A DNA stretch of 64,000 nt. It comes from Terriglobus tenax (GTDB taxonomy: Bacteria; Acidobacteriota; Terriglobia; Terriglobales; Acidobacteriaceae). The stretch covers positions 2,480,001 through 2,544,000 of the forward strand of contig NZ_JAGSYA010000004.1 in assembly GCF_025685395.1 (NCBI RefSeq), read 5' to 3'. How positions within the stretch are numbered: position 1 is the stretch's first letter; the number at the start of each line of letters is the position of its first letter. The notes beneath the pieces were generated by a model, which made no database searches, was not told where the DNA came from, and worked only from the letters and a program-made list of their open reading frames with translations. Below are positions 1 to 64,000 of this stretch, piece after piece. The translations under genes and the position numbers were made by a program.

Positions 1-529
1 CCCCGCCGCCATGCCAGCCCTCGGGCAGCGTGACCGACGGAGTCACCTTGATCTTCGCCACCGGAATCTTAGCCGGGTACAGTACGGCGTTGTTCCACTC
101 CAGCACCGTAAGGTTATTGCTGGTAAACGCACTCGTGGTGGTCGTGTCCAGGTAGTCGAACTTCGCCTCAATCTCCGTTACGCCTGCAGGAACTTCCAGG
201 TGGAAGGCGTACATATCCACGTCATCGCGGCGCCAGCCCAGCGGCTGGCCATTGGCGGTGAAGAAGATGCCCGCAAACTGAGCGATAGGGCCAGATGGCA
301 TATGAGTGCCCGGAATCCACTCCGGATATTCAAGCGTCAGTGCCCCGGCGGTCACCGGAATCGTCTCCCTGCCATGCACAATGTGCCGGTAGGAATCGGT
401 CAGGTCGATGGAGAGCCTGATCGGTGTCGATGGGCTTTCCAGGGCTTTCGGAGCTGACTTTTTGTCAGCGGCAAAGGTGGACAAAGGGAGTGCGAACAGC
501 ACCGTGGCTGCGGTAAAACGTAACTTCAT
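1..529 (-). CDS. M61 family metallopeptidase, N-terminal part (truncated by window edge)
   Basis: The ATG at 529 opens a frame that runs off the left edge; about 176 residues are visible. Residues 1-20 form a signal peptide ending in TFAA, so the product is exported. The segment PEWIPGTHMPSGPI and the following beta-rich stretch match the N-terminal domain of M61 (glycyl aminopeptidase-like) peptidases. The catalytic HExxH domain would lie outside the window and cannot be checked. The gene starts 9 bases after the stop of the gene at 539-2140 and probably shares its transcript. Family call is from recognised motif style; substrate unknown. Confidence 0.7.
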   Translation of the reverse strand, partial: MKLRFTAATVLFALPLSTFAADKKSAPKALESPSTPIRLSIDLTDSYRHIVHGRETIPVTAGALTLEYPEWIPGTHMPSGPIAQFAGIFFTANGQPLGWRRDDVDMYAFHLEVPAGVTEIEAKFDYLDTTTTSAFTSNNLTVLEWNNAVLYPAKIPVAKIKVTPSVTLPEGWHGGG

Positions 530-538
530 AGCTGAATT

Positions 539-2140
539 CTAGTGCTCCTGTTTCTTCTGAGTAGAACGCTTGCGAAAGACGGTTTTGATGTGGCTGCGCC
601 AATGTTCATCCAGCGCTACCAGTTGCCACTCCACCTCCGGCTTCAGGTGGCGCAGAACCACTTCGGTCGCCGGATGGATACGCAGTGCTGGAGCAACGAG
701 ATACAGCAGTGGATCCAGTCGCGACAGCACCATGCCCGTGAAATACCCATGCCGCTGCAGGGGATTCACGGTCTCGTGCACCTGTGGCGTCGCATGCCAG
801 CGCACGCGGATCCAGTAGTCCAGCGCCTGCAGTGCCAGATGCAGGTCCTCATCGGCTTTAAGCTCCAGCACCGCAAGCCTGCCATCTTTGGTCACACCTA
901 ATAGATCCAGCATGCCGCGATCGGTCGCGGCAAACGCAGGAACCTGCGCATAAACAGGAGCCGGCAGCAGAGCCTCATCCACCAGCGGCAACTGCGTCCG
1001 CAAGCGAGACTCCATCCATCGCTCCGGTTGCATGCGATACACCGGATCATTGCTGTCACCCACAGGTTTGCGCCGGGCAAACAATCCGGCAGTCATGGTG
1101 CGCAGCGTCTCCCGGTTGGTGGTGTCGAGGCGTGTTTCATTTACGCCCGCTCCAAAGCTGATCTGCACATCATGCGCGAATGAATTCGCGGAGACGTTCA
1201 TCTCCGCTCGTGCAAACTCCAGCCCATGCAGCAAAAACGCCATCTCTGTGGTCGATCGCAGGCGCTGTTCCACCAGCGGGTGACCCTCCTCCGGTACAAG
1301 TTCCATCACCTGTGCGATGGCCGTGGCGAAGCGTTCCCGCGCGGCTTCTTCATTCGCGGCATGCAGAAGCCGCGTTTTCAGGTTGCCGTGGTCAGCTGGT
1401 TCGCGCTGCTCCAGATCCTCGCTGCGAGGGTCCAGTTCATACAGCTCCCACTGCGCAATACGCGGGTTCAGCCACGCCATGCGTGCCAGGGTCAGCACGG
1501 CCATGCCGCGTGGCACCACGATCCGCAGACCTGCGAAGAGATGTTTGCCCGCGGCATGCTCCCGGCAGTGCTGCAGCCAGAGAATGCCAAGCGTCAGAAT
1601 GCCATCGATCGTTGCAGAGGATTCCTCCGGACCCACGCCGATCACGGCCAACGCCTGCTGGCCGTGTGTCAGGACTCCGCGGGCATACGCCGGACCAAAG
1701 CTCTTCTCCAGGTCCATGGCTGTACGAAAGCCCACCGGCTTCCAGTCGGGAAATTCGCGCTGCAGTACTCGTTCCAGTGTGCGTAAATACTGCGTTCGTC
1801 CGGCATCGCGCGTCGTTGGGACGCGGCGATCCTGCTTCCCCATCAGGTCCAGCGTCTGCGGCTTCGTCTGCCCAAATCGCTGCACGCTCAGCCGCAATCC
1901 GCTTGCGCGTTCTTCCATCGCAAGCACGCGTCGCGTCAGGTTCCGCTCATCGTTCCACAGGTGCAGCGTACAGCGGCCATGTTCCGCGCGTACGTTCCAT
2001 TGCGACACGCGCAGATCAAACAACACACTGCCATGCTCCAGCACAGCCGCTTCCGGATGCGTTTCAAGAAAGGCGCGTATGCGCCTGGCAGTTTGTTCGG
2101 GGTCGGCTTGTTCCGCGAAAGAAGCTCGTTGCGGCGGCAT
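539..2140 (-). CDS. uncharacterised protein with PD-(D/E)XK nuclease-like C-terminus
   Basis: This 533-residue protein has no signal peptide or membrane segment. The first 400 residues match no family I recognise. Near the C-terminus an Asp at about residue 412 (MLDLLGV) is followed by ELK at about 426-428 (RLAVLELK) and then by LQALDYW at 437-443. This spacing and hydrophobic pattern resemble the D...ExK core and following helix (QxxxY) of PD-(D/E)XK nucleases. It sits between the GAF-GGDEF gene (28 bases upstream) and the M61 gene (9 bases downstream), so it is probably in an operon. A DNA-processing role is an inference from the motif only. Confidence 0.6.
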   Translation of the reverse strand: MPPQRASFAEQADPEQTARRIRAFLETHPEAAVLEHGSVLFDLRVSQWNVRAEHGRCTLHLWNDERNLTRRVLAMEERASGLRLSVQRFGQTKPQTLDLMGKQDRRVPTTRDAGRTQYLRTLERVLQREFPDWKPVGFRTAMDLEKSFGPAYARGVLTHGQQALAVIGVGPEESSATIDGILTLGILWLQHCREHAAGKHLFAGLRIVVPRGMAVLTLARMAWLNPRIAQWELYELDPRSEDLEQREPADHGNLKTRLLHAANEEAARERFATAIAQVMELVPEEGHPLVEQRLRSTTEMAFLLHGLEFARAEMNVSANSFAHDVQISFGAGVNETRLDTTNRETLRTMTAGLFARRKPVGDSNDPVYRMQPERWMESRLRTQLPLVDEALLPAPVYAQVPAFAATDRGMLDLLGVTKDGRLAVLELKADEDLHLALQALDYWIRVRWHATPQVHETVNPLQRHGYFTGMVLSRLDPLLYLVAPALRIHPATEVVLRHLKPEVEWQLVALDEHWRSHIKTVFRKRSTQKKQEH

Positions 2141-2168
2141 GGATTCTCATATTACCGCCATACAAACT

Positions 2169-3290
2169 CTATGTAACAACGGACTGCCCAATTGCCGTGC
2201 CGCGCGCATCGCGCTGGGTCGGCGTCTGCATCGGCCGGTCATACAGCAGGCCCATGCCCACCACCGCCAGGTTGTTGCGTGTGGTGTTCTTTACCTCGTA
2301 CATCATCGTGTCTGCCGCGCGGATAATCGAGTGCACCGTGTCGCCGTCTTCCGGGAAGGTAGCCAGTCCCAGGCTACCCTGTACCCGCAGCGAGAGGCCT
2401 TCCCCGGTCAAAAAGCGCGCATCGCCCACGGCATCGTAGAGCGTCCGGGCCAGTGTCACCGCACGTTCTTTCCCCAGCCCTGGCATCAGCACAACAAATT
2501 CATCGCCGCCATAGCGGAACGCAGGATTCGCCGTACCAAAGATGCGTTGCAGCAGGTTTCCTACCTCGGCCAGCAGACGGCTGCCGACCAGGTGTCCATG
2601 GGTGTCGTTCACTTCCTTGAAGTGGTCCATATCCATGAACATCAGGCTGAAGTGGCTGCGTTTCCCCTTCTTCACCTCATCTTCAAGCGCCTTGTACAGG
2701 TAGCGTGCGTTGAACAGCCCGGTCACGTCGTCGGTGATCGTCAGCTCCTGGATCAGTTCCATGCGCCGTGAGTTCTGAATGGCAATCGCCGCGTAATCGC
2801 ACAGAATGCGCAGAAAGGTGACCGAATACTCGCTCATCAGGTCGAGCTTTGAGTTCATCAGCTGGATAACGCCCAGCACCTTGCCGTCCGCCTGAATCGG
2901 CACACAGGCCAGCGACTGCATGTTCAGTTCCGGATGACGCTTGGCATAGGCAGACCACTGCGGATCAGAGCTCACATTGGGAACGATCAGCGCCTGGTTG
3001 CTCTGCGCCACCCACCCGGCAACTCCTTCGCCCATCTTCAGGCGCAGCGTGCGCAGGTATTCCGTCTCTTCACCAATGGCAATCTCGTAGTAAAGCTCAT
3101 TGGCCTTCTCATCCACCATCAGCAGTGACCAGCGCTCCGGCGCAAAGAACTGCGCCATCTTGTCCATGATGGTGCGCAGAATAACGCCAAGCTCCAACTG
3201 CGACGTCAGCGCACGCGCCACATCGTGGAAGACGCGGACCTGGTCCATCTGCCCGCCGTCAATGACTTCGAATTGTCGCCGCCGAATCAC
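2169..3290 (-). CDS. GAF-GGDEF diguanylate cyclase
   Basis: Residues about 30-175 form a GAF sensor domain and residues about 185-350 a GGDEF domain. The active-site signature RYGGDEF is at 259-265 and the metal/substrate loop DMDHFKEVNDTHGH at 220-233. It should make cyclic di-GMP from two GTP in the cytosol in response to a GAF ligand. No RxxD inhibitory site precedes GGDEF, so product inhibition is probably absent. The start at 3290 is a GTG with little ribosome-binding signal; the in-frame ATG at 3248 is an alternative. The C-terminal tail of about 25 residues after GGDEF is unusual and of unknown role. Confidence 0.92.
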   Translation of the reverse strand: MIRRRQFEVIDGGQMDQVRVFHDVARALTSQLELGVILRTIMDKMAQFFAPERWSLLMVDEKANELYYEIAIGEETEYLRTLRLKMGEGVAGWVAQSNQALIVPNVSSDPQWSAYAKRHPELNMQSLACVPIQADGKVLGVIQLMNSKLDLMSEYSVTFLRILCDYAAIAIQNSRRMELIQELTITDDVTGLFNARYLYKALEDEVKKGKRSHFSLMFMDMDHFKEVNDTHGHLVGSRLLAEVGNLLQRIFGTANPAFRYGGDEFVVLMPGLGKERAVTLARTLYDAVGDARFLTGEGLSLRVQGSLGLATFPEDGDTVHSIIRAADTMMYEVKNTTRNNLAVVGMGLLYDRPMQTPTQRDARGTAIGQSVVT

Positions 3291-3366
3291 CTGGAAGTAG
3301 TCGTTGAAGCAACGTTACCGCAGTATTGCAACAACCTTTAAAAACAAAAGTAATCACGGCCAGAAA

Positions 3367-4413
3367 TCAGCCGCCAATCTGGACCATCGCACGCGCCGGC
3401 TTGATGAACCCCACATCGCCGATGTGGTGCCGTTCTTCTTTTTTATCGACAGTCTGCTTGATATACGCGGCCATGTCCTCATCAGTTCCACCACGTCGCA
3501 TAATTCCATGCAAATCATGGTCGAGGTGCGAGAAAAGGCAGGTCCTGATCTTTCCGTCCGAGGTCAGACGTACCCGGCTGCAGTGCCCGCAGAACGGGTG
3601 CGATACCGGTGCGATGATGCCAATTTCACCCCGGCCATCGGCAAAGCCATAGCGCCGCGCGGTCTCGCTGGCGAAGTTCGGGGGCAGTGGAACGATGTCG
3701 CCTACCTTACCCAGCCGCTCTACAATCTCGTCCAACGTCACCACCAGGTCACGTGACCAGACCTTGTCCTCCTCCAGCGGCATGAACTCAATGAACCGGA
3801 CGACGACATCCTCTTCGCGTGCAAATTCGGCGAACCGCTCCACCTGGTCGTCATTCCAGCCGCGCATCAGCACGCAGTTCACCTTCACCGGGGCGAGTCC
3901 GGCGGCTTTTGCCGCCCGAATGCCTGCCAGCACGCGATCGTAGCTGCGGGGCACGCGGGTAATGCGGGCGAAAATCTCGGGGTCCACCGCGTCCATGCTC
4001 ACCGTAATGCGGCTCAACCCGGCCTTCTTCAGGGGCTCCGCCAGTTCGGCCAGCATGTGGCCGTTGGTTGTCAGGGCAATATCGGGCCGCCCGCCATCCA
4101 TGGTCCGCATGGCATATAGCTCTTCCACCAGGGCGGGCAGGTCATTCCGCAGCAGAGGTTCGCCGCCGGTCAGGCGGATCTTCTCCACCCCCATGCTCAG
4201 AAAGACGCGAGCGATCCGGGCATAATCCGCCATTGGCAACTCGTGGACGGGCGTAGCGCCCTGTCCACTGCGGCAGTACACGCAGCGGAAGTTGCATCGG
4301 TCTGTAATGGACAGCCGCAAATCCGTAATCGCGCGGCCAAATTTATCCCGCAGCCTGTCCTGCTGGGTTTGTAGCAGGGGTTGCTCGAGCTCGGCAATGG
4401 TCAGTGTGGACAT
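3367..4413 (-). CDS. moaA: GTP 3',8-cyclase MoaA (molybdenum cofactor biosynthesis)
   Basis: A radical SAM enzyme for the first step of molybdopterin synthesis, cyclising GTP together with MoaC. The N-terminal cluster motif CxxxCxxC uses Cys40, Cys44 and Cys47, followed by LTGGEPLLR at 81-89. The C-terminal cluster ligands are Cys275, Cys278 and Cys292. The protein ends in Gly-Gly (347-348), the conserved MoaA tail. The ATG at 4413 was chosen over a longer in-frame extension because family homology starts there. The 348-residue length is normal. No other moa gene is in the window and no Moco riboswitch was recognised upstream. Confidence 0.96.
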   Translation of the reverse strand: MSTLTIAELEQPLLQTQQDRLRDKFGRAITDLRLSITDRCNFRCVYCRSGQGATPVHELPMADYARIARVFLSMGVEKIRLTGGEPLLRNDLPALVEELYAMRTMDGGRPDIALTTNGHMLAELAEPLKKAGLSRITVSMDAVDPEIFARITRVPRSYDRVLAGIRAAKAAGLAPVKVNCVLMRGWNDDQVERFAEFAREEDVVVRFIEFMPLEEDKVWSRDLVVTLDEIVERLGKVGDIVPLPPNFASETARRYGFADGRGEIGIIAPVSHPFCGHCSRVRLTSDGKIRTCLFSHLDHDLHGIMRRGGTDEDMAAYIKQTVDKKEERHHIGDVGFIKPARAMVQIGG

Positions 4414-4452
4414 ACTGAAGCCTTTAGATAGCGGGATTTCAGTATAGGACGC

Positions 4453-4480
4453 AAAAGGCCACCCAAATGGGTGGCCTTTT
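4453..4480 (-). terminator. rho-independent terminator after the 4500-4784 gene
   Basis: A perfect 12-bp stem (AAAAGGCCACCC / GGGTGGCCTTTT) with a 4-base loop. It lies 20 bases past the stop of the minus-strand gene at 4500 and upstream of moaA, so it separates the two transcripts. Its A/T-flanked symmetry would let it work in both directions. Confidence 0.85.
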
Positions 4481-4499
4481 GTCCGGAATCGGACAGAAT

Positions 4500-4784
4500 C
4501 TAGTAGCTCTGGAACTCTGCGGTGCCCTTGCGGAGGCGAATTCCGTTCAGCAGGAAGATCAGCGAGGCGGTGCCGGTCGTCAGGCACCAGTACAACATCG
4601 GGTGAATCGCACCCGGCGAGTACGTCACATCCTGACCCACCCACAGCGTCAACAGCGCGGTCACGATGAGGCACTGCACGCCCATCACCACCATCAACTG
4701 CCCGCGGCGGCGGCGTGCATCCAGATGCTCCACCTCTTCCGGGGTAAGGTTGCGCTCTGCAGCCGGGATCAGCTTGTTCGCCAT
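4500..4784 (-). CDS. small two-helix membrane protein, unknown function
   Basis: A 94-residue protein with a charged N-terminal region (residues 1-27, including a PEEVEHLDARRRR-like stretch) and two hydrophobic segments at about 29-50 and 62-82. This suggests a small inner-membrane protein with both ends in the cytosol. A good ribosome-binding site (AGGAGACAGGAACG before ATG) supports the start. A strong terminator follows. No family recognised. Confidence 0.75.
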   Translation of the reverse strand: MANKLIPAAERNLTPEEVEHLDARRRRGQLMVVMGVQCLIVTALLTLWVGQDVTYSPGAIHPMLYWCLTTGTASLIFLLNGIRLRKGTAEFQSY

Positions 4785-4835
4785 CGTTCCTGTCTCCTGA
4801 AAAATTCTACTTGCCTTCCATTAAACCACAGCTGG

Positions 4836-5111
4836 CTAGTCCAGAAAGGCCATGGTCTTGATTCCGTGCACTTCGAACCGCTTCCGGCACCGGATATTCT
4901 TGCAGCCCACCATGTCATCCCGCAGCACCATGTAGCTCTGTGCCTTGGCAAACCGGGCGCGATCGCGGTCGTCGGCACGGCCCTGCAGGCTTGGTTTCTT
5001 GCGGCGCACCAGCCAGCTTAATTCGTACTCCAGGGCCTGTCCGCAGTGCGGACACGTCAGGGTATGGCTCCGGTTCTCTGCCCGTTCATTGAAAAAATCG
5101 CGTTCTTCCAT
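4836..5111 (-). CDS. small zinc-ribbon-like protein, unknown function
   Basis: A 91-residue soluble protein. A CPHCG motif at about 20-24 and a second Cys pair at about 70 and 75 (GCKNIRCRKRF) look like the four ligands of a zinc ribbon. The ATG at 5111 follows a clear GGAGGTGG ribosome-binding site. Longer in-frame extensions are not supported because they cover the promoter side of the neighbouring plus-strand gene. No specific function can be assigned; a nucleic-acid or protein-binding role is only a guess from the fold. Confidence 0.72.
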   Translation of the reverse strand: MEERDFFNERAENRSHTLTCPHCGQALEYELSWLVRRKKPSLQGRADDRDRARFAKAQSYMVLRDDMVGCKNIRCRKRFEVHGIKTMAFLD

Positions 5112-5193
5112 GCTTGTGCCACCTCCGGCAGCGACCCAAAGTATTGCATAATCGGCGAGTGTCTGGTGGAACCACCAGCACGGAATGGCTGTG

Positions 5194-5373
5194 ATGACCA
5201 AGGCTAAGAAACAGACCTTCTCCGTAACCAAGGCGGTGAAAGCCAACGCGCGCGAGCGTGTCGGCACTCCTCCTCCCGGCCACGCTCTGCCCGATCCCAA
5301 AGAAAAATCAGAGCGTCGCAAAGTAAAACACAAAGAAACCCTGGCCGACCTGCTCTCTGAAAAAGAGAAGTAG
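5194..5373 (+). CDS. small basic protein, unknown function
   Basis: A 59-residue, lysine- and arginine-rich polypeptide without hydrophobic segments, containing a PPPGHALPDPKEKSERRK stretch and ending in LSEKEK. Codon choice matches the neighbouring genes, which supports translation. An in-frame ATG at 5185 is also possible. It is divergent from the zinc-ribbon gene and 32 bases upstream of the SIMPL gene. No family recognised. Confidence 0.55.
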   Translation: MTKAKKQTFSVTKAVKANARERVGTPPPGHALPDPKEKSERRKVKHKETLADLLSEKEK

Positions 5374-5405
5374 GCGTCCAAGGGCAGGTAAGGAGTTTAC
5401 AAATC

Positions 5406-6131
5406 ATGAAGTCCCCCCTATTCGCGGCTCTTTTGCTTTCCGCTTCCGTCGCCACCTTCGCGCAGACCTCCACCCTGCAGATCAATAAGGAAAACCGCAC
5501 CATCTCGGTCTCCGCCACGGACTCGGTCACCACCGATGCCGACCTGGCCGTCGTCCACATTGGCTTCCAGGTGCTGGGCCGCGATGAACAGTCCACCTAC
5601 GCCGAAGGCTCCCGCGTCTCCAATGCAATCATGAAGGCACTGACCGGCTCCGGAGTCGAGAAGACGGCCATCGAAAGCGAAAACCAGAACCTCGCGCCGC
5701 TCAACGACTACGAGATCAAGCAGCTCCCGGCTGACCGTGCCGCCAACCGCTTCCGCCTCACCCAGTCCTGGAGTGTGAAGACTTCGCCGGAGACCGCCGC
5801 CAAGGTGCTGGATGCCGCCGTCAAAGCCGGAGCGAACCAGAGTGGCTCCATCGACTGGCAGTTGAAGGACGAGTCGGCTCTCGAAGCGCAGGCCGCCTCC
5901 AAGGCACTGGCGCATGCCCAGCGCATCGCCGCGCAGATGGCTGAAGCCCTGCACGCAAAGCTCGGCCCACTGGTCTACGCCAGCAATGAAGCTCCACAGT
6001 CACCCCACCCCATCCCGATGATGCGCATGGCTGCCGCTGCACCTGCCATGGATAAAGTTCAGCCCCTGGCCATCAACGGCCGCAAGGTGGAGCGTTCGGC
6101 CACCGTGACCGCCCTCTTCGCAATCGAATAA
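5406..6131 (+). CDS. SIMPL (DUF541) domain periplasmic protein
   Basis: A 241-residue protein with a signal peptide (residues 1-19, cut after TFAQ). The rest shows the SIMPL/DUF541 pattern: ISVSATDSVTTDADLAVV near the start, a central SRVSNAIMKAL helix, and QSWSVKT and AALFAIE-type strands at the end. SIMPL proteins are secreted or periplasmic and form oligomeric assemblies; their role is poorly defined, with links to stress resistance. An AAGGAG ribosome-binding site precedes the ATG. It may be co-transcribed with the next gene 10 bases downstream. Confidence 0.88.
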   Translation: MKSPLFAALLLSASVATFAQTSTLQINKENRTISVSATDSVTTDADLAVVHIGFQVLGRDEQSTYAEGSRVSNAIMKALTGSGVEKTAIESENQNLAPLNDYEIKQLPADRAANRFRLTQSWSVKTSPETAAKVLDAAVKAGANQSGSIDWQLKDESALEAQAASKALAHAQRIAAQMAEALHAKLGPLVYASNEAPQSPHPIPMMRMAAAAPAMDKVQPLAINGRKVERSATVTALFAIE

Positions 6132-6141
6132 ACTCATCGCC

Positions 6142-6687
6142 ATGACCGCGCACGATCTCAAGCCGACGCCCGAAGCCGAAACCATCTTCAAAAAGTGGAT
6201 CGCACACCTGAACGATGAGTTCACCCGGCACCAGGGCTACGACCGCCGTGCCGAGATCGTGCGCGACGAGCTCCACCAGATCATCCTCGGCCGCCCGCAC
6301 GGTGGGCGGCTGAACTCCACCCTGGTTACCGAACTCCCCATGAACGTGCTCATTGAGTCTTTGGACCCGCGCAACCTCACCCTCGAAGCCGAGTCGCTGC
6401 CCGACCTCGATCCCGAGCGCTTCTACCCGCGCAAACCGCTGCTCTTCTTCTGGCAGGCCTTTGACCGTTCTCCGCTGGGCCTGAACCACTGGCTCGGTAC
6501 GCGCTTCCGCACCATGCTGGCGCACCATATCTTTGCGTCGGCCGGAAAAGGCCTGCAGATCGCAGCCGGCATCAAGATGATCTTCGGCTACAACATCACG
6601 GCAGAGGAGAACGCCATTCTCCACCGCGATGTCTTCCTCGACGACCGCCAGCCCATCACCCTGCGCGGCGAGGTCGGCGCTCGCTAG
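6142..6687 (+). CDS. acyltransferase-like protein, apparently lacking its C-terminal half
   Basis: A 181-residue protein. Its last 50 residues (IFGYNITAEENAILHRDVFLDDR) look like the first turns of a left-handed beta-helix (hexapeptide) acyltransferase of the kind that continues for another 100 or more residues. Here the frame ends abruptly at two consecutive TAG codons (6685-6690), directly followed by a short palindromic repeat-like sequence. I infer a truncated, possibly inactive enzyme. The N-terminal 130 residues are alpha-helical and unrecognised. Codon use is normal up to the stop, so decay, if real, is recent. Confidence 0.6.
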   Translation: MTAHDLKPTPEAETIFKKWIAHLNDEFTRHQGYDRRAEIVRDELHQIILGRPHGGRLNSTLVTELPMNVLIESLDPRNLTLEAESLPDLDPERFYPRKPLLFFWQAFDRSPLGLNHWLGTRFRTMLAHHIFASAGKGLQIAAGIKMIFGYNITAEENAILHRDVFLDDRQPITLRGEVGAR

Positions 6688-6689
6688 TA

Positions 6690-6735
6690 GCGTCACCCAC
6701 CTGGGCGCTACACCCTCGCAACGCCAGGGTGGGTT
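6690..6735. repeat. possible degenerate copy of the GGGTGCCCC-type palindromic repeat
   Basis: The segment CACCCTCGCAACGCCAGGGTG (6711-6731, 21 bases; arms CACCCT/AGGGTG) shares the GCAACGC loop and C-rich/G-rich arms with the repeat copies at 39983 and 45289. It lies immediately after the premature-looking stop of the acyltransferase-like gene. The match is short and diverged, so this is tentative. Confidence 0.35.
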
Positions 6736-6786
6736 AGGTTCATCCACGCAATTCATGCACGCTGCTACCATCAGCAAAGATCGCCC

Positions 6787-7485
6787 ATGAATCTCGAAAT
6801 CGCACTCGCCATCTTTGCCTACGTCGTGCTGGTGCTCTCCATCACCATTCACGACGCCACGGAGGCCATGGTGGCCTTCCGTCTCGGTGACCCGACGGCC
6901 CGCATGCTGGGGCGTACTTCGCTCAATCCCATCAAACACTACGACCTCTTCGGTACGGTCATCTGGCCGCTGCTCTACATCTTCCGCACGCCGCTGGCGC
7001 TTGGCTGGGGCAAGCCTGTCCCGGTTACGCCACGCAACTTCCGCAAGCCGGTGCGTGATGAGATCCTGGTGGCTCTCTCCGGTCCCGTAGCAAACCTTGC
7101 GCTTGGCCTTATCTGCCTGATTCTGCTGGTGATCCTCAAGCATGCCAGCCCCATGGCCGCGCAGTCGCTCGGTGTTGCGCAGGCGCTTGCCCTGCGGGAC
7201 AACTCGATCGCCACCACGGACCTGCCCGCGCTCTTCCCCCTGATCCTGATGCTCTACATCGGCATCGTCACCAACCTGCTGCTCTGCATCTTCAACCTGG
7301 TGCCGCTGCCCGCCTTTGATGGCGGACGCATCCTGCGGAACTTTCTGCCCTACAACGCGCAGAAGACCTACGACTCCATCGGCCTGTATTTGATGTTCGG
7401 TTTCTTCTTCCTCGGCTTCCGCTTCATCATGATCTTCTTCGTGCCGATGTTCATGTTCTTCAACAGCCTGCTGTTTGCGCTGTAG
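6787..7485 (+). CDS. site-2-protease (M50) homologue with degenerate zinc motif
   Basis: A 232-residue polytopic inner-membrane protein with the M50 layout: N-terminal helix, RLGDPTARMLGR at 32-43, LNPIKHYDLFG at 46-56, a GP pair at 99-100 in the central helix, and the third-ligand motif NLVPLPAFDGG at 170-180. The catalytic HExxH motif is replaced by HDATE (His22-Asp-Ala-Thr-Glu26): the general-base Glu is Asp and the second zinc His is Glu. Asp178 is retained. This predicts loss or large change of protease activity. Known M50 proteins cleave transmembrane substrates; here a binding role is more likely. It is 27 bases upstream of trpS. Confidence 0.9.
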   Translation: MNLEIALAIFAYVVLVLSITIHDATEAMVAFRLGDPTARMLGRTSLNPIKHYDLFGTVIWPLLYIFRTPLALGWGKPVPVTPRNFRKPVRDEILVALSGPVANLALGLICLILLVILKHASPMAAQSLGVAQALALRDNSIATTDLPALFPLILMLYIGIVTNLLLCIFNLVPLPAFDGGRILRNFLPYNAQKTYDSIGLYLMFGFFFLGFRFIMIFFVPMFMFFNSLLFAL

Positions 7486-7512
7486 CCGCTCATTTACCAT
7501 CAAACTCTAGCT

Positions 7513-8598
7513 ATGTCTGACGTTGAAACCACCTCGCGCCGCCGCGTGCTCTCCGGCATGCGGCCCACCGGCAAGCTCCACCTGGGCAACTACATGGGAG
7601 CGCTCTACAACTGGGTCCGCCTCCAGGACCAGTACGAGTGCTACTTCTTCATCGCCGACTGGCACGCGCTCACCACCGACTACGCCAATCCCGGCAACGT
7701 GAAGCAGAAGTGCTTCGATGTCGCCGTCGACTTCCTCGCCGCCGGCCTTGACCCCGAGAAGTGCGTCATCTTCCGCCAGTCTCACGTGCCGGAGCACGCC
7801 TCCCTGCACCTGCTCTTCAGCATGTTCACGCCGCTGGGCTGGCTGGAGCGCGTGCCCACGTATAAGGATCAGCAGGAGCAGCTTCGCGAGAAGGACCTCG
7901 CCACCTACGGCTTCCTCGGCTACCCGTTGCTGCAGTCGGCCGACATCCTGCTCTACAAGCCCGACTTCGTTCCCGTCGGTCAGGACCAGGTTGCACACGT
8001 CGAGCTCACCCGCGAGGTCGCACGCCGCTTCAACCAGCTTTATGACTCCCGCTGGTCTGAGGCCATTGCGCAGGCTGTCTCCGACAAGGAGAAGATCAAG
8101 GCTGAGGTCTCGGCCAACTCCGTCGATCTCATCTTCCCGGAGCCACAGGCGCTTCTCACTCCCTCGCCCAAGCTCCCCGGTCTCGACGGCCGCAAGATGA
8201 GCAAGAGCTATGGCAATACCCTCATGCTCTCGGAGACTGAGCCGGATATCCGCGCCAAGCTGAAGACCATGGTCACCGATCCGGCGCGCGTTCGCCGTAC
8301 TGACCCCGGAAACCCGGACGTCTGTCCGGTCTTTGATCTGCACAAGGTCTTCTCGCCTGCCGAGAAGCAGACCGAGGTCCGCGAAGGCTGTACCACCGCC
8401 GGCATCGGCTGCATCCAGTGCAAAGGCTGGCTGGCGGATGCCGTCGTTGCCGAACTCGCTCCCATCCAGGAACGCCGCGCCAAGTACGAGGCCAACCCGG
8501 GGCTGGTTATCGACATCCTGGCCGCCGGTGCCGAACGCGCCCACGCCAAGGCCGCTGAGGCCATGCAGGATGCCCTGGTCGCTCTCGGCATGGAATAA
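7513..8598 (+). CDS. trpS: tryptophanyl-tRNA synthetase
   Basis: A class I aminoacyl-tRNA synthetase that charges tRNA-Trp. The HIGH-type signature is HLGN at 23-26 after SGMRPTGK, and KMSKS is at 228-232. A conserved GQDQ segment sits at about 156-159. The length of 361 residues is normal. A Cys-containing segment near residues 287-311 (VCPVFDLHK ... GCTTAGIGCIQCKG) resembles the iron-sulfur-binding type seen in some bacterial TrpRS. The gene ends at a strong terminator. Confidence 0.97.
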   Translation: MSDVETTSRRRVLSGMRPTGKLHLGNYMGALYNWVRLQDQYECYFFIADWHALTTDYANPGNVKQKCFDVAVDFLAAGLDPEKCVIFRQSHVPEHASLHLLFSMFTPLGWLERVPTYKDQQEQLREKDLATYGFLGYPLLQSADILLYKPDFVPVGQDQVAHVELTREVARRFNQLYDSRWSEAIAQAVSDKEKIKAEVSANSVDLIFPEPQALLTPSPKLPGLDGRKMSKSYGNTLMLSETEPDIRAKLKTMVTDPARVRRTDPGNPDVCPVFDLHKVFSPAEKQTEVREGCTTAGIGCIQCKGWLADAVVAELAPIQERRAKYEANPGLVIDILAAGAERAHAKAAEAMQDALVALGME

Positions 8599-8613
8599 GA
8601 AAACTCATCGGAA

Positions 8614-8654
8614 CACAAGAAAGGGACGGCATCCTGTGCCGTCCCTTTCTTGTG
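8614..8654. terminator. bidirectional terminator between trpS and 8662-9180
   Basis: A perfect 18-bp inverted repeat (CACAAGAAAGGGACGGCA / TGCCGTCCCTTTCTTGTG) with a 5-base loop. It lies between two convergent genes and has A and T runs suitable for ending transcription from both. Confidence 0.88.
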
Positions 8655-8661
8655 CGGAAAA

Positions 8662-9180
8662 TTAGTGCTTCGGCTTTGCTAATGGGACGGTTGCCAGCAG
8701 TTGCGCGGAAGGTGTACGGACGCGACGGTAAACCCCCGTGTTGGTATAACTGTTGCCCACGCCGTCTTTTGACGTGGTGGTGACGGTCATCGTGCGTCCA
8801 TCGGCAGAGAGCGTGCGTACGCTGGTGGCCACTCGCTCCACACCTCGCAGATACTCCGCGACAACCCGGTTCCGGCCAAGGCGCCTGACCGCGACCGGCA
8901 GAAGGATTCCTTTGGCTCCGCTCACCACGGCGGGAGGCCCGTCGTAGATCGCCGTGTAATCCGCCGTAAAGGAAACCCCGGTACGCAGCAGCGTCTCGGA
9001 GTGATAGTGAACGCCGCTACCGGCCTCCACCATCTCGATGGTCATGCTCTCCGGCAGCCCGGAGACGTACTTTGAGCGTTTGGTGTCCATCACCCATTTC
9101 CCGAGAAAGGGGTCGGCCGCGCAAAGCACGGCCGGACACGTGAGAAGGAAGAGGAGTGCAAGGAATCGGACAAGTCTCAT
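8662..9180 (-). CDS. secreted protein, unknown function
   Basis: A 172-residue protein with a signal peptide (residues 1-21, ending AVLCAA). The mature part begins DPFLGKWVMDTKRSKY and is rich in beta-strand-forming residues, with repeated VTTTS/TNTG segments. The opening GxW pattern is common in small secreted lipocalin-like acidobacterial proteins, but I cannot place it in a named family. It starts 16 bases from the end of the di-haem gene and is probably co-transcribed with it. Confidence 0.75.
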   Translation of the reverse strand: MRLVRFLALLFLLTCPAVLCAADPFLGKWVMDTKRSKYVSGLPESMTIEMVEAGSGVHYHSETLLRTGVSFTADYTAIYDGPPAVVSGAKGILLPVAVRRLGRNRVVAEYLRGVERVATSVRTLSADGRTMTVTTTSKDGVGNSYTNTGVYRRVRTPSAQLLATVPLAKPKH

Positions 9181-9196
9181 AGGGTCAGGCCTTTCC

Positions 9197-10720
9197 TTAC
9201 AGGGTGCGCAGAAAGTCCAGGAGAGACTGCTTCTCGCGCTCGTTCAGGCCATTGAAGCGGCGGACGACATTGTTTGCCTCCGATGGTCCGTAGCTATAGG
9301 AATCGCGGTCCTTGGACGGGTTATCACCGCCGTCCGATCCGCGATAGGAGGCATGGTCCTGGATCGCGGTCATCAGGTCGTCGGTACGTCCGTCGTGCAG
9401 GAAGAAGATTCGCTGGCCCAGTCCCCATAGCGGTGTTGTGCGAAACTCGTCCGGCCCGGCGTTGCCCTGCACAATGTTGTCGGCCAGCGTGGCTCCCATG
9501 CGATGGACCAGCAGGTCAGAGTACAGGTTGACCTGTTGCCCTCGCAGGGCCACAGTTTGTGGCCCGATCTGCTCCGCGGGAGAGCCCGGGTTTGCCGTTC
9601 CAGGCGTCGTGAACGACGGTGTATGGCAAAGCGCGCAGCCAACTTCTCGGAACAGCCGTTCGCCGCGTTTTGCGCTCTCCGACTGCGCTGCCAGCGCCGG
9701 AGCATCCACAAAGCGCATGAACTCGGTGAACATCAGCCAGGCGGGCATGATCTTCAGCGGATCGTGATAGTTCGCTTCCGTTGTACGGGGAACGTCGAAA
9801 GGCTCGTAGGAGAGATTGCAATCCTTGTCCTCAGACTGCGTGATGGGAAACAGGTCGTTGCTGATGCCCATCTCCACGTTGTAGGCCTCGCCGGCAAACA
9901 GGGTCAGGGAAGCGTTCTGCGCCTTCCATCCAAAGCGTGCGATGGTGCCGTTATTAGCCACCAGGTTGGGGTGGCCTTCAATACCCAGCAGCCGCTTCAG
10001 CTCCCGGTTGGCATTCATGTTGTCGCGAATGGCGGAGTCCTGGATGGACTCAATCAGGCCCAGGCCGAACAGCTGCAACGGAATGCGGTACGACAGGTTG
10101 TTGCGCCGCAGCTCCCGGTCGAAGTCCGGCTGCTGCAACTGGCAGGCGGGTGCGTCCGCTCTTCCGGCGACAGTAAAGAGCTGGTGGACCCCACCATCGC
10201 GGCTGCCGTCCTTGTTGAACTTGAACCGCACCTCGCGGAAGGCGCCGTCTGCCTCTTCAAAAGAAGGAATGGTATTGCTGGCGCCCAGGCGTTTGCCCAC
10301 CACAAAGGCGACGTTCTTGCGCGTCGCGCTGCCACCGATCATGGGCTGGAAGTGGCAGATAAAGCACTGGTCGGCATTGAAACGCGGTCCCATGCCGGCG
10401 GAGTTCACCAGCTTCAGGGGCGAGAAAGGGTTCTGCGGATCAGGATCGATGGGCATGGTGCCCTGCGGCTGCTCGACACAGGTGTCACAGGTGCCCTCCA
10501 GTTCGGAAACACGCAGAAGGCTCTCGGCAAAGAGCGAAATTTCGTTGGCGTTCAGCCCTGGTACCGGCAGGGGGATGGTGGAGGAAGGGTTTGGCCGTGG
10601 TCCGGGGTCTTTTGCGCGGAAAAAGTTTTCGCGGAACTGGCCGTGGAGCAGGGGGGTGAGCAGAAGCAGAAGAAAAGCGATCGAAATTCGAACAGAAGAG
10701 AAAGATCGGCGTGGTTTCAA
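9197..10720 (-). CDS. di-haem oxidoreductase family protein (DUF1111-like)
   Basis: The product carries two c-type haem motifs, CFICH at about 119-123 and CALCH at about 362-366, in the order typical of the DHOR/DUF1111 family. A conserved segment FLHDGRTDDLMTAIQDH lies near the end. A further CDTC (about 78-81) lacks the haem His. I place the start at the TTG at 10720: it has a GGAG nine bases upstream and gives a clean signal peptide (KPRRSF then a run of Leu). The ATG at 10882 would add 54 residues of unlikely sequence. Expected location is the periplasm, with a redox role of unknown substrate. Confidence 0.88.
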   Translation of the reverse strand: MKPRRSFSSVRISIAFLLLLLTPLLHGQFRENFFRAKDPGPRPNPSSTIPLPVPGLNANEISLFAESLLRVSELEGTCDTCVEQPQGTMPIDPDPQNPFSPLKLVNSAGMGPRFNADQCFICHFQPMIGGSATRKNVAFVVGKRLGASNTIPSFEEADGAFREVRFKFNKDGSRDGGVHQLFTVAGRADAPACQLQQPDFDRELRRNNLSYRIPLQLFGLGLIESIQDSAIRDNMNANRELKRLLGIEGHPNLVANNGTIARFGWKAQNASLTLFAGEAYNVEMGISNDLFPITQSEDKDCNLSYEPFDVPRTTEANYHDPLKIMPAWLMFTEFMRFVDAPALAAQSESAKRGERLFREVGCALCHTPSFTTPGTANPGSPAEQIGPQTVALRGQQVNLYSDLLVHRMGATLADNIVQGNAGPDEFRTTPLWGLGQRIFFLHDGRTDDLMTAIQDHASYRGSDGGDNPSKDRDSYSYGPSEANNVVRRFNGLNEREKQSLLDFLRTL

Positions 10721-11159
10721 GGAAGTGGGCTCCGAGGGAGAGGGATGTATCGCAACCGCATCGTCAACGGAGCACTCTCCCGCACGCAGTCCATGCGGAA
10801 TGTGCGTGGGTTCTCTCTGCGGACATCTCGCAGAAAGTGGGTCTGAGGCTCCGTCGATTGCCTCCGAGAGTAGGATCTGCACCTGTTTTGCGTCTTGAGG
10901 ATTGGCTCAAGGATTTCTCATTTTGTTGTTATGTCGCGGAAATCCTTTGATTTCATACATTTTTTGCCAGGGAGAGTTGGAGGCTGACCGCAATTTGCGA
11001 GAAACACTGGACGGCGGAAGGCAGAAGGAAGGCAGCAGGCGGGAGTTGCCCCGCGCCACTCTCCGGGCTGCCGGAGAGCGAAATTGCCGTGGCTGCGCGG
11101 TAGAGGGGTATCTGCCATCGTTTAGCCCCCTTGCCAGCGCATGAGAAAATAGAAGACGA
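10721..11159. other. divergent intergenic region, regulatory
   Basis: No convincing gene is seen in these 439 bases between two divergent genes. The region holds a short inverted repeat CTTGAG-GATTGG-CTCAAG (10894-10911) and a stable hairpin CTCTCCGG-GCTG-CCGGAGAG (11059-11078) in the leader of the ABC-F gene. The part from 10981 to 11060 is purine-rich (AAGGCAGAAGGAAGGCAGCAGG). Both promoters should lie here, but no clear -35/-10 pair was found. Confidence 0.5.
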
Positions 11160-12767
11160 ATGATCTCCGTTTCCAACGTCTCCATGCGCTACGGCTCGAA
11201 GGTGCTCTTCGAAGACGTATCCACCACATTTATTTCCGGCCGCCGCTACGGTCTCACCGGGCCCAACGGCGCCGGCAAATCCACCTTCATGAAGGTGCTG
11301 ACCGGCGAGCTAGACGCCCAGAAGGGCAATGTCGTCCGCCCCAAGAAGCTTGGCGTGCTGCGGCAGGACCAGTACGCGTTTGACGCCTACCGCGTCATCG
11401 ACACGGTCATCATGGGCAACAAGGCCCTCTGGGCCGCTCTTGAAGAACGCGACGTGCTCTATGAGAAGGCCGAACTGACCGACGACGACGGCATCCGCCT
11501 GGGCGAGCTCGAAGGCGTCATCGGCGAAGAGGACGGCTACGAGGCCGAGTCCAACGCCGCCGTTCTGCTGCAGGGTCTGGATATCGCCGACGAACTGCAC
11601 GAGCGCAAGATGGGCGAGCTGCAGGGCGGCCAGAAGGTCCGCGTTCTGCTGGCACAGGCGCTCTTCGGAAACCCGCAGGCTCTGCTGCTGGACGAGCCTA
11701 CGAACTACCTCGATCTCGAGTCCATCCACTGGCTGCAGGACTTCCTCGTCCGCTTCGATGGCACGCTGATCACCATCTCGCACGACCGCCACTTCCTGAA
11801 CGCGGTCTGCACCCACATCGCCGACATCGACTACCAGACCATCATCACCTACAACGGTGGTTACGACGACATGGTGCTGCAGAAGACCCAGGTCCGCACC
11901 CGCATTGAAAGCCAGAACGAGCAGCGCGAAAAGAAGATCGCCCAGTTGAACGACTTCATCGCTCGCTTCTCGGCCGGTACCCGCAGCTCGCAGGTGAACT
12001 CGCGTAAGAAGGAAGTCGAGCGCCTGCAAACCACGGACCTGGCCCGCTCCAACATCCAACGCCCGTTCATCCGCTTCGACATGCTGCGCCCCTCCGGCAA
12101 GCACATCCTCGAGGTGGAAGGTGTCTCCAAGTCCTATGACACCACGGTCTTCACCAACTTCAATTCCGCCGTCATGCGCGGAGACAAGGTGGTGTTGATC
12201 GGTCGTAACGGTACCGGAAAAACGACGATGATCAAGTCGTTGCTGGCCGGTATGCCGGAGACGGACGACAAGGAATTCACGCGCGATAGCGGCGAGGTGA
12301 AATGGGGACACGAAGCCAACATCGGCTACTTTGCCCAGGACCACACCGGCACCGTCACCAAGGGGATGACCGTCGCCGATTGGCTGCACCAGTTCGATGA
12401 GAAGGCCACGGAAGAAGACATCCGCGGCATCCTCGGCCAGATGCTCTTCCGCGGCGAAGAAGGCCTGAAGAAGACCGATGCTCTGTCGGGTGGCGAACAG
12501 GCCCGCCTGATCTTCTGCAAGCTGATGCTACAGAAGCCGAACATCCTGATCTTCGATGAGCCGACCAACCACCTTGATCTGGAGTCAATCAATGCTCTGA
12601 ACCAGGCCCTGCAGAAGTTTGAGGGCACGGTTCTTCTGGTCACGCATGACGAGGACCTGATCGATGAAGTCGGAACCCGCATCTGGCACTTTCAGGATGG
12701 CAAGGTGGAGGACTTCAAGGGTCCGTACGCCGAATACCAGCAGGTCTTGGCTTCCGCAAAGAAGTAA
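11160..12767 (+). CDS. ABC-F family ATPase, YbiT-like
   Basis: A 535-residue soluble protein with two ABC ATPase domains and no membrane segment. The first Walker A is GPNGAGKST at 34-42, with Walker B LLLDEPTN; the second Walker A is GRNGTGKTT at about 350 and the second signature is LSGGEQ. The first signature is LQGGQ rather than LSGGQ. The linker between the domains and the SHDRHFLN motif fit ABC-F translation factors, and the sequence closely parallels E. coli YbiT. ABC-F proteins bind the ribosomal E site and modulate elongation. No antibiotic-resistance type extension is evident. Confidence 0.93.
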   Translation: MISVSNVSMRYGSKVLFEDVSTTFISGRRYGLTGPNGAGKSTFMKVLTGELDAQKGNVVRPKKLGVLRQDQYAFDAYRVIDTVIMGNKALWAALEERDVLYEKAELTDDDGIRLGELEGVIGEEDGYEAESNAAVLLQGLDIADELHERKMGELQGGQKVRVLLAQALFGNPQALLLDEPTNYLDLESIHWLQDFLVRFDGTLITISHDRHFLNAVCTHIADIDYQTIITYNGGYDDMVLQKTQVRTRIESQNEQREKKIAQLNDFIARFSAGTRSSQVNSRKKEVERLQTTDLARSNIQRPFIRFDMLRPSGKHILEVEGVSKSYDTTVFTNFNSAVMRGDKVVLIGRNGTGKTTMIKSLLAGMPETDDKEFTRDSGEVKWGHEANIGYFAQDHTGTVTKGMTVADWLHQFDEKATEEDIRGILGQMLFRGEEGLKKTDALSGGEQARLIFCKLMLQKPNILIFDEPTNHLDLESINALNQALQKFEGTVLLVTHDEDLIDEVGTRIWHFQDGKVEDFKGPYAEYQQVLASAKK

Positions 12768-12775
12768 GCTCCGCA

Positions 12776-12820
12776 AAATTGCACCGCTTGTATGACGTCG
12801 TCATGCAGGCGGTGCAGTTT
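12776..12820 (+). terminator. probable terminator after the ABC-F gene
   Basis: A long, nearly continuous stem (arms 12781-12797 and 12799-12815, several G-T wobbles, tiny loop) preceded by AAAATT and followed by AGTTT. The stem is strong but the T tract is poor, so efficiency is uncertain. Confidence 0.55.
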
Positions 12821-13012
12821 GCATGGAAAGAATCATTCGTGATTCTTTTTCTTGACAACCCGTCTGTGGTCACTGACCGTAGATTCAACACCTAACAGGT
12901 TTTCGGGCGCAGCCGTATTCAACGAGCGCGTCACGAGTTCACCGGGATTCACCGAAAGAACACTTCGAAACCTTCGATTTTTGTTTCGCCCTTTTGAGGA
13001 GTGACGTATTCA

Positions 13013-16000
13013 ATGAAGATTGCAAAAATCTGTAGCACACGTGTATTCGCGGCCGTGCTCACAGCCGGACTGGCCTTTGTCCCGGCTAATGTGATTCTTA
13101 CCCCGCGCGTTCTGGCTCAAACCGCCGCCACCGGCACCATCTCCGGTACCATCTCGGACGCCTCCGGCGCCGCAGTTCCTTCGACCTCGGTAACCATCAT
13201 CAACACCGATACCGGTGCTACCCGCACCCTCACCACCAACAGCGAAGGCTACTTTACCTCCACCTTCCTGCAGCCCGGACATTATGAAGTCATTTCCGGC
13301 GGCACTGGGAATTTCGGTAAGGTAGATCGCAAGAATCTGGTCCTGACTGTCGGTCAGACCCTGACGGTGGATTCCACCCTTCCCGCTGGTTCGGTTACAA
13401 CCGATGTGACGGTCACGGACGCATCGCCGCTGATCGATACGGAAAAGTCGGAAGTATCGCAAACGGTTGGTGAGAATCTCGTTTCCAACCTGCCGGTTAA
13501 CGGCCGCCGCTACGATAACTTTGTGCTGCTGACCCCAAACGTTGTTCCTGATGGAAACAGCGGTCTGATCTCCTATCGTGGTATCTCCGGCCTCTATAAC
13601 ACCAACCTGATCGACGGCGCCAACAACCAGCAGGCATTCTTCTCGGAGGCTCGCGGACGCGCTATCGGTGCTCCGTATGTGTTCTCGCAGGACTCGATCA
13701 AAGAGTTCCAGTCCTCTGCTTCGGGTTACTCAGCAGAGTTCGGTCAGGCCGCTGGCGGCCAGATCAACGCCATCTCGAAGTCGGGTACAAACTCCTTCCA
13801 TGGCGATCTGTTTTATTACCTCCGCTATCCTTCCCTCAATGCGCTCGATCCTCTCTCCAAGTCGCAGGGACGTGCTGCAAATAACCCCTTTCTGCTTACG
13901 CCGACCGTTCGTCAGCAGCAGCAGTTTGGCGGTTCCGTGGGCGGAGCGATCATCAAGGACAAGCTCTTTTACTTCTTTACCTATGACGGTTTCCGCAAGG
14001 TAAATCCTCTGCTTTACACCTCGTCGGTGACTTCGACCCAGCTCGCGGGATTCCGTTGCCCCACAGCCGCTACCACGACTCAGTGCACCAATGCGAAGAA
14101 CTACATTCTGGGCAATCAGGGCGCAGCCTCTCGTAACCTGAAGCAGGACATCTTCTTCCCGCGCCTGGACTGGCAGCTCAATGACCGGAACCACGTCAGC
14201 GCCGAGTTCCTTTACCAGAACTATTCTCAGCCTAACGGCTACACCACTTCCGCTACCGCAAACAACTCTTCGGTCAGCACAAATGGACGTGCCGACTTCC
14301 ACGAGCGCTTCTTCATTGCAAACTGGGAGAGCGTTCTCTCCAGCCGTTCTACTAATGCTGCCCGCTTCCAGTGGGCCCGCGATCTGGAAGTAACGGGAGC
14401 CAATTCCCCCGGACCGAACGTTAGCATCAGTGGTCTGTTCGCCTATGGTTTGCCTAACGCCCTGCCGCGTGGCGCTTTTCCGGATGAACATCGCTGGCAG
14501 GCTGCGGATACCTACTCCCTTACGCGGGGTAAGCACACCTTCAAGGCCGGTGTTGACGTCAACCTGATCCACGAAGTCATCGCGAACCTCTTCCAGGGTG
14601 GTGGTCTTTACACCTATTCCTCTCTAACCGGGCAGTGCGTCGGGGGTGTACAGACCTTCGGTTGCGCGACGTTCACCAACACCACTGAGGCGGCCTTCTC
14701 GAACTGGGTGCAGGATGTTTACGGTCTGAACGGTGGCCGTCACTACTCCAACTTCACCCAGGTGAACGACCCCATCACTGGTCGCGGTCTCGATGACTTC
14801 TGGAATAAGAACCTCGCAGGCTTTGTAGAGGATTCCTGGAAGGTAACGCCTTCATTCACCTTCAGCGCTGGTGTCCGCTATGACGTTCAGATGGTTCCCC
14901 AGCCGCCGAGGCCTTACACCAACAGCTATAACGGCGTGCCCAGTCCCCTGGCCAATTCCGTTACAAGCACCATTCATACCAACTACAAGATGATCCAGCC
15001 CCGCATTGGCTTTGCATGGTCGCCCATGCCTGGCACCGTGGTTCGTGGCGGCTACGGTATCTTCTATGGTCTAACTTCGAACTCGACCTTCTATGCAACG
15101 CGCGTCGAAAACGGTGTCTTCCAGCAGCAGTACAACTACCCTGTCATTACCACTGCTGGCAACACATCGGCGAGCACACCTACGACGTATAGCTGGGCAA
15201 ACGGCGCACCGAACAACACCAATGTGCTGTTTACGCCTCCGGGACCGGCACTTGCAGCTCCTTTCGCAGGTGCTCTTACTCCTCAGGTTGCACCGGGAGG
15301 TGTAACGCCTCAGCCCTTTGCTTTCCGTGGACAGGACAGAAACTTTACTAATCCGTACACGCACTCGATTGATCTTGGTGTTGAGCAGGAACTGCCGGGG
15401 CATATCAGCCTTACGCTCGCTTATGTAGGAACGCGCGGAATGCGTCTGCCCTACTTTATCGACTCCAACCTGCCGCGCACTTCGCTGACGCGTACCTATA
15501 CTGTGACGGAGGCTAGTGGTCGCGTTTCTACCGTTACCGTTCCGTTCTATTCCAATACGCTCACGCGACCGTCTCCAAATGACCAGATTATTCTGACTGG
15601 TTATAGCGGTCTGAACTCCTGGTACCACTCCGGTGCATTCTCGGTGCGCAAGCCGTTCAGCCATGGTCTTGAGCTGCTGGTGAACTACACGTGGGCCAAA
15701 GCGATTGACGGTTCCCAGGTCTCCGGACAGAACGGAACCTTCAACGGAACGAACACAATTCTCGATCCGTTCAACCTCAAGAATCCGGGAAGCCTGAGCG
15801 AGTACTCACGTTCGGATCTGGACATGCGTGGTCGCTTCGTCGGCAGCGTCGTGTACGCTCCGACCTTTGGTATCGCCAATATGTACCTGCGTACCTTGGC
15901 AAACGGCTGGTCTATCTCCGGTACGGCTACGGAGCAGACGGGACTGCCCCTCACTCTCAACATGAGTGGCAGCGTCACGGGTGGTATTGATGGTGGTGTC

Positions 16001-16339
16001 ACTGGCGCACAGGTTAGCCTGTTCGCTTCTAACACCTCGGGACGTGCTCCTCAGTTCCGCCGCAATTCGATGCCTGGTCCTGGTATCCGCAACGTGGATG
16101 CTCGTGTCTCCCGCGATATCCCCATCCACGACAAGATCAAGATGCAGGTCTTCGTGGAGGCGTTCAACGTCGCAAACCGCCGCCACATCATCTCGCAGAG
16201 TACCTCGGCATACCAGTTCACTGGTACGAACACCATCAGCGCGATTACAACGGGCACACTGTTTGGAGCTCCTACCAGCACCAGCAGCGTTCTCTTCGGA
16301 CCTCGTCAGATGCAGTTCACCGCCAAGCTGTTCTTCTAA
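13013..16339 (+). CDS. Oar-like TonB-dependent receptor with carboxypeptidase-regulatory-like domain
   Basis: A 1108-residue outer-membrane protein. Residues about 1-36 are a signal peptide (cut near VLAQ). About 40-120 is a carboxypeptidase-regulatory-like beta-sandwich (GTISGTISDASGAAVP). About 140-260 is the plug (NLPVNGRRYDNFVLL, GGQINAISKSGTNSFHG), followed by a large beta-barrel ending in aromatic LFF. This is the expanded acidobacterial Oar/CarO type, thought to import oligosaccharides or other large ligands. ATG 13013 fits the GAGGAG at 12996-13001; the in-frame GTG at 13001 overlaps that site. Upstream there is a TTGACA at 12852 but no well-spaced -10. A terminator follows. Confidence 0.95.
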   Translation: MKIAKICSTRVFAAVLTAGLAFVPANVILTPRVLAQTAATGTISGTISDASGAAVPSTSVTIINTDTGATRTLTTNSEGYFTSTFLQPGHYEVISGGTGNFGKVDRKNLVLTVGQTLTVDSTLPAGSVTTDVTVTDASPLIDTEKSEVSQTVGENLVSNLPVNGRRYDNFVLLTPNVVPDGNSGLISYRGISGLYNTNLIDGANNQQAFFSEARGRAIGAPYVFSQDSIKEFQSSASGYSAEFGQAAGGQINAISKSGTNSFHGDLFYYLRYPSLNALDPLSKSQGRAANNPFLLTPTVRQQQQFGGSVGGAIIKDKLFYFFTYDGFRKVNPLLYTSSVTSTQLAGFRCPTAATTTQCTNAKNYILGNQGAASRNLKQDIFFPRLDWQLNDRNHVSAEFLYQNYSQPNGYTTSATANNSSVSTNGRADFHERFFIANWESVLSSRSTNAARFQWARDLEVTGANSPGPNVSISGLFAYGLPNALPRGAFPDEHRWQAADTYSLTRGKHTFKAGVDVNLIHEVIANLFQGGGLYTYSSLTGQCVGGVQTFGCATFTNTTEAAFSNWVQDVYGLNGGRHYSNFTQVNDPITGRGLDDFWNKNLAGFVEDSWKVTPSFTFSAGVRYDVQMVPQPPRPYTNSYNGVPSPLANSVTSTIHTNYKMIQPRIGFAWSPMPGTVVRGGYGIFYGLTSNSTFYATRVENGVFQQQYNYPVITTAGNTSASTPTTYSWANGAPNNTNVLFTPPGPALAAPFAGALTPQVAPGGVTPQPFAFRGQDRNFTNPYTHSIDLGVEQELPGHISLTLAYVGTRGMRLPYFIDSNLPRTSLTRTYTVTEASGRVSTVTVPFYSNTLTRPSPNDQIILTGYSGLNSWYHSGAFSVRKPFSHGLELLVNYTWAKAIDGSQVSGQNGTFNGTNTILDPFNLKNPGSLSEYSRSDLDMRGRFVGSVVYAPTFGIANMYLRTLANGWSISGTATEQTGLPLTLNMSGSVTGGIDGGVTGAQVSLFASNTSGRAPQFRRNSMPGPGIRNVDARVSRDIPIHDKIKMQVFVEAFNVANRRHIISQSTSAYQFTGTNTISAITTGTLFGAPTSTSSVLFGPRQMQFTAKLFF

Positions 16340-16360
16340 ACAGAAAATCAATTCCTACCA

Positions 16361-16388
16361 AAAGCCCCGGTCTCGGCCGGGGCTTTAT
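16361..16388 (+). terminator. rho-independent terminator after the TonB receptor
   Basis: Stem AAAGCCCCGG / CCGGGGCTTT with a short loop and a T-rich tail. It ends only a few bases before the start of the next gene, so that gene must rely on read-through or a promoter inside the receptor gene. Confidence 0.88.
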
Positions 16389-16393
16389 TCTTG

Positions 16394-17605
16394 ATGCCAA
16401 TGCTCTCGCGCCGTGCTCTCTTTCGTCTTCTTGCTGCCGCCCCCTCTTCCTATGCGCTGTCACAGAGCTTTCTTCCACTCCCTGCGCGACGTTCCGGCGA
16501 ACTCGATATTCACCACATCGACACCGGCCGTGGGAACAGCACCCTGATCGTTGGCCCTGATGGCACAACGCTTCTGGTCGATGCAGGGGCCTCGGCGGTC
16601 ACGCTGGATACCTCCGCTCCGCCTCGCCCCAATGCATCCCGCCGTCCGGGCGAATGGATCGCACGCTACGCTCAGAAGGTGAGCCACGCAGACTACCTGG
16701 ACTACGCTCTCATCACCCATATTCATCCGGACCACACCGGAGACGTGACACCCGGGTGTCCCCTATCCAGCAGCGGAGCCTATCGTCTGACCGGTATCAG
16801 CGATGTCGACGCTATCCTGCCCATCCGTACCGTGATCGACCGCGCCTTCCCCGACTTCGGATCCGCCAAACCGCTGAACGCGCCCTTCGCGGCGAACTAT
16901 CTGGCCTACCTGCAAGAGCGCGTCGCGAAGAAACGCGCGGTCCAGTCCGCCATGGTTGGGTCTATCTCGCAACTCCAGTTGAAGGATGTACAGACCCGGG
17001 TACTTGCTGCGAACGGCCGCATCTGGACAGGCTCAGGAACCAGCAGCCGCCTGCTCACGCCGCAGGGCAGAGCGCTCTCCGCGGAAGAGCAGCCGAATGA
17101 GAACTTCTATTCCATTGCGCTGCGCCTGCAATTCGGTAATTTCAGCTACTACACCGGTGGAGATCTGGCGTGCGATACGCATGACGGCCGCGTTCCCTGG
17201 CTCGACAACGAGACCCCGGTCGCCCGTCTCGCCGGCAGGACAGACGTCGCCGCCGCAAACCATCATGGCTATTTTGATTCCACCGGCGCAGCCTTTACGG
17301 ACGCTCTCGACGCGCAGGCGTACATCGTGCAGGCATGGGACGTTGGCCACCCAGGCCCGGCGCAGGCGCAGCGCATGCTGGGCGAATGGCCCGGCGCGAA
17401 GAAGCACGACGTCTATGCGCTGGAATCCTTGCCGGCGAACGCCCTGATCAACAGCCGCTTCACCCCACGCTTCAAAAGCCGGCAGGGACACGTCGTGGTC
17501 CGCGTCGCCGCAGACACAAAGAGCTTCCGTATCCATCTGCTGGATGCGACAAACGAAGATATGGCTGTCCGCTGGGTCAGCGATCCGTATCGGTGTAGGG
17601 GATAA
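16394..17605 (+). CDS. exported metallo-beta-lactamase-fold hydrolase
   Basis: About 403 residues. The N-terminus (SRRALFRLLAAAPSS) resembles a twin-arginine or Sec signal. The metal site THIHPDHTGD (about 109-117, HxHxDH) and later motifs TGGDL and NHHGY fit the ComEC/Rec2-type branch of the metallo-beta-lactamase fold. No DNA-channel domain is present, so the role is probably an exported hydrolase of unknown substrate. An ATG at 16400 is an equally good start. The gene sits directly behind the receptor terminator and ahead of tRNA-Arg. Confidence 0.85.
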   Translation: MPMLSRRALFRLLAAAPSSYALSQSFLPLPARRSGELDIHHIDTGRGNSTLIVGPDGTTLLVDAGASAVTLDTSAPPRPNASRRPGEWIARYAQKVSHADYLDYALITHIHPDHTGDVTPGCPLSSSGAYRLTGISDVDAILPIRTVIDRAFPDFGSAKPLNAPFAANYLAYLQERVAKKRAVQSAMVGSISQLQLKDVQTRVLAANGRIWTGSGTSSRLLTPQGRALSAEEQPNENFYSIALRLQFGNFSYYTGGDLACDTHDGRVPWLDNETPVARLAGRTDVAAANHHGYFDSTGAAFTDALDAQAYIVQAWDVGHPGPAQAQRMLGEWPGAKKHDVYALESLPANALINSRFTPRFKSRQGHVVVRVAADTKSFRIHLLDATNEDMAVRWVSDPYRCRG

Positions 17606-17611
17606 GAAGGA

Positions 17612-17688
17612 TGGTGCACCCGAGAAGATTCGAACTTCTGACCTACAGCTTCGGAGGCTGCCGCTCTATCCAGCTGAGCTACGGGTGC
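17612..17688 (-). tRNA. tRNA-Arg (anticodon CCG)
   Basis: The minus strand folds into a full cloverleaf: acceptor GCACCCG/CGGGTGC, D arm GCTC...GAGC, anticodon loop CTCCGAA (CCG), T arm with TTCGAAT, discriminator A and an encoded CCA. It reads CGG codons. Confidence 0.97.
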
Positions 17689-17761
17689 ACTTGTCTTTAA
17701 GCGTAGCACGGTGCAAGGAAAAGGCCGACTGCCTTATGCTGTTGGCGAACAGGAGAGGACG

Positions 17762-18340
17762 ATGACCGCGAAACGAGCAAACGCAGATCAAGCTGCCGCT
17801 ACTGCGCTGGATAGCGCAACGAATCTCCTGGCCGTGCTAAAAGCGCGTTTTGAGAAGAACACACGCCGGCACAAAGGAATAATGTGGGACTCGGTCGAAA
17901 AGCGTCTGCGCAAGAGTGCGGACGCTTTTCGGATATTAGAAGAAATGGAACGAACCGGCGGAGAGCCGGATGCCGTAGGCAGGGAGGATGAGGTGATCCT
18001 CTTCTTCGACTGTTCGGCTGAAAGTCCGAGCGGTCGAAGGAGCCTGTGCTATGACCACAAGGCGTTGAACGCCCGCAAAGAGCACAAGCCCGCAAACAGT
18101 GCGATAAATCTGTCGGAGTCGATCGGTGTGGAACTGCTCACCGAAGAGCAATATCGCTATCTGCAAACATTGGGTGAGTTCGACACCAAAACATCGAGCT
18201 GGATACAGACGCCGGAGCGGATCAGAAAACTCGGAGGCGCCCTATTCTGCGATCGCCGTTATGACACGGTCTTCGTGTATCACAATGGAGCGGAATCCTA
18301 CTATGCAGGGCGCGGCTTTCGCGGCTGTCTGAGGGTGTGA
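17762..18340 (+). CDS. DUF4256 family protein
   Basis: A 192-residue cytosolic protein that follows the DUF4256 pattern almost throughout: KARFEKNTRRHKGI near residue 30, MERTGGEPD near 60, FFDCSAESPSGRRSLCYD near 85, and ALFCDRRYDTVFVYHNGAESYY near the end. The biochemical function of DUF4256 is not known. The ATG at 17762 is preceded by AGGAGAGG. It stands alone on the plus strand and converges with the glycine cleavage operon. No oddities in length or composition. Confidence 0.9.
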   Translation: MTAKRANADQAAATALDSATNLLAVLKARFEKNTRRHKGIMWDSVEKRLRKSADAFRILEEMERTGGEPDAVGREDEVILFFDCSAESPSGRRSLCYDHKALNARKEHKPANSAINLSESIGVELLTEEQYRYLQTLGEFDTKTSSWIQTPERIRKLGGALFCDRRYDTVFVYHNGAESYYAGRGFRGCLRV

Positions 18341-18345
18341 CGAAC

Positions 18346-18606
18346 CTACTTCTTCTGCTTCTCCAGCTCCTGCATCACAGACTGGATCAGGTCCTTGGCT
18401 CCGTCAATCTGCGACAGCACAAACTGCAGGTCCAGCGCTGGAACGGCGGGGTTCCGCTGCGAAGTGCAGTACACGCCGTGCTGACCGACCATCGCAAGAG
18501 CATCGGTCAGCACGTCAAGGGTTACGGCCAGGCGGCCGCGCGCGGCGCCCATCATGAACTCGTATTTCTCGAGCTCCTCGCGGCGGTCCTGAAACACGTT
18601 GGCCAA
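18346..18606 (-). CDS. small helical protein translated from the end of gcvPB
   Basis: An 86-residue protein with no signal or membrane segment, predicted mostly helical (DRREELEKYEFMMGAARGRL ... DAKDL-like C-terminus rich in Gln and Lys). The start is the TTG at 18606, one base after the gcvPB stop, with an AAGGAG ribosome site 7 bases upstream inside gcvPB. This indicates translational coupling to the glycine cleavage operon. No family recognised. Being the last gene of the operon it could have a structural or regulatory part in glycine cleavage, but this is inference from position alone. Confidence 0.7.
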   Translation of the reverse strand: MANVFQDRREELEKYEFMMGAARGRLAVTLDVLTDALAMVGQHGVYCTSQRNPAVPALDLQFVLSQIDGAKDLIQSVMQELEKQKK

Positions 18607-18607
18607 G

Positions 18608-20155
18608 CTACCACTCCTTCGCTGCGGAGTCAGGTGTCATCGGTGTCTTGGCTACAGGAGCATGCCAGCGCAGAATCGGCTTACGGGCAGCCGTAGTCTC
18701 GTCCAGGCGGCGAAGGCGCGTGGTGTAGGGCGCATTCTTCACCAGTTCAGGATTCTCCTCGGCCTCGCGTGCAATCTGCCGCAGAGCGTCGACCAGCAGG
18801 TCCAGCTCCTCGCGGCTTTCGCTCTCCGTCGGTTCAATCATCATCGCGCCGGAGACGATCAGCGGGAAGCTGACCGTGTAGGCATGGAAGCCGTAGTCCA
18901 GCAGCCGCTTGCCCATGTCACCAGTCTTCACGCCGTTCTTTGCCTGCAGCTTGTCGCTGAAAACAACCTCGTGCATGGAGGCGGTCTTGAATGGCAGTTC
19001 GAAGACGTCCTCCAGCTTGGCGCGCAGGTAGTTGGCGTTCAGCACGGCGTCTTCGGTGGTCTGGCGCAGGCCATCCGGACCGTTGGCCAGAATGTAGGCC
19101 AGCGCGCGGATAAACATGCCGAAGTTGCCGTACCAGGCGCGCACACGGCCAATGCTCTGCGGACGGTCATAGTTCAGTGTCAGCGTCCCGTCAGTCTTGG
19201 TTGCCAGCACGGGCGAAGGCAGAAACGGCTCCAGGATCTTCTTGCAGGCCACCGGACCCGAGCCCGGGCCACCACCGCCGTGCGGGGTAGAGAAGGTCTT
19301 GTGCAGGTTCAGGTGCATAACATCTACGCCAAAGTCGCCGGGGCGGGTCTTGCCCACCAGCGCGTTCATGTTCGCGCCGTCCATGTACAGCAGCGCGCCC
19401 TTGGCATGCAGAATGTCGGCAATCTTGTGAATGTCGCTTTCGAAGACGCCGATGGTCGACGGGTTGGTCAGCATCAGCGCCGCCGTATCCTCATCTACCA
19501 GCTTCTCCAGCTCTGCCAGGTCCACCATGCCCTCAGCGTTCGACTTCAGGTTCTGCACCTGGTAGCCGACAACCGCCGCGGTTGCGGGGTTCGTGCCGTG
19601 CGCCGAGTCAGGAATCAGCACCTTCTTGCGCGGGTTGCCCTTGCTCTCATGGTAGGCGCGCACCAGCAGCATGCCGGTAAATTCACCATGCGCTCCGGCA
19701 GCGGGCTGCAGTGTGATGGTGTCCATACCGGTGATTTCGAGCAACGCATCGCTCAGCACCTTCATGATCTCCAGCACGCCCTGCGACAGCGCCTCGGGCT
19801 GGTAAGGATGCGCCTCGGCCAGACCTTCCAGCCGGGCCACCAGCTCATTCACGCGGCCGTTGTACTTCATCGTGCAGCTGCCCAGCGGGAACATGCCAAG
19901 GTCAATGGCATAGTTCCAGGTGGAGAGGCGCGTGAAGTGCCGCACAATCTCAATCTCGCTCAACTCAGGCATCACGCCCAGGTCCGTGCGGACTGCATCG
20001 CCCAGCAGGGCGGCGGCGTCAATGGCCGGAACGTCCAGCTCCGAGAGACGGTACGCCTTCTTACCCGGCGACGACTTCTCGAAGATCAGATCTTCGTTCT
20101 GGTTGACGTGGACAGTGGCTTTCTTCGGTGTTCCTACGAACTTTTCGTCTGCCAT
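18608..20155 (-). CDS. gcvPB: glycine dehydrogenase (decarboxylating) subunit 2
   Basis: The C-terminal half of the split P-protein of the glycine cleavage system, 515 residues. The PLP-binding lysine is Lys286 in HLNLHKTFSTPHGGGGPGSGP-type sequence, and GSCTMKYN is at about 92-99. With GcvPA it decarboxylates glycine and passes aminomethyl to the lipoyl arm of GcvH. Last but one gene of the gcv operon; the small gene at 20165 separates it from gcvPA by 9 bases. Confidence 0.97.
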   Translation of the reverse strand: MADEKFVGTPKKATVHVNQNEDLIFEKSSPGKKAYRLSELDVPAIDAAALLGDAVRTDLGVMPELSEIEIVRHFTRLSTWNYAIDLGMFPLGSCTMKYNGRVNELVARLEGLAEAHPYQPEALSQGVLEIMKVLSDALLEITGMDTITLQPAAGAHGEFTGMLLVRAYHESKGNPRKKVLIPDSAHGTNPATAAVVGYQVQNLKSNAEGMVDLAELEKLVDEDTAALMLTNPSTIGVFESDIHKIADILHAKGALLYMDGANMNALVGKTRPGDFGVDVMHLNLHKTFSTPHGGGGPGSGPVACKKILEPFLPSPVLATKTDGTLTLNYDRPQSIGRVRAWYGNFGMFIRALAYILANGPDGLRQTTEDAVLNANYLRAKLEDVFELPFKTASMHEVVFSDKLQAKNGVKTGDMGKRLLDYGFHAYTVSFPLIVSGAMMIEPTESESREELDLLVDALRQIAREAEENPELVKNAPYTTRLRRLDETTAARKPILRWHAPVAKTPMTPDSAAKEW

Positions 20156-20164
20156 GTTTCTTCC

Positions 20165-20503
20165 TTAGAACTCGTAAACCTCGCCACCGGCGGTCAGTTC
20201 GCCAGCCTGCGAGGTGTTCAAATCTTCTTCGCGGAGTGAGAGTGCAAAGGCCACTCCGTTCTCAAATTCCATCGTCAGCTCCACGCCCTCAACGTATGTT
20301 GAAGCCGTGATGCTGAGGCCGATGACAAAGCAAAGCGCATCGCGATAGCCCGGCTCGCCAAAGCCGATGGAGATACCATCCGGATCAGCGACCAGCGGCC
20401 ATGCATACAGGCTCAGTACTTTCTCATCGAAGCGCAGGCTCACCTGGTCGAGAAAGAACTCGACCGAGTTGAGCCGTTCGCCAACAAGAAGTTCGGAGTC
20501 CAT
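20165..20503 (-). CDS. uncharacterised protein inserted in the gcv operon
   Basis: A 112-residue soluble acidic protein. Its ATG overlaps the gcvPA stop by one base (TAATG) and its stop is 9 bases before gcvPB, so it is co-translated between the two halves of the P-protein. Alternating hydrophobic stretches (ALCFVIGLSITASTYVEG, VELTMEFENGVAFALSL) suggest a small beta-sheet fold. No known family recognised. Its position suggests a link with glycine cleavage, but the sequence gives no catalytic motif. Confidence 0.8.
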   Translation of the reverse strand: MDSELLVGERLNSVEFFLDQVSLRFDEKVLSLYAWPLVADPDGISIGFGEPGYRDALCFVIGLSITASTYVEGVELTMEFENGVAFALSLREEDLNTSQAGELTAGGEVYEF

Positions 20504-21828
20504 TACTTCAGCGCCTCGGCTGCCGCGTCGATCTGTACCTTCGTCGTCAGCTCAGTCGCGCACCACAGGGATGCATTCGGTCCAAGCTCGGGGTAGAACT
20601 TCTCGAGCGGCAGGCCGCCGACAATCTTCTTCTCCAGTAGACCGGCATTGGCAGCTTCCGCCGACTTGGCGCCCTGCAGCACAAACTCGTTGAAGCGCGG
20701 AGCTCCGCCAAACAACACCTTGCCCGTCGCGCCAATCGTCTGCGCGGCGTAGTGTGTCTTGGCCAGGTTCTGCTCGCCCAGCTCCTTCAAACCCTTGCCG
20801 TAGACCGTCAGGAAGACCGTGACCATCAGCGCCACCAGGGACTGGTTGGTGCAGATGTTCGAGGTCGCCTTCTCGCGGCGGATGTGCTGCTCGCGGGTGC
20901 TCAGCGTCAGAACAAAGCCGCGCTTGCCATCCAGGTCCTTGGTCTCGCCCGCAATACGGCCCGGCATCTGGCGCAGGAACTTCTCCTTGCAGGCGATGAC
21001 ACCGCAGTACGGTCCACCATAGCCAACGGGAACGCCAAAGCTCTGCGCCTCCATGGAGACGATGTCAGCCTCCTTCGGAGGCTTCACAATGCCCAGCGAA
21101 ACAGCCTCTGCGATCGAGACAATCAGCAGCGCACCCTTCTTGTGAGCAATCTCCGCAATGGCAGCCACGTCCTCAATCGTTCCGAAGAAGTTCGGCGACT
21201 GGATCAGAACGCAGGCTGTGTCGCTGGTGATCGTGGCATCCAGCTTCGCCAGGTCCACACGTCCGGTCTCGCTCGCGTAGTCCACCTCGGTGATCGGGAT
21301 CTCCTGGTGCTGCACGGTCGTCTTCAGGACCTCGCGGTACTCCGGATGCACGGTGCGTGCTACCACCGCGCCATTGCGCCCGGTAACGCGAACCGCCATC
21401 ATCACGGCCTCCGCGGCGCCGGTCGAACCGTCGTACATCGACGCGTTGGCAATCTCCATGCCGGTCAGTTCGCAGATCATCGTCTGGAACTCGAACAGCG
21501 CCTGTAGCGTGCCCTGCGCAATCTCTGGCTGGTACGGCGTGTAGCTGGTCAGAAACTCGCCGCGCGAAACGACGGTATCAATCAGCACCGGGCGATAGTG
21601 GCGGTACGCGCCCGCGCCCAGAAAGCTGGCATAGCCGGTGGCGTTCTTCTCGGCAAAGGCCTTGAAGCGCTCAATCACTTCCTGCTCGCCATGCTGGCGA
21701 GGGATGTCGAGGTCGCGCGTCAGGCGATACTCCGCCGGAACGGTCGAAAACAAATTGTCGATCGACGGCACGCCGATGTCGGCGAGCATCTCTTTACGAT
21801 CGCTCGGACTCTTCGGTAGGTAGCGCAT
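20503..21828 (-). CDS. gcvPA: glycine dehydrogenase (decarboxylating) subunit 1
   Basis: The N-terminal half of the split P-protein, 441 residues. Hallmarks are the opening [27 protein letters not shown] near residue 70, [18 protein letters not shown] near 96, and GRIAGETKD near 290. It forms an alpha2-beta2 complex with GcvPB. The start overlaps the gcvH stop by one base (TAATG), which implies coupled translation. Confidence 0.97.
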
Positions 21829-22205
21829 TAGTGACCCGTCTCTTCGCTGATGAACTTCTCGTAGTCGGCGGCGGAGAGCAGGCTCTCAAGCTGCGCGGCA
21901 TCGAACTCGGCCTTGATGATCCAGGTAGCGTTCGCATCCGAGTTCACCGTCTCCGGAGCGGAGTTCAGCGCCTCGTTGATCTCCAGCACCTTGCCGTTCA
22001 CCGGCGAGTACAGGTCGCTGACGGCCTTGACGGACTCAACCGTGCCAAAGCTCTCACCGGCCTTCAGCTCAGCGCCCACCGTGGGCAGCTCAACAAAGAC
22101 GATGTCGCCCAGCGTCGACTGCGCGTAGTCGGTGATGCCGATCTTGCCATCGGCGGAAATCCACTCGTGTTCCTTGGTGTAGCGATACTCGGTTGGGTAA
22201 GCCAT
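21828..22205 (-). CDS. gcvH: glycine cleavage system H protein
   Basis: The lipoyl carrier of glycine cleavage, 125 residues. The lipoylated lysine is Lys60 in [13 protein letters not shown], and the [18 protein letters not shown] stretch is typical. It shuttles aminomethyl between the P-protein and GcvT. It lies 54 bases after gcvT and overlaps gcvPA by one base. Confidence 0.98.
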
Positions 22206-22259
22206 CTGTGTGCTCTCCAGTCTTTCGGTTGAAACTTGAATCGGTAAAATTGCCAGATA

Positions 22260-23402
22260 CTAGGTCGTTTTCTTCGGCTTCTTGTAGAAGGGCAGCGGAA
22301 CTACCTTCGACTTCACCATGGAACTGCGGACCTGCACCGCAACCTCCGTGCCGATCTCTGCCAGATGCAGCGGCACATAGGCTAGTGCAATATTCTTCTT
22401 CAGGAAGGGCGAAGGCGAGCCAGAGGTGACGTAGCCCACCTGCTCCTTGCCTTCCACATCGAACACCGCATATCCATCACGCGCAATGCCGCGGTCAATC
22501 GTCTCCAGGCCCACCAGCTTGCGGTGTGGTCCGCCATCGCGCTGAATGGCTGCAAGCGTCTCCTTGCCAACGAAGTCTGACTCTTTATCCAGTTTGCAGT
22601 AGCGGCCAAGACCCGCCTCAAAGACATTGATCTCGTCCGAGATCTCGTGGCCATACAAGGCCATCGCCGACTCCAGACGAAGCGTGTTGCGAGCGCCCAG
22701 GCCGCAAGGCACAATGCCGAACTCAGCGCCGGCCTCCAGAATCTCGTTCCACACGCGGGCGCTGGTCGCCTCGTCGGAGGGGATATAAATCTCAAAGCCG
22801 TCTTCACCGGTGTAGCCGGTACGGGCCACAAGCACGTTGTACAGTCCGCAGACCTTGCCCCACTGGAACCAGTAGTTCTTGATCGAGTCCAGATCCACAT
22901 CGGTCAGCTTGCGCAGCACATCAATCGCCTTCGGACCCTGGATGGCAAGCTGCGTGTACATATCGCTGAAGTTGTTGATGTGGACCGACGGCATGGAGCC
23001 GATGGTCTTCCGAATCCACTGCTCATCCTTCTCGCGTGTACCGGCGTTGATCACGATCAGGTAGTCGTTGTCGCTCAGCTTATGCAGCACCACGTCATCG
23101 ACGAAGGTGCCTTCCGGCGTCAGCATGGCGCTGTAGTGCGCCTGGCCCACCTGCAGCTTGCTGGCATCGTTCATCAGCAGCTTCTGTACGGCTGCCAGCG
23201 ATCCCGGTCCACGCAGTTGAATGTCGCCCATGTGCGATACGTCGAACAGGCCAACGCCCGTGCGTACAGCCATGTGCTCAGCCACCAGGCCGGAGTACTC
23301 CACCGGCATGTCCCATCCGCCGAAGTCGACCATCTTCGCCTTCAGGGCGCGATGCGTGGCGTTCAAAGCAGTTTTGCGAAGCACAGAGCCAGAGTCAGAC
23401 AC
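22260..23402 (-). CDS. gcvT: aminomethyltransferase (glycine cleavage T protein)
   Basis: A 380-residue tetrahydrofolate-dependent aminomethyltransferase. Typical segments are [18 protein letters not shown] near the N-terminus, [10 protein letters not shown] near 50, [12 protein letters not shown] near 200 and [19 protein letters not shown] near 240. The start is a GTG with AAAGGTGA upstream. First gene of the gcv operon. The 133 bases upstream contain a GGGTTGG...CCAACCC dyad (23466-23507), but I see none of the conserved cores of a glycine riboswitch. Confidence 0.97.
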
Positions 23403-23535
23403 GATGTGAGATCACCTTTATTTGAGCTTGGAATTCGGTGGGCCAAAGAAGGATTTTAATTCAGCGGGTTGGATGTCTCCCAATATCGTGCGTTTACCGC
23501 CCAACCCGAAAAGCAGTGTTTTCTGCCGTACAAAC

Positions 23536-23928
23536 CTACCGGGGCCTCTTCGCTGCCCTTACAAAGCTGGAAATGGCAAACCATGTGAATGCCGCGGCAA
23601 TCAGCGCGCTCATAAACCACTGCTGCCGGTGGGTTCCACCCTCCTGGTACGAATGGAAGTGAGTAATCGTAGCCTGCACAAAATACAGGGCGAACACGGC
23701 AAACAGGGTCCCCATGACCTGTAGCCAGACGGCGCGGCCGGCGTGTTTTACCGTGCCGAAAAAGCCTCGCCCGCCCGCGGCAACAGCCCGTCCGGTCTGC
23801 GCGGCGGATGGGCGACGCACCTGTGGCGTGGGGTCAGGGGCAGCGGCAGCCTTGCTGGCCTCAATGGCGGTGCGCGCGGCGTGGCGTACGCCCGCTCCCA
23901 GAACCTTTCCCAGCCGCACCTTATCCAT
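23536..23928 (-). CDS. small membrane protein, unknown function
   Basis: A 130-residue protein. The first 65 residues are basic and Ala/Pro-rich and look cytosolic. Two hydrophobic segments follow at about 68-90 (VMGTLFAVFALYFVQATI) and 103-122. A histidine-rich loop between them has HFHSYQEGGTHRQQ. The ATG at 23928 is preferred; an ATG 51 bases upstream would overlap the start region of the divergent small ORF. It lies upstream of gcvT on the same strand, with 133 bases between. No family recognised. Confidence 0.65.
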   Translation of the reverse strand: MDKVRLGKVLGAGVRHAARTAIEASKAAAAPDPTPQVRRPSAAQTGRAVAAGGRGFFGTVKHAGRAVWLQVMGTLFAVFALYFVQATITHFHSYQEGGTHRQQWFMSALIAAAFTWFAISSFVRAAKRPR

Positions 23929-23987
23929 GCATTTCAGTCTAAATGCGTGGCCCAACCCCTGGCGCTGGCTTGCATCCAATCCATCCC

Positions 23988-24134
23988 ATGAAGCCGTTTG
24001 TCTTTACCTTCGCTACGTTCAGCGCCGCCGCCGTGGCACTTCTGCTCTGGGGCCCACGCCGTGTGAAACCGATTGATGAGCTTGCCCACCAGCTCGAAAC
24101 CGCATGGCATGACCACCATACTTCCGCCGTCTAG
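23988..24134 (+). CDS. small single-helix membrane protein
   Basis: A 48-residue ORF with one N-terminal hydrophobic helix (FVFTFATFSAAAVALLLW) followed by a charged tail containing PIDELAHQLETAWHDHHT. The tail looks like a conserved functional element rather than random sequence. Its last four bases overlap the convergent gene at 24131. The coding call rests on this pattern and codon use; no family assigned. Confidence 0.5.
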   Translation: MKPFVFTFATFSAAAVALLLWGPRRVKPIDELAHQLETAWHDHHTSAV

Positions 24135-24589
24135 TTCGCCGTCGGCCGCTCGACCTTGTCGATCACCATGACATCTACCGGCAGACGCGTCGCGTCTGCT
24201 TTCACCTTCATCTTCGGGCCGTTCTTCCCAACGCGAATGGCATATATCGGCAGTTCCCGCTGTTCGATGTGGAACTTCAACCCGAACCGGTCTGCAAGCA
24301 GCTTCTCCACCGTGCCGTGGAACTGTTCCACGTTCGGCCGCCCATCCGCATCGGGGTAACCGTTAACGTAATACCGGTCTGAGGTCGCCCAATCCGGAAG
24401 ATTAATCAGCTGGTCTTTCTGCATGCCGAAGGCAAACATCAGCATGGAACGCACAGGCATATTGCGCTCTCCTGGTTCGGCGGGTTTCACCGTTGCAACA
24501 TCAAAGGGCGGATGAGCCTCCTTGGCCATGCGCGGAACATCCTGGGCAAAGGCGCTGGAGAACAACAGGGCGAGCAGGGTATAACGCAT
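24131..24589 (-). CDS. TIGR03435-type protein, internally shortened
   Basis: The 152-residue product has a signal peptide (MRYTLLALLFSSAFAQ) and the TIGR03435 pattern found in large paralogous sets in Acidobacteria: FDVATVKPAEPG, LPDWATSDRYYVNGY, LLADRFGLKFHIEQRELPIYA. It also has the usual ending VDVMVIDKVERPTAN. In this family a long middle region normally sits between the ELPIYA...KNGPK segment and the final VDVMVID strand; here they are joined almost directly. I infer an in-frame internal deletion or a short subfamily. Function of the family is unknown. Confidence 0.8.
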   Translation of the reverse strand: MRYTLLALLFSSAFAQDVPRMAKEAHPPFDVATVKPAEPGERNMPVRSMLMFAFGMQKDQLINLPDWATSDRYYVNGYPDADGRPNVEQFHGTVEKLLADRFGLKFHIEQRELPIYAIRVGKNGPKMKVKADATRLPVDVMVIDKVERPTAN

Positions 24590-24812
24590 CTTCAGCGGTA
24601 TCCCCGACATACGGCCCCAATCCGCTGCTGGTTCACAGGACAGGCAAGAAATATACGACCGATCCCCATTGCAGGGCGTCCAATACAGCAGTAAGGTATT
24701 CGTTAACAAAGGCAGTGCCCAACACCCCGCAATGCCGTTCCCGCCAGGCTCGTTTTTTCAAAGGCCGGGAATACCCGATGCGCGGCGAAGTGGCTATTCG
24801 ACGGAGGTGTCA

Positions 24813-25085
24813 TTGAACCAGAAGGTGAAGGACCTGATCCAGCAGCTTGGCGAGGCCATTCACGAGTCGGTCTCTGAGTCAGAGCACATCGCAGGCGTTG
24901 TACGGGACATCCGGGAGCAGGGCTTCGATGTCCTGCTGATGCTGGAAGCGACCATCGGCCTGAATGAGGTTGAGGAAGAGAACGTAGACGCCGCAGAGGA
25001 AGAGGCCATGACCGGCCCGTTTACCTCCAACGACGTCAACTTCCTTAAGTCGCTGCGCATTGCCGTGGAAGACGCTGCGAACTAG
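24813..25085 (+). CDS. small acidic protein, unknown function
   Basis: A 90-residue acidic soluble protein, predicted helical (QKVKDLIQQLGEAIHESV) with a run of acidic residues near 55-70 and a closing FLKSLRIAVEDA helix. The TTG at 24813 is the best start: an ACGGAGG ribosome site lies five bases upstream, whereas a GTG at 24807 overlaps that site. Coding bias matches neighbours. No family recognised. A CCGCG/CGCGG hairpin at about 25113-25128 follows the stop. Confidence 0.7.
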   Translation: MNQKVKDLIQQLGEAIHESVSESEHIAGVVRDIREQGFDVLLMLEATIGLNEVEEENVDAAEEEAMTGPFTSNDVNFLKSLRIAVEDAAN

Positions 25086-25328
25086 GTTCGCTCATTTTCT
25101 CTGACAGAAGAACGGCCGCGTTTCCACGCGGTTGCGTGTCTTTCTGTTGCTCTTCCATCACTGCTAACTCACTTCAAAACAACAATATTCGGGGGTGGCA
25201 AGATGCCATGGCCCGTTTATCATCGCTTCATCTCTCGGGGGATATTCTTGCTCTTCGAGAACGCGAAGGCGCAAATTTGCGTCTTACCCAGAAGATTGAC
25301 CTCTTGCAAGTAAAGGTATTTGGGTGCC

Positions 25329-26585
25329 ATGAAAGATACATTGGGAGTTCTGCTTGCTGGTGGCGCCGGAGAGCGCCTCTTTCCTCTAACCCGCGACCGT
25401 GCGAAACCTGCCGTTCCATTCGGCGGTCAGTACCGCATTATCGACATTACCCTCTCCAACTGCATCAACTCTGATCTGCGCCGGGTCTACATCCTCACGC
25501 AGTACAAGGCGCTTTCGCTCAATCGCCATATCCGCGAGGGCTGGGGTCCGGTGGTGGCCAGTGAACTTGGCGAGTTCATCGAGATTCTTCCCCCAATGCA
25601 GCGCGTCAGCACGAACTGGTACATGGGCACCGCCGATGCGGTCTACCAGAACATCTATTCCATCGGTTCGGAGCAGCCGAAGTACGTCATCATCCTCTCC
25701 GGCGATCACATCTACAAGATGAACTACCAGCTCATGCTGGACCAGCACATCGAGTCCGGAGCGCATGTCACCCTGGCCACGCTGCCCATCAATCCGGATG
25801 AGGTTTCGCGTTTTGGCGTGGTCGATGTTGCCCGCAATGGAGAGATCAACGGCTTCCTCGAAAAGCCCAAAGAAACCAAGCTTCGTTCTCCCTTCAATCC
25901 GGACAAGGTCGATGCCTCCATGGGCATCTACATCTTCAACACAGATGTGTTGCTGCCCGAACTGATCAAGGACGCCGAGGACCCGGCCTCGAAGCACGAC
26001 TTCGGCCACAACATCCTGCCCAACTTGCTGGGCCGCTTCAAGATGATGGCTTACAACTTCGTGGACGAGAACAAGCAGGAGGCACTCTACTGGCGCGATG
26101 TCGGTACGCTTGAGGCCTATTACGAGGCCAATCTCGACCTGGCTTCGGTCTCGCCTACCTTCAATCTTTACGACAAGAGCTGGCCCATGCGAACGCGCTC
26201 TTACCAGTACCCGCCGGCGAAGTTCGTCTTCGGTGAGCCTGGCCGTACCGGTATGGCCATCAACTCGGTCATCTCCGGTGGTTCTATCGTCTCCGGTGCG
26301 GTCGTGCGTAACTCCGTGCTCTCGCACGACGTTCGCGTGAACTCGTTTGCAGACGTGGATTCCAGCATCTTGTTTGCGCACGTCAATATCGGTCGCCACT
26401 GCCGCATTCGCCACGCCATCATTGACCGCGACGTCCACATTCCGGATGGCACGGTCATTGGCTACGACGCGCAGGAAGACAAGAAAAACTACTTTGTCTC
26501 CGCCTCCGGGCTGGTCGTGGTCACCCGCGACTACTCGGTCTATGAAAACCCGGTCAGCCAGAGCTTTATCCAGCCGGGCCGCTAA
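25329..26585 (+). CDS. glgC: glucose-1-phosphate adenylyltransferase
   Basis: The committed enzyme of glycogen synthesis, making ADP-glucose from ATP and glucose 1-phosphate. The 418-residue product has the nucleotide-binding start LLAGGAGERLFPLTRDRAKPAVPFGG, then GTADAVYQN near 105, the sugar-phosphate region GFLEKPKE near 175, and a C-terminal left-handed beta-helix. ATG 25329 is used; an in-frame TTG at 25320 is less likely. A 243-base upstream gap may hold its promoter. No glgA or glgB is adjacent. Confidence 0.95.
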   Translation: MKDTLGVLLAGGAGERLFPLTRDRAKPAVPFGGQYRIIDITLSNCINSDLRRVYILTQYKALSLNRHIREGWGPVVASELGEFIEILPPMQRVSTNWYMGTADAVYQNIYSIGSEQPKYVIILSGDHIYKMNYQLMLDQHIESGAHVTLATLPINPDEVSRFGVVDVARNGEINGFLEKPKETKLRSPFNPDKVDASMGIYIFNTDVLLPELIKDAEDPASKHDFGHNILPNLLGRFKMMAYNFVDENKQEALYWRDVGTLEAYYEANLDLASVSPTFNLYDKSWPMRTRSYQYPPAKFVFGEPGRTGMAINSVISGGSIVSGAVVRNSVLSHDVRVNSFADVDSSILFAHVNIGRHCRIRHAIIDRDVHIPDGTVIGYDAQEDKKNYFVSASGLVVVTRDYSVYENPVSQSFIQPGR

Positions 26586-26601
26586 AAGGTCTACAAGCAG
26601 G

Positions 26602-26634
26602 AAGCCCGCCTCGAATCTTCGTGGCGGGCTTTTC
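26602..26634 (+). terminator. terminator after glgC
   Basis: Stem AAGCCCGCC / GGCGGGCTT with an 11-12 base loop and a following TTTCC tail. Confidence 0.88.
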
Positions 26635-26671
26635 CTTTGTCGTCCCAGCGAATTGCAGCAGCGTCTGGAAT

Positions 26672-26703
26672 AAAAAAGGCAGGGCCGAAGCCCTGCCTTT
26701 TTT
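26672..26703 (-). terminator. bidirectional terminator for the 26723-27475 gene
   Basis: A perfect 14-bp stem (AAAAAAGGCAGGGC / GCCCTGCCTTTTTT) with CGAA tetraloop. It lies 19 bases past the minus-strand gene; together with the glgC terminator it insulates two convergent genes. Confidence 0.9.
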
Positions 26704-26722
26704 GTGTCCTTGCGTTTTCCGG

Positions 26723-27475
26723 TTACTGGCGATGGCCGAAGCGCCACACCAGGCCCGTCGAGATGGAGAAGAACTGGCGGTACTCCGTGCCATAGTGCTC
26801 CACAATCAGGTCCGGCTGCAGGCGGATCGCCCAGCGATAGCTGCCGTTGATGTCCAGTGAGCCGCCAAAAGCGCCGATCGGCTTGACTCGATTGGAATAG
26901 AGACCAACCGCAACCGCATTTGCGGAGGGGGTATTGGTCGGCGTATTCAGGCCGCCGCGCGTTCCACCGTCATACTTGCCCGCACTCACGCCCACCAGGC
27001 CGTGGTATTGAATGGCAAAACGCTGGTTCTTCCATCCGCGGTACTGTACGCCGCCCATGCCAATCATCTGGCGAACCACCGGGCGGTTGATCTGGTAGGG
27101 GTTCGGGAAGACCGGGGTGGTGCCGTATTCCACACGGAAGTCGACAACCGGGCCGATACGGTCGGTCAGCCAGTAGGTAGCCTGGCCTTCAAGACCGCCC
27201 ATGTTGAAGCGTTTGGGCAGGTTCTGGCCGGCCTGGCCATTCATAAAGCTCATGCCGCCATAGGCTTCCCACTTGTTGTCGTAGCTTACGGGGATACGCC
27301 GTGCAAATTGCACGGTGCGTTTGGGAGCCACGGGCTGCTGGGACTGCGTGGCCGGCTCTGCCGATCCGCTGGTCTGCTCTGGCGCCGACTGGGCATGCAG
27401 TGTGGTCGAGAGCAGGGTGGTGGCAATCAGGGCGGTCATCCCGGCAAGTACGCGCCGGGTCACTTCGTGTCGCAT
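26723..27475 (-). CDS. outer-membrane beta-barrel protein
   Basis: A 250-residue protein with a signal peptide (residues 1-28, ending TLHAQ), a Gln/Pro/Ala-rich linker (about 29-52) and a barrel-like C-terminal part with alternating strands. It ends ISTGLVWRFGHRQ, close to the ending STGLVFRFGG of the protein at 51441-52049, so the two may be distant relatives. A GGAGG ribosome site lies four bases before the ATG. Probable porin-like or adhesion role; no family assigned. Confidence 0.75.
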   Translation of the reverse strand: MRHEVTRRVLAGMTALIATTLLSTTLHAQSAPEQTSGSAEPATQSQQPVAPKRTVQFARRIPVSYDNKWEAYGGMSFMNGQAGQNLPKRFNMGGLEGQATYWLTDRIGPVVDFRVEYGTTPVFPNPYQINRPVVRQMIGMGGVQYRGWKNQRFAIQYHGLVGVSAGKYDGGTRGGLNTPTNTPSANAVAVGLYSNRVKPIGAFGGSLDINGSYRWAIRLQPDLIVEHYGTEYRQFFSISTGLVWRFGHRQ

Positions 27476-27586
27476 GGTCCTCCAGACAGCAATGCTGCAT
27501 CATTAACTATAACGGTTTGACGGAGGCCAAACGCCTGCCGCTGCCGTTTATGCGACAATAGTCCACAGGATTCCCGGGAGACAGTC

Positions 27587-27790
27587 ATGGGCGAGCTATT
27601 TACACCAACCCACCTTATCGTCATCGCAGTCGTCGCACTTGTTCTGTTTGGCGGCAAAAAGCTGCCCGAACTCGGAAAGGGCCTCGGTGAAGGTCTGCGC
27701 GGTTTCAAGGACGGGATGAAGGGTGTCACGGAAGACACCAAGGATTCCGCCCACGCCGTTACACCCAAGCCTGAAGAGCAGGTTAAGTAA
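27587..27790 (+). CDS. tatA: Sec-independent protein translocase TatA/TatE
   Basis: A 67-residue Tat pore component. It has the short N-terminal transmembrane helix ([14 protein letters not shown]), the hinge and an amphipathic helix [20 protein letters not shown], then a charged tail. TatA forms the channel for folded twin-arginine substrates together with TatC, which is not in this window. It stands alone between two convergent or divergent genes, with its own terminator. Length and motifs are typical. Confidence 0.94.
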
Positions 27791-27830
27791 CGCCCTGCGC
27801 TTTGGCGCCACCCACAAAGATTTCAAAACA

Positions 27831-27862
27831 AAAAGGAGCAGACTTTGCGTCTGCTCCTTTTT
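27831..27862. terminator. bidirectional terminator after tatA
   Basis: Stem AAAAGGAGCAGAC / GTCTGCTCCTTTT (13 bp) with TTTGC loop, flanked by A and T runs, between the convergent tatA and the DUF6644 operon end. Confidence 0.9.
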
Positions 27863-27876
27863 GCGTGTGCCCGTTT

Positions 27877-28347
27877 TTAGATCAGTCCAATGGCGCGGCC
27901 CGCAACGCCCACTCCCAGCCATAGGAAAAGCGACACGGCGGCTGTCACACGGGATAGCACCGTTGCCGAACTCCCCAGCGTCAGCACAACCCTGCGGTAC
28001 AGCGTGAAATAGAACAGTACCGCGGCCGCGAGCAGTGCCATCTTCCAGCGGAAGGCGGCGTTGTAGTAGCACTTCAACGCCTCTTCTGAAACCAGGGCGA
28101 TACCTGTCAGCAGCAGCACTGCCAGGCTGCCGAGCAACAGGCGGCTCAGGTCGCGATTCAATACCCGCGGAGATTCCCGTGTGAGAATCACGCCCATCAG
28201 GCGCAGATCCAGGATCAACACCGCCCCGCCAAGCAGGGCAATAGCCAACAGGTGGACTGCTTCCACCGATGCGAAGCCCCAGCGCGAGTTCTGCATGAAC
28301 TGGCCGAGCGAGGAATGAGCAAGAGCGACAAACCAGACGCGAAGCAT
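27877..28347 (-). CDS. DUF6644-like membrane protein, second copy
   Basis: A 156-residue polytopic membrane protein with about four helices. It contains VEAVHLLAIALLGGAVLILDLRLMG near the start, matching the paralogue upstream (ESVHVLAIMLLVG...LDLRMLG), and a shared YRRV motif late. The conserved His in the VH[LV]LAI motif could bind haem or another cofactor, but this is speculation. Ten bases separate it from the paralogue, so it is the last gene of a three-gene operon that starts with DUF6152. ATG 28347 is chosen; an upstream extension is proline-rich and unlikely. Confidence 0.78.
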   Translation of the reverse strand: MLRVWFVALAHSSLGQFMQNSRWGFASVEAVHLLAIALLGGAVLILDLRLMGVILTRESPRVLNRDLSRLLLGSLAVLLLTGIALVSEEALKCYYNAAFRWKMALLAAAVLFYFTLYRRVVLTLGSSATVLSRVTAAVSLFLWLGVGVAGRAIGLI

Positions 28348-28357
28348 GGCAGGCCTT

Positions 28358-28849
28358 TCAGAAGTAAGCAATCGCTCTGCCGGCGACGATAATGCCGCCC
28401 CAAAGCGTAAGTGAGGCAAGCGCGGCGGCACGCGCGCGCCACGGAGAGGTGCGTGCCGTCTCCCACTCCTGCACCCTGCGGTACACCGTGGTATGAAACA
28501 GCAGCGGGTTCAACCCCACCAGCGCCAGCAGAATGATCTTGATGCGGAATGCGGGGTTGCCGTAGTTCTTCGCCGCCTCTGCCCAGAACAGCAGCAGACC
28601 GCTGACAAACATCACCACGAAACCGGACCAGGTGAGTGGAAACACGGCGCGTGAAATACGCGTGACAGGAACCTCGCGCAGCACGATTCCGAGCATGCGC
28701 AGGTCAAGCACCGCAATGGTGCCCACCAGCAGCATGATGGCCAGCACATGCACAGACTCAATAATGGAGAACAGGTATTCTGACTCGCGGATCGCTGTTC
28801 CGATCTGCGAGTCATAGATTACCTGGCATAGATGTTGCAGTTCGGGCAT
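28358..28849 (-). CDS. DUF6644-like membrane protein, first copy
   Basis: A 163-residue protein with about four transmembrane helices at roughly 26-50, 68-92, 102-120 and 140-160. Helix one holds the ESVHVLAIM motif and is followed by VLDLRMLG; FHTTVYRRVQEWE comes later. The paralogue at 27877 shares these. Such proteins are common in Acidobacteria next to DUF6152 genes; their function is not known. The gene lies 38 bases after DUF6152 and 10 bases before the second copy. Confidence 0.8.
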   Translation of the reverse strand: MPELQHLCQVIYDSQIGTAIRESEYLFSIIESVHVLAIMLLVGTIAVLDLRMLGIVLREVPVTRISRAVFPLTWSGFVVMFVSGLLLFWAEAAKNYGNPAFRIKIILLALVGLNPLLFHTTVYRRVQEWETARTSPWRARAAALASLTLWGGIIVAGRAIAYF

Positions 28850-28887
28850 ACCGGATCGGCTCTTTCGACGAAAGAAAACTGCATGGC

Positions 28888-29340
28888 TTACTTGCCTGCA
28901 GGCTTGTTGGTGTTTGGCAGCGCGCCCTGTACTGAGCCATCGTCGCCAGGTCCGCCATCTCCGGGGGTTCCGCCATAGATGCTGCGGCCATCGGGCAACG
29001 TCACGCGGCGTCCATCAATCAGGTGAGAGCCATCCTTCGCGCGGTATCCATCCACGACAATCGTGTCGCCGATGTTCAAATCGCCTTTCTTGAAGCCGCG
29101 GCGGCTCAACGCTCCTGGGCCTGCGCCTTCACATCCCCAGTTCGTAACCTTGCCATCCTTGTCCACAACATCGACGTAGAAGTACGAGTGTGGATTGGTC
29201 CATTCCACGCGGGTCAGTTTGCCAACCAGGCGGACGGGCTTGCTTCCGTCAAATTCCGCGGAAAAGGAGTGGTGGGCGTACGCACTGGCCGTCGCTAGCG
29301 CCAATGCACCAAGAGTTGAGAGAACAAACCTGTTCTTCAT
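28888..29340 (-). CDS. DUF6152 family secreted protein
   Basis: A 150-residue protein with a signal peptide (residues 1-23, ending ASAYA) and a mature start HHSFSAEFD, the hallmark of DUF6152. The middle (VRLVGKLTRVEWTNPHSYFYVDV) and WGCEGAG segments are also typical, suggesting a small periplasmic OB-like beta-barrel. The Gly/Pro/Asp-rich tail is disordered. ATG 29340 has GGAAAGACACC upstream. First structural gene of the minus-strand operon whose leader carries a Cys-rich short ORF and a terminator hairpin. Confidence 0.85.
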   Translation of the reverse strand: MKNRFVLSTLGALALATASAYAHHSFSAEFDGSKPVRLVGKLTRVEWTNPHSYFYVDVVDKDGKVTNWGCEGAGPGALSRRGFKKGDLNIGDTIVVDGYRAKDGSHLIDGRRVTLPDGRSIYGGTPGDGGPGDDGSVQGALPNTNKPAGK

Positions 29341-29378
29341 GGTGTCTTTCCTGTGTTGTGGATTGGGTAGATCGAAAT

Positions 29379-29407
29379 GCAAAAGCCCGTTCACGAGGAA
29401 CGGGCTT
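29379..29407 (-). terminator. terminator hairpin in the leader of the DUF6152 operon (possible attenuator)
   Basis: On the minus strand a 10-bp stem AAGCCCGTTC / GAACGGGCTT with loop CTCGT is followed by TTTTGCATTT. It lies after the Cys-rich leader ORF (29503-29553) and 39 bases before the DUF6152 ATG, with no other gene upstream to terminate. A larger upstream stem (GTAAGAAAGC with GCTTTCTTCTTAC, about 29426-29476) could compete with it. Confidence 0.7.
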
Positions 29408-29502
29408 CGAAAACCTTGCGGAGTAAGAAGAAAGCGAATTCCGGCCAGTGGCCTATGGATTTCGTGCTTTCTTACGCGCGCATGCCTGCGTTGTCCCGTC
29501 CA

Positions 29503-29553
29503 TTACTTCTGGAAGGAGCAACAACAACCCGGCATGCTGAATCGCGAATGCAT
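29503..29553 (-). CDS. cysteine-rich leader peptide of the DUF6152 operon
   Basis: A 16-residue ORF MHSRFSMPGCCCSFQK with three consecutive Cys codons (TGT TGT TGC). Its first ATG (29553) is 7 bases past a -10-like TAGAGT that is 18 bases from a perfect TTGACA, so the message would begin at or next to the start codon (leaderless). An internal ATG at 29535 is the alternative. The peptide is followed by a terminator hairpin and then the DUF6152 gene. The arrangement resembles Cys-codon attenuators known from other bacteria; that it acts here is inference. Confidence 0.6.
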   Translation of the reverse strand: MHSRFSMPGCCCSFQK

Positions 29554-29560
29554 TAGCTGA

Positions 29561-29590
29561 ACTCTAAGTCCAGTTTCTTTCCTGTGTCAA
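29561..29590 (-). promoter_or_regulatory. promoter for the minus-strand leader
   Basis: On the minus strand TTGACA (29590-29585), an 18-base spacer, then TAGAGT (29566-29561). It predicts a start at about 29553-29554, exactly at the ATG of the leader ORF. Confidence 0.65.
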
Positions 29591-29600
29591 GCGAGAGTAC

Positions 29601-29630
29601 TTGACGCCGTGCATGGACTTGCTCTACGTT
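29601..29630 (+). promoter_or_regulatory. promoter for the plus-strand leader
   Basis: TTGACG (29601-29606), an 18-base spacer, then TACGTT (29625-29630). The predicted start is about 29637, the ATG of the plus-strand leader ORF. The two divergent -35 boxes form a dyad TGTCAAG-N8-CTTGACG (29585-29607), a candidate site for a shared regulator. Confidence 0.6.
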
Positions 29631-29636
29631 TGGCTC

Positions 29637-29690
29637 ATGTTCGGCCATTACATGCTGGAACGTACGTGTTGTTGTTGCGCCTGTCGCTAG
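29637..29690 (+). CDS. cysteine-rich leader peptide upstream of 29839
   Basis: A 17-residue ORF MFGHYMLERTCCCCACR with five Cys codons, four of them consecutive. The first ATG (29637) is six bases past the -10-like box, again fitting a leaderless message; an in-frame ATG at 29652 is the alternative. No strong terminator follows before the gene at 29839, so any control could instead be through Rho or translation. The mirrored layout with the minus-strand leader is unlikely to be chance. Confidence 0.6.
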   Translation: MFGHYMLERTCCCCACR

Positions 29691-29838
29691 ACATTCGCGT
29701 CCTCACGTCTGCATGTGTTCGTGTTGGCAATCTCTGTCATACATCCCAATAGCAAAAAAGAAAAAAAGACCTTGTGCGAGCCCTCGTCTCTGTGTGCGAT
29801 GGCGCATCGTTTCAGGTTGACTGGAAAGGGTTTTCCTG

Positions 29839-30738
29839 ATGAAAGCAATCCTGCGCTTGAGTGCATCTGTGTCACTGTCGGTACTTCTCGCTGGCTCTGC
29901 CAGCGTATGGGCTCAGCAGAAGTCCGCAAAGGCACCTGACGTTACCGGCCGCGAGAACTCACCCTTCTCGCGCAATGAAGCTGACCTTCCCAAAGGCCCG
30001 GCGCCCCGCCTCAACGGGCATCCTGACCTCTCCGGTTACTGGATTCCCTCCAGGAAAGACCGGCCAACCGGTAACCTCGGCAAGGACTATCCCGCCTACA
30101 AGCTGCCCTTCACGCCTGCCGGCGAAGCCGCGCTGAAGTACAACCTGGAGCACACCGTCGATCCCGAAGCGGTCTGCATCGTTGGCGGTCTGCCGCGCCA
30201 CAATGCCAGCGGTCTGCCCTTCCAGTTGCTGCAGGGCGCGGACCATGCCGTCTTCCTCTACTGGTACACCACCTACCGTCTTGTACCCTTTGATGGCCGC
30301 AAGCACGCCGAAGATCCTGACCCTTCCTTCTTTGGCGAAGAGATCGGTTCCTGGGAAGGCGACACCTTCGTCATCGACTCCACCGCATTCAAGGAACAGC
30401 GCACCTGGGCTGATGAAAACGCCAATCCGCATAGCGACCAGCAGCATGTCGTCGAACGCTGGACACGTCCTGACATTGGCCACCTTCACGTCGAGATGAC
30501 CGTCACCGATCCCAAGTTCTACACCGAGCCGGTTCACTACCAGCGCACCTGGCTCCTGGGCAAGCCGACGGACGAAGTGAAGGAATACTCCTGCGCTGAA
30601 GACAATGTCGACGCCCCGCACATCGGTCCCGGCCCCGGCCCCATCGGCCCCGATGGACAGCGCGGCTATGGCAAGCTGGCTCCGTTGCCTCCGCCCCCCG
30701 ATAAGAGCCATCCCGCAGTCACAAATATTCCCGACTAA
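29839..30738 (+). CDS. secreted protein of an Acidobacteria-type family, unknown function
   Basis: A 299-residue protein with a signal peptide (residues 1-25, ending SVWAQ). The mature part holds the motif LNGHPDLSGYWIP, a C-rich HTVDPEAVCIVGGLPRHN segment, and a long conserved-looking stretch EEIGSWEGDTFVIDSTAFKE. Proteins with this xGxPDLSGxW opening are frequent in Acidobacteria but have no assigned function. The C-terminus is Pro/Gly-rich. It is 16 bases upstream of a cytochrome c gene and behind the Cys-rich leader, so the two probably form an operon. Confidence 0.8.
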   Translation: MKAILRLSASVSLSVLLAGSASVWAQQKSAKAPDVTGRENSPFSRNEADLPKGPAPRLNGHPDLSGYWIPSRKDRPTGNLGKDYPAYKLPFTPAGEAALKYNLEHTVDPEAVCIVGGLPRHNASGLPFQLLQGADHAVFLYWYTTYRLVPFDGRKHAEDPDPSFFGEEIGSWEGDTFVIDSTAFKEQRTWADENANPHSDQQHVVERWTRPDIGHLHVEMTVTDPKFYTEPVHYQRTWLLGKPTDEVKEYSCAEDNVDAPHIGPGPGPIGPDGQRGYGKLAPLPPPPDKSHPAVTNIPD

Positions 30739-30754
30739 GTGATCTGGACAAGAG

Positions 30755-31144
30755 ATGATGAAACGATTCTTCCTTCTCACCATTCTGGCGGTCTCCACGA
30801 TGGGGGCCGCCACCCCGGACAGGCGTGCCGAGCTGAAGGCCCGTATGGACAAGCTGCAGGATACGCGTGACGATCTGCGCGATGCTCTTGATGCGAAGGA
30901 TGGCGCCAAAGCAGCAACTCTCAGTCGAGACATCGCACAGTTACTTCACGAAGACGAGCCTCTCTGGCAGACCGAAAAATTCGAAGAGGTACGACGCATC
31001 AATCAGGCAACGATCCAGCTTGCGGAGAGGATCCAGTCACAGTCATCCGCAGGAGAAATACAGGGGGCGCTGGAAAGCTATACAGCTCTGCAGAAAAGCT
31101 GCGCTTCCTGCCATGATCGTCATCCGGAACAACAGTTGCCCTGA
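30755..31144 (+). CDS. periplasmic cytochrome c (c'-like)
   Basis: A 129-residue exported protein: signal peptide at 1-19 (ending MGAA), then a helical, charged body and one haem-binding motif CASCH (about 116-120) close to the C-terminus. A single CxxCH at the end of a helical bundle is the cytochrome c' arrangement. It probably carries electrons for, or is matured with, the product of the gene 16 bases upstream. No other haem motif is present. Confidence 0.82.
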   Translation: MMKRFFLLTILAVSTMGAATPDRRAELKARMDKLQDTRDDLRDALDAKDGAKAATLSRDIAQLLHEDEPLWQTEKFEEVRRINQATIQLAERIQSQSSAGEIQGALESYTALQKSCASCHDRHPEQQLP

Positions 31145-31214
31145 ACGAGAGCGGTCCGCAAGCCGGTCACGATGGGAATCCTTCTGGTCGAGAATGATAA
31201 CCAGGTGGAATCGC

Positions 31215-31298
31215 ATGGAACTGAGACACGTCAGAAGCTTTCGCGCTGCCGCAAAGTCGCTCTATCTCTCACAGTCCGCGCACTCTGGCAGTCAGTGA
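31215..31298 (+). pseudogene. remnant of a LysR-type regulator N-terminus
   Basis: The ATG at 31215 starts MELRHVRSFRAAAKSLYLSQ and stops after 27 codons. MELRH-x-RxF is the usual LysR opening and LYLSQSA matches the recognition-helix region (LxxSQPAxS), but about a dozen residues between them are missing. The rest of a LysR gene is absent; the following DNA belongs to a convergent phosphatase gene. I read it as a decayed fragment. Confidence 0.5.
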
Positions 31299-31921
31299 TG
31301 TCCCGCTGGTTGCCAGGAGGGCTGATAGTACTCTCTGACATCCACCACAATGGACCCTGCGGCTCGTGCAGCTACGAGGCCGGTCTCTGAATCTTCAAAG
31401 ACCACGCAGCGATCAGCAGATACGCCGAGCCTGCGTGCAGCTTCCAGGTAGATATCCGGCGCTGGCTTGCCATGGACCACATCTTCGCGCGTAACAATTT
31501 CGTCAAAGCAATCCAGCAGGTGAATGGCTTCCAGGGTCACGATGACATTCGCGCGATTTCCATTGGAGGCTACCGCGAGTGGCATCTTCCCTTTGAACTC
31601 TCGGGCAACCGAGCTGACGACCGTAACCTCCTGCAGCAGGTGCAGATGTTCCCGGAAATACTGCTGATGCTCTGTCAGTACGCGATCTTTGTCCTCGATC
31701 CTGCCCAGCCCCTCAGCCTCAAACTTCTGCAGAAGGGCATCCGCCGTAATCGAGTGGTTCTGATAAAACCACTCCGTGGGAAGCACCAGCCCACGGCGTT
31801 GCAGCGCCTTCTCAAGTCCATACTGATGCGCCAGCATGGTGTCGACAAGGGTCCCGTCGCAGTCGAAGATCAGACCTGACGCTTGAGAAATTGCCTGGGA
31901 GAACGGTGACGTAAAAGTCAT
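31292..31921 (-). CDS. HAD-family sugar-phosphate phosphatase
   Basis: A 209-residue cytosolic HAD hydrolase. Motif I is FDCDGTLVDT (about 19-28) with two nucleophile/acid Asp residues, motif II is VASNGN (about 118), motif III includes KPAPDIYLEAARRLG (about 152) and motif IV is VFEDSETG (about 174). The cap domain is alpha-helical, as in beta-phosphoglucomutase/YqaB-like phosphatases. Its exact substrate cannot be deduced. A plus-strand regulator remnant overlaps its 3' end by a few bases. Confidence 0.88.
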   Translation of the reverse strand: MTFTSPFSQAISQASGLIFDCDGTLVDTMLAHQYGLEKALQRRGLVLPTEWFYQNHSITADALLQKFEAEGLGRIEDKDRVLTEHQQYFREHLHLLQEVTVVSSVAREFKGKMPLAVASNGNRANVIVTLEAIHLLDCFDEIVTREDVVHGKPAPDIYLEAARRLGVSADRCVVFEDSETGLVAARAAGSIVVDVREYYQPSWQPAGHH

Positions 31922-31970
31922 TCTCTCCAGTATAGGTTTGTCATGGAAAAGGACAGTAAAAGCCGAGGCT

Positions 31971-33281
31971 TCACATCGTTGCCGACTGGCGAGGCTCTGT
32001 TCTGAGCGGAAGGATCAACAGTCCGGAAAGCGTCAACGCGATCGCCATCAGCAGATATCCTGCCTGTGAGTTGCCAGTGCGTCCCTGCAGAAAGCCAACG
32101 AAGTAAGTGCCGGTAAAGGATCCAAGCGCGCCCAGGCTATTAATCAGCGCCGTTACTTCACCGGAAACATTGCTCGGCAGCATCTCCGGAATAATCGCAA
32201 AAAACGGTCCATACGGCGCATACATGGCGCCTCCGGCAAGAATCAAAAAGCCAAAGGAAATCCAGAAGCTATGATTTGCCGTCAGGTAGGAACCGAAAAA
32301 GGCAGCGCCTGCAAGCATTAGGAACGGCCATACGAAGTGCGCACGCCTCGCCATGCGATCGGAGAAGTAACTCACCAGCAGCATCAGCACAATGGCAAAG
32401 GCATACGGCAAGGCGCTAAGCAGGCCGGTCATGCCAATGCCCTGCGACGATCCGCTCTTGATCATCACGGGCAGCCAGAGCACAAACCCGTACACGCCCA
32501 CGCTCCACAGGAAATACTGCACGCAAAGCAGAATCACCCGGGGGTTGCGATACGCACTCGTCAGGTTGGCAACCTTCGGCAGCACAGCTTGTTCCCTGGT
32601 CAGGACGTCGCGCAGAGCGGTGGCGCTTTCCGGCGCAACCCAGGATGTTTCTTCGGGGCTGTCGCGGATGACGAGGAACCAGATCACGCCCCAGACCACC
32701 GACGGCATGCCCTCCATCACAAAGGTCATCTGCCATCCGAAGGCCTTGATCATGTACCCGGTTGCGGCGGACATCCATAGCACCGTTACAGGATTGCCCA
32801 GTAACAACAGCGTGTTGGTGCGCGACCGTTCTGACCGCGTAAACCACTTCGTCAGAAGAATCAGCATGGCCGGCAGAATAAAGCTTTCCGCCGCGCCCAG
32901 CAGCAGGCGGTCCAGCGCCAGCACCCAGTACTGTTTGATGACGCCGGTCAGCGAGGCAAGAATGCCCCAGCTCGCCAGGGCCAGCCCTATGAGCAGCCGT
33001 GCAGAACGCTTCCGCGCATAAGCCGCTCCAGGAATTTGAAAGGCAAAGTAGCCGAAGAAGAACAGCGATCCCAGCAGTGCGGACTGCGTCGGTGTAATCT
33101 GCAGCGAATCCGCCAGACCTGCCGCCGCGCCAAATCCATAGTTGGCACGGTCAACATACGCCAGGCTATAGGTCACAAAGACCACCGGCAGAATGTAGTA
33201 CCAGCGCTTCTTCAGGTCCGGATGCGCGGCGAGCTGCTGCGGTGCTGCGCTGGTGCGGGAATCGGTCGCTTCAAATGCCAT
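31971..33281 (-). CDS. MFS transporter, anion:cation symporter type
   Basis: A 436-residue inner-membrane protein with about 12 helices. The early segment TYSLAYVDRANYGFGAAAG and the PEMLPSNVSGEVTALINSLGALGSFTG segment match the ACS branch of the major facilitator superfamily, which takes up organic anions such as sugar acids. The ATG at 33281 fits an AGGGCAGCC upstream; a longer start gives a Cys/Ala-rich non-homologous extension. Divergent from the histidine kinase gene, which might regulate it. Confidence 0.88.
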   Translation of the reverse strand: MAFEATDSRTSAAPQQLAAHPDLKKRWYYILPVVFVTYSLAYVDRANYGFGAAAGLADSLQITPTQSALLGSLFFFGYFAFQIPGAAYARKRSARLLIGLALASWGILASLTGVIKQYWVLALDRLLLGAAESFILPAMLILLTKWFTRSERSRTNTLLLLGNPVTVLWMSAATGYMIKAFGWQMTFVMEGMPSVVWGVIWFLVIRDSPEETSWVAPESATALRDVLTREQAVLPKVANLTSAYRNPRVILLCVQYFLWSVGVYGFVLWLPVMIKSGSSQGIGMTGLLSALPYAFAIVLMLLVSYFSDRMARRAHFVWPFLMLAGAAFFGSYLTANHSFWISFGFLILAGGAMYAPYGPFFAIIPEMLPSNVSGEVTALINSLGALGSFTGTYFVGFLQGRTGNSQAGYLLMAIALTLSGLLILPLRTEPRQSATM

Positions 33282-33476
33282 GGCTGCCCTGTGTGTGACA
33301 AACAGCGCAGCGCAAACCGCGGCTCCTGTGTCGCACGAAAGACTAGCAGCAGCAGGCAACAGTCGCCAAGGCATGCGTCCAGGAGGATGCGGTTGATTGT
33401 GTGTCCACGCGCGTGGAACCTACCCCATCGGGTGATGTTTTGCAGTTTCCGATTGCGGAGTCTAAGCGTACACGCC

Positions 33477-36400
33477 ATGACCTCCTCTTGCTATCCCCCA
33501 GCAGCACCTTTTCCGTCCGCACTGAGAAGCCTTGGACGGCTCAACTCATCAAGCTGCATTCGGAGACTTCGGTGTTGCCTGTTGGCGTGGTGCGCTCTCT
33601 TCGCAGCCACGGCAGCACAGGCGGCGGAGTCGCAGCCACCGCAGCCCCATGTGCTGCAGGGCATGCAGCACATGAACTGGACCGGGCGCGATGGTGCTCC
33701 GGCAAGCGTTATGGCATTTGAACAGAGTGTGGACGGTGCGCTGTGGCTGGGTTCCCGCCAGGGGCTTTATCGTTTTGACGGTTCCGGCTTTCAGCGGATC
33801 TTTGCCGTCGATGATGGGCCCGCCTCTCCTGCCGACATCTATGCGTTGAAGCCGACGCCGAACGGAGATCTCTGGATCGGAAACTTCGTTGCGGGCGTCA
33901 CGCTCCTGCATCACGATGGAACCGTCTCGCGTTTCAGCAAGGGCATTCCACGCGGCGGTGTCACGCAGTTTCTCCAAGCGCCGGACGGTCGTTTCTGGGC
34001 TTCCACGACCATGGGGCTCGCAGCATTTGATGGACACGCATTTCATCCGGTCGGCCCGGAGATGGGCCTGCCCACGAATATGTCCGTCACCTGCATTGTG
34101 CGCGGAGACGGCTCGCTCGTGGTGCGTACCTTTGTCCCCGGCTATTTCACGCTCAGCCCGAACGCAAAGCGGTTTGAGCACCATATGGATACGCTTTCCG
34201 GCTATCTCCCATTCGCGGTCGATCCGGCAGGGCGTTTGTATGAAAGCACCCCGCAAGGGCTCATCGCGATTGAGGATGGCGTGGCAGAACATCGCCGTGT
34301 CCTCTCGTGGCAATACGAGTACGCCGCGCCGGATGTGCGCATCGACAACACAGGTGTGCTGTGGGCAACTGAGCGCGGTGCCGGCATCCTTAAGGTATGG
34401 CCGGATTCTCAAACGCATCTTCTCTCCGAAACCTCTCGCCGCGAGGCGTTCCATGAACGCGACGGCCTGACCTCCGAGCAGGTCATGAGCAACTATGTAG
34501 ATCGCTCCGGAAGCCTGTGGGTGGGTACAGAGCGTGGTGTGGATCGCTTTCACACCAGCGCGCTGGCTCGCGTGGATGAAGGTCTGGATCGCGCCTACCT
34601 TGGTATCGCTCCCGCTGCGGGTGGAAGATTCTGGCTGGTTGGTTTCAGCGGCGGAGCCTGGCTCCGCGATTCCGAGGGCAACCTGAAGCCCTCTGCGGCG
34701 TTGCCCACCACCTTCCGCAAAATCACCTCCGTCACCAGCGAGGAGAAAGGGGGCGTGTGGATTGCCACGGAAGCAGGCGTGGGTCTTCTTACTGAGAAGA
34801 AGTGGACTATGCTGCCATCGTTCTCGAATGCACCTGTAAAGACTGTGACCTCCATGCATGCAGACGGGCACGGTGGCCTCTGGATCGTTGCGTACGGTGC
34901 CGGCGTTGTTCACTGGACAGGCACCACATGGCAGCCGCTCCCGGCTCTGGCCCGTGTGGCGGTTACTTCTATGGCGGTGCTGGGTGATGATGTGATCGTC
35001 GGCACGCGCGATGGCCATGTCATTCGCTGGAACCCTGAGCAGGGCCTTCAAAGTGACCGTGCGCTGGATATGGGATTCGTCACTGCCCTTACACCGGCCC
35101 AGGAAGGCATCTGGATTGGAACGGACAAGGGGATCGGGCTTCTGAACGCAGGCCAGTTTCTGCCTGTGCCCATCAAGGCGAATCCATTTCCGTATCGTAT
35201 CTCCGGCCTTGTTCGTTGCAGCAATGGAGATCTGTGGCTCAACACTCCGGTCGGCGTTATGCATGTCCCGGCACAGCAGGTGCAAGGGGTCCTGCGCCAC
35301 ACGCAGACCTCGGTGGATGCTGACGTTTTCGATTCCTCGGATGGAGTGGAAGGCATTCCTCTGCGATCGTTCCTCACGCCCACCGCACGCGGCCTCGAGG
35401 ATGGCAGCGTGGTTTTCACCACGCAACTCGGCGTTTATCGCATGGATGTAGCAAAGGCCGCGCAACGCGCCATTGCTGAACGACCGATCATCGCCGGCGT
35501 GCGTGCGGACGGCGAGCCGCTTGACCTGCGGCAGATTCAGCTCAAGCCGCATATCCACACGCTTGAAGTGGACTATGGTTCCGTCAGCATTGACGCTCCC
35601 CAGCGTCTCGTCTTCCGCTACCGTCTCCGTGGTGTCGATTACGGCTGGCAGACTGCCGGCAAACGACGGCAGGCAGTCTATACCGACCTTCCGCCCGGGC
35701 AGTATGACTTTGAAGTGCAGGCCTCTTATGATGGCCGACAGTGGAGCCCATCCTCCCAGGGTCTTTCGATGCGCGTACCGCCTGCCTTCCTGCAGCGTTG
35801 GCAGGTCAGGCTGGCTGCTCTCGCCAGTCTGGCCCTTCTGGGCGCCCTGTTCGTGCGCTATCGCCTCCGCCAGGTTTACGAACTCGCGCAGTTACGTTTG
35901 CAGGCGCGTCTTGAAGAGCGTGAGCGCATCGCGCGTGATCTGCACGATACCTTGCTGCAGGCTGTACAAGGCATCATCCTGCGTTTCAGCGCCCTGGCAG
36001 ACACTTCCATCGCCGATGAGAAGCAGCGCGGCGTCATGCATCAGGCCCTGGAGCGCGCGGAAACTGTCGTGCAGGAAGGCCGCGATCGCGTGCGCGATCT
36101 GCGTTCAACTTCAGACTCGCCCGAGGCGCTCGAAAACGCGCTTCGAGATGCCGGCGCGATGCTGTCCATTCAATCCCCGGCTAACATGATCGTCGAGAGC
36201 GAGGGCGACCCGCGACGCTTTCACGCTGTCATGCTGGATGAGCTCTTCTGCATTGGCAGAGAAGCCATCAACAACGCAATTGAGCACGCCGAAGCGCAAA
36301 CCATCTGGTGCAAACTGTCGTATCTTCCCCATGAATTTCAGTTGGTGATTGAAGACGACGGGAAAGGCATGCCCGGCGGCAAGGTCGCTTATAAAGATGG

Positions 36401-36626
36401 CCACTGGGGTCTGATGGGCATGGAAGAGCGCGCACGCAAGATCGGCGGCCGAATCTCATTTGCACACCGCAAACCTTCGGGGTTCCGTGTTCAGCTCACC
36501 GTTGATGCAAGCCTTGCGTATGCCAATGCGCGGGTGCAGCAGGTGGGTCTGCGCAATCTCTTTTCAAATGAATGGTTCTGGCGGCGTTTCTCGCAGAGCT
36601 CGGGTATGGATGGTGTGCGGGAGTAG
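33477..36626 (+). CDS. sensor histidine kinase with two-component-regulator propeller
   Basis: A 1049-residue membrane sensor. After a signal-like N-terminus (about 1-45) come many propeller repeats (LWLGSRQGLYRF, DLWIGNFVAG, VWIATEAGVG, IWIGTDKGIG) forming a periplasmic sensor. Then a Y_Y_Y domain (RFRYRLRGVDYGWQ) leads to a transmembrane helix near residue 790. The HisKA_3 motif ERIARDLHDTLLQAVQG carries the phosphorylated His, and a HATPase domain with an EAINNAIEHAEA N-box follows. Probable partner is the response regulator at 36668, which is convergent. The start is a weakly supported ATG. Confidence 0.92.
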   Translation: MTSSCYPPAAPFPSALRSLGRLNSSSCIRRLRCCLLAWCALFAATAAQAAESQPPQPHVLQGMQHMNWTGRDGAPASVMAFEQSVDGALWLGSRQGLYRFDGSGFQRIFAVDDGPASPADIYALKPTPNGDLWIGNFVAGVTLLHHDGTVSRFSKGIPRGGVTQFLQAPDGRFWASTTMGLAAFDGHAFHPVGPEMGLPTNMSVTCIVRGDGSLVVRTFVPGYFTLSPNAKRFEHHMDTLSGYLPFAVDPAGRLYESTPQGLIAIEDGVAEHRRVLSWQYEYAAPDVRIDNTGVLWATERGAGILKVWPDSQTHLLSETSRREAFHERDGLTSEQVMSNYVDRSGSLWVGTERGVDRFHTSALARVDEGLDRAYLGIAPAAGGRFWLVGFSGGAWLRDSEGNLKPSAALPTTFRKITSVTSEEKGGVWIATEAGVGLLTEKKWTMLPSFSNAPVKTVTSMHADGHGGLWIVAYGAGVVHWTGTTWQPLPALARVAVTSMAVLGDDVIVGTRDGHVIRWNPEQGLQSDRALDMGFVTALTPAQEGIWIGTDKGIGLLNAGQFLPVPIKANPFPYRISGLVRCSNGDLWLNTPVGVMHVPAQQVQGVLRHTQTSVDADVFDSSDGVEGIPLRSFLTPTARGLEDGSVVFTTQLGVYRMDVAKAAQRAIAERPIIAGVRADGEPLDLRQIQLKPHIHTLEVDYGSVSIDAPQRLVFRYRLRGVDYGWQTAGKRRQAVYTDLPPGQYDFEVQASYDGRQWSPSSQGLSMRVPPAFLQRWQVRLAALASLALLGALFVRYRLRQVYELAQLRLQARLEERERIARDLHDTLLQAVQGIILRFSALADTSIADEKQRGVMHQALERAETVVQEGRDRVRDLRSTSDSPEALENALRDAGAMLSIQSPANMIVESEGDPRRFHAVMLDELFCIGREAINNAIEHAEAQTIWCKLSYLPHEFQLVIEDDGKGMPGGKVAYKDGHWGLMGMEERARKIGGRISFAHRKPSGFRVQLTVDASLAYANARVQQVGLRNLFSNEWFWRRFSQSSGMDGVRE

Positions 36627-36667
36627 CCACAAACTCCCAGCCCCATGCGCCGCGCGCCAGCGCCATC

Positions 36668-37306
36668 CTAGTGAAGGTCCAGGAAGCCGCGGCGCATGGC
36701 AATGGTGACGGCATGTGTGCGGTCATTCGCGCTCAGCTTGGAGAGAATGCTCTTCATATGGGCCTTCACGGTCTCTTCACTGATGGAAAGCTTGCGGGCA
36801 ACCAGCTTGTTGGCGTTGCCTGAGGCGACATGCTTCAGAATGTCCACCTCGCGCGGTGTAAGAGGGGTATCAACGGCATGCTCGGCAATCTGTGAGGCGA
36901 TCTCCGGAGCAATACGGCGCTGGCCGGAATGAACCGTGCGGATAGTGTCCAGCAGGTACATGCGCAGCATCCCCTTTAACAGGTAGCCTGATGCGCCGGC
37001 CTTGAACGCACGCACGGCATGCACATCGCCCGTGTAGGTTGTCAGAATAATCACTCTCGCCGCCGGATAGTACTCGCGAATGTCGGCCAGCGCCGCAAGT
37101 CCATCACGGTCGGGCAGGCGCAGGTCCAGCAGGGTAATGTCCGGACGGTGCTGCCGGAACATCGCAACGGCTTCAGCGCAACTGCAGGCCTCCGCAACCA
37201 GTTGCATATCCGGCTGCGGTGCAATCAGGGCGCGAATGCCTTCGCGAAACAGAGGATGATCGTCGACCGTCATTATGCGAATGGGTGTGGTATCGCTCGT
37301 AGACAT
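36668..37306 (-). CDS. LuxR-type (NarL/FixJ) response regulator
   Basis: A 212-residue cytosolic transcription factor. The receiver domain (about 8-120) has the acidic pair DD near residue 15, the phospho-acceptor Asp in ITLLDLRLPD (about 57-66), TTYT and KGASGYLLK. The HTH (about 150-205) begins LTPREVDILKHVASG and contains LSISEETVKAHMKSILSKL. Such proteins pair with HisKA_3 kinases, which fits the neighbouring kinase gene. The ATG at 37306 is chosen; the upstream extension is unrelated sequence. Confidence 0.94.
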   Translation of the reverse strand: MSTSDTTPIRIMTVDDHPLFREGIRALIAPQPDMQLVAEACSCAEAVAMFRQHRPDITLLDLRLPDRDGLAALADIREYYPAARVIILTTYTGDVHAVRAFKAGASGYLLKGMLRMYLLDTIRTVHSGQRRIAPEIASQIAEHAVDTPLTPREVDILKHVASGNANKLVARKLSISEETVKAHMKSILSKLSANDRTHAVTIAMRRGFLDLH

Positions 37307-37480
37307 CAGTGGGTCTCCAGGGGGATGGAGGTGCAAATCTAAGACTGACACTACCGGGCCCGGGCTGGCGTCACACTTTCGAGCAGTATGCCCACAATTT
37401 TTGAGCGCGAGCGAGGGCACAACTCCGCTACCGGAGAATTCCAGCGTTTCAAGGGAATATTGGGATTTAGGAAGGGGAAG

Positions 37481-37574
37481 TGGCGGAGAGAGGGGGATTC
37501 GAACCCCCGATAGAGTTTTAACGCCCTATAACGGTTTAGCAAACCGCCGCCTTCAGCCACTCGGCCATCTCTCC
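37481..37574 (-). tRNA. tRNA-Ser (anticodon GCT)
   Basis: On the minus strand: acceptor GGAGAGA/TCTCTCC, anticodon loop TTGCTAA (GCT), a long variable arm typical of class II tRNA, T arm GGGGGTTCGAATCCCCC and an encoded GCCA end. It reads AGC and AGU. Confidence 0.97.
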
Positions 37575-37638
37575 GGCGTGCAACAGGGTTTCAGTATACC
37601 GGAACGCCGCGATTTCCCGTACAGTCAAAGCCATCGCA

Positions 37639-38976
37639 ATGCAAAAATCGGTTCGCAAGCTCCGCCTGCTGCCCCTGCTGGCAGGCATTTACTACATGGT
37701 CGCCGGTGGTCCGCAGGGGCTTGAGGACATCCTCGGCATGGCGGGATACGGCCGCGCCATCCTGATTCTGGTGCTTTTGCCCTTTGTCTGGAGCCTGCCA
37801 ACCTCGTTGATGATTGGTGAGTTAGCCAGCTCCATCCCCCTCGAAGGCGGCTTCTACGCCTGGGTCCGGCGCGCCCTGGGGCCCTTCTGGGGCTTTCAGG
37901 AGGCGTGGCTTTCGCTCGCCGCCTCCATCTTTGACATGGCCATCTACCCCACGCTCTTCGTGGAGTACATCAGCCGCATCGTTCCCGCGCTCGGCCAGGG
38001 CCACTGGCCGCTGCTGCTCAAGCTGGCCGTGATTGCGTGCGCCACGCTCTGGAACCTGCGTGGAGCCTACGCCGTCGGCGAGGGCTCGGTAAAGATGATG
38101 TTCCTCGGCCTCTCACCCTTCGTCGCGCTCATCATCTTTGCTCTCTGGCACGCCGCCCGGCACCAGGCCCCGGCCTTTGGTGGCAAGCCAGCGACATACA
38201 CCCTTTCCGGAGCCATCCTCGTCGCGATGTGGAACTACATGGGCTGGGACAACGCCTCCACCATTGCCGGCGAGGTGGAGCAGCCGCAACGCAACTACCC
38301 TCGCGCCATGCTCACCGCCGCCTTCATGACCATGGCCACCTACACCATCCCTATCTGCGTTCTGTGGGTGGCTGGGCTTGATCCTGCCGGTTTCACCACC
38401 GGCTCCTGGGTCGACGCTGGACGGTTCTTCGGAGGTCCTATCCTGGCCGCGGCCATCGCCGTCGCCGTCTCCATGGACAGCCTCGGCAACTTCACCTCGC
38501 TCACCATGTCCTACACCCGCCTGCCCTTAGCCATGGCGCAGGACGGCCTGCTGCCCAAACCCTTCGCTCGGCTCAACCGCCACAGGGTTCCCTGGGTTGC
38601 CATCCTCTTCTGTGCCACCCTGTGGGCACTGGCCCTGGGGCTCACGTTTGAGCGGCTTATCAGCGTGGACCTCGTGCTCTGGGGCTCCAGCCTTCTGCTG
38701 GAGTTCGCCGCGCTGGTCATTCTGCGCCTCCGCGAACCGCACATGATCCGCCCCTTCAAGGTGCCCGGCGGCCTGGTCGGCGCCATCACCCTCGGCCTCG
38801 GCCCGGCCGTACTCATCGCCTTCGCACTGTGGGCCGCACGGGATGAGCAGGCCTACGGAATCTCCGCTGCACTGTTCTCAGTCTTGATTGCTGCTATCGG
38901 TCCGCTCTTGTATTGGGTTTTGGCGCGCAAACGGCGTAATCCAGATGCACCTGTTGTCACATCCTTTACAAAGTGA
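37639..38976 (+). CDS. APC-superfamily amino-acid permease
   Basis: A 445-residue protein with 12 predicted helices. It has an APC-style opening (AGIYYMVAGGPQGLEDILGMAG, residues about 15-36), the ELASSIPLEGGFYAWVRRALGPFWGF segment (about 61-86) and VAMWNYMGWDNASTIAGEVEQPQRNYPRA further on, all typical of APC amino-acid/amine transporters. Substrate cannot be assigned. The start ATG follows the tRNA-Ser gene by 65 bases on the other strand. Downstream is dienelactone hydrolase. Confidence 0.9.
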   Translation: MQKSVRKLRLLPLLAGIYYMVAGGPQGLEDILGMAGYGRAILILVLLPFVWSLPTSLMIGELASSIPLEGGFYAWVRRALGPFWGFQEAWLSLAASIFDMAIYPTLFVEYISRIVPALGQGHWPLLLKLAVIACATLWNLRGAYAVGEGSVKMMFLGLSPFVALIIFALWHAARHQAPAFGGKPATYTLSGAILVAMWNYMGWDNASTIAGEVEQPQRNYPRAMLTAAFMTMATYTIPICVLWVAGLDPAGFTTGSWVDAGRFFGGPILAAAIAVAVSMDSLGNFTSLTMSYTRLPLAMAQDGLLPKPFARLNRHRVPWVAILFCATLWALALGLTFERLISVDLVLWGSSLLLEFAALVILRLREPHMIRPFKVPGGLVGAITLGLGPAVLIAFALWAARDEQAYGISAALFSVLIAAIGPLLYWVLARKRRNPDAPVVTSFTK

Positions 38977-39101
38977 AGGGCGTATCTCGCGCAATTGAGA
39001 CCCGCGTGTACTGGCGGTTGAGAAATTACAATTCCCACGCGACGACTTTCGAGCCTCACTCGTCCATTACGCATACCGCAACACTCAAAGGAGCGCCACC
39101 C

Positions 39102-39971
39102 ATGTGCGATGAACACATTCACCAGGGCCTGACCCACGATCCCACCCTCACCCGCCGGGCCTTTGGTCTGGGTGCTGCCGCAGCCGTGGCCCTCACCTCC
39201 GCCCGCGCCAACGCGGAAGCGAAGGTTGTCGAAAAGGACGTCAACGTTCCCATGGCCTCCGGCGTCTCCGACTCCGCGCTCTTCTATCCCGAGGGCAAAG
39301 GCTCCTGGCCCGCCGTACTCATCTGGACGGACATCCTGGGCCTGCGCCCGGTCTTCCGGGAGATGGGGCGCCGTCTTGCCGCCGAGGGATACGTCGTTCT
39401 TGTCCCCAACCCCTTCTACCGCAAGGCCAAGTCTCCGGTCGTGGATGGCACCTTCGACTTCAACAAGCCCGAAGACCGCGCCAAGGTCATGCCTTTGGCT
39501 GCCTCTGTCACCGCGGCTGATGCCAACATCAGCGATGCGAAGGACTACCTGAAGTTCCTCGACACGCTGCCCCAGACCAACAAGAAGAAAAAGATCGGCG
39601 TGCAGGGCTACTGCATGGGCGGTCCGCTCACCTATCGCACGGCGGCCGTCGTCTCGGACCGTGTTGGCGCAGCCGCGACCTTCCACGGCGGCGGCCTGGT
39701 CACCGACAAGCCCGACAGTCCGCACCTCGTTATTCCGCAGATGAAGGCAGAGGTCTACTCCGCTGTCGCCGCCAACGACGATGAGCGTGACCCCAAGGCC
39801 AAGGATGTTCTGAAGGAAAGCTTCGCTGCCGCCAAGGTGCCTGCCAAGGTTGAGGTCTATCCCGGTTGCGCCCACGGATGGACCGTCAAAGGCAGCCAGG
39901 TCTATAACGAACCTGGAGCGGAAAAGGCCTGGACCGAACTGCTGGCCCTCTACAAGCGCCGCCTGGCATAA
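39102..39971 (+). CDS. dienelactone hydrolase family protein, exported
   Basis: A 289-residue alpha/beta hydrolase. The N-terminus has a twin-arginine-like signal (TRRAFGLGAAAAVAL), so it may be exported by Tat (tatA is in this window). The nucleophile elbow is GYCMGG with Cys as nucleophile, and the catalytic His is in PGCAHGW near the end. Dienelactone hydrolases open lactone rings in aromatic degradation, but family members vary. ATG 39102 has an AAAGGAG ribosome site upstream. The 125-base gap to the permease gene carries no feature I recognise. Confidence 0.88.
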   Translation: MCDEHIHQGLTHDPTLTRRAFGLGAAAAVALTSARANAEAKVVEKDVNVPMASGVSDSALFYPEGKGSWPAVLIWTDILGLRPVFREMGRRLAAEGYVVLVPNPFYRKAKSPVVDGTFDFNKPEDRAKVMPLAASVTAADANISDAKDYLKFLDTLPQTNKKKKIGVQGYCMGGPLTYRTAAVVSDRVGAAATFHGGGLVTDKPDSPHLVIPQMKAEVYSAVAANDDERDPKAKDVLKESFAAAKVPAKVEVYPGCAHGWTVKGSQVYNEPGAEKAWTELLALYKRRLA

Positions 39972-39982
39972 CGACCTCAAAC

Positions 39983-40010
39983 CGGGTGCCCCATCCATCG
40001 CAACGCGCGA
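39983..40010. repeat. partial copy of the GGGTGCCCC palindromic repeat
   Basis: CGGGTGCCCCATCCATCGCAACGCGC between the dienelactone hydrolase stop and its terminator. It has the left arm and the GCAACGC loop region but lacks a matching right arm. Confidence 0.6.
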
Positions 40011-40022
40011 CCTTCTCTTGCC

Positions 40023-40051
40023 AATAAGGCCACCTGTCCGGTGGCCTTATT
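40023..40051. terminator. bidirectional terminator, overlapping a stop codon
   Basis: Stem AATAAGGCCACC / GGTGGCCTTATT with TGTCC loop, between convergent genes. The stop codon of the ferredoxin-like gene (40047-40049) lies inside the right arm. Confidence 0.88.
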
Positions 40052-40349
40052 CCATGCCCTCAGCAATTCGTTCCAGGTCTTTCTCGCTGCGCAGAATCAC
40101 AAGCTGCGAAGAATCATCCTCTGGCGCGCACACCGTTACACCATGCTTCGGGCAAAGGTCCATGCACCCAACGCTGACGAGGTGAAGCTCCATCTCCGGA
40201 TGAAGTTTGTTGTGGCGCTTGACCGTCTTCTTCAGCTTTGCCAGAGCGTGCAGGGCTTCGTCATTCTTCAGCTTCTTCTGGCATTTGCGGCAGGCCAGAA
40301 CAACCTTGCCATGCCATGGAGCGGGATAGCGTTTCAACTCTGACGTCAT
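40047..40349 (-). CDS. thioredoxin-like [2Fe-2S] ferredoxin-type protein
   Basis: A 100-residue soluble protein with four cysteines in the pattern ACRKCQKK (about 19-25) ... VGCMDLCPKHGVTV (about 60-73), similar to thioredoxin-like [2Fe-2S] ferredoxins (NuoE-type C-terminal domain or DUF1636-like). It may carry a cluster and act in electron transfer or metal handling. No partner gene is adjacent. The cluster type is inferred from Cys spacing. Stop codon is within a terminator stem. Confidence 0.72.
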   Translation of the reverse strand: MTSELKRYPAPWHGKVVLACRKCQKKLKNDEALHALAKLKKTVKRHNKLHPEMELHLVSVGCMDLCPKHGVTVCAPEDDSSQLVILRSEKDLERIAEGME

Positions 40350-40365
40350 ACGCCAGGTTAGATGC

Positions 40366-41082
40366 CTACTTCAGCCGGCGGATCTTGATGTTGCGGAAGT
40401 GCACCACGTCGCCGTGATCCTGCAGCAGGATATGTCCATCCTTCGCCTCGCCAAAGCCGGCATAGTGGTTGAACTTGCTCAGGGACAGGGCCTCTTTGAA
40501 CTCCGGCGAGGTGCGGTCATACTCCAGCACCTTTACGCCGTTCAGCCAGTGCTCACCATGCGTTACGTGCACCACAATGCGGGCTGTGTTCCATTCACCA
40601 ATCGGCTTCACCGGCTTGTTCTCCGCGGCCGGCAGAATGTCATACAGCGACGCCGTCTTGCGGTTCCCATTCCGCCCCAGCTTGGCATCCGGATGCACAT
40701 CATCATCCAGCACCTGGTACTCAAAACCGATCACCGACTTTGCCGCTTCATTCACCTTGTCGTTGACGAAGTACTTGATGCCGCTGTTCGCGCCACGCGT
40801 CAGCTGAAAGTCCACCACCAGTTCAAAGTCCTGGAAGATCTCGTCCGAAACCACATCGCCCTGGTGCGACGACGAGTGATGCAGCGTCAACACTCCATCG
40901 ACAATCTGCGCACCCTCTACAGCAGCTCTCTTATCGGAGGCATCGTGCCAACCTTGCATCGTCTTGCCGTCCCATAACATCTGCCATCCGGCAGCCTTGT
41001 CTTTGGCAGACAGTACATTGTTCTGCGCGTGAAGCGCCGTCGTTGCAGCGAGAGAGAGGCAAAGCATCAGAGACAGTTTCAT
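40366..41082 (-). CDS. DUF1080 secreted protein (3-keto-disaccharide hydrolase-like)
   Basis: A 238-residue protein with a signal peptide (residues 1-19, ending LHAQ) and a DUF1080 concanavalin-like domain: GWQMLWDGKTMQGWHDASDK, FELVVDFQLTRGANSGIKYF, GFEYQVLDDDVHPDA, and WLNGVKVLEYDRTS. The family binds or cleaves polysaccharide derivatives outside the cytosol (3-keto-glucoside activity in some members). It is 16 bases upstream of the ferredoxin-like gene on the same strand. Confidence 0.9.
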   Translation of the reverse strand: MKLSLMLCLSLAATTALHAQNNVLSAKDKAAGWQMLWDGKTMQGWHDASDKRAAVEGAQIVDGVLTLHHSSSHQGDVVSDEIFQDFELVVDFQLTRGANSGIKYFVNDKVNEAAKSVIGFEYQVLDDDVHPDAKLGRNGNRKTASLYDILPAAENKPVKPIGEWNTARIVVHVTHGEHWLNGVKVLEYDRTSPEFKEALSLSKFNHYAGFGEAKDGHILLQDHGDVVHFRNIKIRRLK

Positions 41083-41142
41083 GGCGACACCATCCTACAC
41101 GCGCGCCATGAAACCAATCTCCTCTCGCATACTTTGTCCCTG

Positions 41143-42672
41143 TTACAGCCCTTCCTTCTTCAGCATGGCAAGCACCTCTTCGGAAGCCTCCAGCGGCCCC
41201 TTCGGTTTTGGAATCGCCGCCCCTGCCGCCAACAACGCGCGCACCACCGCAGGGTAATCACCTTTATCCCGCTCCCAGCTATTCAGACTGCCATGCAGAG
41301 CCCACGCCAGCGGACTGCCTCCGAACTCCATTTCGAAGATGTTCACTGTGGCCCCTCGCTGGAGCAGAGCCTCCACCGCCTCCACATTGCCGTGCCACGA
41401 TGCAAAGTGCAACGCCGTCTGGTTGTTCTCCATCGTCGCCGTCGCCGGCCAGCCGCACTGCAACAGAGTCTTCAGCGCACTTGTATTGTTCCGCAGCGCA
41501 ACTCCAACAATCCGTCGCGCAGCCCGCTCGCTCAGCTTTGCCAGCGGAGTCGTCTTCTGAATCTGTTGGACGAGCGACATATCTCCGATCTCCGCTGCCT
41601 GCAACAGCCGCAGCCACGGCTCACTGCGCTGCATCAGCAGGTCAAAGACATTCTTATGTCCGAACTCATGGGCAATCACATGCGGTGATTTGCTGTTGCC
41701 AAAGCTGTACATGTAAATCGTTCCCCCCGAATGCGGATTCTGCTTCGGGAAGTCCCGATCGCTCACGGTCACATGCACGGCATCAGGATTCTCATTCAGC
41801 AGCCGCTCCACCAGCGCCAACTCTCCAATCGCCGAAGCCATCAGGATGTCCGGCGCTGCTCCCCGAGACAGCAGATAGCGCACCACATCGTGCCGGTATG
41901 GCTCGCGCCAGGAATACATCTGCCGCGTACATGCCATGTACTGCGCCGCCGTCGATTCATGGTCGATGTCCCGTGCATCGATCTCCGCTCCGCTCTCCAG
42001 CAGCAGCATGGCAATCTCTACCGTCGCTGCAAAGTGCAGAGGAAGCTGCCCATCGCCACCGCGCGCATGTACCAGCTTTGGATCGGCCTCCAGCAACTCG
42101 CGGACCCGTTCGATCTTGCCCAGCCGCGCCGCCGCGTGGATATCAACAGTGGCTCCGCGCTGGATCAGGTACTCCGCCAGTTCAGGATTCGCCGAGTCCA
42201 GCACACCAAAGCTGCCTGCCCACCATTGCGAGCGCACATTCACATCGGCGCCAAACTCCAACAGCACCTCCGCCACCTCGCGGCTCTGGTTCCAGGTTGC
42301 TGCCAACAGAGGCGGCGTGCCAAAGTCGTAGCCCTTCAACGGTTCATTGATCGTTTGCCGCAGACTCGGATGCCGCGACAATACCTGCCGCACCAGTTCA
42401 GCCTTGTTGGAGCGGATGGCCGCCGAAAGTGCCTCAGCTGGGTCTTCAGAACCCAGTTCCACATGCAGCTTCAGCGCAGGCCATGTGTCAAAGCCGTACT
42501 CACGCGCCAGCACATGCAGAGCATCGGCAAGCTTTGGCTGGGTGGTTACGCCACCATGAGAGAAACGGCTCAGGGCGGACTTATCCCCGGCAAGCGCCTC
42601 GCGCAAAAGCAGCTTCGCCTGGTTCTTAAGATGTTCGAGATTCGGACGCGCAGGTAACTGGCGTTCAGACAT
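41143..42672 (-). CDS. ankyrin-repeat protein
   Basis: A 509-residue soluble protein made mostly of ankyrin repeats: for example TPPLLAATWNQSREVAEVLL, ADVNVRSQ, LPLHFAATVEIAMLLLESGAE and QTALHFASWHGNVEAVEALLQ. The N-terminal 60 residues (LEHLKNQAKLLLREALAG, VLAREYGFDTWPALKLHVE) match the leader common to bacterial ankyrin proteins of this type. Such repeats bind other proteins; the partner is unknown. No signal peptide. Confidence 0.9.
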   Translation of the reverse strand: MSERQLPARPNLEHLKNQAKLLLREALAGDKSALSRFSHGGVTTQPKLADALHVLAREYGFDTWPALKLHVELGSEDPAEALSAAIRSNKAELVRQVLSRHPSLRQTINEPLKGYDFGTPPLLAATWNQSREVAEVLLEFGADVNVRSQWWAGSFGVLDSANPELAEYLIQRGATVDIHAAARLGKIERVRELLEADPKLVHARGGDGQLPLHFAATVEIAMLLLESGAEIDARDIDHESTAAQYMACTRQMYSWREPYRHDVVRYLLSRGAAPDILMASAIGELALVERLLNENPDAVHVTVSDRDFPKQNPHSGGTIYMYSFGNSKSPHVIAHEFGHKNVFDLLMQRSEPWLRLLQAAEIGDMSLVQQIQKTTPLAKLSERAARRIVGVALRNNTSALKTLLQCGWPATATMENNQTALHFASWHGNVEAVEALLQRGATVNIFEMEFGGSPLAWALHGSLNSWERDKGDYPAVVRALLAAGAAIPKPKGPLEASEEVLAMLKKEGL

Positions 42673-42830
42673 AGACTCACTCCTTCCATCAAAGGCCCGC
42701 GATCCGCTTCGTCAGGCAGAAAAGAGTGGATTGTAGGGTACGTCGAAAAGCCAGGTGGGATAATCCCTTTCCGCGGACGGGGTGCGCCCTTGGAGCGCAT
42801 TCCGATCCTAGCACGCCTCCGGAGCATGCA

Positions 42831-42856
42831 AAAAGGCCGCCCTGGGGCGGCCCTTT
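42831..42856 (-). terminator. terminator after ppa
   Basis: Read on the minus strand, stem GGGCGGCC-type arms (42845-42852 with 42835-42842) are followed by TTTTTGC. It lies 17 bases past the ppa stop. Confidence 0.82.
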
Positions 42857-42872
42857 GCGAAACAAAAAGCGG

Positions 42873-43397
42873 CTACTTGCCTTTCTTAAAGGCGGCGGCG
42901 CATTCCAGAATCTTCGCCTTCGCCGCGGCGGCATCCTTCCATCCGTTGATCTCGACCCGCTTGCCTTCCAGGTCCTTATAGATGGAGAAGAAGTGCGTAA
43001 TCTCCTTCAGGATGTGCGGATAGATCTGCGAGAAGTCATTCACGTCGTTGTAGCGGGGATTACCCTCGCCTACGGCCAGAATTTTCTCGTCGCCCTCTCC
43101 GCCGTCAATCATCTCCAGCATGCCGATGGGGCGGGCATCCATCACGCAGCCCGGGAAGCTCGGCGTATCCACCAGCACCAGGATGTCCAGCGGATCGCCG
43201 TCATCGCCCAGCGTGCTCGGGATAAAGCCATAATCCCCGGGATAGTGAACCGGCGAGTACAGGTTACGGTCCAGGCGGAAGACGCCCAGTTTTTTGTCGT
43301 ACTCATACTTCTTGATTCCTTCCAGAGGAATCTCAATGACAGCCGTCACACTCTCAGGCGACTTATCGCCAATGGGCAAGCCGAGATAATCAACCAT
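42873..43397 (-). CDS. ppa: inorganic pyrophosphatase
   Basis: A 174-residue family I cytosolic pyrophosphatase. Conserved points are EIPLEGIKKYEYDKK near residue 22, NLYSPVHYPGDYGFIPSTLGDDGDPLDILVL (about 45-75; Asp residues that bind Mg2+), and GNPRYNDVNDFSQI near 112. It hydrolyses pyrophosphate to phosphate and drives biosynthetic reactions. It stands alone with its own terminator. Normal length. Confidence 0.96.
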   Translation of the reverse strand: MVDYLGLPIGDKSPESVTAVIEIPLEGIKKYEYDKKLGVFRLDRNLYSPVHYPGDYGFIPSTLGDDGDPLDILVLVDTPSFPGCVMDARPIGMLEMIDGGEGDEKILAVGEGNPRYNDVNDFSQIYPHILKEITHFFSIYKDLEGKRVEINGWKDAAAAKAKILECAAAFKKGK

Positions 43398-43505
43398 TGT
43401 GGTGTATCAAATCCTTGGGTAGGGAATGGGTACTGCGGAACCTTATCACAGTCTGGTGAGACTCGGCCTTCGGGCGGCCCGGTCTCTGCCTCTATAATCA
43501 AGCAG

Positions 43506-43751
43506 ATGAAGGCGCATGTCTACGTTACGCTGAAAACCACTGTCCTGGACGCCCAGGGCCAGACCATTGCCAACGCCCTGCGTCGCCTTTCTTTGACCGG
43601 CGTCAGCGCGGTTCGCCAGGGCAAATACTTCGTGCTCACCCTCGATCCCAGCCTGGACAAGGCCGCCGCCGAAGCCCAGGTCGACAAGATCGCACGCGAG
43701 GTTCTAACCAACCCCGTCATCGAGGAATACAGCTTCCGCATTGAGGAGTAA
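43506..43751 (+). CDS. purS: phosphoribosylformylglycinamidine synthase subunit PurS
   Basis: An 81-residue PurS of the three-part FGAM synthase (PurS-PurQ-PurL). The pattern MKAHVYVTLKTTVLDAQGQTI...ALRRLSLTGVSAVRQGKYF and the end NPVIEEYSFRIEE are typical. It bridges PurQ and PurL, carrying ammonia from glutamine. The partner genes are not in this window. The ATG at 43506 is chosen because the homology starts there; the upstream in-frame sequence overlaps the ppa promoter region. Confidence 0.93.
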   Translation: MKAHVYVTLKTTVLDAQGQTIANALRRLSLTGVSAVRQGKYFVLTLDPSLDKAAAEAQVDKIAREVLTNPVIEEYSFRIEE

Positions 43752-43799
43752 CCGGGCGCGCCGAACCATGGCATAATCCCATTGGCACGTCCGCCGGCC

Positions 43800-44165
43800 A
43801 TGAAAAACTTCCGTATCTTCCTCGGTGCAATCGCCGGCTCCATCTTCGCAATGGCCGGATACCTCGTCTGGTTCTTCACCATCACGAAGCATGATCCCTG
43901 GCTGCCCGCCTCCACCGGCTACATTGTGGAGACGGCCTTTGCCGGAATTCTGGTTGCCCTGGTGGGTGGCCTGCTGGCCACTCTCATCGCCGCCAATACC
44001 TCGGCAGGCTCCGCCGCTGCGGCTATCATCTTCATCCTCTCTGCCTGGAACATCTGGCAGACCTGGCGCCAGTTCTCCACTTTCTGGGCGCCCATCGTGG
44101 CCATCCTTGTCATGACGCCCGCGGCTTATATCGGTGGCCACCTGCCGCGCAAACATCACCAGTAA
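43800..44165 (+). CDS. small four-helix membrane protein, unknown
   Basis: A 121-residue protein with four hydrophobic stretches at about 6-28 (FLGAIAGSIFAMAGYLVWFF), 43-67, 72-90 and 95-112, and a basic tail PRKHHQ. No family recognised. It is 48 bases after purS and 21 bases before the phosphatase gene. The ATG at 43800 is preferred; a TTG at 43782 is in frame. It probably sits in the inner membrane. Confidence 0.75.
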   Translation: MKNFRIFLGAIAGSIFAMAGYLVWFFTITKHDPWLPASTGYIVETAFAGILVALVGGLLATLIAANTSAGSAAAAIIFILSAWNIWQTWRQFSTFWAPIVAILVMTPAAYIGGHLPRKHHQ

Positions 44166-44186
44166 GCCTTCCTCTAAACTGGCGAT

Positions 44187-44792
44187 ATGAGCTCGAAGCC
44201 CCGCCTCTTCCTTGTCCGCCATGGAGAAACCGAGTGGTCGCTTTCCGGTCAGCACACCGGAACGACTGACATCCCCCTGACTGAGAACGGCCAGGCACAG
44301 GCCCGCACCGTGGGTGTGTTGTTGAATCACCATAATTTCGCGCAGGTGTTTACCAGCCCCATGCAGCGCGCCCGCGACACCTGCACCCTGCTCGGCTATG
44401 GCACGCAGGCGGTTGTGAATCCGGATCTGTGCGAATGGAACTACGGCATCTTCGAAGGGCTGACCACGCCGCAGATCCGCGAACAGCGCAACGATCCCCG
44501 CTGGAATATCTTCGACTCCGAGATTCCCAACGGCGAAAGCATTGAGCAGGTCGCCGCGCGCGCCCAGGCCGTCATCGATCAGGTATTGGAAATCGCGCCC
44601 GCGGGCGACACGCTGTTGGTTGCGCACGGCCACATTCTGCGGATCCTCGCTGCTACCTGGCTCGGCTTGCCGCCGCGCAGCGCACGTCTGCTGTCGCTGG
44701 TCCCGGCCTCACTTTCCATCCTTGGCTATGAGCATGACCAGCGCGTGCTCCAGACCTGGAACCGTACCCCCGGCGACAAGTTGCCGCAGTAA
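44187..44792 (+). CDS. histidine phosphatase family protein (phosphoglycerate-mutase-like)
   Basis: A 201-residue cytosolic enzyme of the histidine phosphatase superfamily. The RHG motif is LVRHGETEW (about 9-17), an Arg for the second phosphate pocket is in SPMQRARDT, and the second catalytic His is in LLVAHGH (about 143-149). Family members are phosphoglycerate mutases, CobC-type alpha-ribazole phosphatases and general phosphatases; the sequence does not decide. Followed by a terminator, then glmS. Confidence 0.92.
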   Translation: MSSKPRLFLVRHGETEWSLSGQHTGTTDIPLTENGQAQARTVGVLLNHHNFAQVFTSPMQRARDTCTLLGYGTQAVVNPDLCEWNYGIFEGLTTPQIREQRNDPRWNIFDSEIPNGESIEQVAARAQAVIDQVLEIAPAGDTLLVAHGHILRILAATWLGLPPRSARLLSLVPASLSILGYEHDQRVLQTWNRTPGDKLPQ

Positions 44793-44816
44793 CAGGAACT
44801 CCTATTGCTGAACTCG

Positions 44817-44853
44817 TGTAGAAAGGGTCAAGCTTTGCGCGACCCTTTCTACA
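44817..44853 (+). terminator. terminator between phosphatase gene and glmS
   Basis: Stem TGTAGAAAGGGTC / GACCCTTTCTACA (13 bp) with an 11-base loop. It lies 25 bases before the glmS start. The T run is weak. Confidence 0.75.
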
Positions 44854-44877
44854 CGGCCGCGTCTACACTGAACATCT

Positions 44878-46773
44878 ATGTGCGGAATCGTCGGATACAT
44901 CGGCCCGAAACCAGTCGTCCCCGTCATCATTGAAGGCCTTCGCCGCCTCGAATATCGTGGCTATGATTCTGCCGGCATCGCTGTCGCCGGCTCCGACGCC
45001 GGGCTTGAGCTTCGCCGCGCTCCCGGCAAACTGCGCAACCTGGAAGCCGTCATCGCCAACCAGCCGCTCCACGGCAACTACGGCATCGGCCACACCCGCT
45101 GGGCCACGCACGGCCGCCCCACCGAAGAGAACGCCCACCCCCACCGCGACTGCAGCGGCACCCTCGTCGTCGTCCACAACGGCATCGTCGAGAACTACCT
45201 CCAGCTCAAAACCGAGCTCACCGCCAAGGGTCACACCTTCGTCACCGAAACCGACACCGAGATCATCGCCCACTTGATAGAGGAAGAACTGGGTGCCCCA
45301 TCCATCCGCAACGCGGATGGGTGGGATTCCGCTACCAAGCTCGAACTCGCCGTAAGAACCGCCGTAAAACGCCTCACCGGAGCCTTCGCCATCGGCGTCC
45401 TCTCCGCCAACGCGCCCAACACCCTCATCGCCGCGCGCAGCGGACCACCCGCCGTCATCGGCATCGGCGACGGCGAATACTTCCTCGCCTCCGACGTCCC
45501 CGGCATCCTGCACCACACCCGCAACATCGTCTACCTGCAGGACGGCGACATCGCCATCCTCACCCCCGCAGGAGCCCGCTTCACCGACTTCTCCGGCAAC
45601 ACCGTCCAGCGCCCGCCGCAGCGCATTACCTGGGACCCCATCCAGGCCGAAAAGGGCGGCTACAAGCACTTCATGCTCAAGGAGACCAACGAGCAGCCGC
45701 GCGCCATCCGCGACACCACGCTCGGCCGCGTCTCGCTCGACAGCGGACAGGTCTTCCTGCCCGACCTCAAGCTCACCCCACAGGACTTCGCCCGCGCCAG
45801 CCAGCTCACCATCGCCGCCTGCGGCACCAGCTGGCACGCGGCGCTCGCCGGCAAGTTCATGATCGAGCGCCTCGCCCGCATCCCCACTGAAGTCGACTAC
45901 GCCAGCGAGTACCGCTACCGCAACCCCATCGCCAGCCCCAACGAGATCGGCCTGCTCATCACCCAGTCCGGCGAAACCGCCGACACCATCGCCGCCCAGC
46001 GCGAGATGATCTCCCTCGGCATCCCCACCCTCGCCATCTGCAACGTCGTCGGAGCAGCCATCACCCGCGACGCGCACGGCACCATCACCACCAACGCCGG
46101 CCCGGAGATCGGCGTCGCCAGCACCAAGGCCTTCACCGCCCAGCTCACCGCACTCTTCACCCTGGCGCTCTACCTGGCACAGCAACGCGGCACCGTTACG
46201 CCCCAGCAAAGCCTCCACCTCGTCACCGAGCTCAGCAAAATCCCCGGCAAGGTCGAAGACATCCTCCGCGCCGTCGACGACACCTGCGCCAACCTGGCCA
46301 AAAACTTCTCCAACGCCCGCGACTTCCTCTTCCTGGGCCGAGGCATCCACTACCCCATCGCCCTCGAAGGCGCGCTCAAATTGAAAGAAATCAGCTACAT
46401 CCACGCCGAGGGCTACCCCGCCGGCGAGATGAAGCACGGCCCCAACGCCCTCATCGACGAGACCCTGCCCGTAGTCGTCCTCGCCACCCAGGACCCCACC
46501 GACCCGCAGTCGGTCCTCAAGTACGAAAAGACGCTCAGCAATATCCAGGAAGTCACCGCCCGCAGCGGAAGAGTCATCGCCATCGCCACCGAAGGCGACC
46601 ACCAGATCAGCAACCTGGTAGAACACACCCTCCACATCCCCGCCGCCCCGGAGCTGCTGCTTCCCATTCTGGAGACGGTGCCGCTGCAGCTACTGGCCTA
46701 CCACATCGCAGTAAGAAGAGGCTGCGACGTGGACCAGCCAAGAAATCTTGCGAAGAGTGTGACGGTGGAGTAA
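44878..46773 (+). CDS. glmS: glutamine--fructose-6-phosphate aminotransferase
   Basis: Makes glucosamine 6-phosphate from fructose 6-phosphate and glutamine for peptidoglycan and lipopolysaccharide. The N-terminal nucleophile is Cys2 of MCGIVGYIG, followed by [11 protein letters not shown] and GHTRWATHG. Two SIS domains ([20 protein letters not shown]) and the end [16 protein letters not shown] are normal. The protein is longer than the usual 610 or so residues. Extra residues about 139-151 ([13 protein letters not shown]) coincide with a palindromic repeat in the DNA. No glmS ribozyme was recognised upstream. Confidence 0.96.
45289..45330. repeat. GGGTGCCCC palindromic repeat inside glmS
   Basis: CTGGGTGCCCCATCC at 45289-45303 leads into the palindrome CCATCCGC-AAC-GCGGATGG and a G-rich end GGGTGGGATTCC. 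The start is identical to intergenic copies at 39983 and close to those at 59672 and 61130. In glmS it encodes [14 protein letters not shown] in frame, within the glutaminase domain between HLIEEE and [13 protein letters not shown]. Confidence 0.8.
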
Positions 46774-46810
46774 GCTCGCTTGCAAAACTCAATCGTGTTA
46801 TATAGGGTCA

Positions 46811-48136
46811 ATGCAGATTCAGTCGCTAGAACTTTATAATTTTCGTGCTTTTGAGCAGTGCAAAGTTGAATTTGCACCGATCACAGTTCTAGTCGGACCC
46901 AACAATGCCGGCAAAAGTTCAATATTAAGCGCCTTACGCATACTCTCGCAAACGTTGAAGAGCGTTGACCCGGATACAACTCTCCTATTGGAACAACTCG
47001 GCTCTTATAGGGATGTTGTCCACGGCAATAAGACCGGTCGTGGCATTCGCATTAGAGCTGAATTTTCATCGGATACTGGTAATCCAAGCTTCGATCTCAA
47101 GTACAAATATCGCGTTCAGAGACGCGAGGTCGCACTAAGTGAGTTTATGGCGTTTGAGCGCACGCCTGATGGCGGTGAATCAACAATACTAAGAACTACT
47201 TATTCCGAAATAACACGGAGACAACTTCTTCGCTTTATCGCAGGGATTCCAGAAGGAATCATTGGTCAAGTTCCGGTCCCCTTTTATCATTTTCTCCCTC
47301 GCATCAGCTTCTTATTTTGGGAACAACTTGCAAAAAAGTCGAAAGGCAGGCTTCGCTTTCATAAGAATCAAGATTTCCCCCCAAAGGGATCTAGCTCTCT
47401 GACTAAGTGGGTACGGGAAATTCAATATCTTCTTTCTTCGCTTCAGTACCTTGGACCATTCCGCGAGGATCCCAAGAGGAATTATCCTTTTTCAGGAGAA
47501 AGACCTTCTTTGCTTGAAAGTTCCGGTCACGGTGCGACCGACATACTAATGACTGATTTTTTTCGAAGAGGAAGACAGAAGCGGGAGCTCACCAAAAAAG
47601 TCAGCCAGTGGCTGACACGTGCTGGCATCGCAGATGATATCGAAGTCGTTGCAATCAGTGACAGGCAATACGATATTCGTCTTAGGCATCCTATAACCCA
47701 AGAATCTTCGAATCTCGCTGACGTCGGTTTCGGTGCATCTCAAATCCTTCCCGTCCTTATCGCTGGTTATGATATTGCCCCTGGCTCGCTATTTTCTGTT
47801 GAACAGCCTGAGATTCACCTTCACCCAAAAGCTCAAGCTGAGTTGGGCGAATTTTTTGGTGATCTCTACGGTCGAAAAGTGCAAAGTGTAATCGAAACAC
47901 ATAGCGAACATCTAATTATTCGGTTGCAGAGGAAAGTCGCATTAGGGGAAATCAAACCAGAAGACATCGTATTCAATTACATAAATCCAACAAAAAGCGG
48001 CAAGGAAATTGTCACTTTGAAGCTGAATGAAAAAGGTTTGTTCACAGATAAGTGGCCAAATGGATTCTTTGAAGAGAGGATGCAAGAGACTTTAGGTTTG
48101 GCTAAGGCTCCATTGCTAAGAAGAGCATCTCGATGA
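46811..48136 (+). CDS. RecF/OLD-like AAA ATPase (DUF3696-type), likely acquired
   Basis: A 441-residue ATPase. It begins MQIQSLELYNFRAFEQ and has Walker A GPNNAGKSS at 29-37, typical of RecF/SMC/OLD-like ATPases that sense DNA or RNA. Late motifs are LADVGFGASQILPVL, the Walker B-like SVEQPEIHLHPKAQAEL and SVIETHSEHLIIRL with a conserved His. No TOPRIM nuclease follows. Codons are much richer in A and T than in the flanking glmS and regulator genes. Its stop overlaps the next start by four bases (ATGA), so the two products are translated together and probably act together. The best guess is an anti-phage or plasmid-defence pair. Confidence 0.82.
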   Translation: MQIQSLELYNFRAFEQCKVEFAPITVLVGPNNAGKSSILSALRILSQTLKSVDPDTTLLLEQLGSYRDVVHGNKTGRGIRIRAEFSSDTGNPSFDLKYKYRVQRREVALSEFMAFERTPDGGESTILRTTYSEITRRQLLRFIAGIPEGIIGQVPVPFYHFLPRISFLFWEQLAKKSKGRLRFHKNQDFPPKGSSSLTKWVREIQYLLSSLQYLGPFREDPKRNYPFSGERPSLLESSGHGATDILMTDFFRRGRQKRELTKKVSQWLTRAGIADDIEVVAISDRQYDIRLRHPITQESSNLADVGFGASQILPVLIAGYDIAPGSLFSVEQPEIHLHPKAQAELGEFFGDLYGRKVQSVIETHSEHLIIRLQRKVALGEIKPEDIVFNYINPTKSGKEIVTLKLNEKGLFTDKWPNGFFEERMQETLGLAKAPLLRRASR

Positions 48137-48654
48137 GCGGTGTTGTAGTGGACGCATGTGTTATGCAGCGCTTCCTTTTGGCGTTGGTCGAAGATCGTCA
48201 AGATGACGTCGCGCATCTTTTCGCTTGTCTTTCCGAGGGGCTCGGTTTCGCGATCGACAGTACGGATAAGATGCTTAATCAGTGGAGAGAAACTTGTAAG
48301 CATCTGTTAATGGAAGATTGGATTGTCCGCGGAATCCAAAATGGCTATATCCGTGTAGTGGACCCCATTAGGTCACAACGGCACAAAAAGCAGCTGATGC
48401 AAGCACTCGGATTTCCTTACCAAACACGGCACGAGGGCGTTTATGTCGAAGTTGCAACTGCCTCTCCACCTCATTTATTGATTTCAGAGGATATTGATTT
48501 TTGGGAGCCAACAGCTAAACGAGGCTCTGCAGAAGTGAAATCTAAATTCATTAGCCAGAGTAGAGGAGGAGTAGCGCGTTATTTAAATAAGGAGATGGGG
48601 ATCACAGTCGTGAATGTTTCCCAGGCAATAGCGCAGCTTAATTGCTCCTCTTAA
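48133..48654 (+). CDS. PIN-like RNase domain protein coupled to the ATPase
   Basis: A 173-residue protein with a PIN-like acidic layout: Asp7 in the first strand (SGVVVDACVM), an acidic residue around 42 (AIDSTDK), and Glu119, Asp120 and Asp122 in LLISEDIDFW, the position of the C-terminal PIN acidic cluster. PIN domains are metal-dependent RNases, often toxins. The reading frame overlaps the ATPase stop (ATGA) and shares its AT-rich codon use. I infer an effector controlled by the ATPase. No antitoxin-like gene is adjacent. Confidence 0.65.
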   Translation: MSGVVVDACVMQRFLLALVEDRQDDVAHLFACLSEGLGFAIDSTDKMLNQWRETCKHLLMEDWIVRGIQNGYIRVVDPIRSQRHKKQLMQALGFPYQTRHEGVYVEVATASPPHLLISEDIDFWEPTAKRGSAEVKSKFISQSRGGVARYLNKEMGITVVNVSQAIAQLNCSS

Positions 48655-48665
48655 AAGTAACTCCC

Positions 48666-48881
48666 CTACAGCCCCTTCAAAAACTCCGACAGCGACTTCT
48701 CAAACGTCAGCGCCAGCACCTCAAGATTCCGCAGGCAGACTTCCTTCTTCCCGCGCTCCAGATACGACAGATAGATCACATTGATCCCGCTGTGCTCGGC
48801 CAGGTCGATCTGCCGCCAGCCGCGTGCCTTCCGTAACGCTCGCACTCGCTCCCCAACCGCCACGCAGATGTCTCTTGTCAT
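48666..48881 (-). CDS. XRE-family transcriptional regulator
   Basis: A 71-residue single-domain HTH protein: ERVRALRKARGWRQIDLAEHSGI, then YLSYLERGKKEVCLRNLEVLAL, which is the five-helix XRE/Cro fold with Q and R-rich contacts. It resembles controller proteins and antitoxin-type regulators. It is convergent with the ATPase/PIN pair and uses host-like GC-rich codons. A 35-bp near-perfect palindrome lies 15 bases upstream of the start, a likely autoregulatory site. A function in controlling the ATPase/PIN genes is possible but unproven. Confidence 0.9.
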   Translation of the reverse strand: MTRDICVAVGERVRALRKARGWRQIDLAEHSGINVIYLSYLERGKKEVCLRNLEVLALTFEKSLSEFLKGL

Positions 48882-48896
48882 GCCCTCATACTTCGA

Positions 48897-48931
48897 TCTA
48901 GCCTATAAGCTAATCTAGCTTATGGGTTAGA
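48897..48931. promoter_or_regulatory. palindromic operator upstream of the XRE regulator
   Basis: Two 16-base arms (TCTAGCCTATAAGCTA and TAGCTTATGGGTTAGA) around ATC. Only two of 16 positions differ between the arms. It starts 15 bases upstream of the XRE start codon and is AT-rich compared with surrounding DNA, so it may also overlap the regulator promoter. Confidence 0.75.
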
Positions 48932-48956
48932 TGTACCCAGAGGGTCAACGCCGAGC

Positions 48957-49190
48957 ATGACGCCCCGAACACTCAAACTCCTCAAGTGGCCCTCCCTCAT
49001 CCTCTGGACGGCCTTCCTCATCTTCACCGGCCGCTGCGGTCCCGCAACCCGCCCCGTACCACACGATCTCTCCGCCGGTCCCGCAGAGTCCCCAAACCTC
49101 TCCGCCCCCGCACCACCGGGCCACCCCAAAATCACCCTTTTGAGGCTATCCAATAAAACTGATGGAATGATAGTCTCATGCAAACGATAG
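48957..49190 (+). CDS. small putative membrane protein or gene remnant
   Basis: An open frame of 77 codons starting ATG at 48957. The first 57 codons have strongly host-like third positions (mostly C), with a hydrophobic helix (WPSLILWTAFLIFTG) and then a Pro/Ala-rich tail. The last 20 codons become AT-rich and end in a palindrome. It may be a true small protein or the 5' part of a broken gene. No family recognised. It sits between the XRE operator and the di-haem protein gene. Confidence 0.35.
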   Translation: MTPRTLKLLKWPSLILWTAFLIFTGRCGPATRPVPHDLSAGPAESPNLSAPAPPGHPKITLLRLSNKTDGMIVSCKR

Positions 49191-49205
49191 TTTTTATCGT
49201 TTGCA
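49179..49205. promoter_or_regulatory. AT-rich 27-bp inverted repeat
   Basis: TGCAAACGATA-GTTTT-TATCGTTTGCA, a perfect 11-bp dyad with a 5-base centre, 64 bases upstream of the 49270 start. Its low GC and perfect symmetry suit a protein-binding site more than a terminator. Confidence 0.55.
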
Positions 49206-49269
49206 ATCAGTTCCTCTTCTTAACCCTTTGTCCGACTTTCGCTAACCCCACGATTTGGGAGGCAAGACT

Positions 49270-50697
49270 ATGAGCCACGCACGCCACTGGGGCAGGATCG
49301 CTATCGCCGCCGTCAGCACCGGCATCCTGACCGCATCGCTTTGGAAAGGTCCGGCGGTCAACGCCCAGGCCACCAGCCCGCAAACCCCCGTTCCCAACAG
49401 CTACGCCCCGGTCGATGACAAGGAGAGCTTCCAGGCTGTCCACGACCGCATGGTGGCCGCCAAGGCCGCCGTTCAGCAGCGCCAGTTGGACCTGTTGAAT
49501 GAGCGGTATGACCTGAGTGACCGGCCCTCGTCGACCGTTACCATGGACCGCACCAAGCCCGTCCAGACCGGCGTTCGCGTCAAGCTGCCCGCAGGCGTTA
49601 CCTGGGACGCGCTCGCGTCGCAGACGCCGGAGCAGATCCGCGAGAAGGGCAGCTTCCCCAAGGGATTTCTGCCTCTGCCGCATGCCCACCATGAAGAGGG
49701 CGGCATGGTCTTTCCGCATGCCGAACTGCAGGAGCTGCTCGACAAGGAGCAGCGCGACCTGACCCGCTTCGACCTGGACTTCGACATCCCGGAGCGTTTT
49801 CTGGCCGAGTTCCCTGCCGCCACCTACCTGACCACACGGCCCGACCTGGGCGACGTGAGCAAGGGCCAGCTGATCACCATCAACAACTACTACGAGCTGT
49901 TCAGCGGCATTCTGAACCCCAAGCAGCTTGAGGGGCTTCGCCTTCTGGTTACGCCCTTTCCGCAGCAGCAGTTCAACCAGACCACTGACCGCCGCTCGGA
50001 CAAGCCCAGCCGCGGCGTCGCCTGCCTGGACTGCCACACCAACGGCGGCACCAACGGAGCCTTCCATGAAGTGGGCGACATCCGTCCGCAGGAGTTCCGC
50101 CATCGCATCGAGACGCCGGCACTGCGCGGTGTGAACATCCAGCGCCTCTTCGGCTCGCAGCGCGCGTTGAAGACGGTGGAGGACTTCACCGAGTTCGAGC
50201 AGCGCGCCGCCTACTTCGACGGCGATCACGTCATCGCCGCTAAAAAGGGCGTCAATGTGCTGGAGCGCGGCAGCCAGGTGCACTTCATGGCCGAGTTTGA
50301 AGAGTTGCTGGACTTCCCGCCGGCTCCCAAGCTGATGTGGGACGGCAAGCTGGACCCCGCCAAGGCCACGAAAGAAGAATTGCACGGTCAGGATGTCTTC
50401 TACGGCAAGGGACGTTGCGCCGAGTGCCACTCCGGCCAGTACTTTACAGACAACAGCATGCACGATCTCCATGCCGAGCGTTTCTACACGCAGCACATGG
50501 AGAACGGCATGATGATGGCGCGCGACGGAGCGATCAAGACCTTCCCGCTGCGCGGCATCAAGGACACGCCGCCCTACCTGCACGACGGCCGCCTGCTCAC
50601 GCTCGAGGATACCGTCGAATACTTCAACCTGGTGCTGGGCACCAAGCTCACCGCGCAGGAGAAGAAGGACCTGGTGTCATACCTGCAGACGCTGTAA
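49270..50697 (+). CDS. di-haem cytochrome c peroxidase-like protein
   Basis: A 475-residue exported protein with a signal or anchor at about 10-30 (IAIAAVSTGILTASLW). Two c-type haem motifs are CLDCH (about 255-259) and CAECH (about 380-384), followed by LHDGRLLTLEDTVEYF near the end, a segment seen in MauG/cytochrome c peroxidase-like proteins. It probably reduces peroxide or acts in periplasmic electron transfer. The ATG at 49270 follows GGGAGG with normal spacing; an in-frame TTG at 49255 is less likely. A terminator follows. Confidence 0.9.
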   Translation: MSHARHWGRIAIAAVSTGILTASLWKGPAVNAQATSPQTPVPNSYAPVDDKESFQAVHDRMVAAKAAVQQRQLDLLNERYDLSDRPSSTVTMDRTKPVQTGVRVKLPAGVTWDALASQTPEQIREKGSFPKGFLPLPHAHHEEGGMVFPHAELQELLDKEQRDLTRFDLDFDIPERFLAEFPAATYLTTRPDLGDVSKGQLITINNYYELFSGILNPKQLEGLRLLVTPFPQQQFNQTTDRRSDKPSRGVACLDCHTNGGTNGAFHEVGDIRPQEFRHRIETPALRGVNIQRLFGSQRALKTVEDFTEFEQRAAYFDGDHVIAAKKGVNVLERGSQVHFMAEFEELLDFPPAPKLMWDGKLDPAKATKEELHGQDVFYGKGRCAECHSGQYFTDNSMHDLHAERFYTQHMENGMMMARDGAIKTFPLRGIKDTPPYLHDGRLLTLEDTVEYFNLVLGTKLTAQEKKDLVSYLQTL

Positions 50698-50717
50698 AAC
50701 GAAAGCGTAATACGCTC

Positions 50718-50750
50718 GAATGGGGCAACCGGTATCCGGTTGCCCCATTC
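50718..50750. terminator. bidirectional terminator
   Basis: A perfect 15-bp inverted repeat (GAATGGGGCAACCGG / CCGGTTGCCCCATTC) with a TAT loop between convergent genes. It lacks a long T run, so it may depend on stem strength or Rho. Confidence 0.75.
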
Positions 50751-50754
50751 GTAT

Positions 50755-51309
50755 CTACGGCAGCGCCGCAACAACCTTCTTCGCCGCCAGCGACAGCAGC
50801 AACCGCGAAAATCCGCTGAACAGAATCGCCAGTCCCACCAGCGTTCCAGGCACCCATGCGGCGGAGCTGGGCAGATGCGCCCAGATCATGACCGCCACAA
50901 GGATGGAGAAGACGCCATCCAGCAGCAGCCAGCCGCTGCCTACCAGTCCGCGCAGGCCAAATCCTCCGGCCACTTCGACCAGGCCTTTGAGGAACAGGTA
51001 AGCGGAAAGGATCAGCGTCAGGCTAACCAGTCCGGCCAGCGGATGCATCAGCAGGTAGATGCCGCCCCAGAAGTAAATCAGCGCAACCAGAGCCTCCCAC
51101 AGAACTGCTCCCGCGCCACGCACATGCCAGGCAAACCACACGTGCGTAAAGCCGCTCACAAGCAGCAGCCAGCCAACCACGGTTGTCACGGCAACGCCGG
51201 CCGCCAGCGGTGCGGCAATGGCAAACAGGCCAACCAGGATCATCAAGACACTCAGGGCAATCGACCAGCCGATGGATTCCTTCGCAATGCTGCGGACAGA
51301 CAGGCTCAT
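50755..51309 (-). CDS. HdeD-like (DUF308) membrane protein
   Basis: A 184-residue inner-membrane protein with six short helices in a DUF308/HdeD pattern: VLMILVGLFAIAAPLAAGVA, then VVGWLLLVSGFTHVWFAW, YFWGGIYLLMHPLAGL, AYLFLKGLVEVAGGF, GSGWLLLDGVFSILVAVMI and WVPGTLVGLAILFSGFSRL. HdeD supports acid tolerance in enterobacteria; in other phyla its role is uncertain. It is a single-gene unit with terminators on both sides. Confidence 0.92.
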   Translation of the reverse strand: MSLSVRSIAKESIGWSIALSVLMILVGLFAIAAPLAAGVAVTTVVGWLLLVSGFTHVWFAWHVRGAGAVLWEALVALIYFWGGIYLLMHPLAGLVSLTLILSAYLFLKGLVEVAGGFGLRGLVGSGWLLLDGVFSILVAVMIWAHLPSSAAWVPGTLVGLAILFSGFSRLLLSLAAKKVVAALP

Positions 51310-51393
51310 GGGTTTCTTCCTCTGCCTGCCATGGTGTCACAATTTCGTAGACGCGCAACGTGCGTGCCATCACATGGGTCTCAGGCAAAACAG

Positions 51394-51420
51394 AAGAGCC
51401 CGGCATCGCGCCGGGCTCTT
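51394..51420 (-). terminator. terminator after the 51441-52049 gene
   Basis: Stem AAGAGCCCGGC / GCCGGGCTCTT (11 bp) with TCGCG-type loop, 20 bases after the stop on the minus strand, followed by CTGTTTT. Confidence 0.88.
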
Positions 51421-51440
51421 TTGCGAAAATTCAAGGTTCG

Positions 51441-52049
51441 TTACTTGTTGTTGATCAGACCCTTATTCCCGCCAAAGCGGAAGACCAGTCCTGTACTCAC
51501 GGAGAAGACCGTGCTCGACGCGTACGACTCCGTAGGTGCGACAACAGTGGAGTTGATCACGCTTACCTTGCCGTAGCCAACTTCCACAATGCGCCAGTCC
51601 ACGTGCTTATTCAGCGGCTGGTCAATGCCGGCCAGCACCATAAACTGGCCGCGGCGGGCGCTCTTCGGGTTATGCGGCGCCGACGAGGTGCCAATGCCTC
51701 CCAGTACCTCGGCATAGCCACGCACGCCCAGACCGTCAATGTAGTGCGATCCACGCAGACCGATCAGGAAGCTCTTCAGCGGGGCGTTGTTGTTACGCAC
51801 GTACGATCCACGGATGTCGAGGCCCACCTCGTTCTTGCCGGAGTTGGAGACAGTCGCGTATCCGCCGTAGCTGACGCCTTTAAACCACGCGTTCGTGTTG
51901 CCTTCCCCCATGAAAGCAAACTCGCCGGTGTCCGCCTGCGCGTTGCTGATGCGGTTTGCAACCGGATTAATGTAAAAGCCGTATTGAGCGTGAGCGGCGG
52001 CGGAGGTGAGCAGCAGCCCGAGAAGGGCCGCGAACAAACGCAGTTTCAT
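51441..52049 (-). CDS. outer-membrane beta-barrel protein
   Basis: A 202-residue protein with signal peptide (residues 1-21, ending AAAHAQ) and an eight-stranded-barrel-like alternation: YGFYINPVANRIS, NEVGLDIRGSYVRN, SFLIGLRGSHYID, and so on. It ends FSVSTGLVFRFGG plus a short polar tail. This is like small OmpA/OmpX-type barrels and like the protein at 26723. No homology to a characterised porin is claimed. Confidence 0.78.
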   Translation of the reverse strand: MKLRLFAALLGLLLTSAAAHAQYGFYINPVANRISNAQADTGEFAFMGEGNTNAWFKGVSYGGYATVSNSGKNEVGLDIRGSYVRNNNAPLKSFLIGLRGSHYIDGLGVRGYAEVLGGIGTSSAPHNPKSARRGQFMVLAGIDQPLNKHVDWRIVEVGYGKVSVINSTVVAPTESYASSTVFSVSTGLVFRFGGNKGLINNK

Positions 52050-52103
52050 CCATACATCCTTGCGGTGTTTCGGCCCGGAGACCTGCGTAGAGTCTACCGG
52101 AAG

Positions 52104-52397
52104 CTAGTACCGCTTCACCACTTCGGGGTGCTTTTGCAGCCACCAGCAGGCTCCCTCACCCGCCTGCGGGAAGATCGAACGGCTGCAAACGGCCATCCAC
52201 TGGCCGCCGTAGTAGTACTCCACCTTGCTGGCTTTCAGGCTGGCAATTTCCACTTCGGTGCGCCGGACCTGTCCCATTCCGCCACCACGGGCCACGCGGG
52301 CGCGCCACACCGCCCAGTCGCCCATATACAAAGCCATGGCCGCCACGGCGGTGATCCCCAGCGTCCATGCCAGTTTGTGAAGAATCCATTGCCCCAT
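52104..52397 (-). CDS. small single-pass membrane protein, unknown
   Basis: A 97-residue protein with one hydrophobic helix (about 9-29, WTLGITAVAAMALYMGDWAVW) and a soluble part containing KVEYYYGGQWMAVCSRSIFP and a conserved-looking WWLQKHPEVVKRY end. The two Cys residues could be paired outside the cytosol. No family recognised. Divergent from tRNA-Ile2. Confidence 0.68.
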   Translation of the reverse strand: MGQWILHKLAWTLGITAVAAMALYMGDWAVWRARVARGGGMGQVRRTEVEIASLKASKVEYYYGGQWMAVCSRSIFPQAGEGACWWLQKHPEVVKRY

Positions 52398-52458
52398 GCC
52401 CAGCAGCGTAGCAGACAGGCAGCCACGAACGCCGCCTCCGTGCGAGACTGGAAAGACA

Positions 52459-52534
<76 letters not shown>

Positions 52535-52552
52535 ATCCTCTTACCGCACCTT

Positions 52553-53209
52553 CTAAACAGCCGCTCCTGGATCAGCCAGCCGCTTCTGTAACTCATCCAC
52601 AAAATGCGCCAGGTGCAGACCGTCCACCAGCGCGTGGTGAACGTGAATCGACACCGGCATGGTGCGTCGTCCCTCTGCTTCCGTCATTTTTCCGAACGTA
52701 ATCCGAGGCGCAGCATCTTCCACGGCGAAGTTCCGGGCGTGCGACAGCGAGGTGAAGTCCAGCCACGGCAGGGTGGAAAAGCGGATGACATTGGTGTGCG
52801 GGTAACGTTCCAGGTCGGTGCGGTTCTTCACACGCTCCACCTCGGCGGATGCGCGCGGCGCAAATTCCAGGATGTTCTCGGAGAACTGGTAGTGAGCGAA
52901 TCCGATCGTGCCGTTCGGACGGCCTACGGCACATCCGCTGTCAATGCGTTCATAGCGCCACGGTTCGCCGTCCACAATGCGGTGGTGGAAGTTCTCAACG
53001 CGGTGGGCCGCGGTCAAGGCGCAGTGAACAAAGGTCAGAAAGACTGAAAGCTGGTTTGCCTTGGCAAAAGCAAAGGCTTCCGTGCAGTCCAGGCGCAGGC
53101 AAATGCCGTGGTAAGGCTCAGTAAACCCGCTGAATAAGCGGAAAAGCTCTGTGCGCTCCCAGGTGGCCAGGTCAATTTTGTGGTGAGGTCCGGGGTCAGC
53201 AATGCTCAT
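52553..53209 (-). CDS. chloramphenicol acetyltransferase-like (CAT family) protein
   Basis: A 218-residue acetyl-CoA transferase of the type A CAT fold. The catalytic HxxxDG is in SIHVHHALVDGLHL (about 189-202) and the substrate region PYHGICLRLDCT is near the start. CAT-like proteins in environmental bacteria often acetylate other small molecules, so resistance to chloramphenicol is not established. It lies just after tRNA-Ile2 on the opposite strand, a place where transferred genes can settle, but composition is host-like. Confidence 0.88.
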   Translation of the reverse strand: MSIADPGPHHKIDLATWERTELFRLFSGFTEPYHGICLRLDCTEAFAFAKANQLSVFLTFVHCALTAAHRVENFHHRIVDGEPWRYERIDSGCAVGRPNGTIGFAHYQFSENILEFAPRASAEVERVKNRTDLERYPHTNVIRFSTLPWLDFTSLSHARNFAVEDAAPRITFGKMTEAEGRRTMPVSIHVHHALVDGLHLAHFVDELQKRLADPGAAV

Positions 53210-53241
53210 CGACTCCCATTATCTCGCCGGTACAGGCAGCT

Positions 53242-53976
53242 TTACGACTGCTTCGCCCTGGCGCGGCGGCTGCGCTTGCGCGCCGTGTGCTTGGCGTGGC
53301 TATAAGTCCACTGCCGCACCGGCCCAACATCCACATGCACGAACTGGCTCTTCGGGTAGTAGCCTACGCCACCCGCTTCCAGTGAGAGAGCCGCTTCACG
53401 CAGGCGTGCTGCCGGAACCCCGGGAACGCGGAAATCGATCGCCTTGGCGTCGATATGCTGCGAGTGCTCGGCGGCGTTGGTGGTGCCACTGGCGCGCAGC
53501 GCGTCGTTGGTCTCCTTGGAGCGATACGCCGACAGGATATCGATGACGCCGTCCGGTTTGCCCAGCTTTACCAGCATGGTGTGCAGCACATCAAAGGTGC
53601 GCGGATCGTAGGCGTTCACCTGCTGGTTATGGCTGTCGCGCAGGAAGAGGTTGAGTTCGGCAAGTGCGTTGGGCATGTAGGTGTCGCCAATGCGGTACAC
53701 CACGCTCAGCACCTCACCCGTATACGGGTGGGCCAGCTTCAATTCGTACTTTTCGCCTTCGTCCGGAACTTCTTCTTCCTCTTCAGGAATCAGGCCCACA
53801 CCGGGCAGGGCAGCGTTGACAAAAGCATGCGCCAGGGCGTGCAGGCGGGGATGCTTATGCACAACCGGCTTGCGTGCTGCGGCATTCACCGCCGGGGAAA
53901 CCATACCCAGCAGGGCCACAGTGGCAAAAACAGTCAGCTTACGGACAGGCGCGGGCAGAGACACGTACAGAGACAA
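53242..53976 (-). CDS. DUF882 (YcbK-like, peptidase M15-type) exported protein
   Basis: About 244 residues. It has a signal peptide (KLTVFATVALLGMVSPAVNA), a linker with a run of Glu (EEEEE), and the YcbK/DUF882 domain: LRDSHNQQVNAYDPRTFD, ILSAYRSKETN, SQHIDAKAIDFRVPGV and FVHVDVG. These carry the metal-binding His and Asp of the D,D-carboxypeptidase-like fold. Role is cell-wall peptide processing. The TTG at 53976 has GGGGAG upstream and gives a standard signal peptide; the ATG at 54048 would add 24 unlikely residues. Confidence 0.85.
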   Translation of the reverse strand: MSLYVSLPAPVRKLTVFATVALLGMVSPAVNAAARKPVVHKHPRLHALAHAFVNAALPGVGLIPEEEEEVPDEGEKYELKLAHPYTGEVLSVVYRIGDTYMPNALAELNLFLRDSHNQQVNAYDPRTFDVLHTMLVKLGKPDGVIDILSAYRSKETNDALRASGTTNAAEHSQHIDAKAIDFRVPGVPAARLREAALSLEAGGVGYYPKSQFVHVDVGPVRQWTYSHAKHTARKRSRRARAKQS

Positions 53977-54162
53977 CTGGCAAAGCTCCCCATGTAGGTT
54001 GTGCGGCACTATGATCCGGAAACCCGAATGGGGGTTGCCAAATGTCATTCGCTTGTAGCCAATTGTAACCTGCGTGAAAGATTTGCCAACCCGGGTTTTC
54101 CAGAGGTGGCAATTTTGCCTTATCGGGCTGCTATGCTTTCCCTTCTGTCAGAGGAAATAACC

Positions 54163-54888
54163 ATGCAGAACAACGGGTGGGACCGTTCCGCCCAGGCCTG
54201 GATCGCCGATATGGGCGAAGAGGGAGACTGGGGACGGCGGACATTTCTGGACGAGGCCATGCTCTCGCGCCTCCGGTCTGGCAGCTTCTACCGGGCGCTC
54301 GACGTGGGCTGCGGCGAGGGCCGTTTCTGCCGCAAGCTGCAGTCGCTGGGGATTGCCACCACCGGAATTGACCCCACGGAAGCCCTATTGACCGAGGCCC
54401 GCCGCCGGAACCCCAGTGGAACCTATACGAATGCCGCCGCCGAGCAGCTCCCCTTTGCCGATGGAGCCTTTGACCTGGTCGTCAGCTACCTCAGCCTGAT
54501 CGACATGGAGTTGTACGAGAAAGCCATTGCGGAGATGACCCGGGTCCTTGCTCCGGGTGGCACACTCCTGGTCGCCAACCTCACAAGCCTCTCCACTGCT
54601 AAGGCCGGGAACGGCTGGCAGTACGACCTGCTGGGCAAGCCGAAGCACTTCACCATCGATCACTACCTGGAACCGCGCAGTTCGCTGGAAAGCTGGCGCG
54701 GCATTCACATCCGCAACTGGCACCGGCCCTTGTCGGACTACATGCGGCAGTTCCTGGTGCAGGGGTTAGTGCTAACGCACTTCGACGAACCAGCGCCACC
54801 TGCTGATGGCTCGCACACGGCAGACAAATATCGCCGCGTGCCCTGGTTCGTCGTCATGGAGTGGCGCAAGCCAGCTAGTACTGAATGA
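54163..54888 (+). CDS. class I SAM-dependent methyltransferase
   Basis: A 241-residue cytosolic enzyme. Motif I is ALDVGCGEGRF (about 44-54), the acidic residue after strand two is in TGIDPTE, and motif IV is GAFDLVVSYLSLIDM. The C-terminal half (WQYDLLGKPKHFTIDHYL) fits methyltransferase type-11 of the UbiE/COQ5-like class. Substrate unknown. The ATG at 54163 follows AGAGGAAATAACC; upstream in-frame codons are not supported. Its last 14 bases overlap the convergent gene at 54875. Confidence 0.9.
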   Translation: MQNNGWDRSAQAWIADMGEEGDWGRRTFLDEAMLSRLRSGSFYRALDVGCGEGRFCRKLQSLGIATTGIDPTEALLTEARRRNPSGTYTNAAAEQLPFADGAFDLVVSYLSLIDMELYEKAIAEMTRVLAPGGTLLVANLTSLSTAKAGNGWQYDLLGKPKHFTIDHYLEPRSSLESWRGIHIRNWHRPLSDYMRQFLVQGLVLTHFDEPAPPADGSHTADKYRRVPWFVVMEWRKPASTE

Positions 54889-55363
54889 TGTGGTACGTGT
54901 AGTCCGAGAGCGTTCCGTCCTTGCGGATATAGCTCATGAAGAACTTCTTGCTGCCGTTGATCGTCGTGCCGACGATGATGGAAGTACCCCAGAATCCCTC
55001 GCCGTCTGTGCGGGAGATGTCCACGTGGTGGCTCTTGATTTCCCCCACCTTGCTGTAGGTCGTCCAGTCCTCGGTAAACCGCTTGATGGAATAGCCCGAG
55101 TGCTTACTCAGGTTTGTCTTCCACTCCGGATCGTTCACATACAGGCCATAGGCCGTGTCGAAGTCCTTATGCTCGATGGCGGTCAAAAACTTGTCGACCT
55201 TGTGCTCCGCCGGCAGGTTTGAGAAGAACCAGCCGTGTCCGGCAATGTAGCCGCCCACAAACAGCAGCACCAGCGCGAGGACGGATAATCCCGCCAGGAC
55301 CAGCAACGCTGTTCTCCGCTTTTCTTTTTTCTCGTCGTAAACCGGCGCATCCATCAAGCTCAT
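54875..55363 (-). CDS. membrane-anchored protein, unknown
   Basis: A 162-residue protein with a basic N-terminal 18 residues, one hydrophobic helix (about 19-40, LLVLAGLSVLALVLLFVGGYIAG) and a soluble extracytoplasmic part with alternating strands (GTSIIVGTTINGSKKFFMSYIRKD). The DKFLTAIEHKDFDTAYGLY segment resembles DUF4878/NTF2-like domains. The ATG at 55363 is preceded by GAAAGGGAT. Its 3' end overlaps the methyltransferase gene convergently by 14 bases. Confidence 0.75.
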   Translation of the reverse strand: MSLMDAPVYDEKKEKRRTALLVLAGLSVLALVLLFVGGYIAGHGWFFSNLPAEHKVDKFLTAIEHKDFDTAYGLYVNDPEWKTNLSKHSGYSIKRFTEDWTTYSKVGEIKSHHVDISRTDGEGFWGTSIIVGTTINGSKKFFMSYIRKDGTLSDYTYHIIQY

Positions 55364-55434
55364 GGCTCTATCCCTTTCGCTCTCATTAGACACCGGAGAG
55401 AGCAAATTCGTTCACTCGAGCCTGTTCTAGGCTC

Positions 55435-55887
55435 TCAGAAGGCATCCGGACGCAGCTCACAACTGCCTTCGGCCAGGTAAACCGAGACCACATCGAAGCG
55501 CGTCGCAATGCCTTCGCGCTGCTTTTCCGGGAAATGCCGCACGTACGCCGCGGCCAGTCGTCGCAGCATGCGCTGCTTGGCCTCATCCACGGCAAACTCT
55601 GCCGGAACGAGATCTCTCCGGCTCCGTGTCTTGACTTCGATCAAGCACAGCGTTTCACCTTGCCAGGCGATCAGGTCCACGTCGCCGCCCTGTACGCCGG
55701 CCCAGCGCCACCGCCGCGCCACAACGGTGTATCCGTGTCGGCGCAGGAACCAGTACGCGGTCTCCTCGCCATGCTCTCCCACGCGCAGATGAGGCGGCAG
55801 ATGCGGACTTCGTCCCAGCCCATGGGCGGCCCGCTCCAGCAGTTCAAGCGCGTATTTCTGAATCTCCAGCATTGTGTGTGAAATCAT
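55435..55887 (-). CDS. YraN family (UPF0102) protein
   Basis: A 150-residue protein with the YraN restriction-endonuclease-like core: GEHGEETAYWFLRRHGYTVVARRWR, then GGDVDLIAWQGETLCLIEVKTR, which has the D...ExK metal-binding residues. The long N-terminal stretch rich in leucine and proline is variable in the family. YraN proteins are of unclear role, suspected in DNA processing. The ATG at 55887 is used (ATG 55872 is alternative). It is divergent from the DMT transporter with only 13 bases between, so each promoter must lie in the other gene. Confidence 0.88.
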   Translation of the reverse strand: MISHTMLEIQKYALELLERAAHGLGRSPHLPPHLRVGEHGEETAYWFLRRHGYTVVARRWRWAGVQGGDVDLIAWQGETLCLIEVKTRSRRDLVPAEFAVDEAKQRMLRRLAAAYVRHFPEKQREGIATRFDVVSVYLAEGSCELRPDAF

Positions 55888-55900
55888 AAGGCCACCGCCG

Positions 55901-56818
55901 ATGCAAAGCTCCTCAAAATCCATGGCGCAGGTCATCCTGTGCTTCGCCTGCATTTATTTCATCTGGGGCTCCACGTTCATGGCCATTCACTACGCGGTCA
56001 TCGATCTGGCTCCGCCCATCATCAGCGGTCTACGTTACTTCCTGTCGGCGCCATTTATCTTTCTGCTCTGCCGCTTCAACCGGCAGCCCCTTCTTATCCC
56101 GGGGAAAGAGATCTTCCGTTGCGGTCTGCTGGGCGCCTTCATGCTGGTGGGCAATAACTGCCTGCTGGTGTGGGCAGAAAAGACCGTCGACTCCGGCTTT
56201 GCCGCGATGGTGCTGGCCGCCATCCCAATCTTCATTGCCCTCCTGGATACCCTCGTGCCCGGCGGTGACAGGCTCACACGGCTCGGCTGGAGCGGTCTTC
56301 TGCTCGGCTTCGGTGGACTGATTACCTTGCTCTGGCCCACTATCCGCCACACCTCCTTTGAGGGGCAGGGGAAAGCCGCCAGCAGCGCCATCCTGATTGT
56401 GGCCGCGCTCTGCTGGGCGATCGGTTCGGTGCTCTCCAAGCGATTCAAGATGCAGCGCGACCCACTGGTGCTGGCCGGCTGGCAGCTTCTGCTGGGAGGC
56501 GGACTGAACCTGGTCATTGCCACGGCCATCGGCTCATGGAGCACCGCCCGCTGGACGCACAACGCCGTCCTGGGCCTGGCCTACCTGACCATCTTCGGAT
56601 CGCTGATCGGCTTCACCGCCTACGTCTGGCTGCTACACCACGTTTCCGTGGCCAAGGTGGCAACGTATGCCTACGTCAACCCGATCGTCGCATCCATTCT
56701 CGGCGTATGGGTGCTGCATGAAGGTCTGGGCGCCTATGAATGGACCGGAATGTTCGTGATCCTGGCCGCAGTCGCGCTCGTGAACCTGTCACGCACGAAA
56801 AAGCCCGCTGTGGCCTAG
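55901..56818 (+). CDS. EamA/DMT family transporter
   Basis: A 305-residue inner-membrane protein with ten helices in two EamA repeats: CIYFIWGSTFMAIHYAVID near the start and CWAIGSVLSKRFK in the second half. DMT transporters export or import amino acids and other metabolites; the substrate is unknown. The ATG at 55901 is used, with an ATG 21 bases later as an alternative. The terminator overlaps the last codons and the stop. Confidence 0.9.
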   Translation: MQSSSKSMAQVILCFACIYFIWGSTFMAIHYAVIDLAPPIISGLRYFLSAPFIFLLCRFNRQPLLIPGKEIFRCGLLGAFMLVGNNCLLVWAEKTVDSGFAAMVLAAIPIFIALLDTLVPGGDRLTRLGWSGLLLGFGGLITLLWPTIRHTSFEGQGKAASSAILIVAALCWAIGSVLSKRFKMQRDPLVLAGWQLLLGGGLNLVIATAIGSWSTARWTHNAVLGLAYLTIFGSLIGFTAYVWLLHHVSVAKVATYAYVNPIVASILGVWVLHEGLGAYEWTGMFVILAAVALVNLSRTKKPAVA

Positions 56819-56829
56819 CGGGCTTTCTT
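56799..56829 (+). terminator. terminator overlapping the DMT stop codon
   Basis: Stem AAGCCCGCT / AGCGGGCTT with a 7-base loop and a TTCTTAA tail; the TAG stop (56816-56818) is at the start of the right arm, so the hairpin is part of the coding end. Confidence 0.8.
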
Positions 56830-56854
56830 AAGAACTAAAACCAGGAACTAACAA

Positions 56855-58336
56855 CTATTTCCGCTTCCAACGGACCCCATCCTTCGAATCCTCAATCACG
56901 ATGCCCTTCTCCAGCAGTTCATTGCGAATGGCATCGGCCCGCGCGAAGTTGCGCTGTTTCTTGGCCAGCGTGCGCTCGGCCACCAGCTTGTCCACGTCCT
57001 CATCGCTCAGTGACATGGTTGCCAGCAGCTCCGGAGAGGCCTGGTTCAGACGGCCTTCCTTCTCTGCCCAGACCAGCGCAGCCTTGGTCAGCTCCGCGTC
57101 GCGGTCGTTCAGCACGGCAAAGATGCCATCAAAGGCCGCCAGTACTGCGTCAATCTCCGCAACATTGCCGGCCAGAAGCTTGCCGCCGTCCATGGCGGAG
57201 TTCGCCGCACGGACCAGGTCGAAGATCGCCGCGCGCGCGTTAGCGGTATTCAGGTCGTCCGCCATCGCGGCGGTAAAGCCTTCGCCTGCCTTTTTCGCGG
57301 CGGCGGAGATCTCTTGATTCACACCTTCGGCAAAACCGCCCTTGCGTAGACGCTCTACAAAGGTTCGCAGGCGGTCAATCGCATTGGTCGATTCCGTCAG
57401 ACCATCGAAGGTGAAGTTCATCTGGTTGCGGTACGGCACGCTCAGCAGAAGAAAGCGAATGGCCGAAGCGCGATATCCCTTCAGCAGCAGGTCGCGCAGC
57501 GTGTAGAAGTTGCCCTCGCTCTTGGACATTTTCTTGCCTTCCACCAGCAGGAAGCGCACATGCATCCAGTGCTTTGCGAAGGGCTTTCCGGTCGCCGCCT
57601 CGCTCTGGGCAATCTCGTTCTCGTGGTGCGGGAACATCAGGTCTTCGCCGCCCGCGTGCAGGTCCAGTGTCTCGCCCAGGTACTTCATCGCCATGGCCGA
57701 ACACTCGATATGCCAGCCCGGCCGGCCGCAGCCAATCGCCGTATCCCACTGCGCTTCGCCCGGCTTCGGAGCCTTCCACAGCGCGAAGTCGCGCGCCGCG
57801 TCCTTCTCGTACTCGTCCACATCGACACGCGCGCCGTCGGTGATGCCTTCAAAGTCCTTCTTCGAGAGCTTGCCGTACTCCGGAAAACGCGCAATGCGGA
57901 AGTACCAGCTTCCGTCCTCGGTCTTGTAGGCAATGTCTTCGCTGGCCAGCTTCTCGATCAGAGAAACCATCTCCGGAATATTTTCGGTGGCCTTGGCTAC
58001 ATGCTCGGGCTTCTCGATGCCCAGGGCTTCCAGGTCTTCGAAGAAGGCCTGCGTAAACTTCGCCGTGTACTCCTGGATGGGGATACCGGCGGTGGCCGCA
58101 TTGCGGATGATCTTGTCATCCACGTCGGTCACGTTCATCACGTGCTCCACCTTCATGCCCATCTGGATGGCAAAGCGGCGCAGCACATCCACGTGCAGGA
58201 AGGTGCGGAAGTTGCCAATGTGCCCGTAGTCATAGACCGTCGGCCCGCAGGCATACATCCGCAGCGTGTTATCCCGCTCGGGTTTCAGGGGCTCAATGGC
58301 AGAGGACAGGGTATTGAAGAGCTTAATCTCAGGCAT
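56855..58336 (-). CDS. cysS: cysteinyl-tRNA synthetase
   Basis: A 493-residue class I synthetase that charges tRNA-Cys. The zinc and HIGH region is YACGPTVYDYGHIGNFRTF (about 28-46), a second zinc cluster is GCGRPGWHIECSAMAM and HAGGEDLMFPHHENEIAQSEA, and KMSKS is in GKKMSKSEGNF. Length and order are normal. It is divergent from no gene and is followed by a region with a palindromic repeat and tsaD. Confidence 0.97.
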   Translation of the reverse strand: MPEIKLFNTLSSAIEPLKPERDNTLRMYACGPTVYDYGHIGNFRTFLHVDVLRRFAIQMGMKVEHVMNVTDVDDKIIRNAATAGIPIQEYTAKFTQAFFEDLEALGIEKPEHVAKATENIPEMVSLIEKLASEDIAYKTEDGSWYFRIARFPEYGKLSKKDFEGITDGARVDVDEYEKDAARDFALWKAPKPGEAQWDTAIGCGRPGWHIECSAMAMKYLGETLDLHAGGEDLMFPHHENEIAQSEAATGKPFAKHWMHVRFLLVEGKKMSKSEGNFYTLRDLLLKGYRASAIRFLLLSVPYRNQMNFTFDGLTESTNAIDRLRTFVERLRKGGFAEGVNQEISAAAKKAGEGFTAAMADDLNTANARAAIFDLVRAANSAMDGGKLLAGNVAEIDAVLAAFDGIFAVLNDRDAELTKAALVWAEKEGRLNQASPELLATMSLSDEDVDKLVAERTLAKKQRNFARADAIRNELLEKGIVIEDSKDGVRWKRK

Positions 58337-58397
58337 CCGGGCGGGCTACTTTCCTTGTTGATTCTACCGGAGCCGCGTGGAATTGTTTCTCCCCAAC

Positions 58398-58432
58398 GGG
58401 TGCCCCACCCGCGGAGCTTAGGATGGGTTCGA
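58398..58432. repeat. degenerate copy of the GGGTGCCCC palindromic repeat
   Basis: ACGGGTGCCCCACCCGCGGAGCTTAGG followed by ATGGGTT, between cysS and tsaD. The left arm is intact; the right arm is short and mutated. Confidence 0.6.
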
Positions 58433-58442
58433 TTTCAAAAAC

Positions 58443-59600
58443 CTACCCCAGCCGCAACTGCGGCATTGCATTCAGCTCATCCGAGGCAAACTCCCCGGTC
58501 ACAAACTTCGGCCACGCCGCAGCGGCAATCATCGCGGCGTTGTCTGTCGCCAGAGCCAGGGACGGAAACGCGACCCGCAACCCGCGTACGGCGGCCTCGG
58601 CGGTCATACGTTCCCGCAGGCCGCGGTTCGCCGCCACGCCGCCGGACACCACAATGCTGCCCGCGCCAAATTCCTCGGCCGCGCGCATAGTCTGCTTCAC
58701 CAGGTAGCTGACCACGGCCTTCTGGAAACTGGCGATCAGGTTCAGCGTTTCCGTATCGCAAAGCGCCAGCGCTGCCTCGCGTTTGTCGCCCTCTATCTGC
58801 ATCAGCGATGCGTGGCGTGCCTCGGCTCGTTCGCGCATGCTGTGGACTTCCACGTAGCGCAGAACAGCCGTCTTGATGCCGCTGAAGCTGAAGTCGAACT
58901 CTCCACCGCGCGCCGTCCCCTCGCGATGCGGCTTCGTCTTGATGCCGCCCAGCTTGAACTCCACTGCATTCGGATCGCCATGCCCGGCCAGAAAATCCAT
59001 CAACGGCCCGCCAGGATACCCCAACCCCAGCAGCTTGGCGGATTTGTCATAGGCCTCGCCCGCGGCATCGTCAATCGTGCGGCCAACGTTGCGGTAGCGC
59101 CATACACCATCGCGCTCCTCGGCCAGATACAGGTGCGTATGTCCGCCCGAAACTACCAGCGCCAGAATCTTGTCATCCCGACCGGAGGCGCGCAGAGCCG
59201 CAGTGGAGGGATCTGCATGCACTGCTTCCATCAGGACCGCATGGATATGTCCCTCAAGGTGGTTCACCGCAATCAGCGGCTTGCCCAGCCCAAAGGCCAG
59301 CGACTTGGCATAGGTAATACCCACCAGCAACGCTCCCGCCAATCCGGGGCCTTCGGTTACAGCCACAGCGTCAATCTCCGCCAGCGAAACACCCGCCTCG
59401 GCCATTGCTGTTCGCACCACCGGAACAATATTGGTCAGGTGCTCACGGCTGGCCAGCTCCGGTACAACGCCGCCATACAGCGCATGCGTCGCAATCTGCG
59501 AGGCCACCACATTTGAAAGCACCTCACCACCGCTGCGAACGACCGCCGCCGCCGTCTCATCGCAGGAGCTCTCAATGCCGAGAATCAGACCCGAAGCCAT
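58443..59600 (-). CDS. tsaD: tRNA N6-adenosine threonylcarbamoyltransferase TsaD
   Basis: A 385-residue enzyme of t6A synthesis, acting with TsaB, TsaE and TsaC on tRNAs reading ANN codons. Marks are MASGLILGIESSCDETAAAVV, the HxxxH iron/zinc ligands in HLEGHIHAV, SGGHTHLYL and GGVAANRGLR. The ATG at 59600 has GGAGAG just upstream; an extension to 59684 would run through repeat sequence and is unlikely. Its partner genes are not here. Confidence 0.95.
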   Translation of the reverse strand: MASGLILGIESSCDETAAAVVRSGGEVLSNVVASQIATHALYGGVVPELASREHLTNIVPVVRTAMAEAGVSLAEIDAVAVTEGPGLAGALLVGITYAKSLAFGLGKPLIAVNHLEGHIHAVLMEAVHADPSTAALRASGRDDKILALVVSGGHTHLYLAEERDGVWRYRNVGRTIDDAAGEAYDKSAKLLGLGYPGGPLMDFLAGHGDPNAVEFKLGGIKTKPHREGTARGGEFDFSFSGIKTAVLRYVEVHSMRERAEARHASLMQIEGDKREAALALCDTETLNLIASFQKAVVSYLVKQTMRAAEEFGAGSIVVSGGVAANRGLRERMTAEAAVRGLRVAFPSLALATDNAAMIAAAAWPKFVTGEFASDELNAMPQLRLG

Positions 59601-59621
59601 CTCTCCATTGTAGTTTTTGTT

Positions 59622-59658
59622 TGTCATCCTGCGCGTAGCGAAGGGACCTGCTTCTCCA
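59622..59658. repeat. short interspersed repeat TGTCATCCTGCGCGTAGCG type
   Basis: TTTGTCATCCTGCGCGTAGCGAAGGGACCTGCTTCTCC sits in the tsaD-cca gap. Its form (GTCATCCTG ... GCGAAGGxACCTGC) is one I have seen as an interspersed repeat in Acidobacteria; within the window only this copy was noted, so the call rests on that recollection. Confidence 0.4.
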
Positions 59659-59671
59659 AACAGCCACAATA

Positions 59672-59704
59672 CTGGGTGCCCCATTCACGCGCAGCGTGAG
59701 TGGG
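59672..59704. repeat. GGGTGCCCC palindromic repeat, 5' two-thirds
   Basis: CTGGGTGCCCCATTCAC, loop GCGCAGC, then GTGAGTGGG. The right arm stops short of the full 17 bases found at 61130. Confidence 0.75.
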
Positions 59705-59741
59705 AGAAATCACCACCACCATCCACTACCATGAAACACAC

Positions 59742-61121
59742 ATGCAGTCGCCCCAGTTCCAGGCCGCCCTGACGATCGCCCAAACCCTCCAAGCCGCGGG
59801 TCACCAGGCCTACTTCGCCGGCGGCTGCGTCCGCGACCTCCTCCTCGGCCTCACGCCCAAGGACTATGATGTCGCCACCTCCGCCACGCCGCAGCAGGTG
59901 CAGGCGCTCTTCCCCAACACCGTCGCCGTCGGCGCACACTTCGGCGTCATCCTCGTTCTCCAACCCGGTCCCGACTACCCCGGCCCGGAAGCCGCGGACA
60001 TCCCCACCGAGGTCGCCACCTTCCGCAATGACGGCAGCTACACCGATGGCCGCCGCCCCGACCAGGTCACCTTCTCCACCTCGCCCGAAGAAGACGTCCG
60101 TCGCCGAGACTTCACCATCAACGGCATGCTGCTGGACCCCGCAAAGCTCGCCGCCGGTGCATCGGTGGAAGAGGCCACGCTCGATCTTGTCCACGGCCGC
60201 GACGATCTGCGCACGGGTATCCTGCGCGCCATCGGCGACCCGCGCCTGCGCTTCACGGAAGACAAGCTCCGTATGCTGCGCGCCGTGCGCTTCGCCGCGC
60301 GCCTTGGTTACATTATCGAAACCACAACCCTCGCCGCCATCCGCGAACTCGCTCCGCAGATCCACCAGGTCTCACCCGAACGTGTGCGCGACGAACTGAC
60401 CCGCATGCTCACCCAGGGCAACGCGCACATCGCCCTGCGCCTGCTCGACGAAACCGGCCTGCTCACGGAGGTCCTGCCTGAGGTCAGGAAGATGCAGGGA
60501 ATCGAGCAGCCACCGCAATACCACCCCGAGGGCGACGTCTGGGTCCACACACTCCTGCTGCTCGAAAAGCTGCCGCCCAGCCCCTCTGCCACGCTGGCCT
60601 GGGGAGCACTCCTGCACGATATTGGCAAACCAGCAACCTTCCGCCGCGCGCCCGACCGCATCCGTTTTGACGGACACGTCGAGGTCGGCGAGCGCATCGC
60701 CGAGGTCATCCTCAACCGCCTGCGTTTCTCCAACGACGACAAAGCGCAGATCCTCGCGCTCATCCATAACCACATGCGCTTCGGCGATGTGATGCACATG
60801 CGGCAAAGCACGCTCAAGCGCTTCCTGCGCATGCCGCGCTTTGAGGAGCATCTGCACCTGCACTACCTCGACGCCGGCTCCGCCAGCGGCAACCTCACCC
60901 TCTACGAGTTCGCAAAGCAGAAGTACGAAACCATGCCGGAAGATGCCGTAAAACCAACTCTGCTGGTCAACGGCCGCACCCTCATCGAAGCAGGCTACAA
61001 ACCCGGGCCTCGCTTTACAGAGATGCTCCACTTCGTCGAAGATGCCCAGCTCGAAGGCCAGGTTGCGACCACGGAAGAGGGTCTGAAGCTCCTCCTCCAA
61101 CACTTCGGCCCACCGGCTTAA
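59742..61121 (+). CDS. cca: CCA tRNA nucleotidyltransferase
   Basis: A 459-residue class II nucleotidyltransferase with an HD-domain tail. The head has YFAGGCVRDLLLG and the catalytic acidic pair in PKDYDVATSATP; RRRDFTINGM and the RFTEDKLRMLRAVRFAARLG region bind the tRNA minor helix. The HD motif ALLHDIGKP is near 300. All three tRNA genes in this window already encode CCA, so the enzyme would mainly repair tRNA ends. The ATG at 59742 is preferred over an in-frame GTG at 59700 that lies in the repeat. Confidence 0.93.
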   Translation: MQSPQFQAALTIAQTLQAAGHQAYFAGGCVRDLLLGLTPKDYDVATSATPQQVQALFPNTVAVGAHFGVILVLQPGPDYPGPEAADIPTEVATFRNDGSYTDGRRPDQVTFSTSPEEDVRRRDFTINGMLLDPAKLAAGASVEEATLDLVHGRDDLRTGILRAIGDPRLRFTEDKLRMLRAVRFAARLGYIIETTTLAAIRELAPQIHQVSPERVRDELTRMLTQGNAHIALRLLDETGLLTEVLPEVRKMQGIEQPPQYHPEGDVWVHTLLLLEKLPPSPSATLAWGALLHDIGKPATFRRAPDRIRFDGHVEVGERIAEVILNRLRFSNDDKAQILALIHNHMRFGDVMHMRQSTLKRFLRMPRFEEHLHLHYLDAGSASGNLTLYEFAKQKYETMPEDAVKPTLLVNGRTLIEAGYKPGPRFTEMLHFVEDAQLEGQVATTEEGLKLLLQHFGPPA

Positions 61122-61129
61122 TCCCGACT

Positions 61130-61170
61130 CTGGGTGCCCCATTCACGCGTAGTGTGAATGGGGCACCCAG
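61130..61170. repeat. complete GGGTGCCCC palindromic repeat
   Basis: A perfect 17-bp inverted repeat (CTGGGTGCCCCATTCAC / GTGAATGGGGCACCCAG) with GCGTAGT loop, 8 bases after the cca stop. This is the most complete copy in the window and can serve as reference for the family. It may also end cca transcription. Confidence 0.85.
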
Positions 61171-61234
61171 CATATCCTCCGCAACCACCATGCACCCTCG
61201 CGTGTCTCTCCGGTGTACCCTTTCCATCGACCCC

Positions 61235-62539
61235 ATGCGACACCTTCTCCTGCTCCCGGTTTTTGCCGTCACGCTGCACGCAGCCGTCATCGGCCACATG
61301 GAGCCTGCCCAGCCGCTCACCGAAGCACGCATCCGCACTCTACCCGCGGAGCAGCAACCGGCATGGCTCGCCTACCTTGACCGCTCGCAGCAACAGAAGC
61401 TCGCGGACAAGGCTGCTCTCGCCGCTGAGGTAAAGGCAGCGGGCCGCACCGAGTCCATCCACTCCAGGGCAGGCCACGGTGCCAACTCCATGCCGCTCGA
61501 TCGCGATGCTGCCTTTTACGCCTCTGCGGAAGCGCACACCACCGCCGAAAATATCCTCAGCTACCAGACGCCCGCTGGAGGCTGGAGCAAGAACATTGAG
61601 ATCAACCATCACCATCGCGAGCCCTCCGAAGACTTCGCCCCCGACAATAGCTCGCAGCACCTCAGCGCCGATGACGCTGACCGGCCGCTTGAGCCTACAT
61701 GGAACTACGTCGGCACCATCGATAACGACGCCACCACGACGGAAATCCGCTTCCTCGCTCTCTGCCTGCCGCGAGCCTCGGCTCAGGATCGAGCGCGTTA
61801 CCGCAACAGCATTGAGCACGGCATTCGCTACCTGCTGGCGGCACAATATCCCAACGGCGGCTGGCCGCAGGTCTGGCCTCTGGAGGGCGGATATCACGAT
61901 GCCGTCACCTTCAACGACAACGCCATGATCAACGCGATTGAGACGCTGAACCTCGCGGTCACCGATCCCGGCTATAGCTTTCTTCCGCAGCCGTTGAAGC
62001 AGCAGGCAGCGCAGTCCATCGTCCATGGGCTGGACTGCATTCTGCGTGCACAGGTTTCCATCGGTGGACGGCTCACCCTCTGGCCGCAGCAGGCAGACGC
62101 ACTGACGCTCGTTCCCGCGGGAGCACGCAACTACGAGATGGTCTCCCTCGCTACGTCGGAGTCGGCGGCGCTGGTCAACTACCTGATGCAGCTACCTGCG
62201 CCCTCGCCTGCCGTGGTGCGTTCCATCTACGCGGCGGCAGACTGGTTCCAGCAGCACGCCACCAGCGGCTATGTTTACAAAGGCGGCAAGGAGACTCCCG
62301 GTGGCCGCCGTCTCTTCCCGCAGGCGGATGCCAAGCCCCTTTGGGCGCGTTATTATTCGCTCGATCAACAAAAGCCCATCTTCGGCGATCGAGACCGCAC
62401 CATTCACGACGACCTGCTCGAAATCTCCGACGAGCGTCGCAACGGCTATGGCTGGTACAACACCACCGCCGATACCACTTTGAAGCACTTTGCTTCATGG
62501 AAGCAAAAGCATCCTCTTTCACAGGCAAACCATTCGTAG
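61235..62539 (+). CDS. pectate lyase family 10 protein (PelA-type), exported
   Basis: A 434-residue secreted protein: signal peptide (MRHLLLLPVFAVTLHAA), then a helical toroid with PL10 marks such as LSYQTPAGGWSKNIEIN (about 139-155), TIDNDATTTEIRFLAL, YPNGGWPQVWPLEGGYHDAVTFNDNAM and NYEMVSLATSESAALVNYLM. PL10 enzymes cleave pectate by beta-elimination. It points to plant-polymer use. The ATG at 61235 is used; an in-frame ATG at 61190 is possible. Confidence 0.9.
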   Translation: MRHLLLLPVFAVTLHAAVIGHMEPAQPLTEARIRTLPAEQQPAWLAYLDRSQQQKLADKAALAAEVKAAGRTESIHSRAGHGANSMPLDRDAAFYASAEAHTTAENILSYQTPAGGWSKNIEINHHHREPSEDFAPDNSSQHLSADDADRPLEPTWNYVGTIDNDATTTEIRFLALCLPRASAQDRARYRNSIEHGIRYLLAAQYPNGGWPQVWPLEGGYHDAVTFNDNAMINAIETLNLAVTDPGYSFLPQPLKQQAAQSIVHGLDCILRAQVSIGGRLTLWPQQADALTLVPAGARNYEMVSLATSESAALVNYLMQLPAPSPAVVRSIYAAADWFQQHATSGYVYKGGKETPGGRRLFPQADAKPLWARYYSLDQQKPIFGDRDRTIHDDLLEISDERRNGYGWYNTTADTTLKHFASWKQKHPLSQANHS

Positions 62540-62563
62540 ACTGGTGACATCCACCTTCTCGAA

Positions 62564-63859
62564 ATGGAATTCGATGTCCTGATCATCGGCGCCGGCATGG
62601 CCGGACTCACCGCGGCCCGCTCACTGGCGGAGTCTGGTGTCCGGGTCGCGTTGCTCGAGGCCTCCTCGCGCGTCGGCGGTCGCATCCTCACCGTGCGTGA
62701 GGGAGAGGAGATTGTCGAACTCGGAGCCGAGTTCGTGCATGGCAAACCACCCGAACTCTGGCGGCTTATCGAAGAGGCAGGGCTCGAGACCTTCGAACTG
62801 GAGGGGGACAACCTCACCTTCGAAGGTCAGCGTCTGCAGCAGGGTGAAGACATGGGCGAGAATTTCTCCGCCATGGAACAGTTCGAAGACTGGCAGAAGC
62901 CCGATCTTTCCTTCGCTGCCTTCCTCGCGCAGCATCCTGAGATTGACGATGCGGCCCGCCAGCAGCTCATCGGCTTCGTCGAAGGCTTCAATGCCGCCGA
63001 CCATCATGACATCTCCGTTCTCTCGCTTGGCCTTCAACAGAAAGCGGAGGAAGAGATTGAAGGCGACCGCCTCTTCCGTGTCCGCGCAGGATACGACCTG
63101 GTGCCGCAGCATCAGCTTGCCCGTGCCCAGGCAGCGGGAGCGCATCTGTACCTGGAAACATCGGTCGAAAGTATGGACTGGCAGCCACACCGCGTCACCC
63201 TGCAGGCCCAGCAGCACGAGCGGCCCGTGTGCTTTACCGGGCAGCAGGTCATTGTGGCCGTGCCTCTCGGCGTGCTGAAGTCCGGCAGCATCTCCTTCTC
63301 TCCTCAGCCGCCCGCTCTACGTCATGCCACGGGGCTTTGCATGGGCCAGGCACGCCGTTTCACCCTCATCTTCCGGGAGCGCTTCTGGCAGAGCGATCCC
63401 GCACTGGCGAATCTCAGCTTCTTCTTCGCGCGCGATGCCATGCCGCCGGTCTGGTGGACGGCGCATCCTGCCAACAGCCATACGTTGACCGCCTGGGTCG
63501 GTGGCCCTCGCGCGCATCAGCTCAGCGGGCTTACGCCGGCCAACCTTGCCGAACTTGCCTGTGTGCAGCTTGCCACCATCTTTGCGCGGCCGGTGGAGCA
63601 GATTCGCGCCCAGCTTCTGCACTGTCTCGCGCATGACTGGCAACGCGATCCCTGTGCTCTCGGAGCCTACAGCTACGTCTCTGTGGGCGGAGCAGAGGCG
63701 TCCCTGCGCATGAGCGAACCCGCGCAGGGTACCGTCTACTTTGCCGGAGAACATACGGATACCACTGGCCACTGGGGCACGGTGCACGCGGCTGTTCGCA
63801 GTGGCATACGCGCGGCCCGCCAGGTTCTGGACGACCGTGACAACCACATCGTTGCCTAA
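62564..63859 (+). CDS. flavin monoamine oxidase family protein (FAD-dependent)
   Basis: A 431-residue FAD-binding amine oxidase-like protein. It opens DVLIIGAGMAGLTAARSLAESG (dinucleotide fold, residues 4-25), followed by LLEASSRVGGRILTV, and ends VYFAGEHTDTTGHWGTVHAAVRSGIRAA, which is the flavin pyrophosphate region. Substrate (amine, carotenoid or other) is unknown. The start is 24 bases after the pectate lyase stop, so the two may be co-transcribed. Confidence 0.9.
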   Translation: MEFDVLIIGAGMAGLTAARSLAESGVRVALLEASSRVGGRILTVREGEEIVELGAEFVHGKPPELWRLIEEAGLETFELEGDNLTFEGQRLQQGEDMGENFSAMEQFEDWQKPDLSFAAFLAQHPEIDDAARQQLIGFVEGFNAADHHDISVLSLGLQQKAEEEIEGDRLFRVRAGYDLVPQHQLARAQAAGAHLYLETSVESMDWQPHRVTLQAQQHERPVCFTGQQVIVAVPLGVLKSGSISFSPQPPALRHATGLCMGQARRFTLIFRERFWQSDPALANLSFFFARDAMPPVWWTAHPANSHTLTAWVGGPRAHQLSGLTPANLAELACVQLATIFARPVEQIRAQLLHCLAHDWQRDPCALGAYSYVSVGGAEASLRMSEPAQGTVYFAGEHTDTTGHWGTVHAAVRSGIRAARQVLDDRDNHIVA

Positions 63860-63869
63860 GCCGCGAGTC

Positions 63870-64000
63870 CTATTTTTTCTCCATCCACATCTTCCACCGC
63901 ACCATAATCGGCAACTGCGACGAGTAGATGCCCACCGGCCCGGAGAACAGATACGCTGTCACGCACGCCAACCCTGCCAGTGCACCAACGCGTCCTCCGA
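63870..64000 (-). CDS. truncated membrane protein (cut by window edge)
   Basis: On the minus strand a coding frame enters from the right edge and ends with TAG at 63870-63872, giving about 43 residues. They contain a hydrophobic helix (VGALAGLACVTAYLFSG) and end IMVRWKMWMEKK, consistent with the C-terminus of a membrane protein. Family cannot be told. Convergent with the oxidase gene, 10 bases apart. Confidence 0.55.
   Translation of the reverse strand, partial: GGRVGALAGLACVTAYLFSGPVGIYSSQLPIMVRWKMWMEKK

Follow-up and report, generated by a model that had tools for sequence, protein, structure and literature searches.

Stalling within the polycysteine leaders of mycobacteria reportedly unmasks a ribosome-binding site. 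In the trp/his-type attenuators of Proteobacteria the control codons lie in arm 1 of the leader RNA, arm 2 can pair with the 5′ arm of the terminator, and the terminator is formed by arms 3 and 4. Leaderless polycysteine attenuators have been published for mycobacteria (Canestrari et al. 2020, Mol Microbiol 114:93), where the first polycysteine candidates were those of Shell et al. (2015; PMC4633059), and ribosome-mediated attenuation has also been proposed for the uORFC-8-2 motif found upstream of cysS in Rhodobacterales (PMC8632094). For acidobacteria, the accessible part of a 2010 paper (PMC2965389) reports that almost none of its predicted acidobacterial attenuators had an associated function, and that part describes no cysteine leader of this group. 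In the literature we searched, which misses most subscription journals, we found neither an account of such leaders in acidobacteria nor a paper on DUF6152.

The idea of attenuation by a leader rich in Cys codons is thus not new, given the mycobacterial and Rhodobacterales precedents. The locus described here lies in a 64,000-nucleotide stretch of DNA, referred to below as the window (G000:C4:2480001-2544000, from a genome of 4.36 Mb in four contigs). What is new in it, and sets it apart from the mycobacterial system, is the phylum, an intrinsic-terminator-like attenuator on one side (the minus side), the opposed pair of leaders in a single gap and target genes of unknown function. The minus side has its parts in the same order as a trp/his-type attenuator, and differs from that type in that it would sense cysteine, would be initiated without a leader and would have targets beyond one biosynthetic pathway. 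The features shared with the mycobacterial system, so far as the accessible text of the papers cited above goes, are a short ORF that is probably leaderless here, contiguous Cys codons, a position as the first ORF of sulfur or cysteine operons and the use of the device at several loci of one genome. Convergence with the mycobacterial leaders is likely, and the peptides are too short and variable to trace common descent. The likeness to uORFC-8-2, as given in the available portion of its report (PMC8632094), consists of Cys codons of the uORF inside the first stem and then an intrinsic terminator; that motif differs in being limited to cysS and to Rhodobacterales and in having two tandem Cys codons, and leaderless geometry is not stated for it in that portion.

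Genes of the two divergent operons

The minus-strand operon begins with a DUF6152 gene (28888..29340; 150 aa; PF19649, E 1.6e-29), whose product has, by eye, a signal-peptide-like start, and continues with two DUF6644 genes, both also on the minus strand. The first copy lies at 28358..28849 (PF20349, E 1.8e-11) and the second at 27877..28431 (PF20349, E 5.7e-18), where the true start may lie inside the frame. The first gene of the plus-strand operon, P299 (29839..30738), encodes a 299-aa protein that has a signal-peptide-like start and looks secreted; it has no match in Pfam, in NCBIfam or, by sequence, in the PDB, and its AlphaFold model has a mean pLDDT of 39. It is followed on the plus strand by a gene for a cytochrome c′-like protein of 129 aa with a CASCH motif (30755..31144; PF01322, E 1.4e-4, below the cut-off).

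In all 13 close loci (defined below), P299 is the opposite-strand neighbour of DUF6152; it also accompanies DUF6152 in many distant loci, including one in a Sphingomonas, and its 19-row alignment has two Cys and many Trp, Tyr and His positions that are invariant. Two DUF6644 genes were seen in ten of the 13 loci, and none was found in the fetched stretch of L006-L008. We know of no link between DUF6152, DUF6644 or P299 and sulfur. Two genomes of the same class have 45 (G054) and 64 (G060) DUF6152 matches, and the fetched ones have no CCC short ORF upstream.

Promoters and leader ORFs of the gap

The gap between DUF6152 (minus strand, 29340-28888) and P299 (plus strand, 29839-30738) holds two Cys-rich short ORFs. 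The initial annotation had described a leader peptide behind a promoter on each strand here, and the sequence and a promoter script agree with it in both cases. On the minus strand, a -35 box TTGACA (29585..29590; sequence and consensus scan) and a -10 box TAGAGT 18 nt away (29561..29566; sequence, consensus scan and promoter script) precede the leader ORF MHSRFSMPGCCCSFQK (29503..29553), the ATG of which, at 29553, lies 7 nt past the -10 and the stop of which ends at 29503. On the plus strand, TTGACG (29601..29606) and TACGTT (29625..29630), both placed by sequence and promoter script and again 18 nt apart, precede MFGHYMLERTCCCCACR (29637..29690), with its ATG at 29637, 6 nt past the -10, and its stop ending at 29690. 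Because of these distances of 7 and 6 nt, both leader ATGs are expected at or next to the transcription start, and that of the minus leader probably lies at +1 or adjoins it. The -35 boxes had also been said to form a dyad, and they do so (TGTCAA-N10-TTGACG); a back-to-back GTCAA...TTGAC pair recurs in 10 of the 13 orthologous gaps, and the promoters are far apart in the gaps of L003 and L004. A 12-mer, ACACAGGAAAGA, occurs twice on the minus strand, once at 29345-29356, at the DUF6152 ribosome-binding site, and once at 29576-29587, in the -35 and spacer of the minus promoter.

Conservation of the leaders

Absence of the Cys runs from orthologous gaps had been named beforehand as an observation that would refute these leaders. 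All 13 orthologous gaps have a Cys-run short ORF on each strand, and each leader has at least two contiguous Cys. The set consists of 13 distinct close DUF6152 loci from Terriglobus-like genomes, the closest named relatives among the fetched loci being Terriglobus albidus, Granulicella and Bryocella; L002 was dropped as the same place as L001, L033 and L035, whose leaders duplicate those of L004 and L005, were left out, and the table of Cys runs has no row for L017 or L026.

The promoter geometry is conserved along with the runs. By script, the arrangement that would place the start at +1 (ATG 6-7 nt past the -10, spacer of 17-18 nt) is present for 12 of the 13 sense leaders and for all 13 opposite ones, and TTGACA stands before the sense leader in every gap (12 scripted, L036 by eye). 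L036 has a sense -10, TAAACA, that was placed by eye, and a weak -10 before its opposite leader. Over the 26 leaders with TTGAC promoters, a TANNNT -10 lies 6-7 nt before the ATG in 25, one of these having a weak -10. Outside the Cys run the peptides vary (for example MVAIPSLLCCCSSIRL, MLPIAKMLCCCPSRLL and MRSVSILRCCPCCPFE) and differ even between Granulicella and Terriglobus, and the sense leaders range in length from 16 to 40 aa. The spacing of the Cys also varies freely (CCC, CCCC, CC, CCRC), and the runs of L006-L008 are no longer than CC, which the sense leader has more than once. In this opposed pair, two independent putative sensors, one on each strand of a single gap, have been kept across genera; the pair is real, conserved and most likely regulatory.

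Farther out, 43 more distant loci were tabulated (21 of L009-L031 and 22 of L040-L061), L052 being unjudgeable with 15 nt of upstream DNA. A CCC short ORF was found in none of the 42 judgeable distant DUF6152 loci, and one of these, L045, has no leader although its DUF6152 is 81% identical over residues 20-122. Six distant rows have a single-CC short ORF (sense in L011, L016 and L061; opposite in L019, L028 and L051), and these were not counted as leaders. Two of the close loci appear by eye to carry an inserted MITE-like repeat with inverted ends, which lies between the attenuator and DUF6152 in L005 and between the promoters in L004.

Rarity of the arrangement

Random short ORFs that happen to lie near promoter-like sites could give the impression of such leaders. 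Of the two promoters, the consensus scan picked up the minus one alone (10 of 12 positions), and 0.6 such sites are expected by chance in the scanned region, so the promoter by itself proves nothing and it is the combination of parts that counts. Similarly, the bare pattern TGYTGYTGY, with 1009 matches in the genome, was useless as a leader finder. The combination was counted on both strands of 464 kb of the genome, comprising the window and 20 sampled stretches of 20 kb. The strict arrangement (TTGAC, a spacer of 16-19 nt, TANNNT, 5-8 nt and ATG or GTG) occurs there three times by script; two of the three are the window leaders, and the third opens a frame of 250 aa. The same 464 kb contain 48 CCC short ORFs (nested starts counted apart), six of them with a -10 and two with both a -10 and a -35, and both of the CCC short ORFs (≤45 aa) that have -35 and -10 in place are the window leaders. 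Triple runs of amino acids other than Cys were absent from the short ORFs of ≤45 aa with -35 and -10 in place in this sample. The arrangement is rare in the genome and Cys-specific, and since each of the 13 close loci has Cys-run short ORFs on both strands, the explanation by chance is already refuted and has practically no probability left.

Two further sites were considered as leaders and rejected, each having a -10 only: one at 33408 of the window (minus strand), a GTG short ORF ending in ACCC that overlaps the start of an MFS-like transporter frame, and one at L132:17158.

The probable minus-side attenuator

Folding pairs the Cys codons of the minus leader with GGACGGGACAAC, just past its stop, in a hairpin designated 1:2 (29486..29527, minus strand). 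In the window this hairpin has a z score of -1.67, and 12 of 200 shuffles were as good; in eight sequences folded, the Cys codons fold against the post-stop element with z scores of -1.67 to -4.83, and the control codons lie inside arm 1. The conserved part of the post-stop element is GGACGG, often as GAGTGGACGG.

An intrinsic-terminator-like hairpin, CGAAGCCCGTT...AACGGGCTTTTG, follows at 29380..29410 (minus strand; 0 of 60 mononucleotide shuffles as good), its 3′ arm reaching to about +174 of the leader RNA and leaving 39 nt to DUF6152. In all 13 loci the sense leader is separated from the gene by a hairpin that is rich in G+C and has a short T tract, although that of L008 is weak and that of L005 was read by eye, the hairpin scan having taken the inserted repeat there. 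Against mononucleotide shuffles, 0 of 60 were as good in six loci including the window, 1 of 60 in L006, L007, L034, L038 and L039, and 6 of 60 in L008. The T tracts are short (4-6 T in 8 loci), and the far end of the stem lies at +164 to +177 in 9 of the 13 loci.

The conserved position of this hairpin bears on a second alternative, namely that the short ORFs encode functional small Cys-rich proteins and are not regulators. The ORFs look translated and have been kept across genera, as this alternative would have it, but their conservation is limited to the Cys run, the sense ORFs vary between 16 and 40 aa, part of the coding sequence lies within the 1:2 hairpin and the terminator-like hairpin comes about equally far downstream in 9 of the 13 loci. 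We consider small functional proteins very improbable and treat the short ORFs below as leader peptides.

The minus side of the window has an intrinsic-terminator-like hairpin between leader and first gene, as does a trp-type attenuator, and a pairing of its post-stop element with the terminator's upstream (5′) arm is possible, again in trp-type fashion. Compared with shuffles, this third pairing (2:3, the candidate antiterminator) had P<0.05 in 6 of 10 sequences, three with an identical element, and P 0.126 in the window. When elements were swapped between loci they often paired equally well or better, and the swap matrix gave no clear covariation; support for a 2:3 antiterminator pairing is modest. 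Overall, the minus side looks like a full attenuator, in which Cys codons held in a hairpin are followed by an intrinsic terminator. Rfam covariance models, run on window positions 28800-30400 and on eight loci, returned nothing relevant; only a tRNA in L034 reaches its gathering score, and the two matches in the window are both far below theirs.

The plus side

The initial annotation had seen the same design on both strands. This is borne out for the Cys-run leader and its promoter geometry, which are present on each, but not for the terminator attenuator, which was found on the minus side only. Between the plus leader and P299 there is no convincing intrinsic terminator in the window, and among the 13 loci only L032 has a T-rich-tailed hairpin on this side that outscores every one of the 30 shuffles; the strong hairpin of L004 in this place has no T tract. 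In a single fold of the window sequence, the ribosome-binding site and start codon of P299 can form a small hairpin, so masking of that site is possible. In L036, P299 lies about 1 kb beyond the opposite leader, with another reading frame in the intervening DNA, and for this reason that leader need not control P299.

Leaders before sulfur-assimilation and redox genes

Similar short ORFs occur elsewhere in the same genome. The sulfate adenylyltransferase gene cysD was found through PF01507 at 17 loci of the genus (in L106 and L108 its start was not located), and a Cys-rich short ORF lies 105-164 nt upstream of it in 15 of the 15 located loci. That of the window's genome is MRRVFTDRCCCLL, 7 nt past TAGAAT. 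A well-placed -10 is present for only 5 of the 15 cysD leaders, and those have no good -35 where this was scored. In a wider set of 30 cysD loci, two of which were not located, such short ORFs precede the gene at 9 of 9 loci of the genus. Beyond it the figures are 7 of 12 located loci for the family's remaining genera, 1 of 1 located locus for a second family of the order and 0 of 6 for further families of the class. The criterion was a loose one, for which the chance rate is at most about 0.14 per 260-nt gap (calculated from 484 such ORFs with CC on 928 kb of strand).

A PF01077 search of the window's genome led to a 557-aa NirA-type sulfite/nitrite reductase whose next gene is siroheme-synthase-like. 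NCBIfam does not separate sulfite from nitrite reductase for this protein, the best model being ferredoxin-nitrite reductase and every model scoring below its cut-off. Its leader, MQTVQNACCCTAVGRCA, stands behind TTGACT-N17-TAGCCT, and by eye a terminator-like hairpin, CGCCCGCG...CGCGGGCTTTG, lies before the gene. A full-promoter leader is present in only 6 of 30 NIR_SIR loci (L176-L180 and L190), where three of the 30 had no frame (L185, L194, L205) and two repeat the genes of others (L204, L205), and it precedes the longer NIR_SIR paralogue in 0 of 9 loci (L195-L203).

A sequence-only leader model, R1, was run on 19 genomes of the genus; the additions to the regulon that it gave often had weak E values and were then confirmed by reading promoter and ORF. 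On 60 genomes of the family it gave E≤0.1 in six, including the window's genome and G008. The resulting regulon list is incomplete, since R1 is biased to its source leaders and limited numbers of first-look candidates were scored per genome (150, or 85 in the 60-genome family search). In the window's genome a leader precedes a gene for a TlpA-like redoxin (R1 E 0.27, which is weak, so that this case depends on reading the sequence), and the same is true of three relatives, in two of which a CHRD protein lies opposite; the Pfam check of the set of TlpA-like, CHRD and TonB-like genes covered L171 and L168. In Granulicella sp. L60 a leader precedes a gene for a CDO_I-rhodanese protein. The sulfate-binding protein family TIGR00971 was found in 0 of the 19 genus genomes.

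The leaders also differ from ordinary frames in codon choice. Their Cys codons are TGT and TGC in a ratio of 70 : 29 (26 leaders, near-duplicates included), compared with 6 : 29 in ten ORFs of the window, and a rarer Cys codon in the sensor would be expected to sharpen stalling.

This company of genes and these codons bear on a third alternative, in which the nascent chain with its Cys run senses a thiol-binding metal or an oxidant (copper, zinc or redox stress) and not Cys-tRNA. Clustered Cys bind metals, a metal-responsive leader of this kind is known from Bordetella, and both the TlpA-like redoxin of the regulon and the cytochrome c′-like protein of the plus operon would fit such a sensor. 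On the other hand, leaders stand before cysD, before the NirA-type reductase with its siroheme gene and before the CDO_I-rhodanese protein, the spacing of the Cys varies freely, and the TGT-rich run fits slow decoding. We regard metal or oxidant sensing as improbable.

Proposed cysteine sensing and regulon

Since like leaders precede sulfur-assimilation genes of the same bacterium, a gauge of cysteine is the most likely function: the short ORFs are very probably leaderless leader peptides that would gauge charged tRNA-Cys, and both operons would belong to a cysteine-starvation regulon. Judged by genomic company, which is the strongest evidence, cysteine sensing by the leaders is well supported. 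Company of sulfur genes of the mycobacterial type was seen for cysD (15 of 15 located loci) and for the NirA-type reductase, and not for DUF6152 and P299 themselves. The cysteine-leader reading of the initial annotation is supported in this way, by Cys runs conserved in 13 of 13 loci and by the similar short ORFs before sulfur-assimilation genes; the insert in L036 and the third pairing, without clear covariation, slightly reduce our confidence in it.

We propose that each mRNA would start at or next to its leader ATG. When Cys-tRNA is plentiful, the ribosome would pass the Cys codons, and the terminator of the minus strand, some 140-175 nt farther on, would form and stop transcription before DUF6152-DUF6644-DUF6644. 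When cysteine is short, the ribosome would stall in the Cys run and open the hairpin between the Cys codons and GGACGG, and the freed GGACGG element could bind the 5′ arm of the terminator and thereby let the minus operon be read. On the plus strand the same sensor would act before P299 and the cytochrome c′-like gene, and masking of the ribosome-binding site or Rho are candidates for its output. The regulon would be shared with cysD, the NirA-type reductase and the TlpA-like redoxin.

Sensing of cysteine by these leaders would place DUF6152/DUF6644 and P299 under cysteine-starvation control, and would extend ribosome-directed cysteine control to the Acidobacteriota, which are abundant soil bacteria. 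The leaders also offer a handle on function, in that a gene behind one is probably needed when cysteine is short, and this makes a testable claim about DUF6152, DUF6644 and P299. Tentatively, as a possibility to which we lend somewhat less than even belief, the Terriglobales may have a ribosome-directed cysteine regulon whose leaderless polycysteine leaders arose independently of those of mycobacteria, and in which the DUF6152/DUF6644 membrane system, P299, its cytochrome c′-like partner and TlpA-like redoxins would form an extracytoplasmic system for getting or keeping sulfur. Starvation for tRNA-Cys would induce this system by way of the two sensors that share a divergent promoter.

Other leader-like sequences

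By eye, Cys leaders beginning MLPAYIACCCCSSQACPAG... (L150) and MQLVSTACCCCSSQVCPAE... (L152) lie before genes that resemble those for TonB-dependent receptors, and G003:C1:959259/959466 may hold another leader pair. A second divergent pair, MHIASRLCCCCR and MRTLSQLCCCSR, stands before genes for a TlpA-like redoxin and a CHRD protein at about G008:C1 1622506-1622780 (L168) and in G014:C5 (L149).
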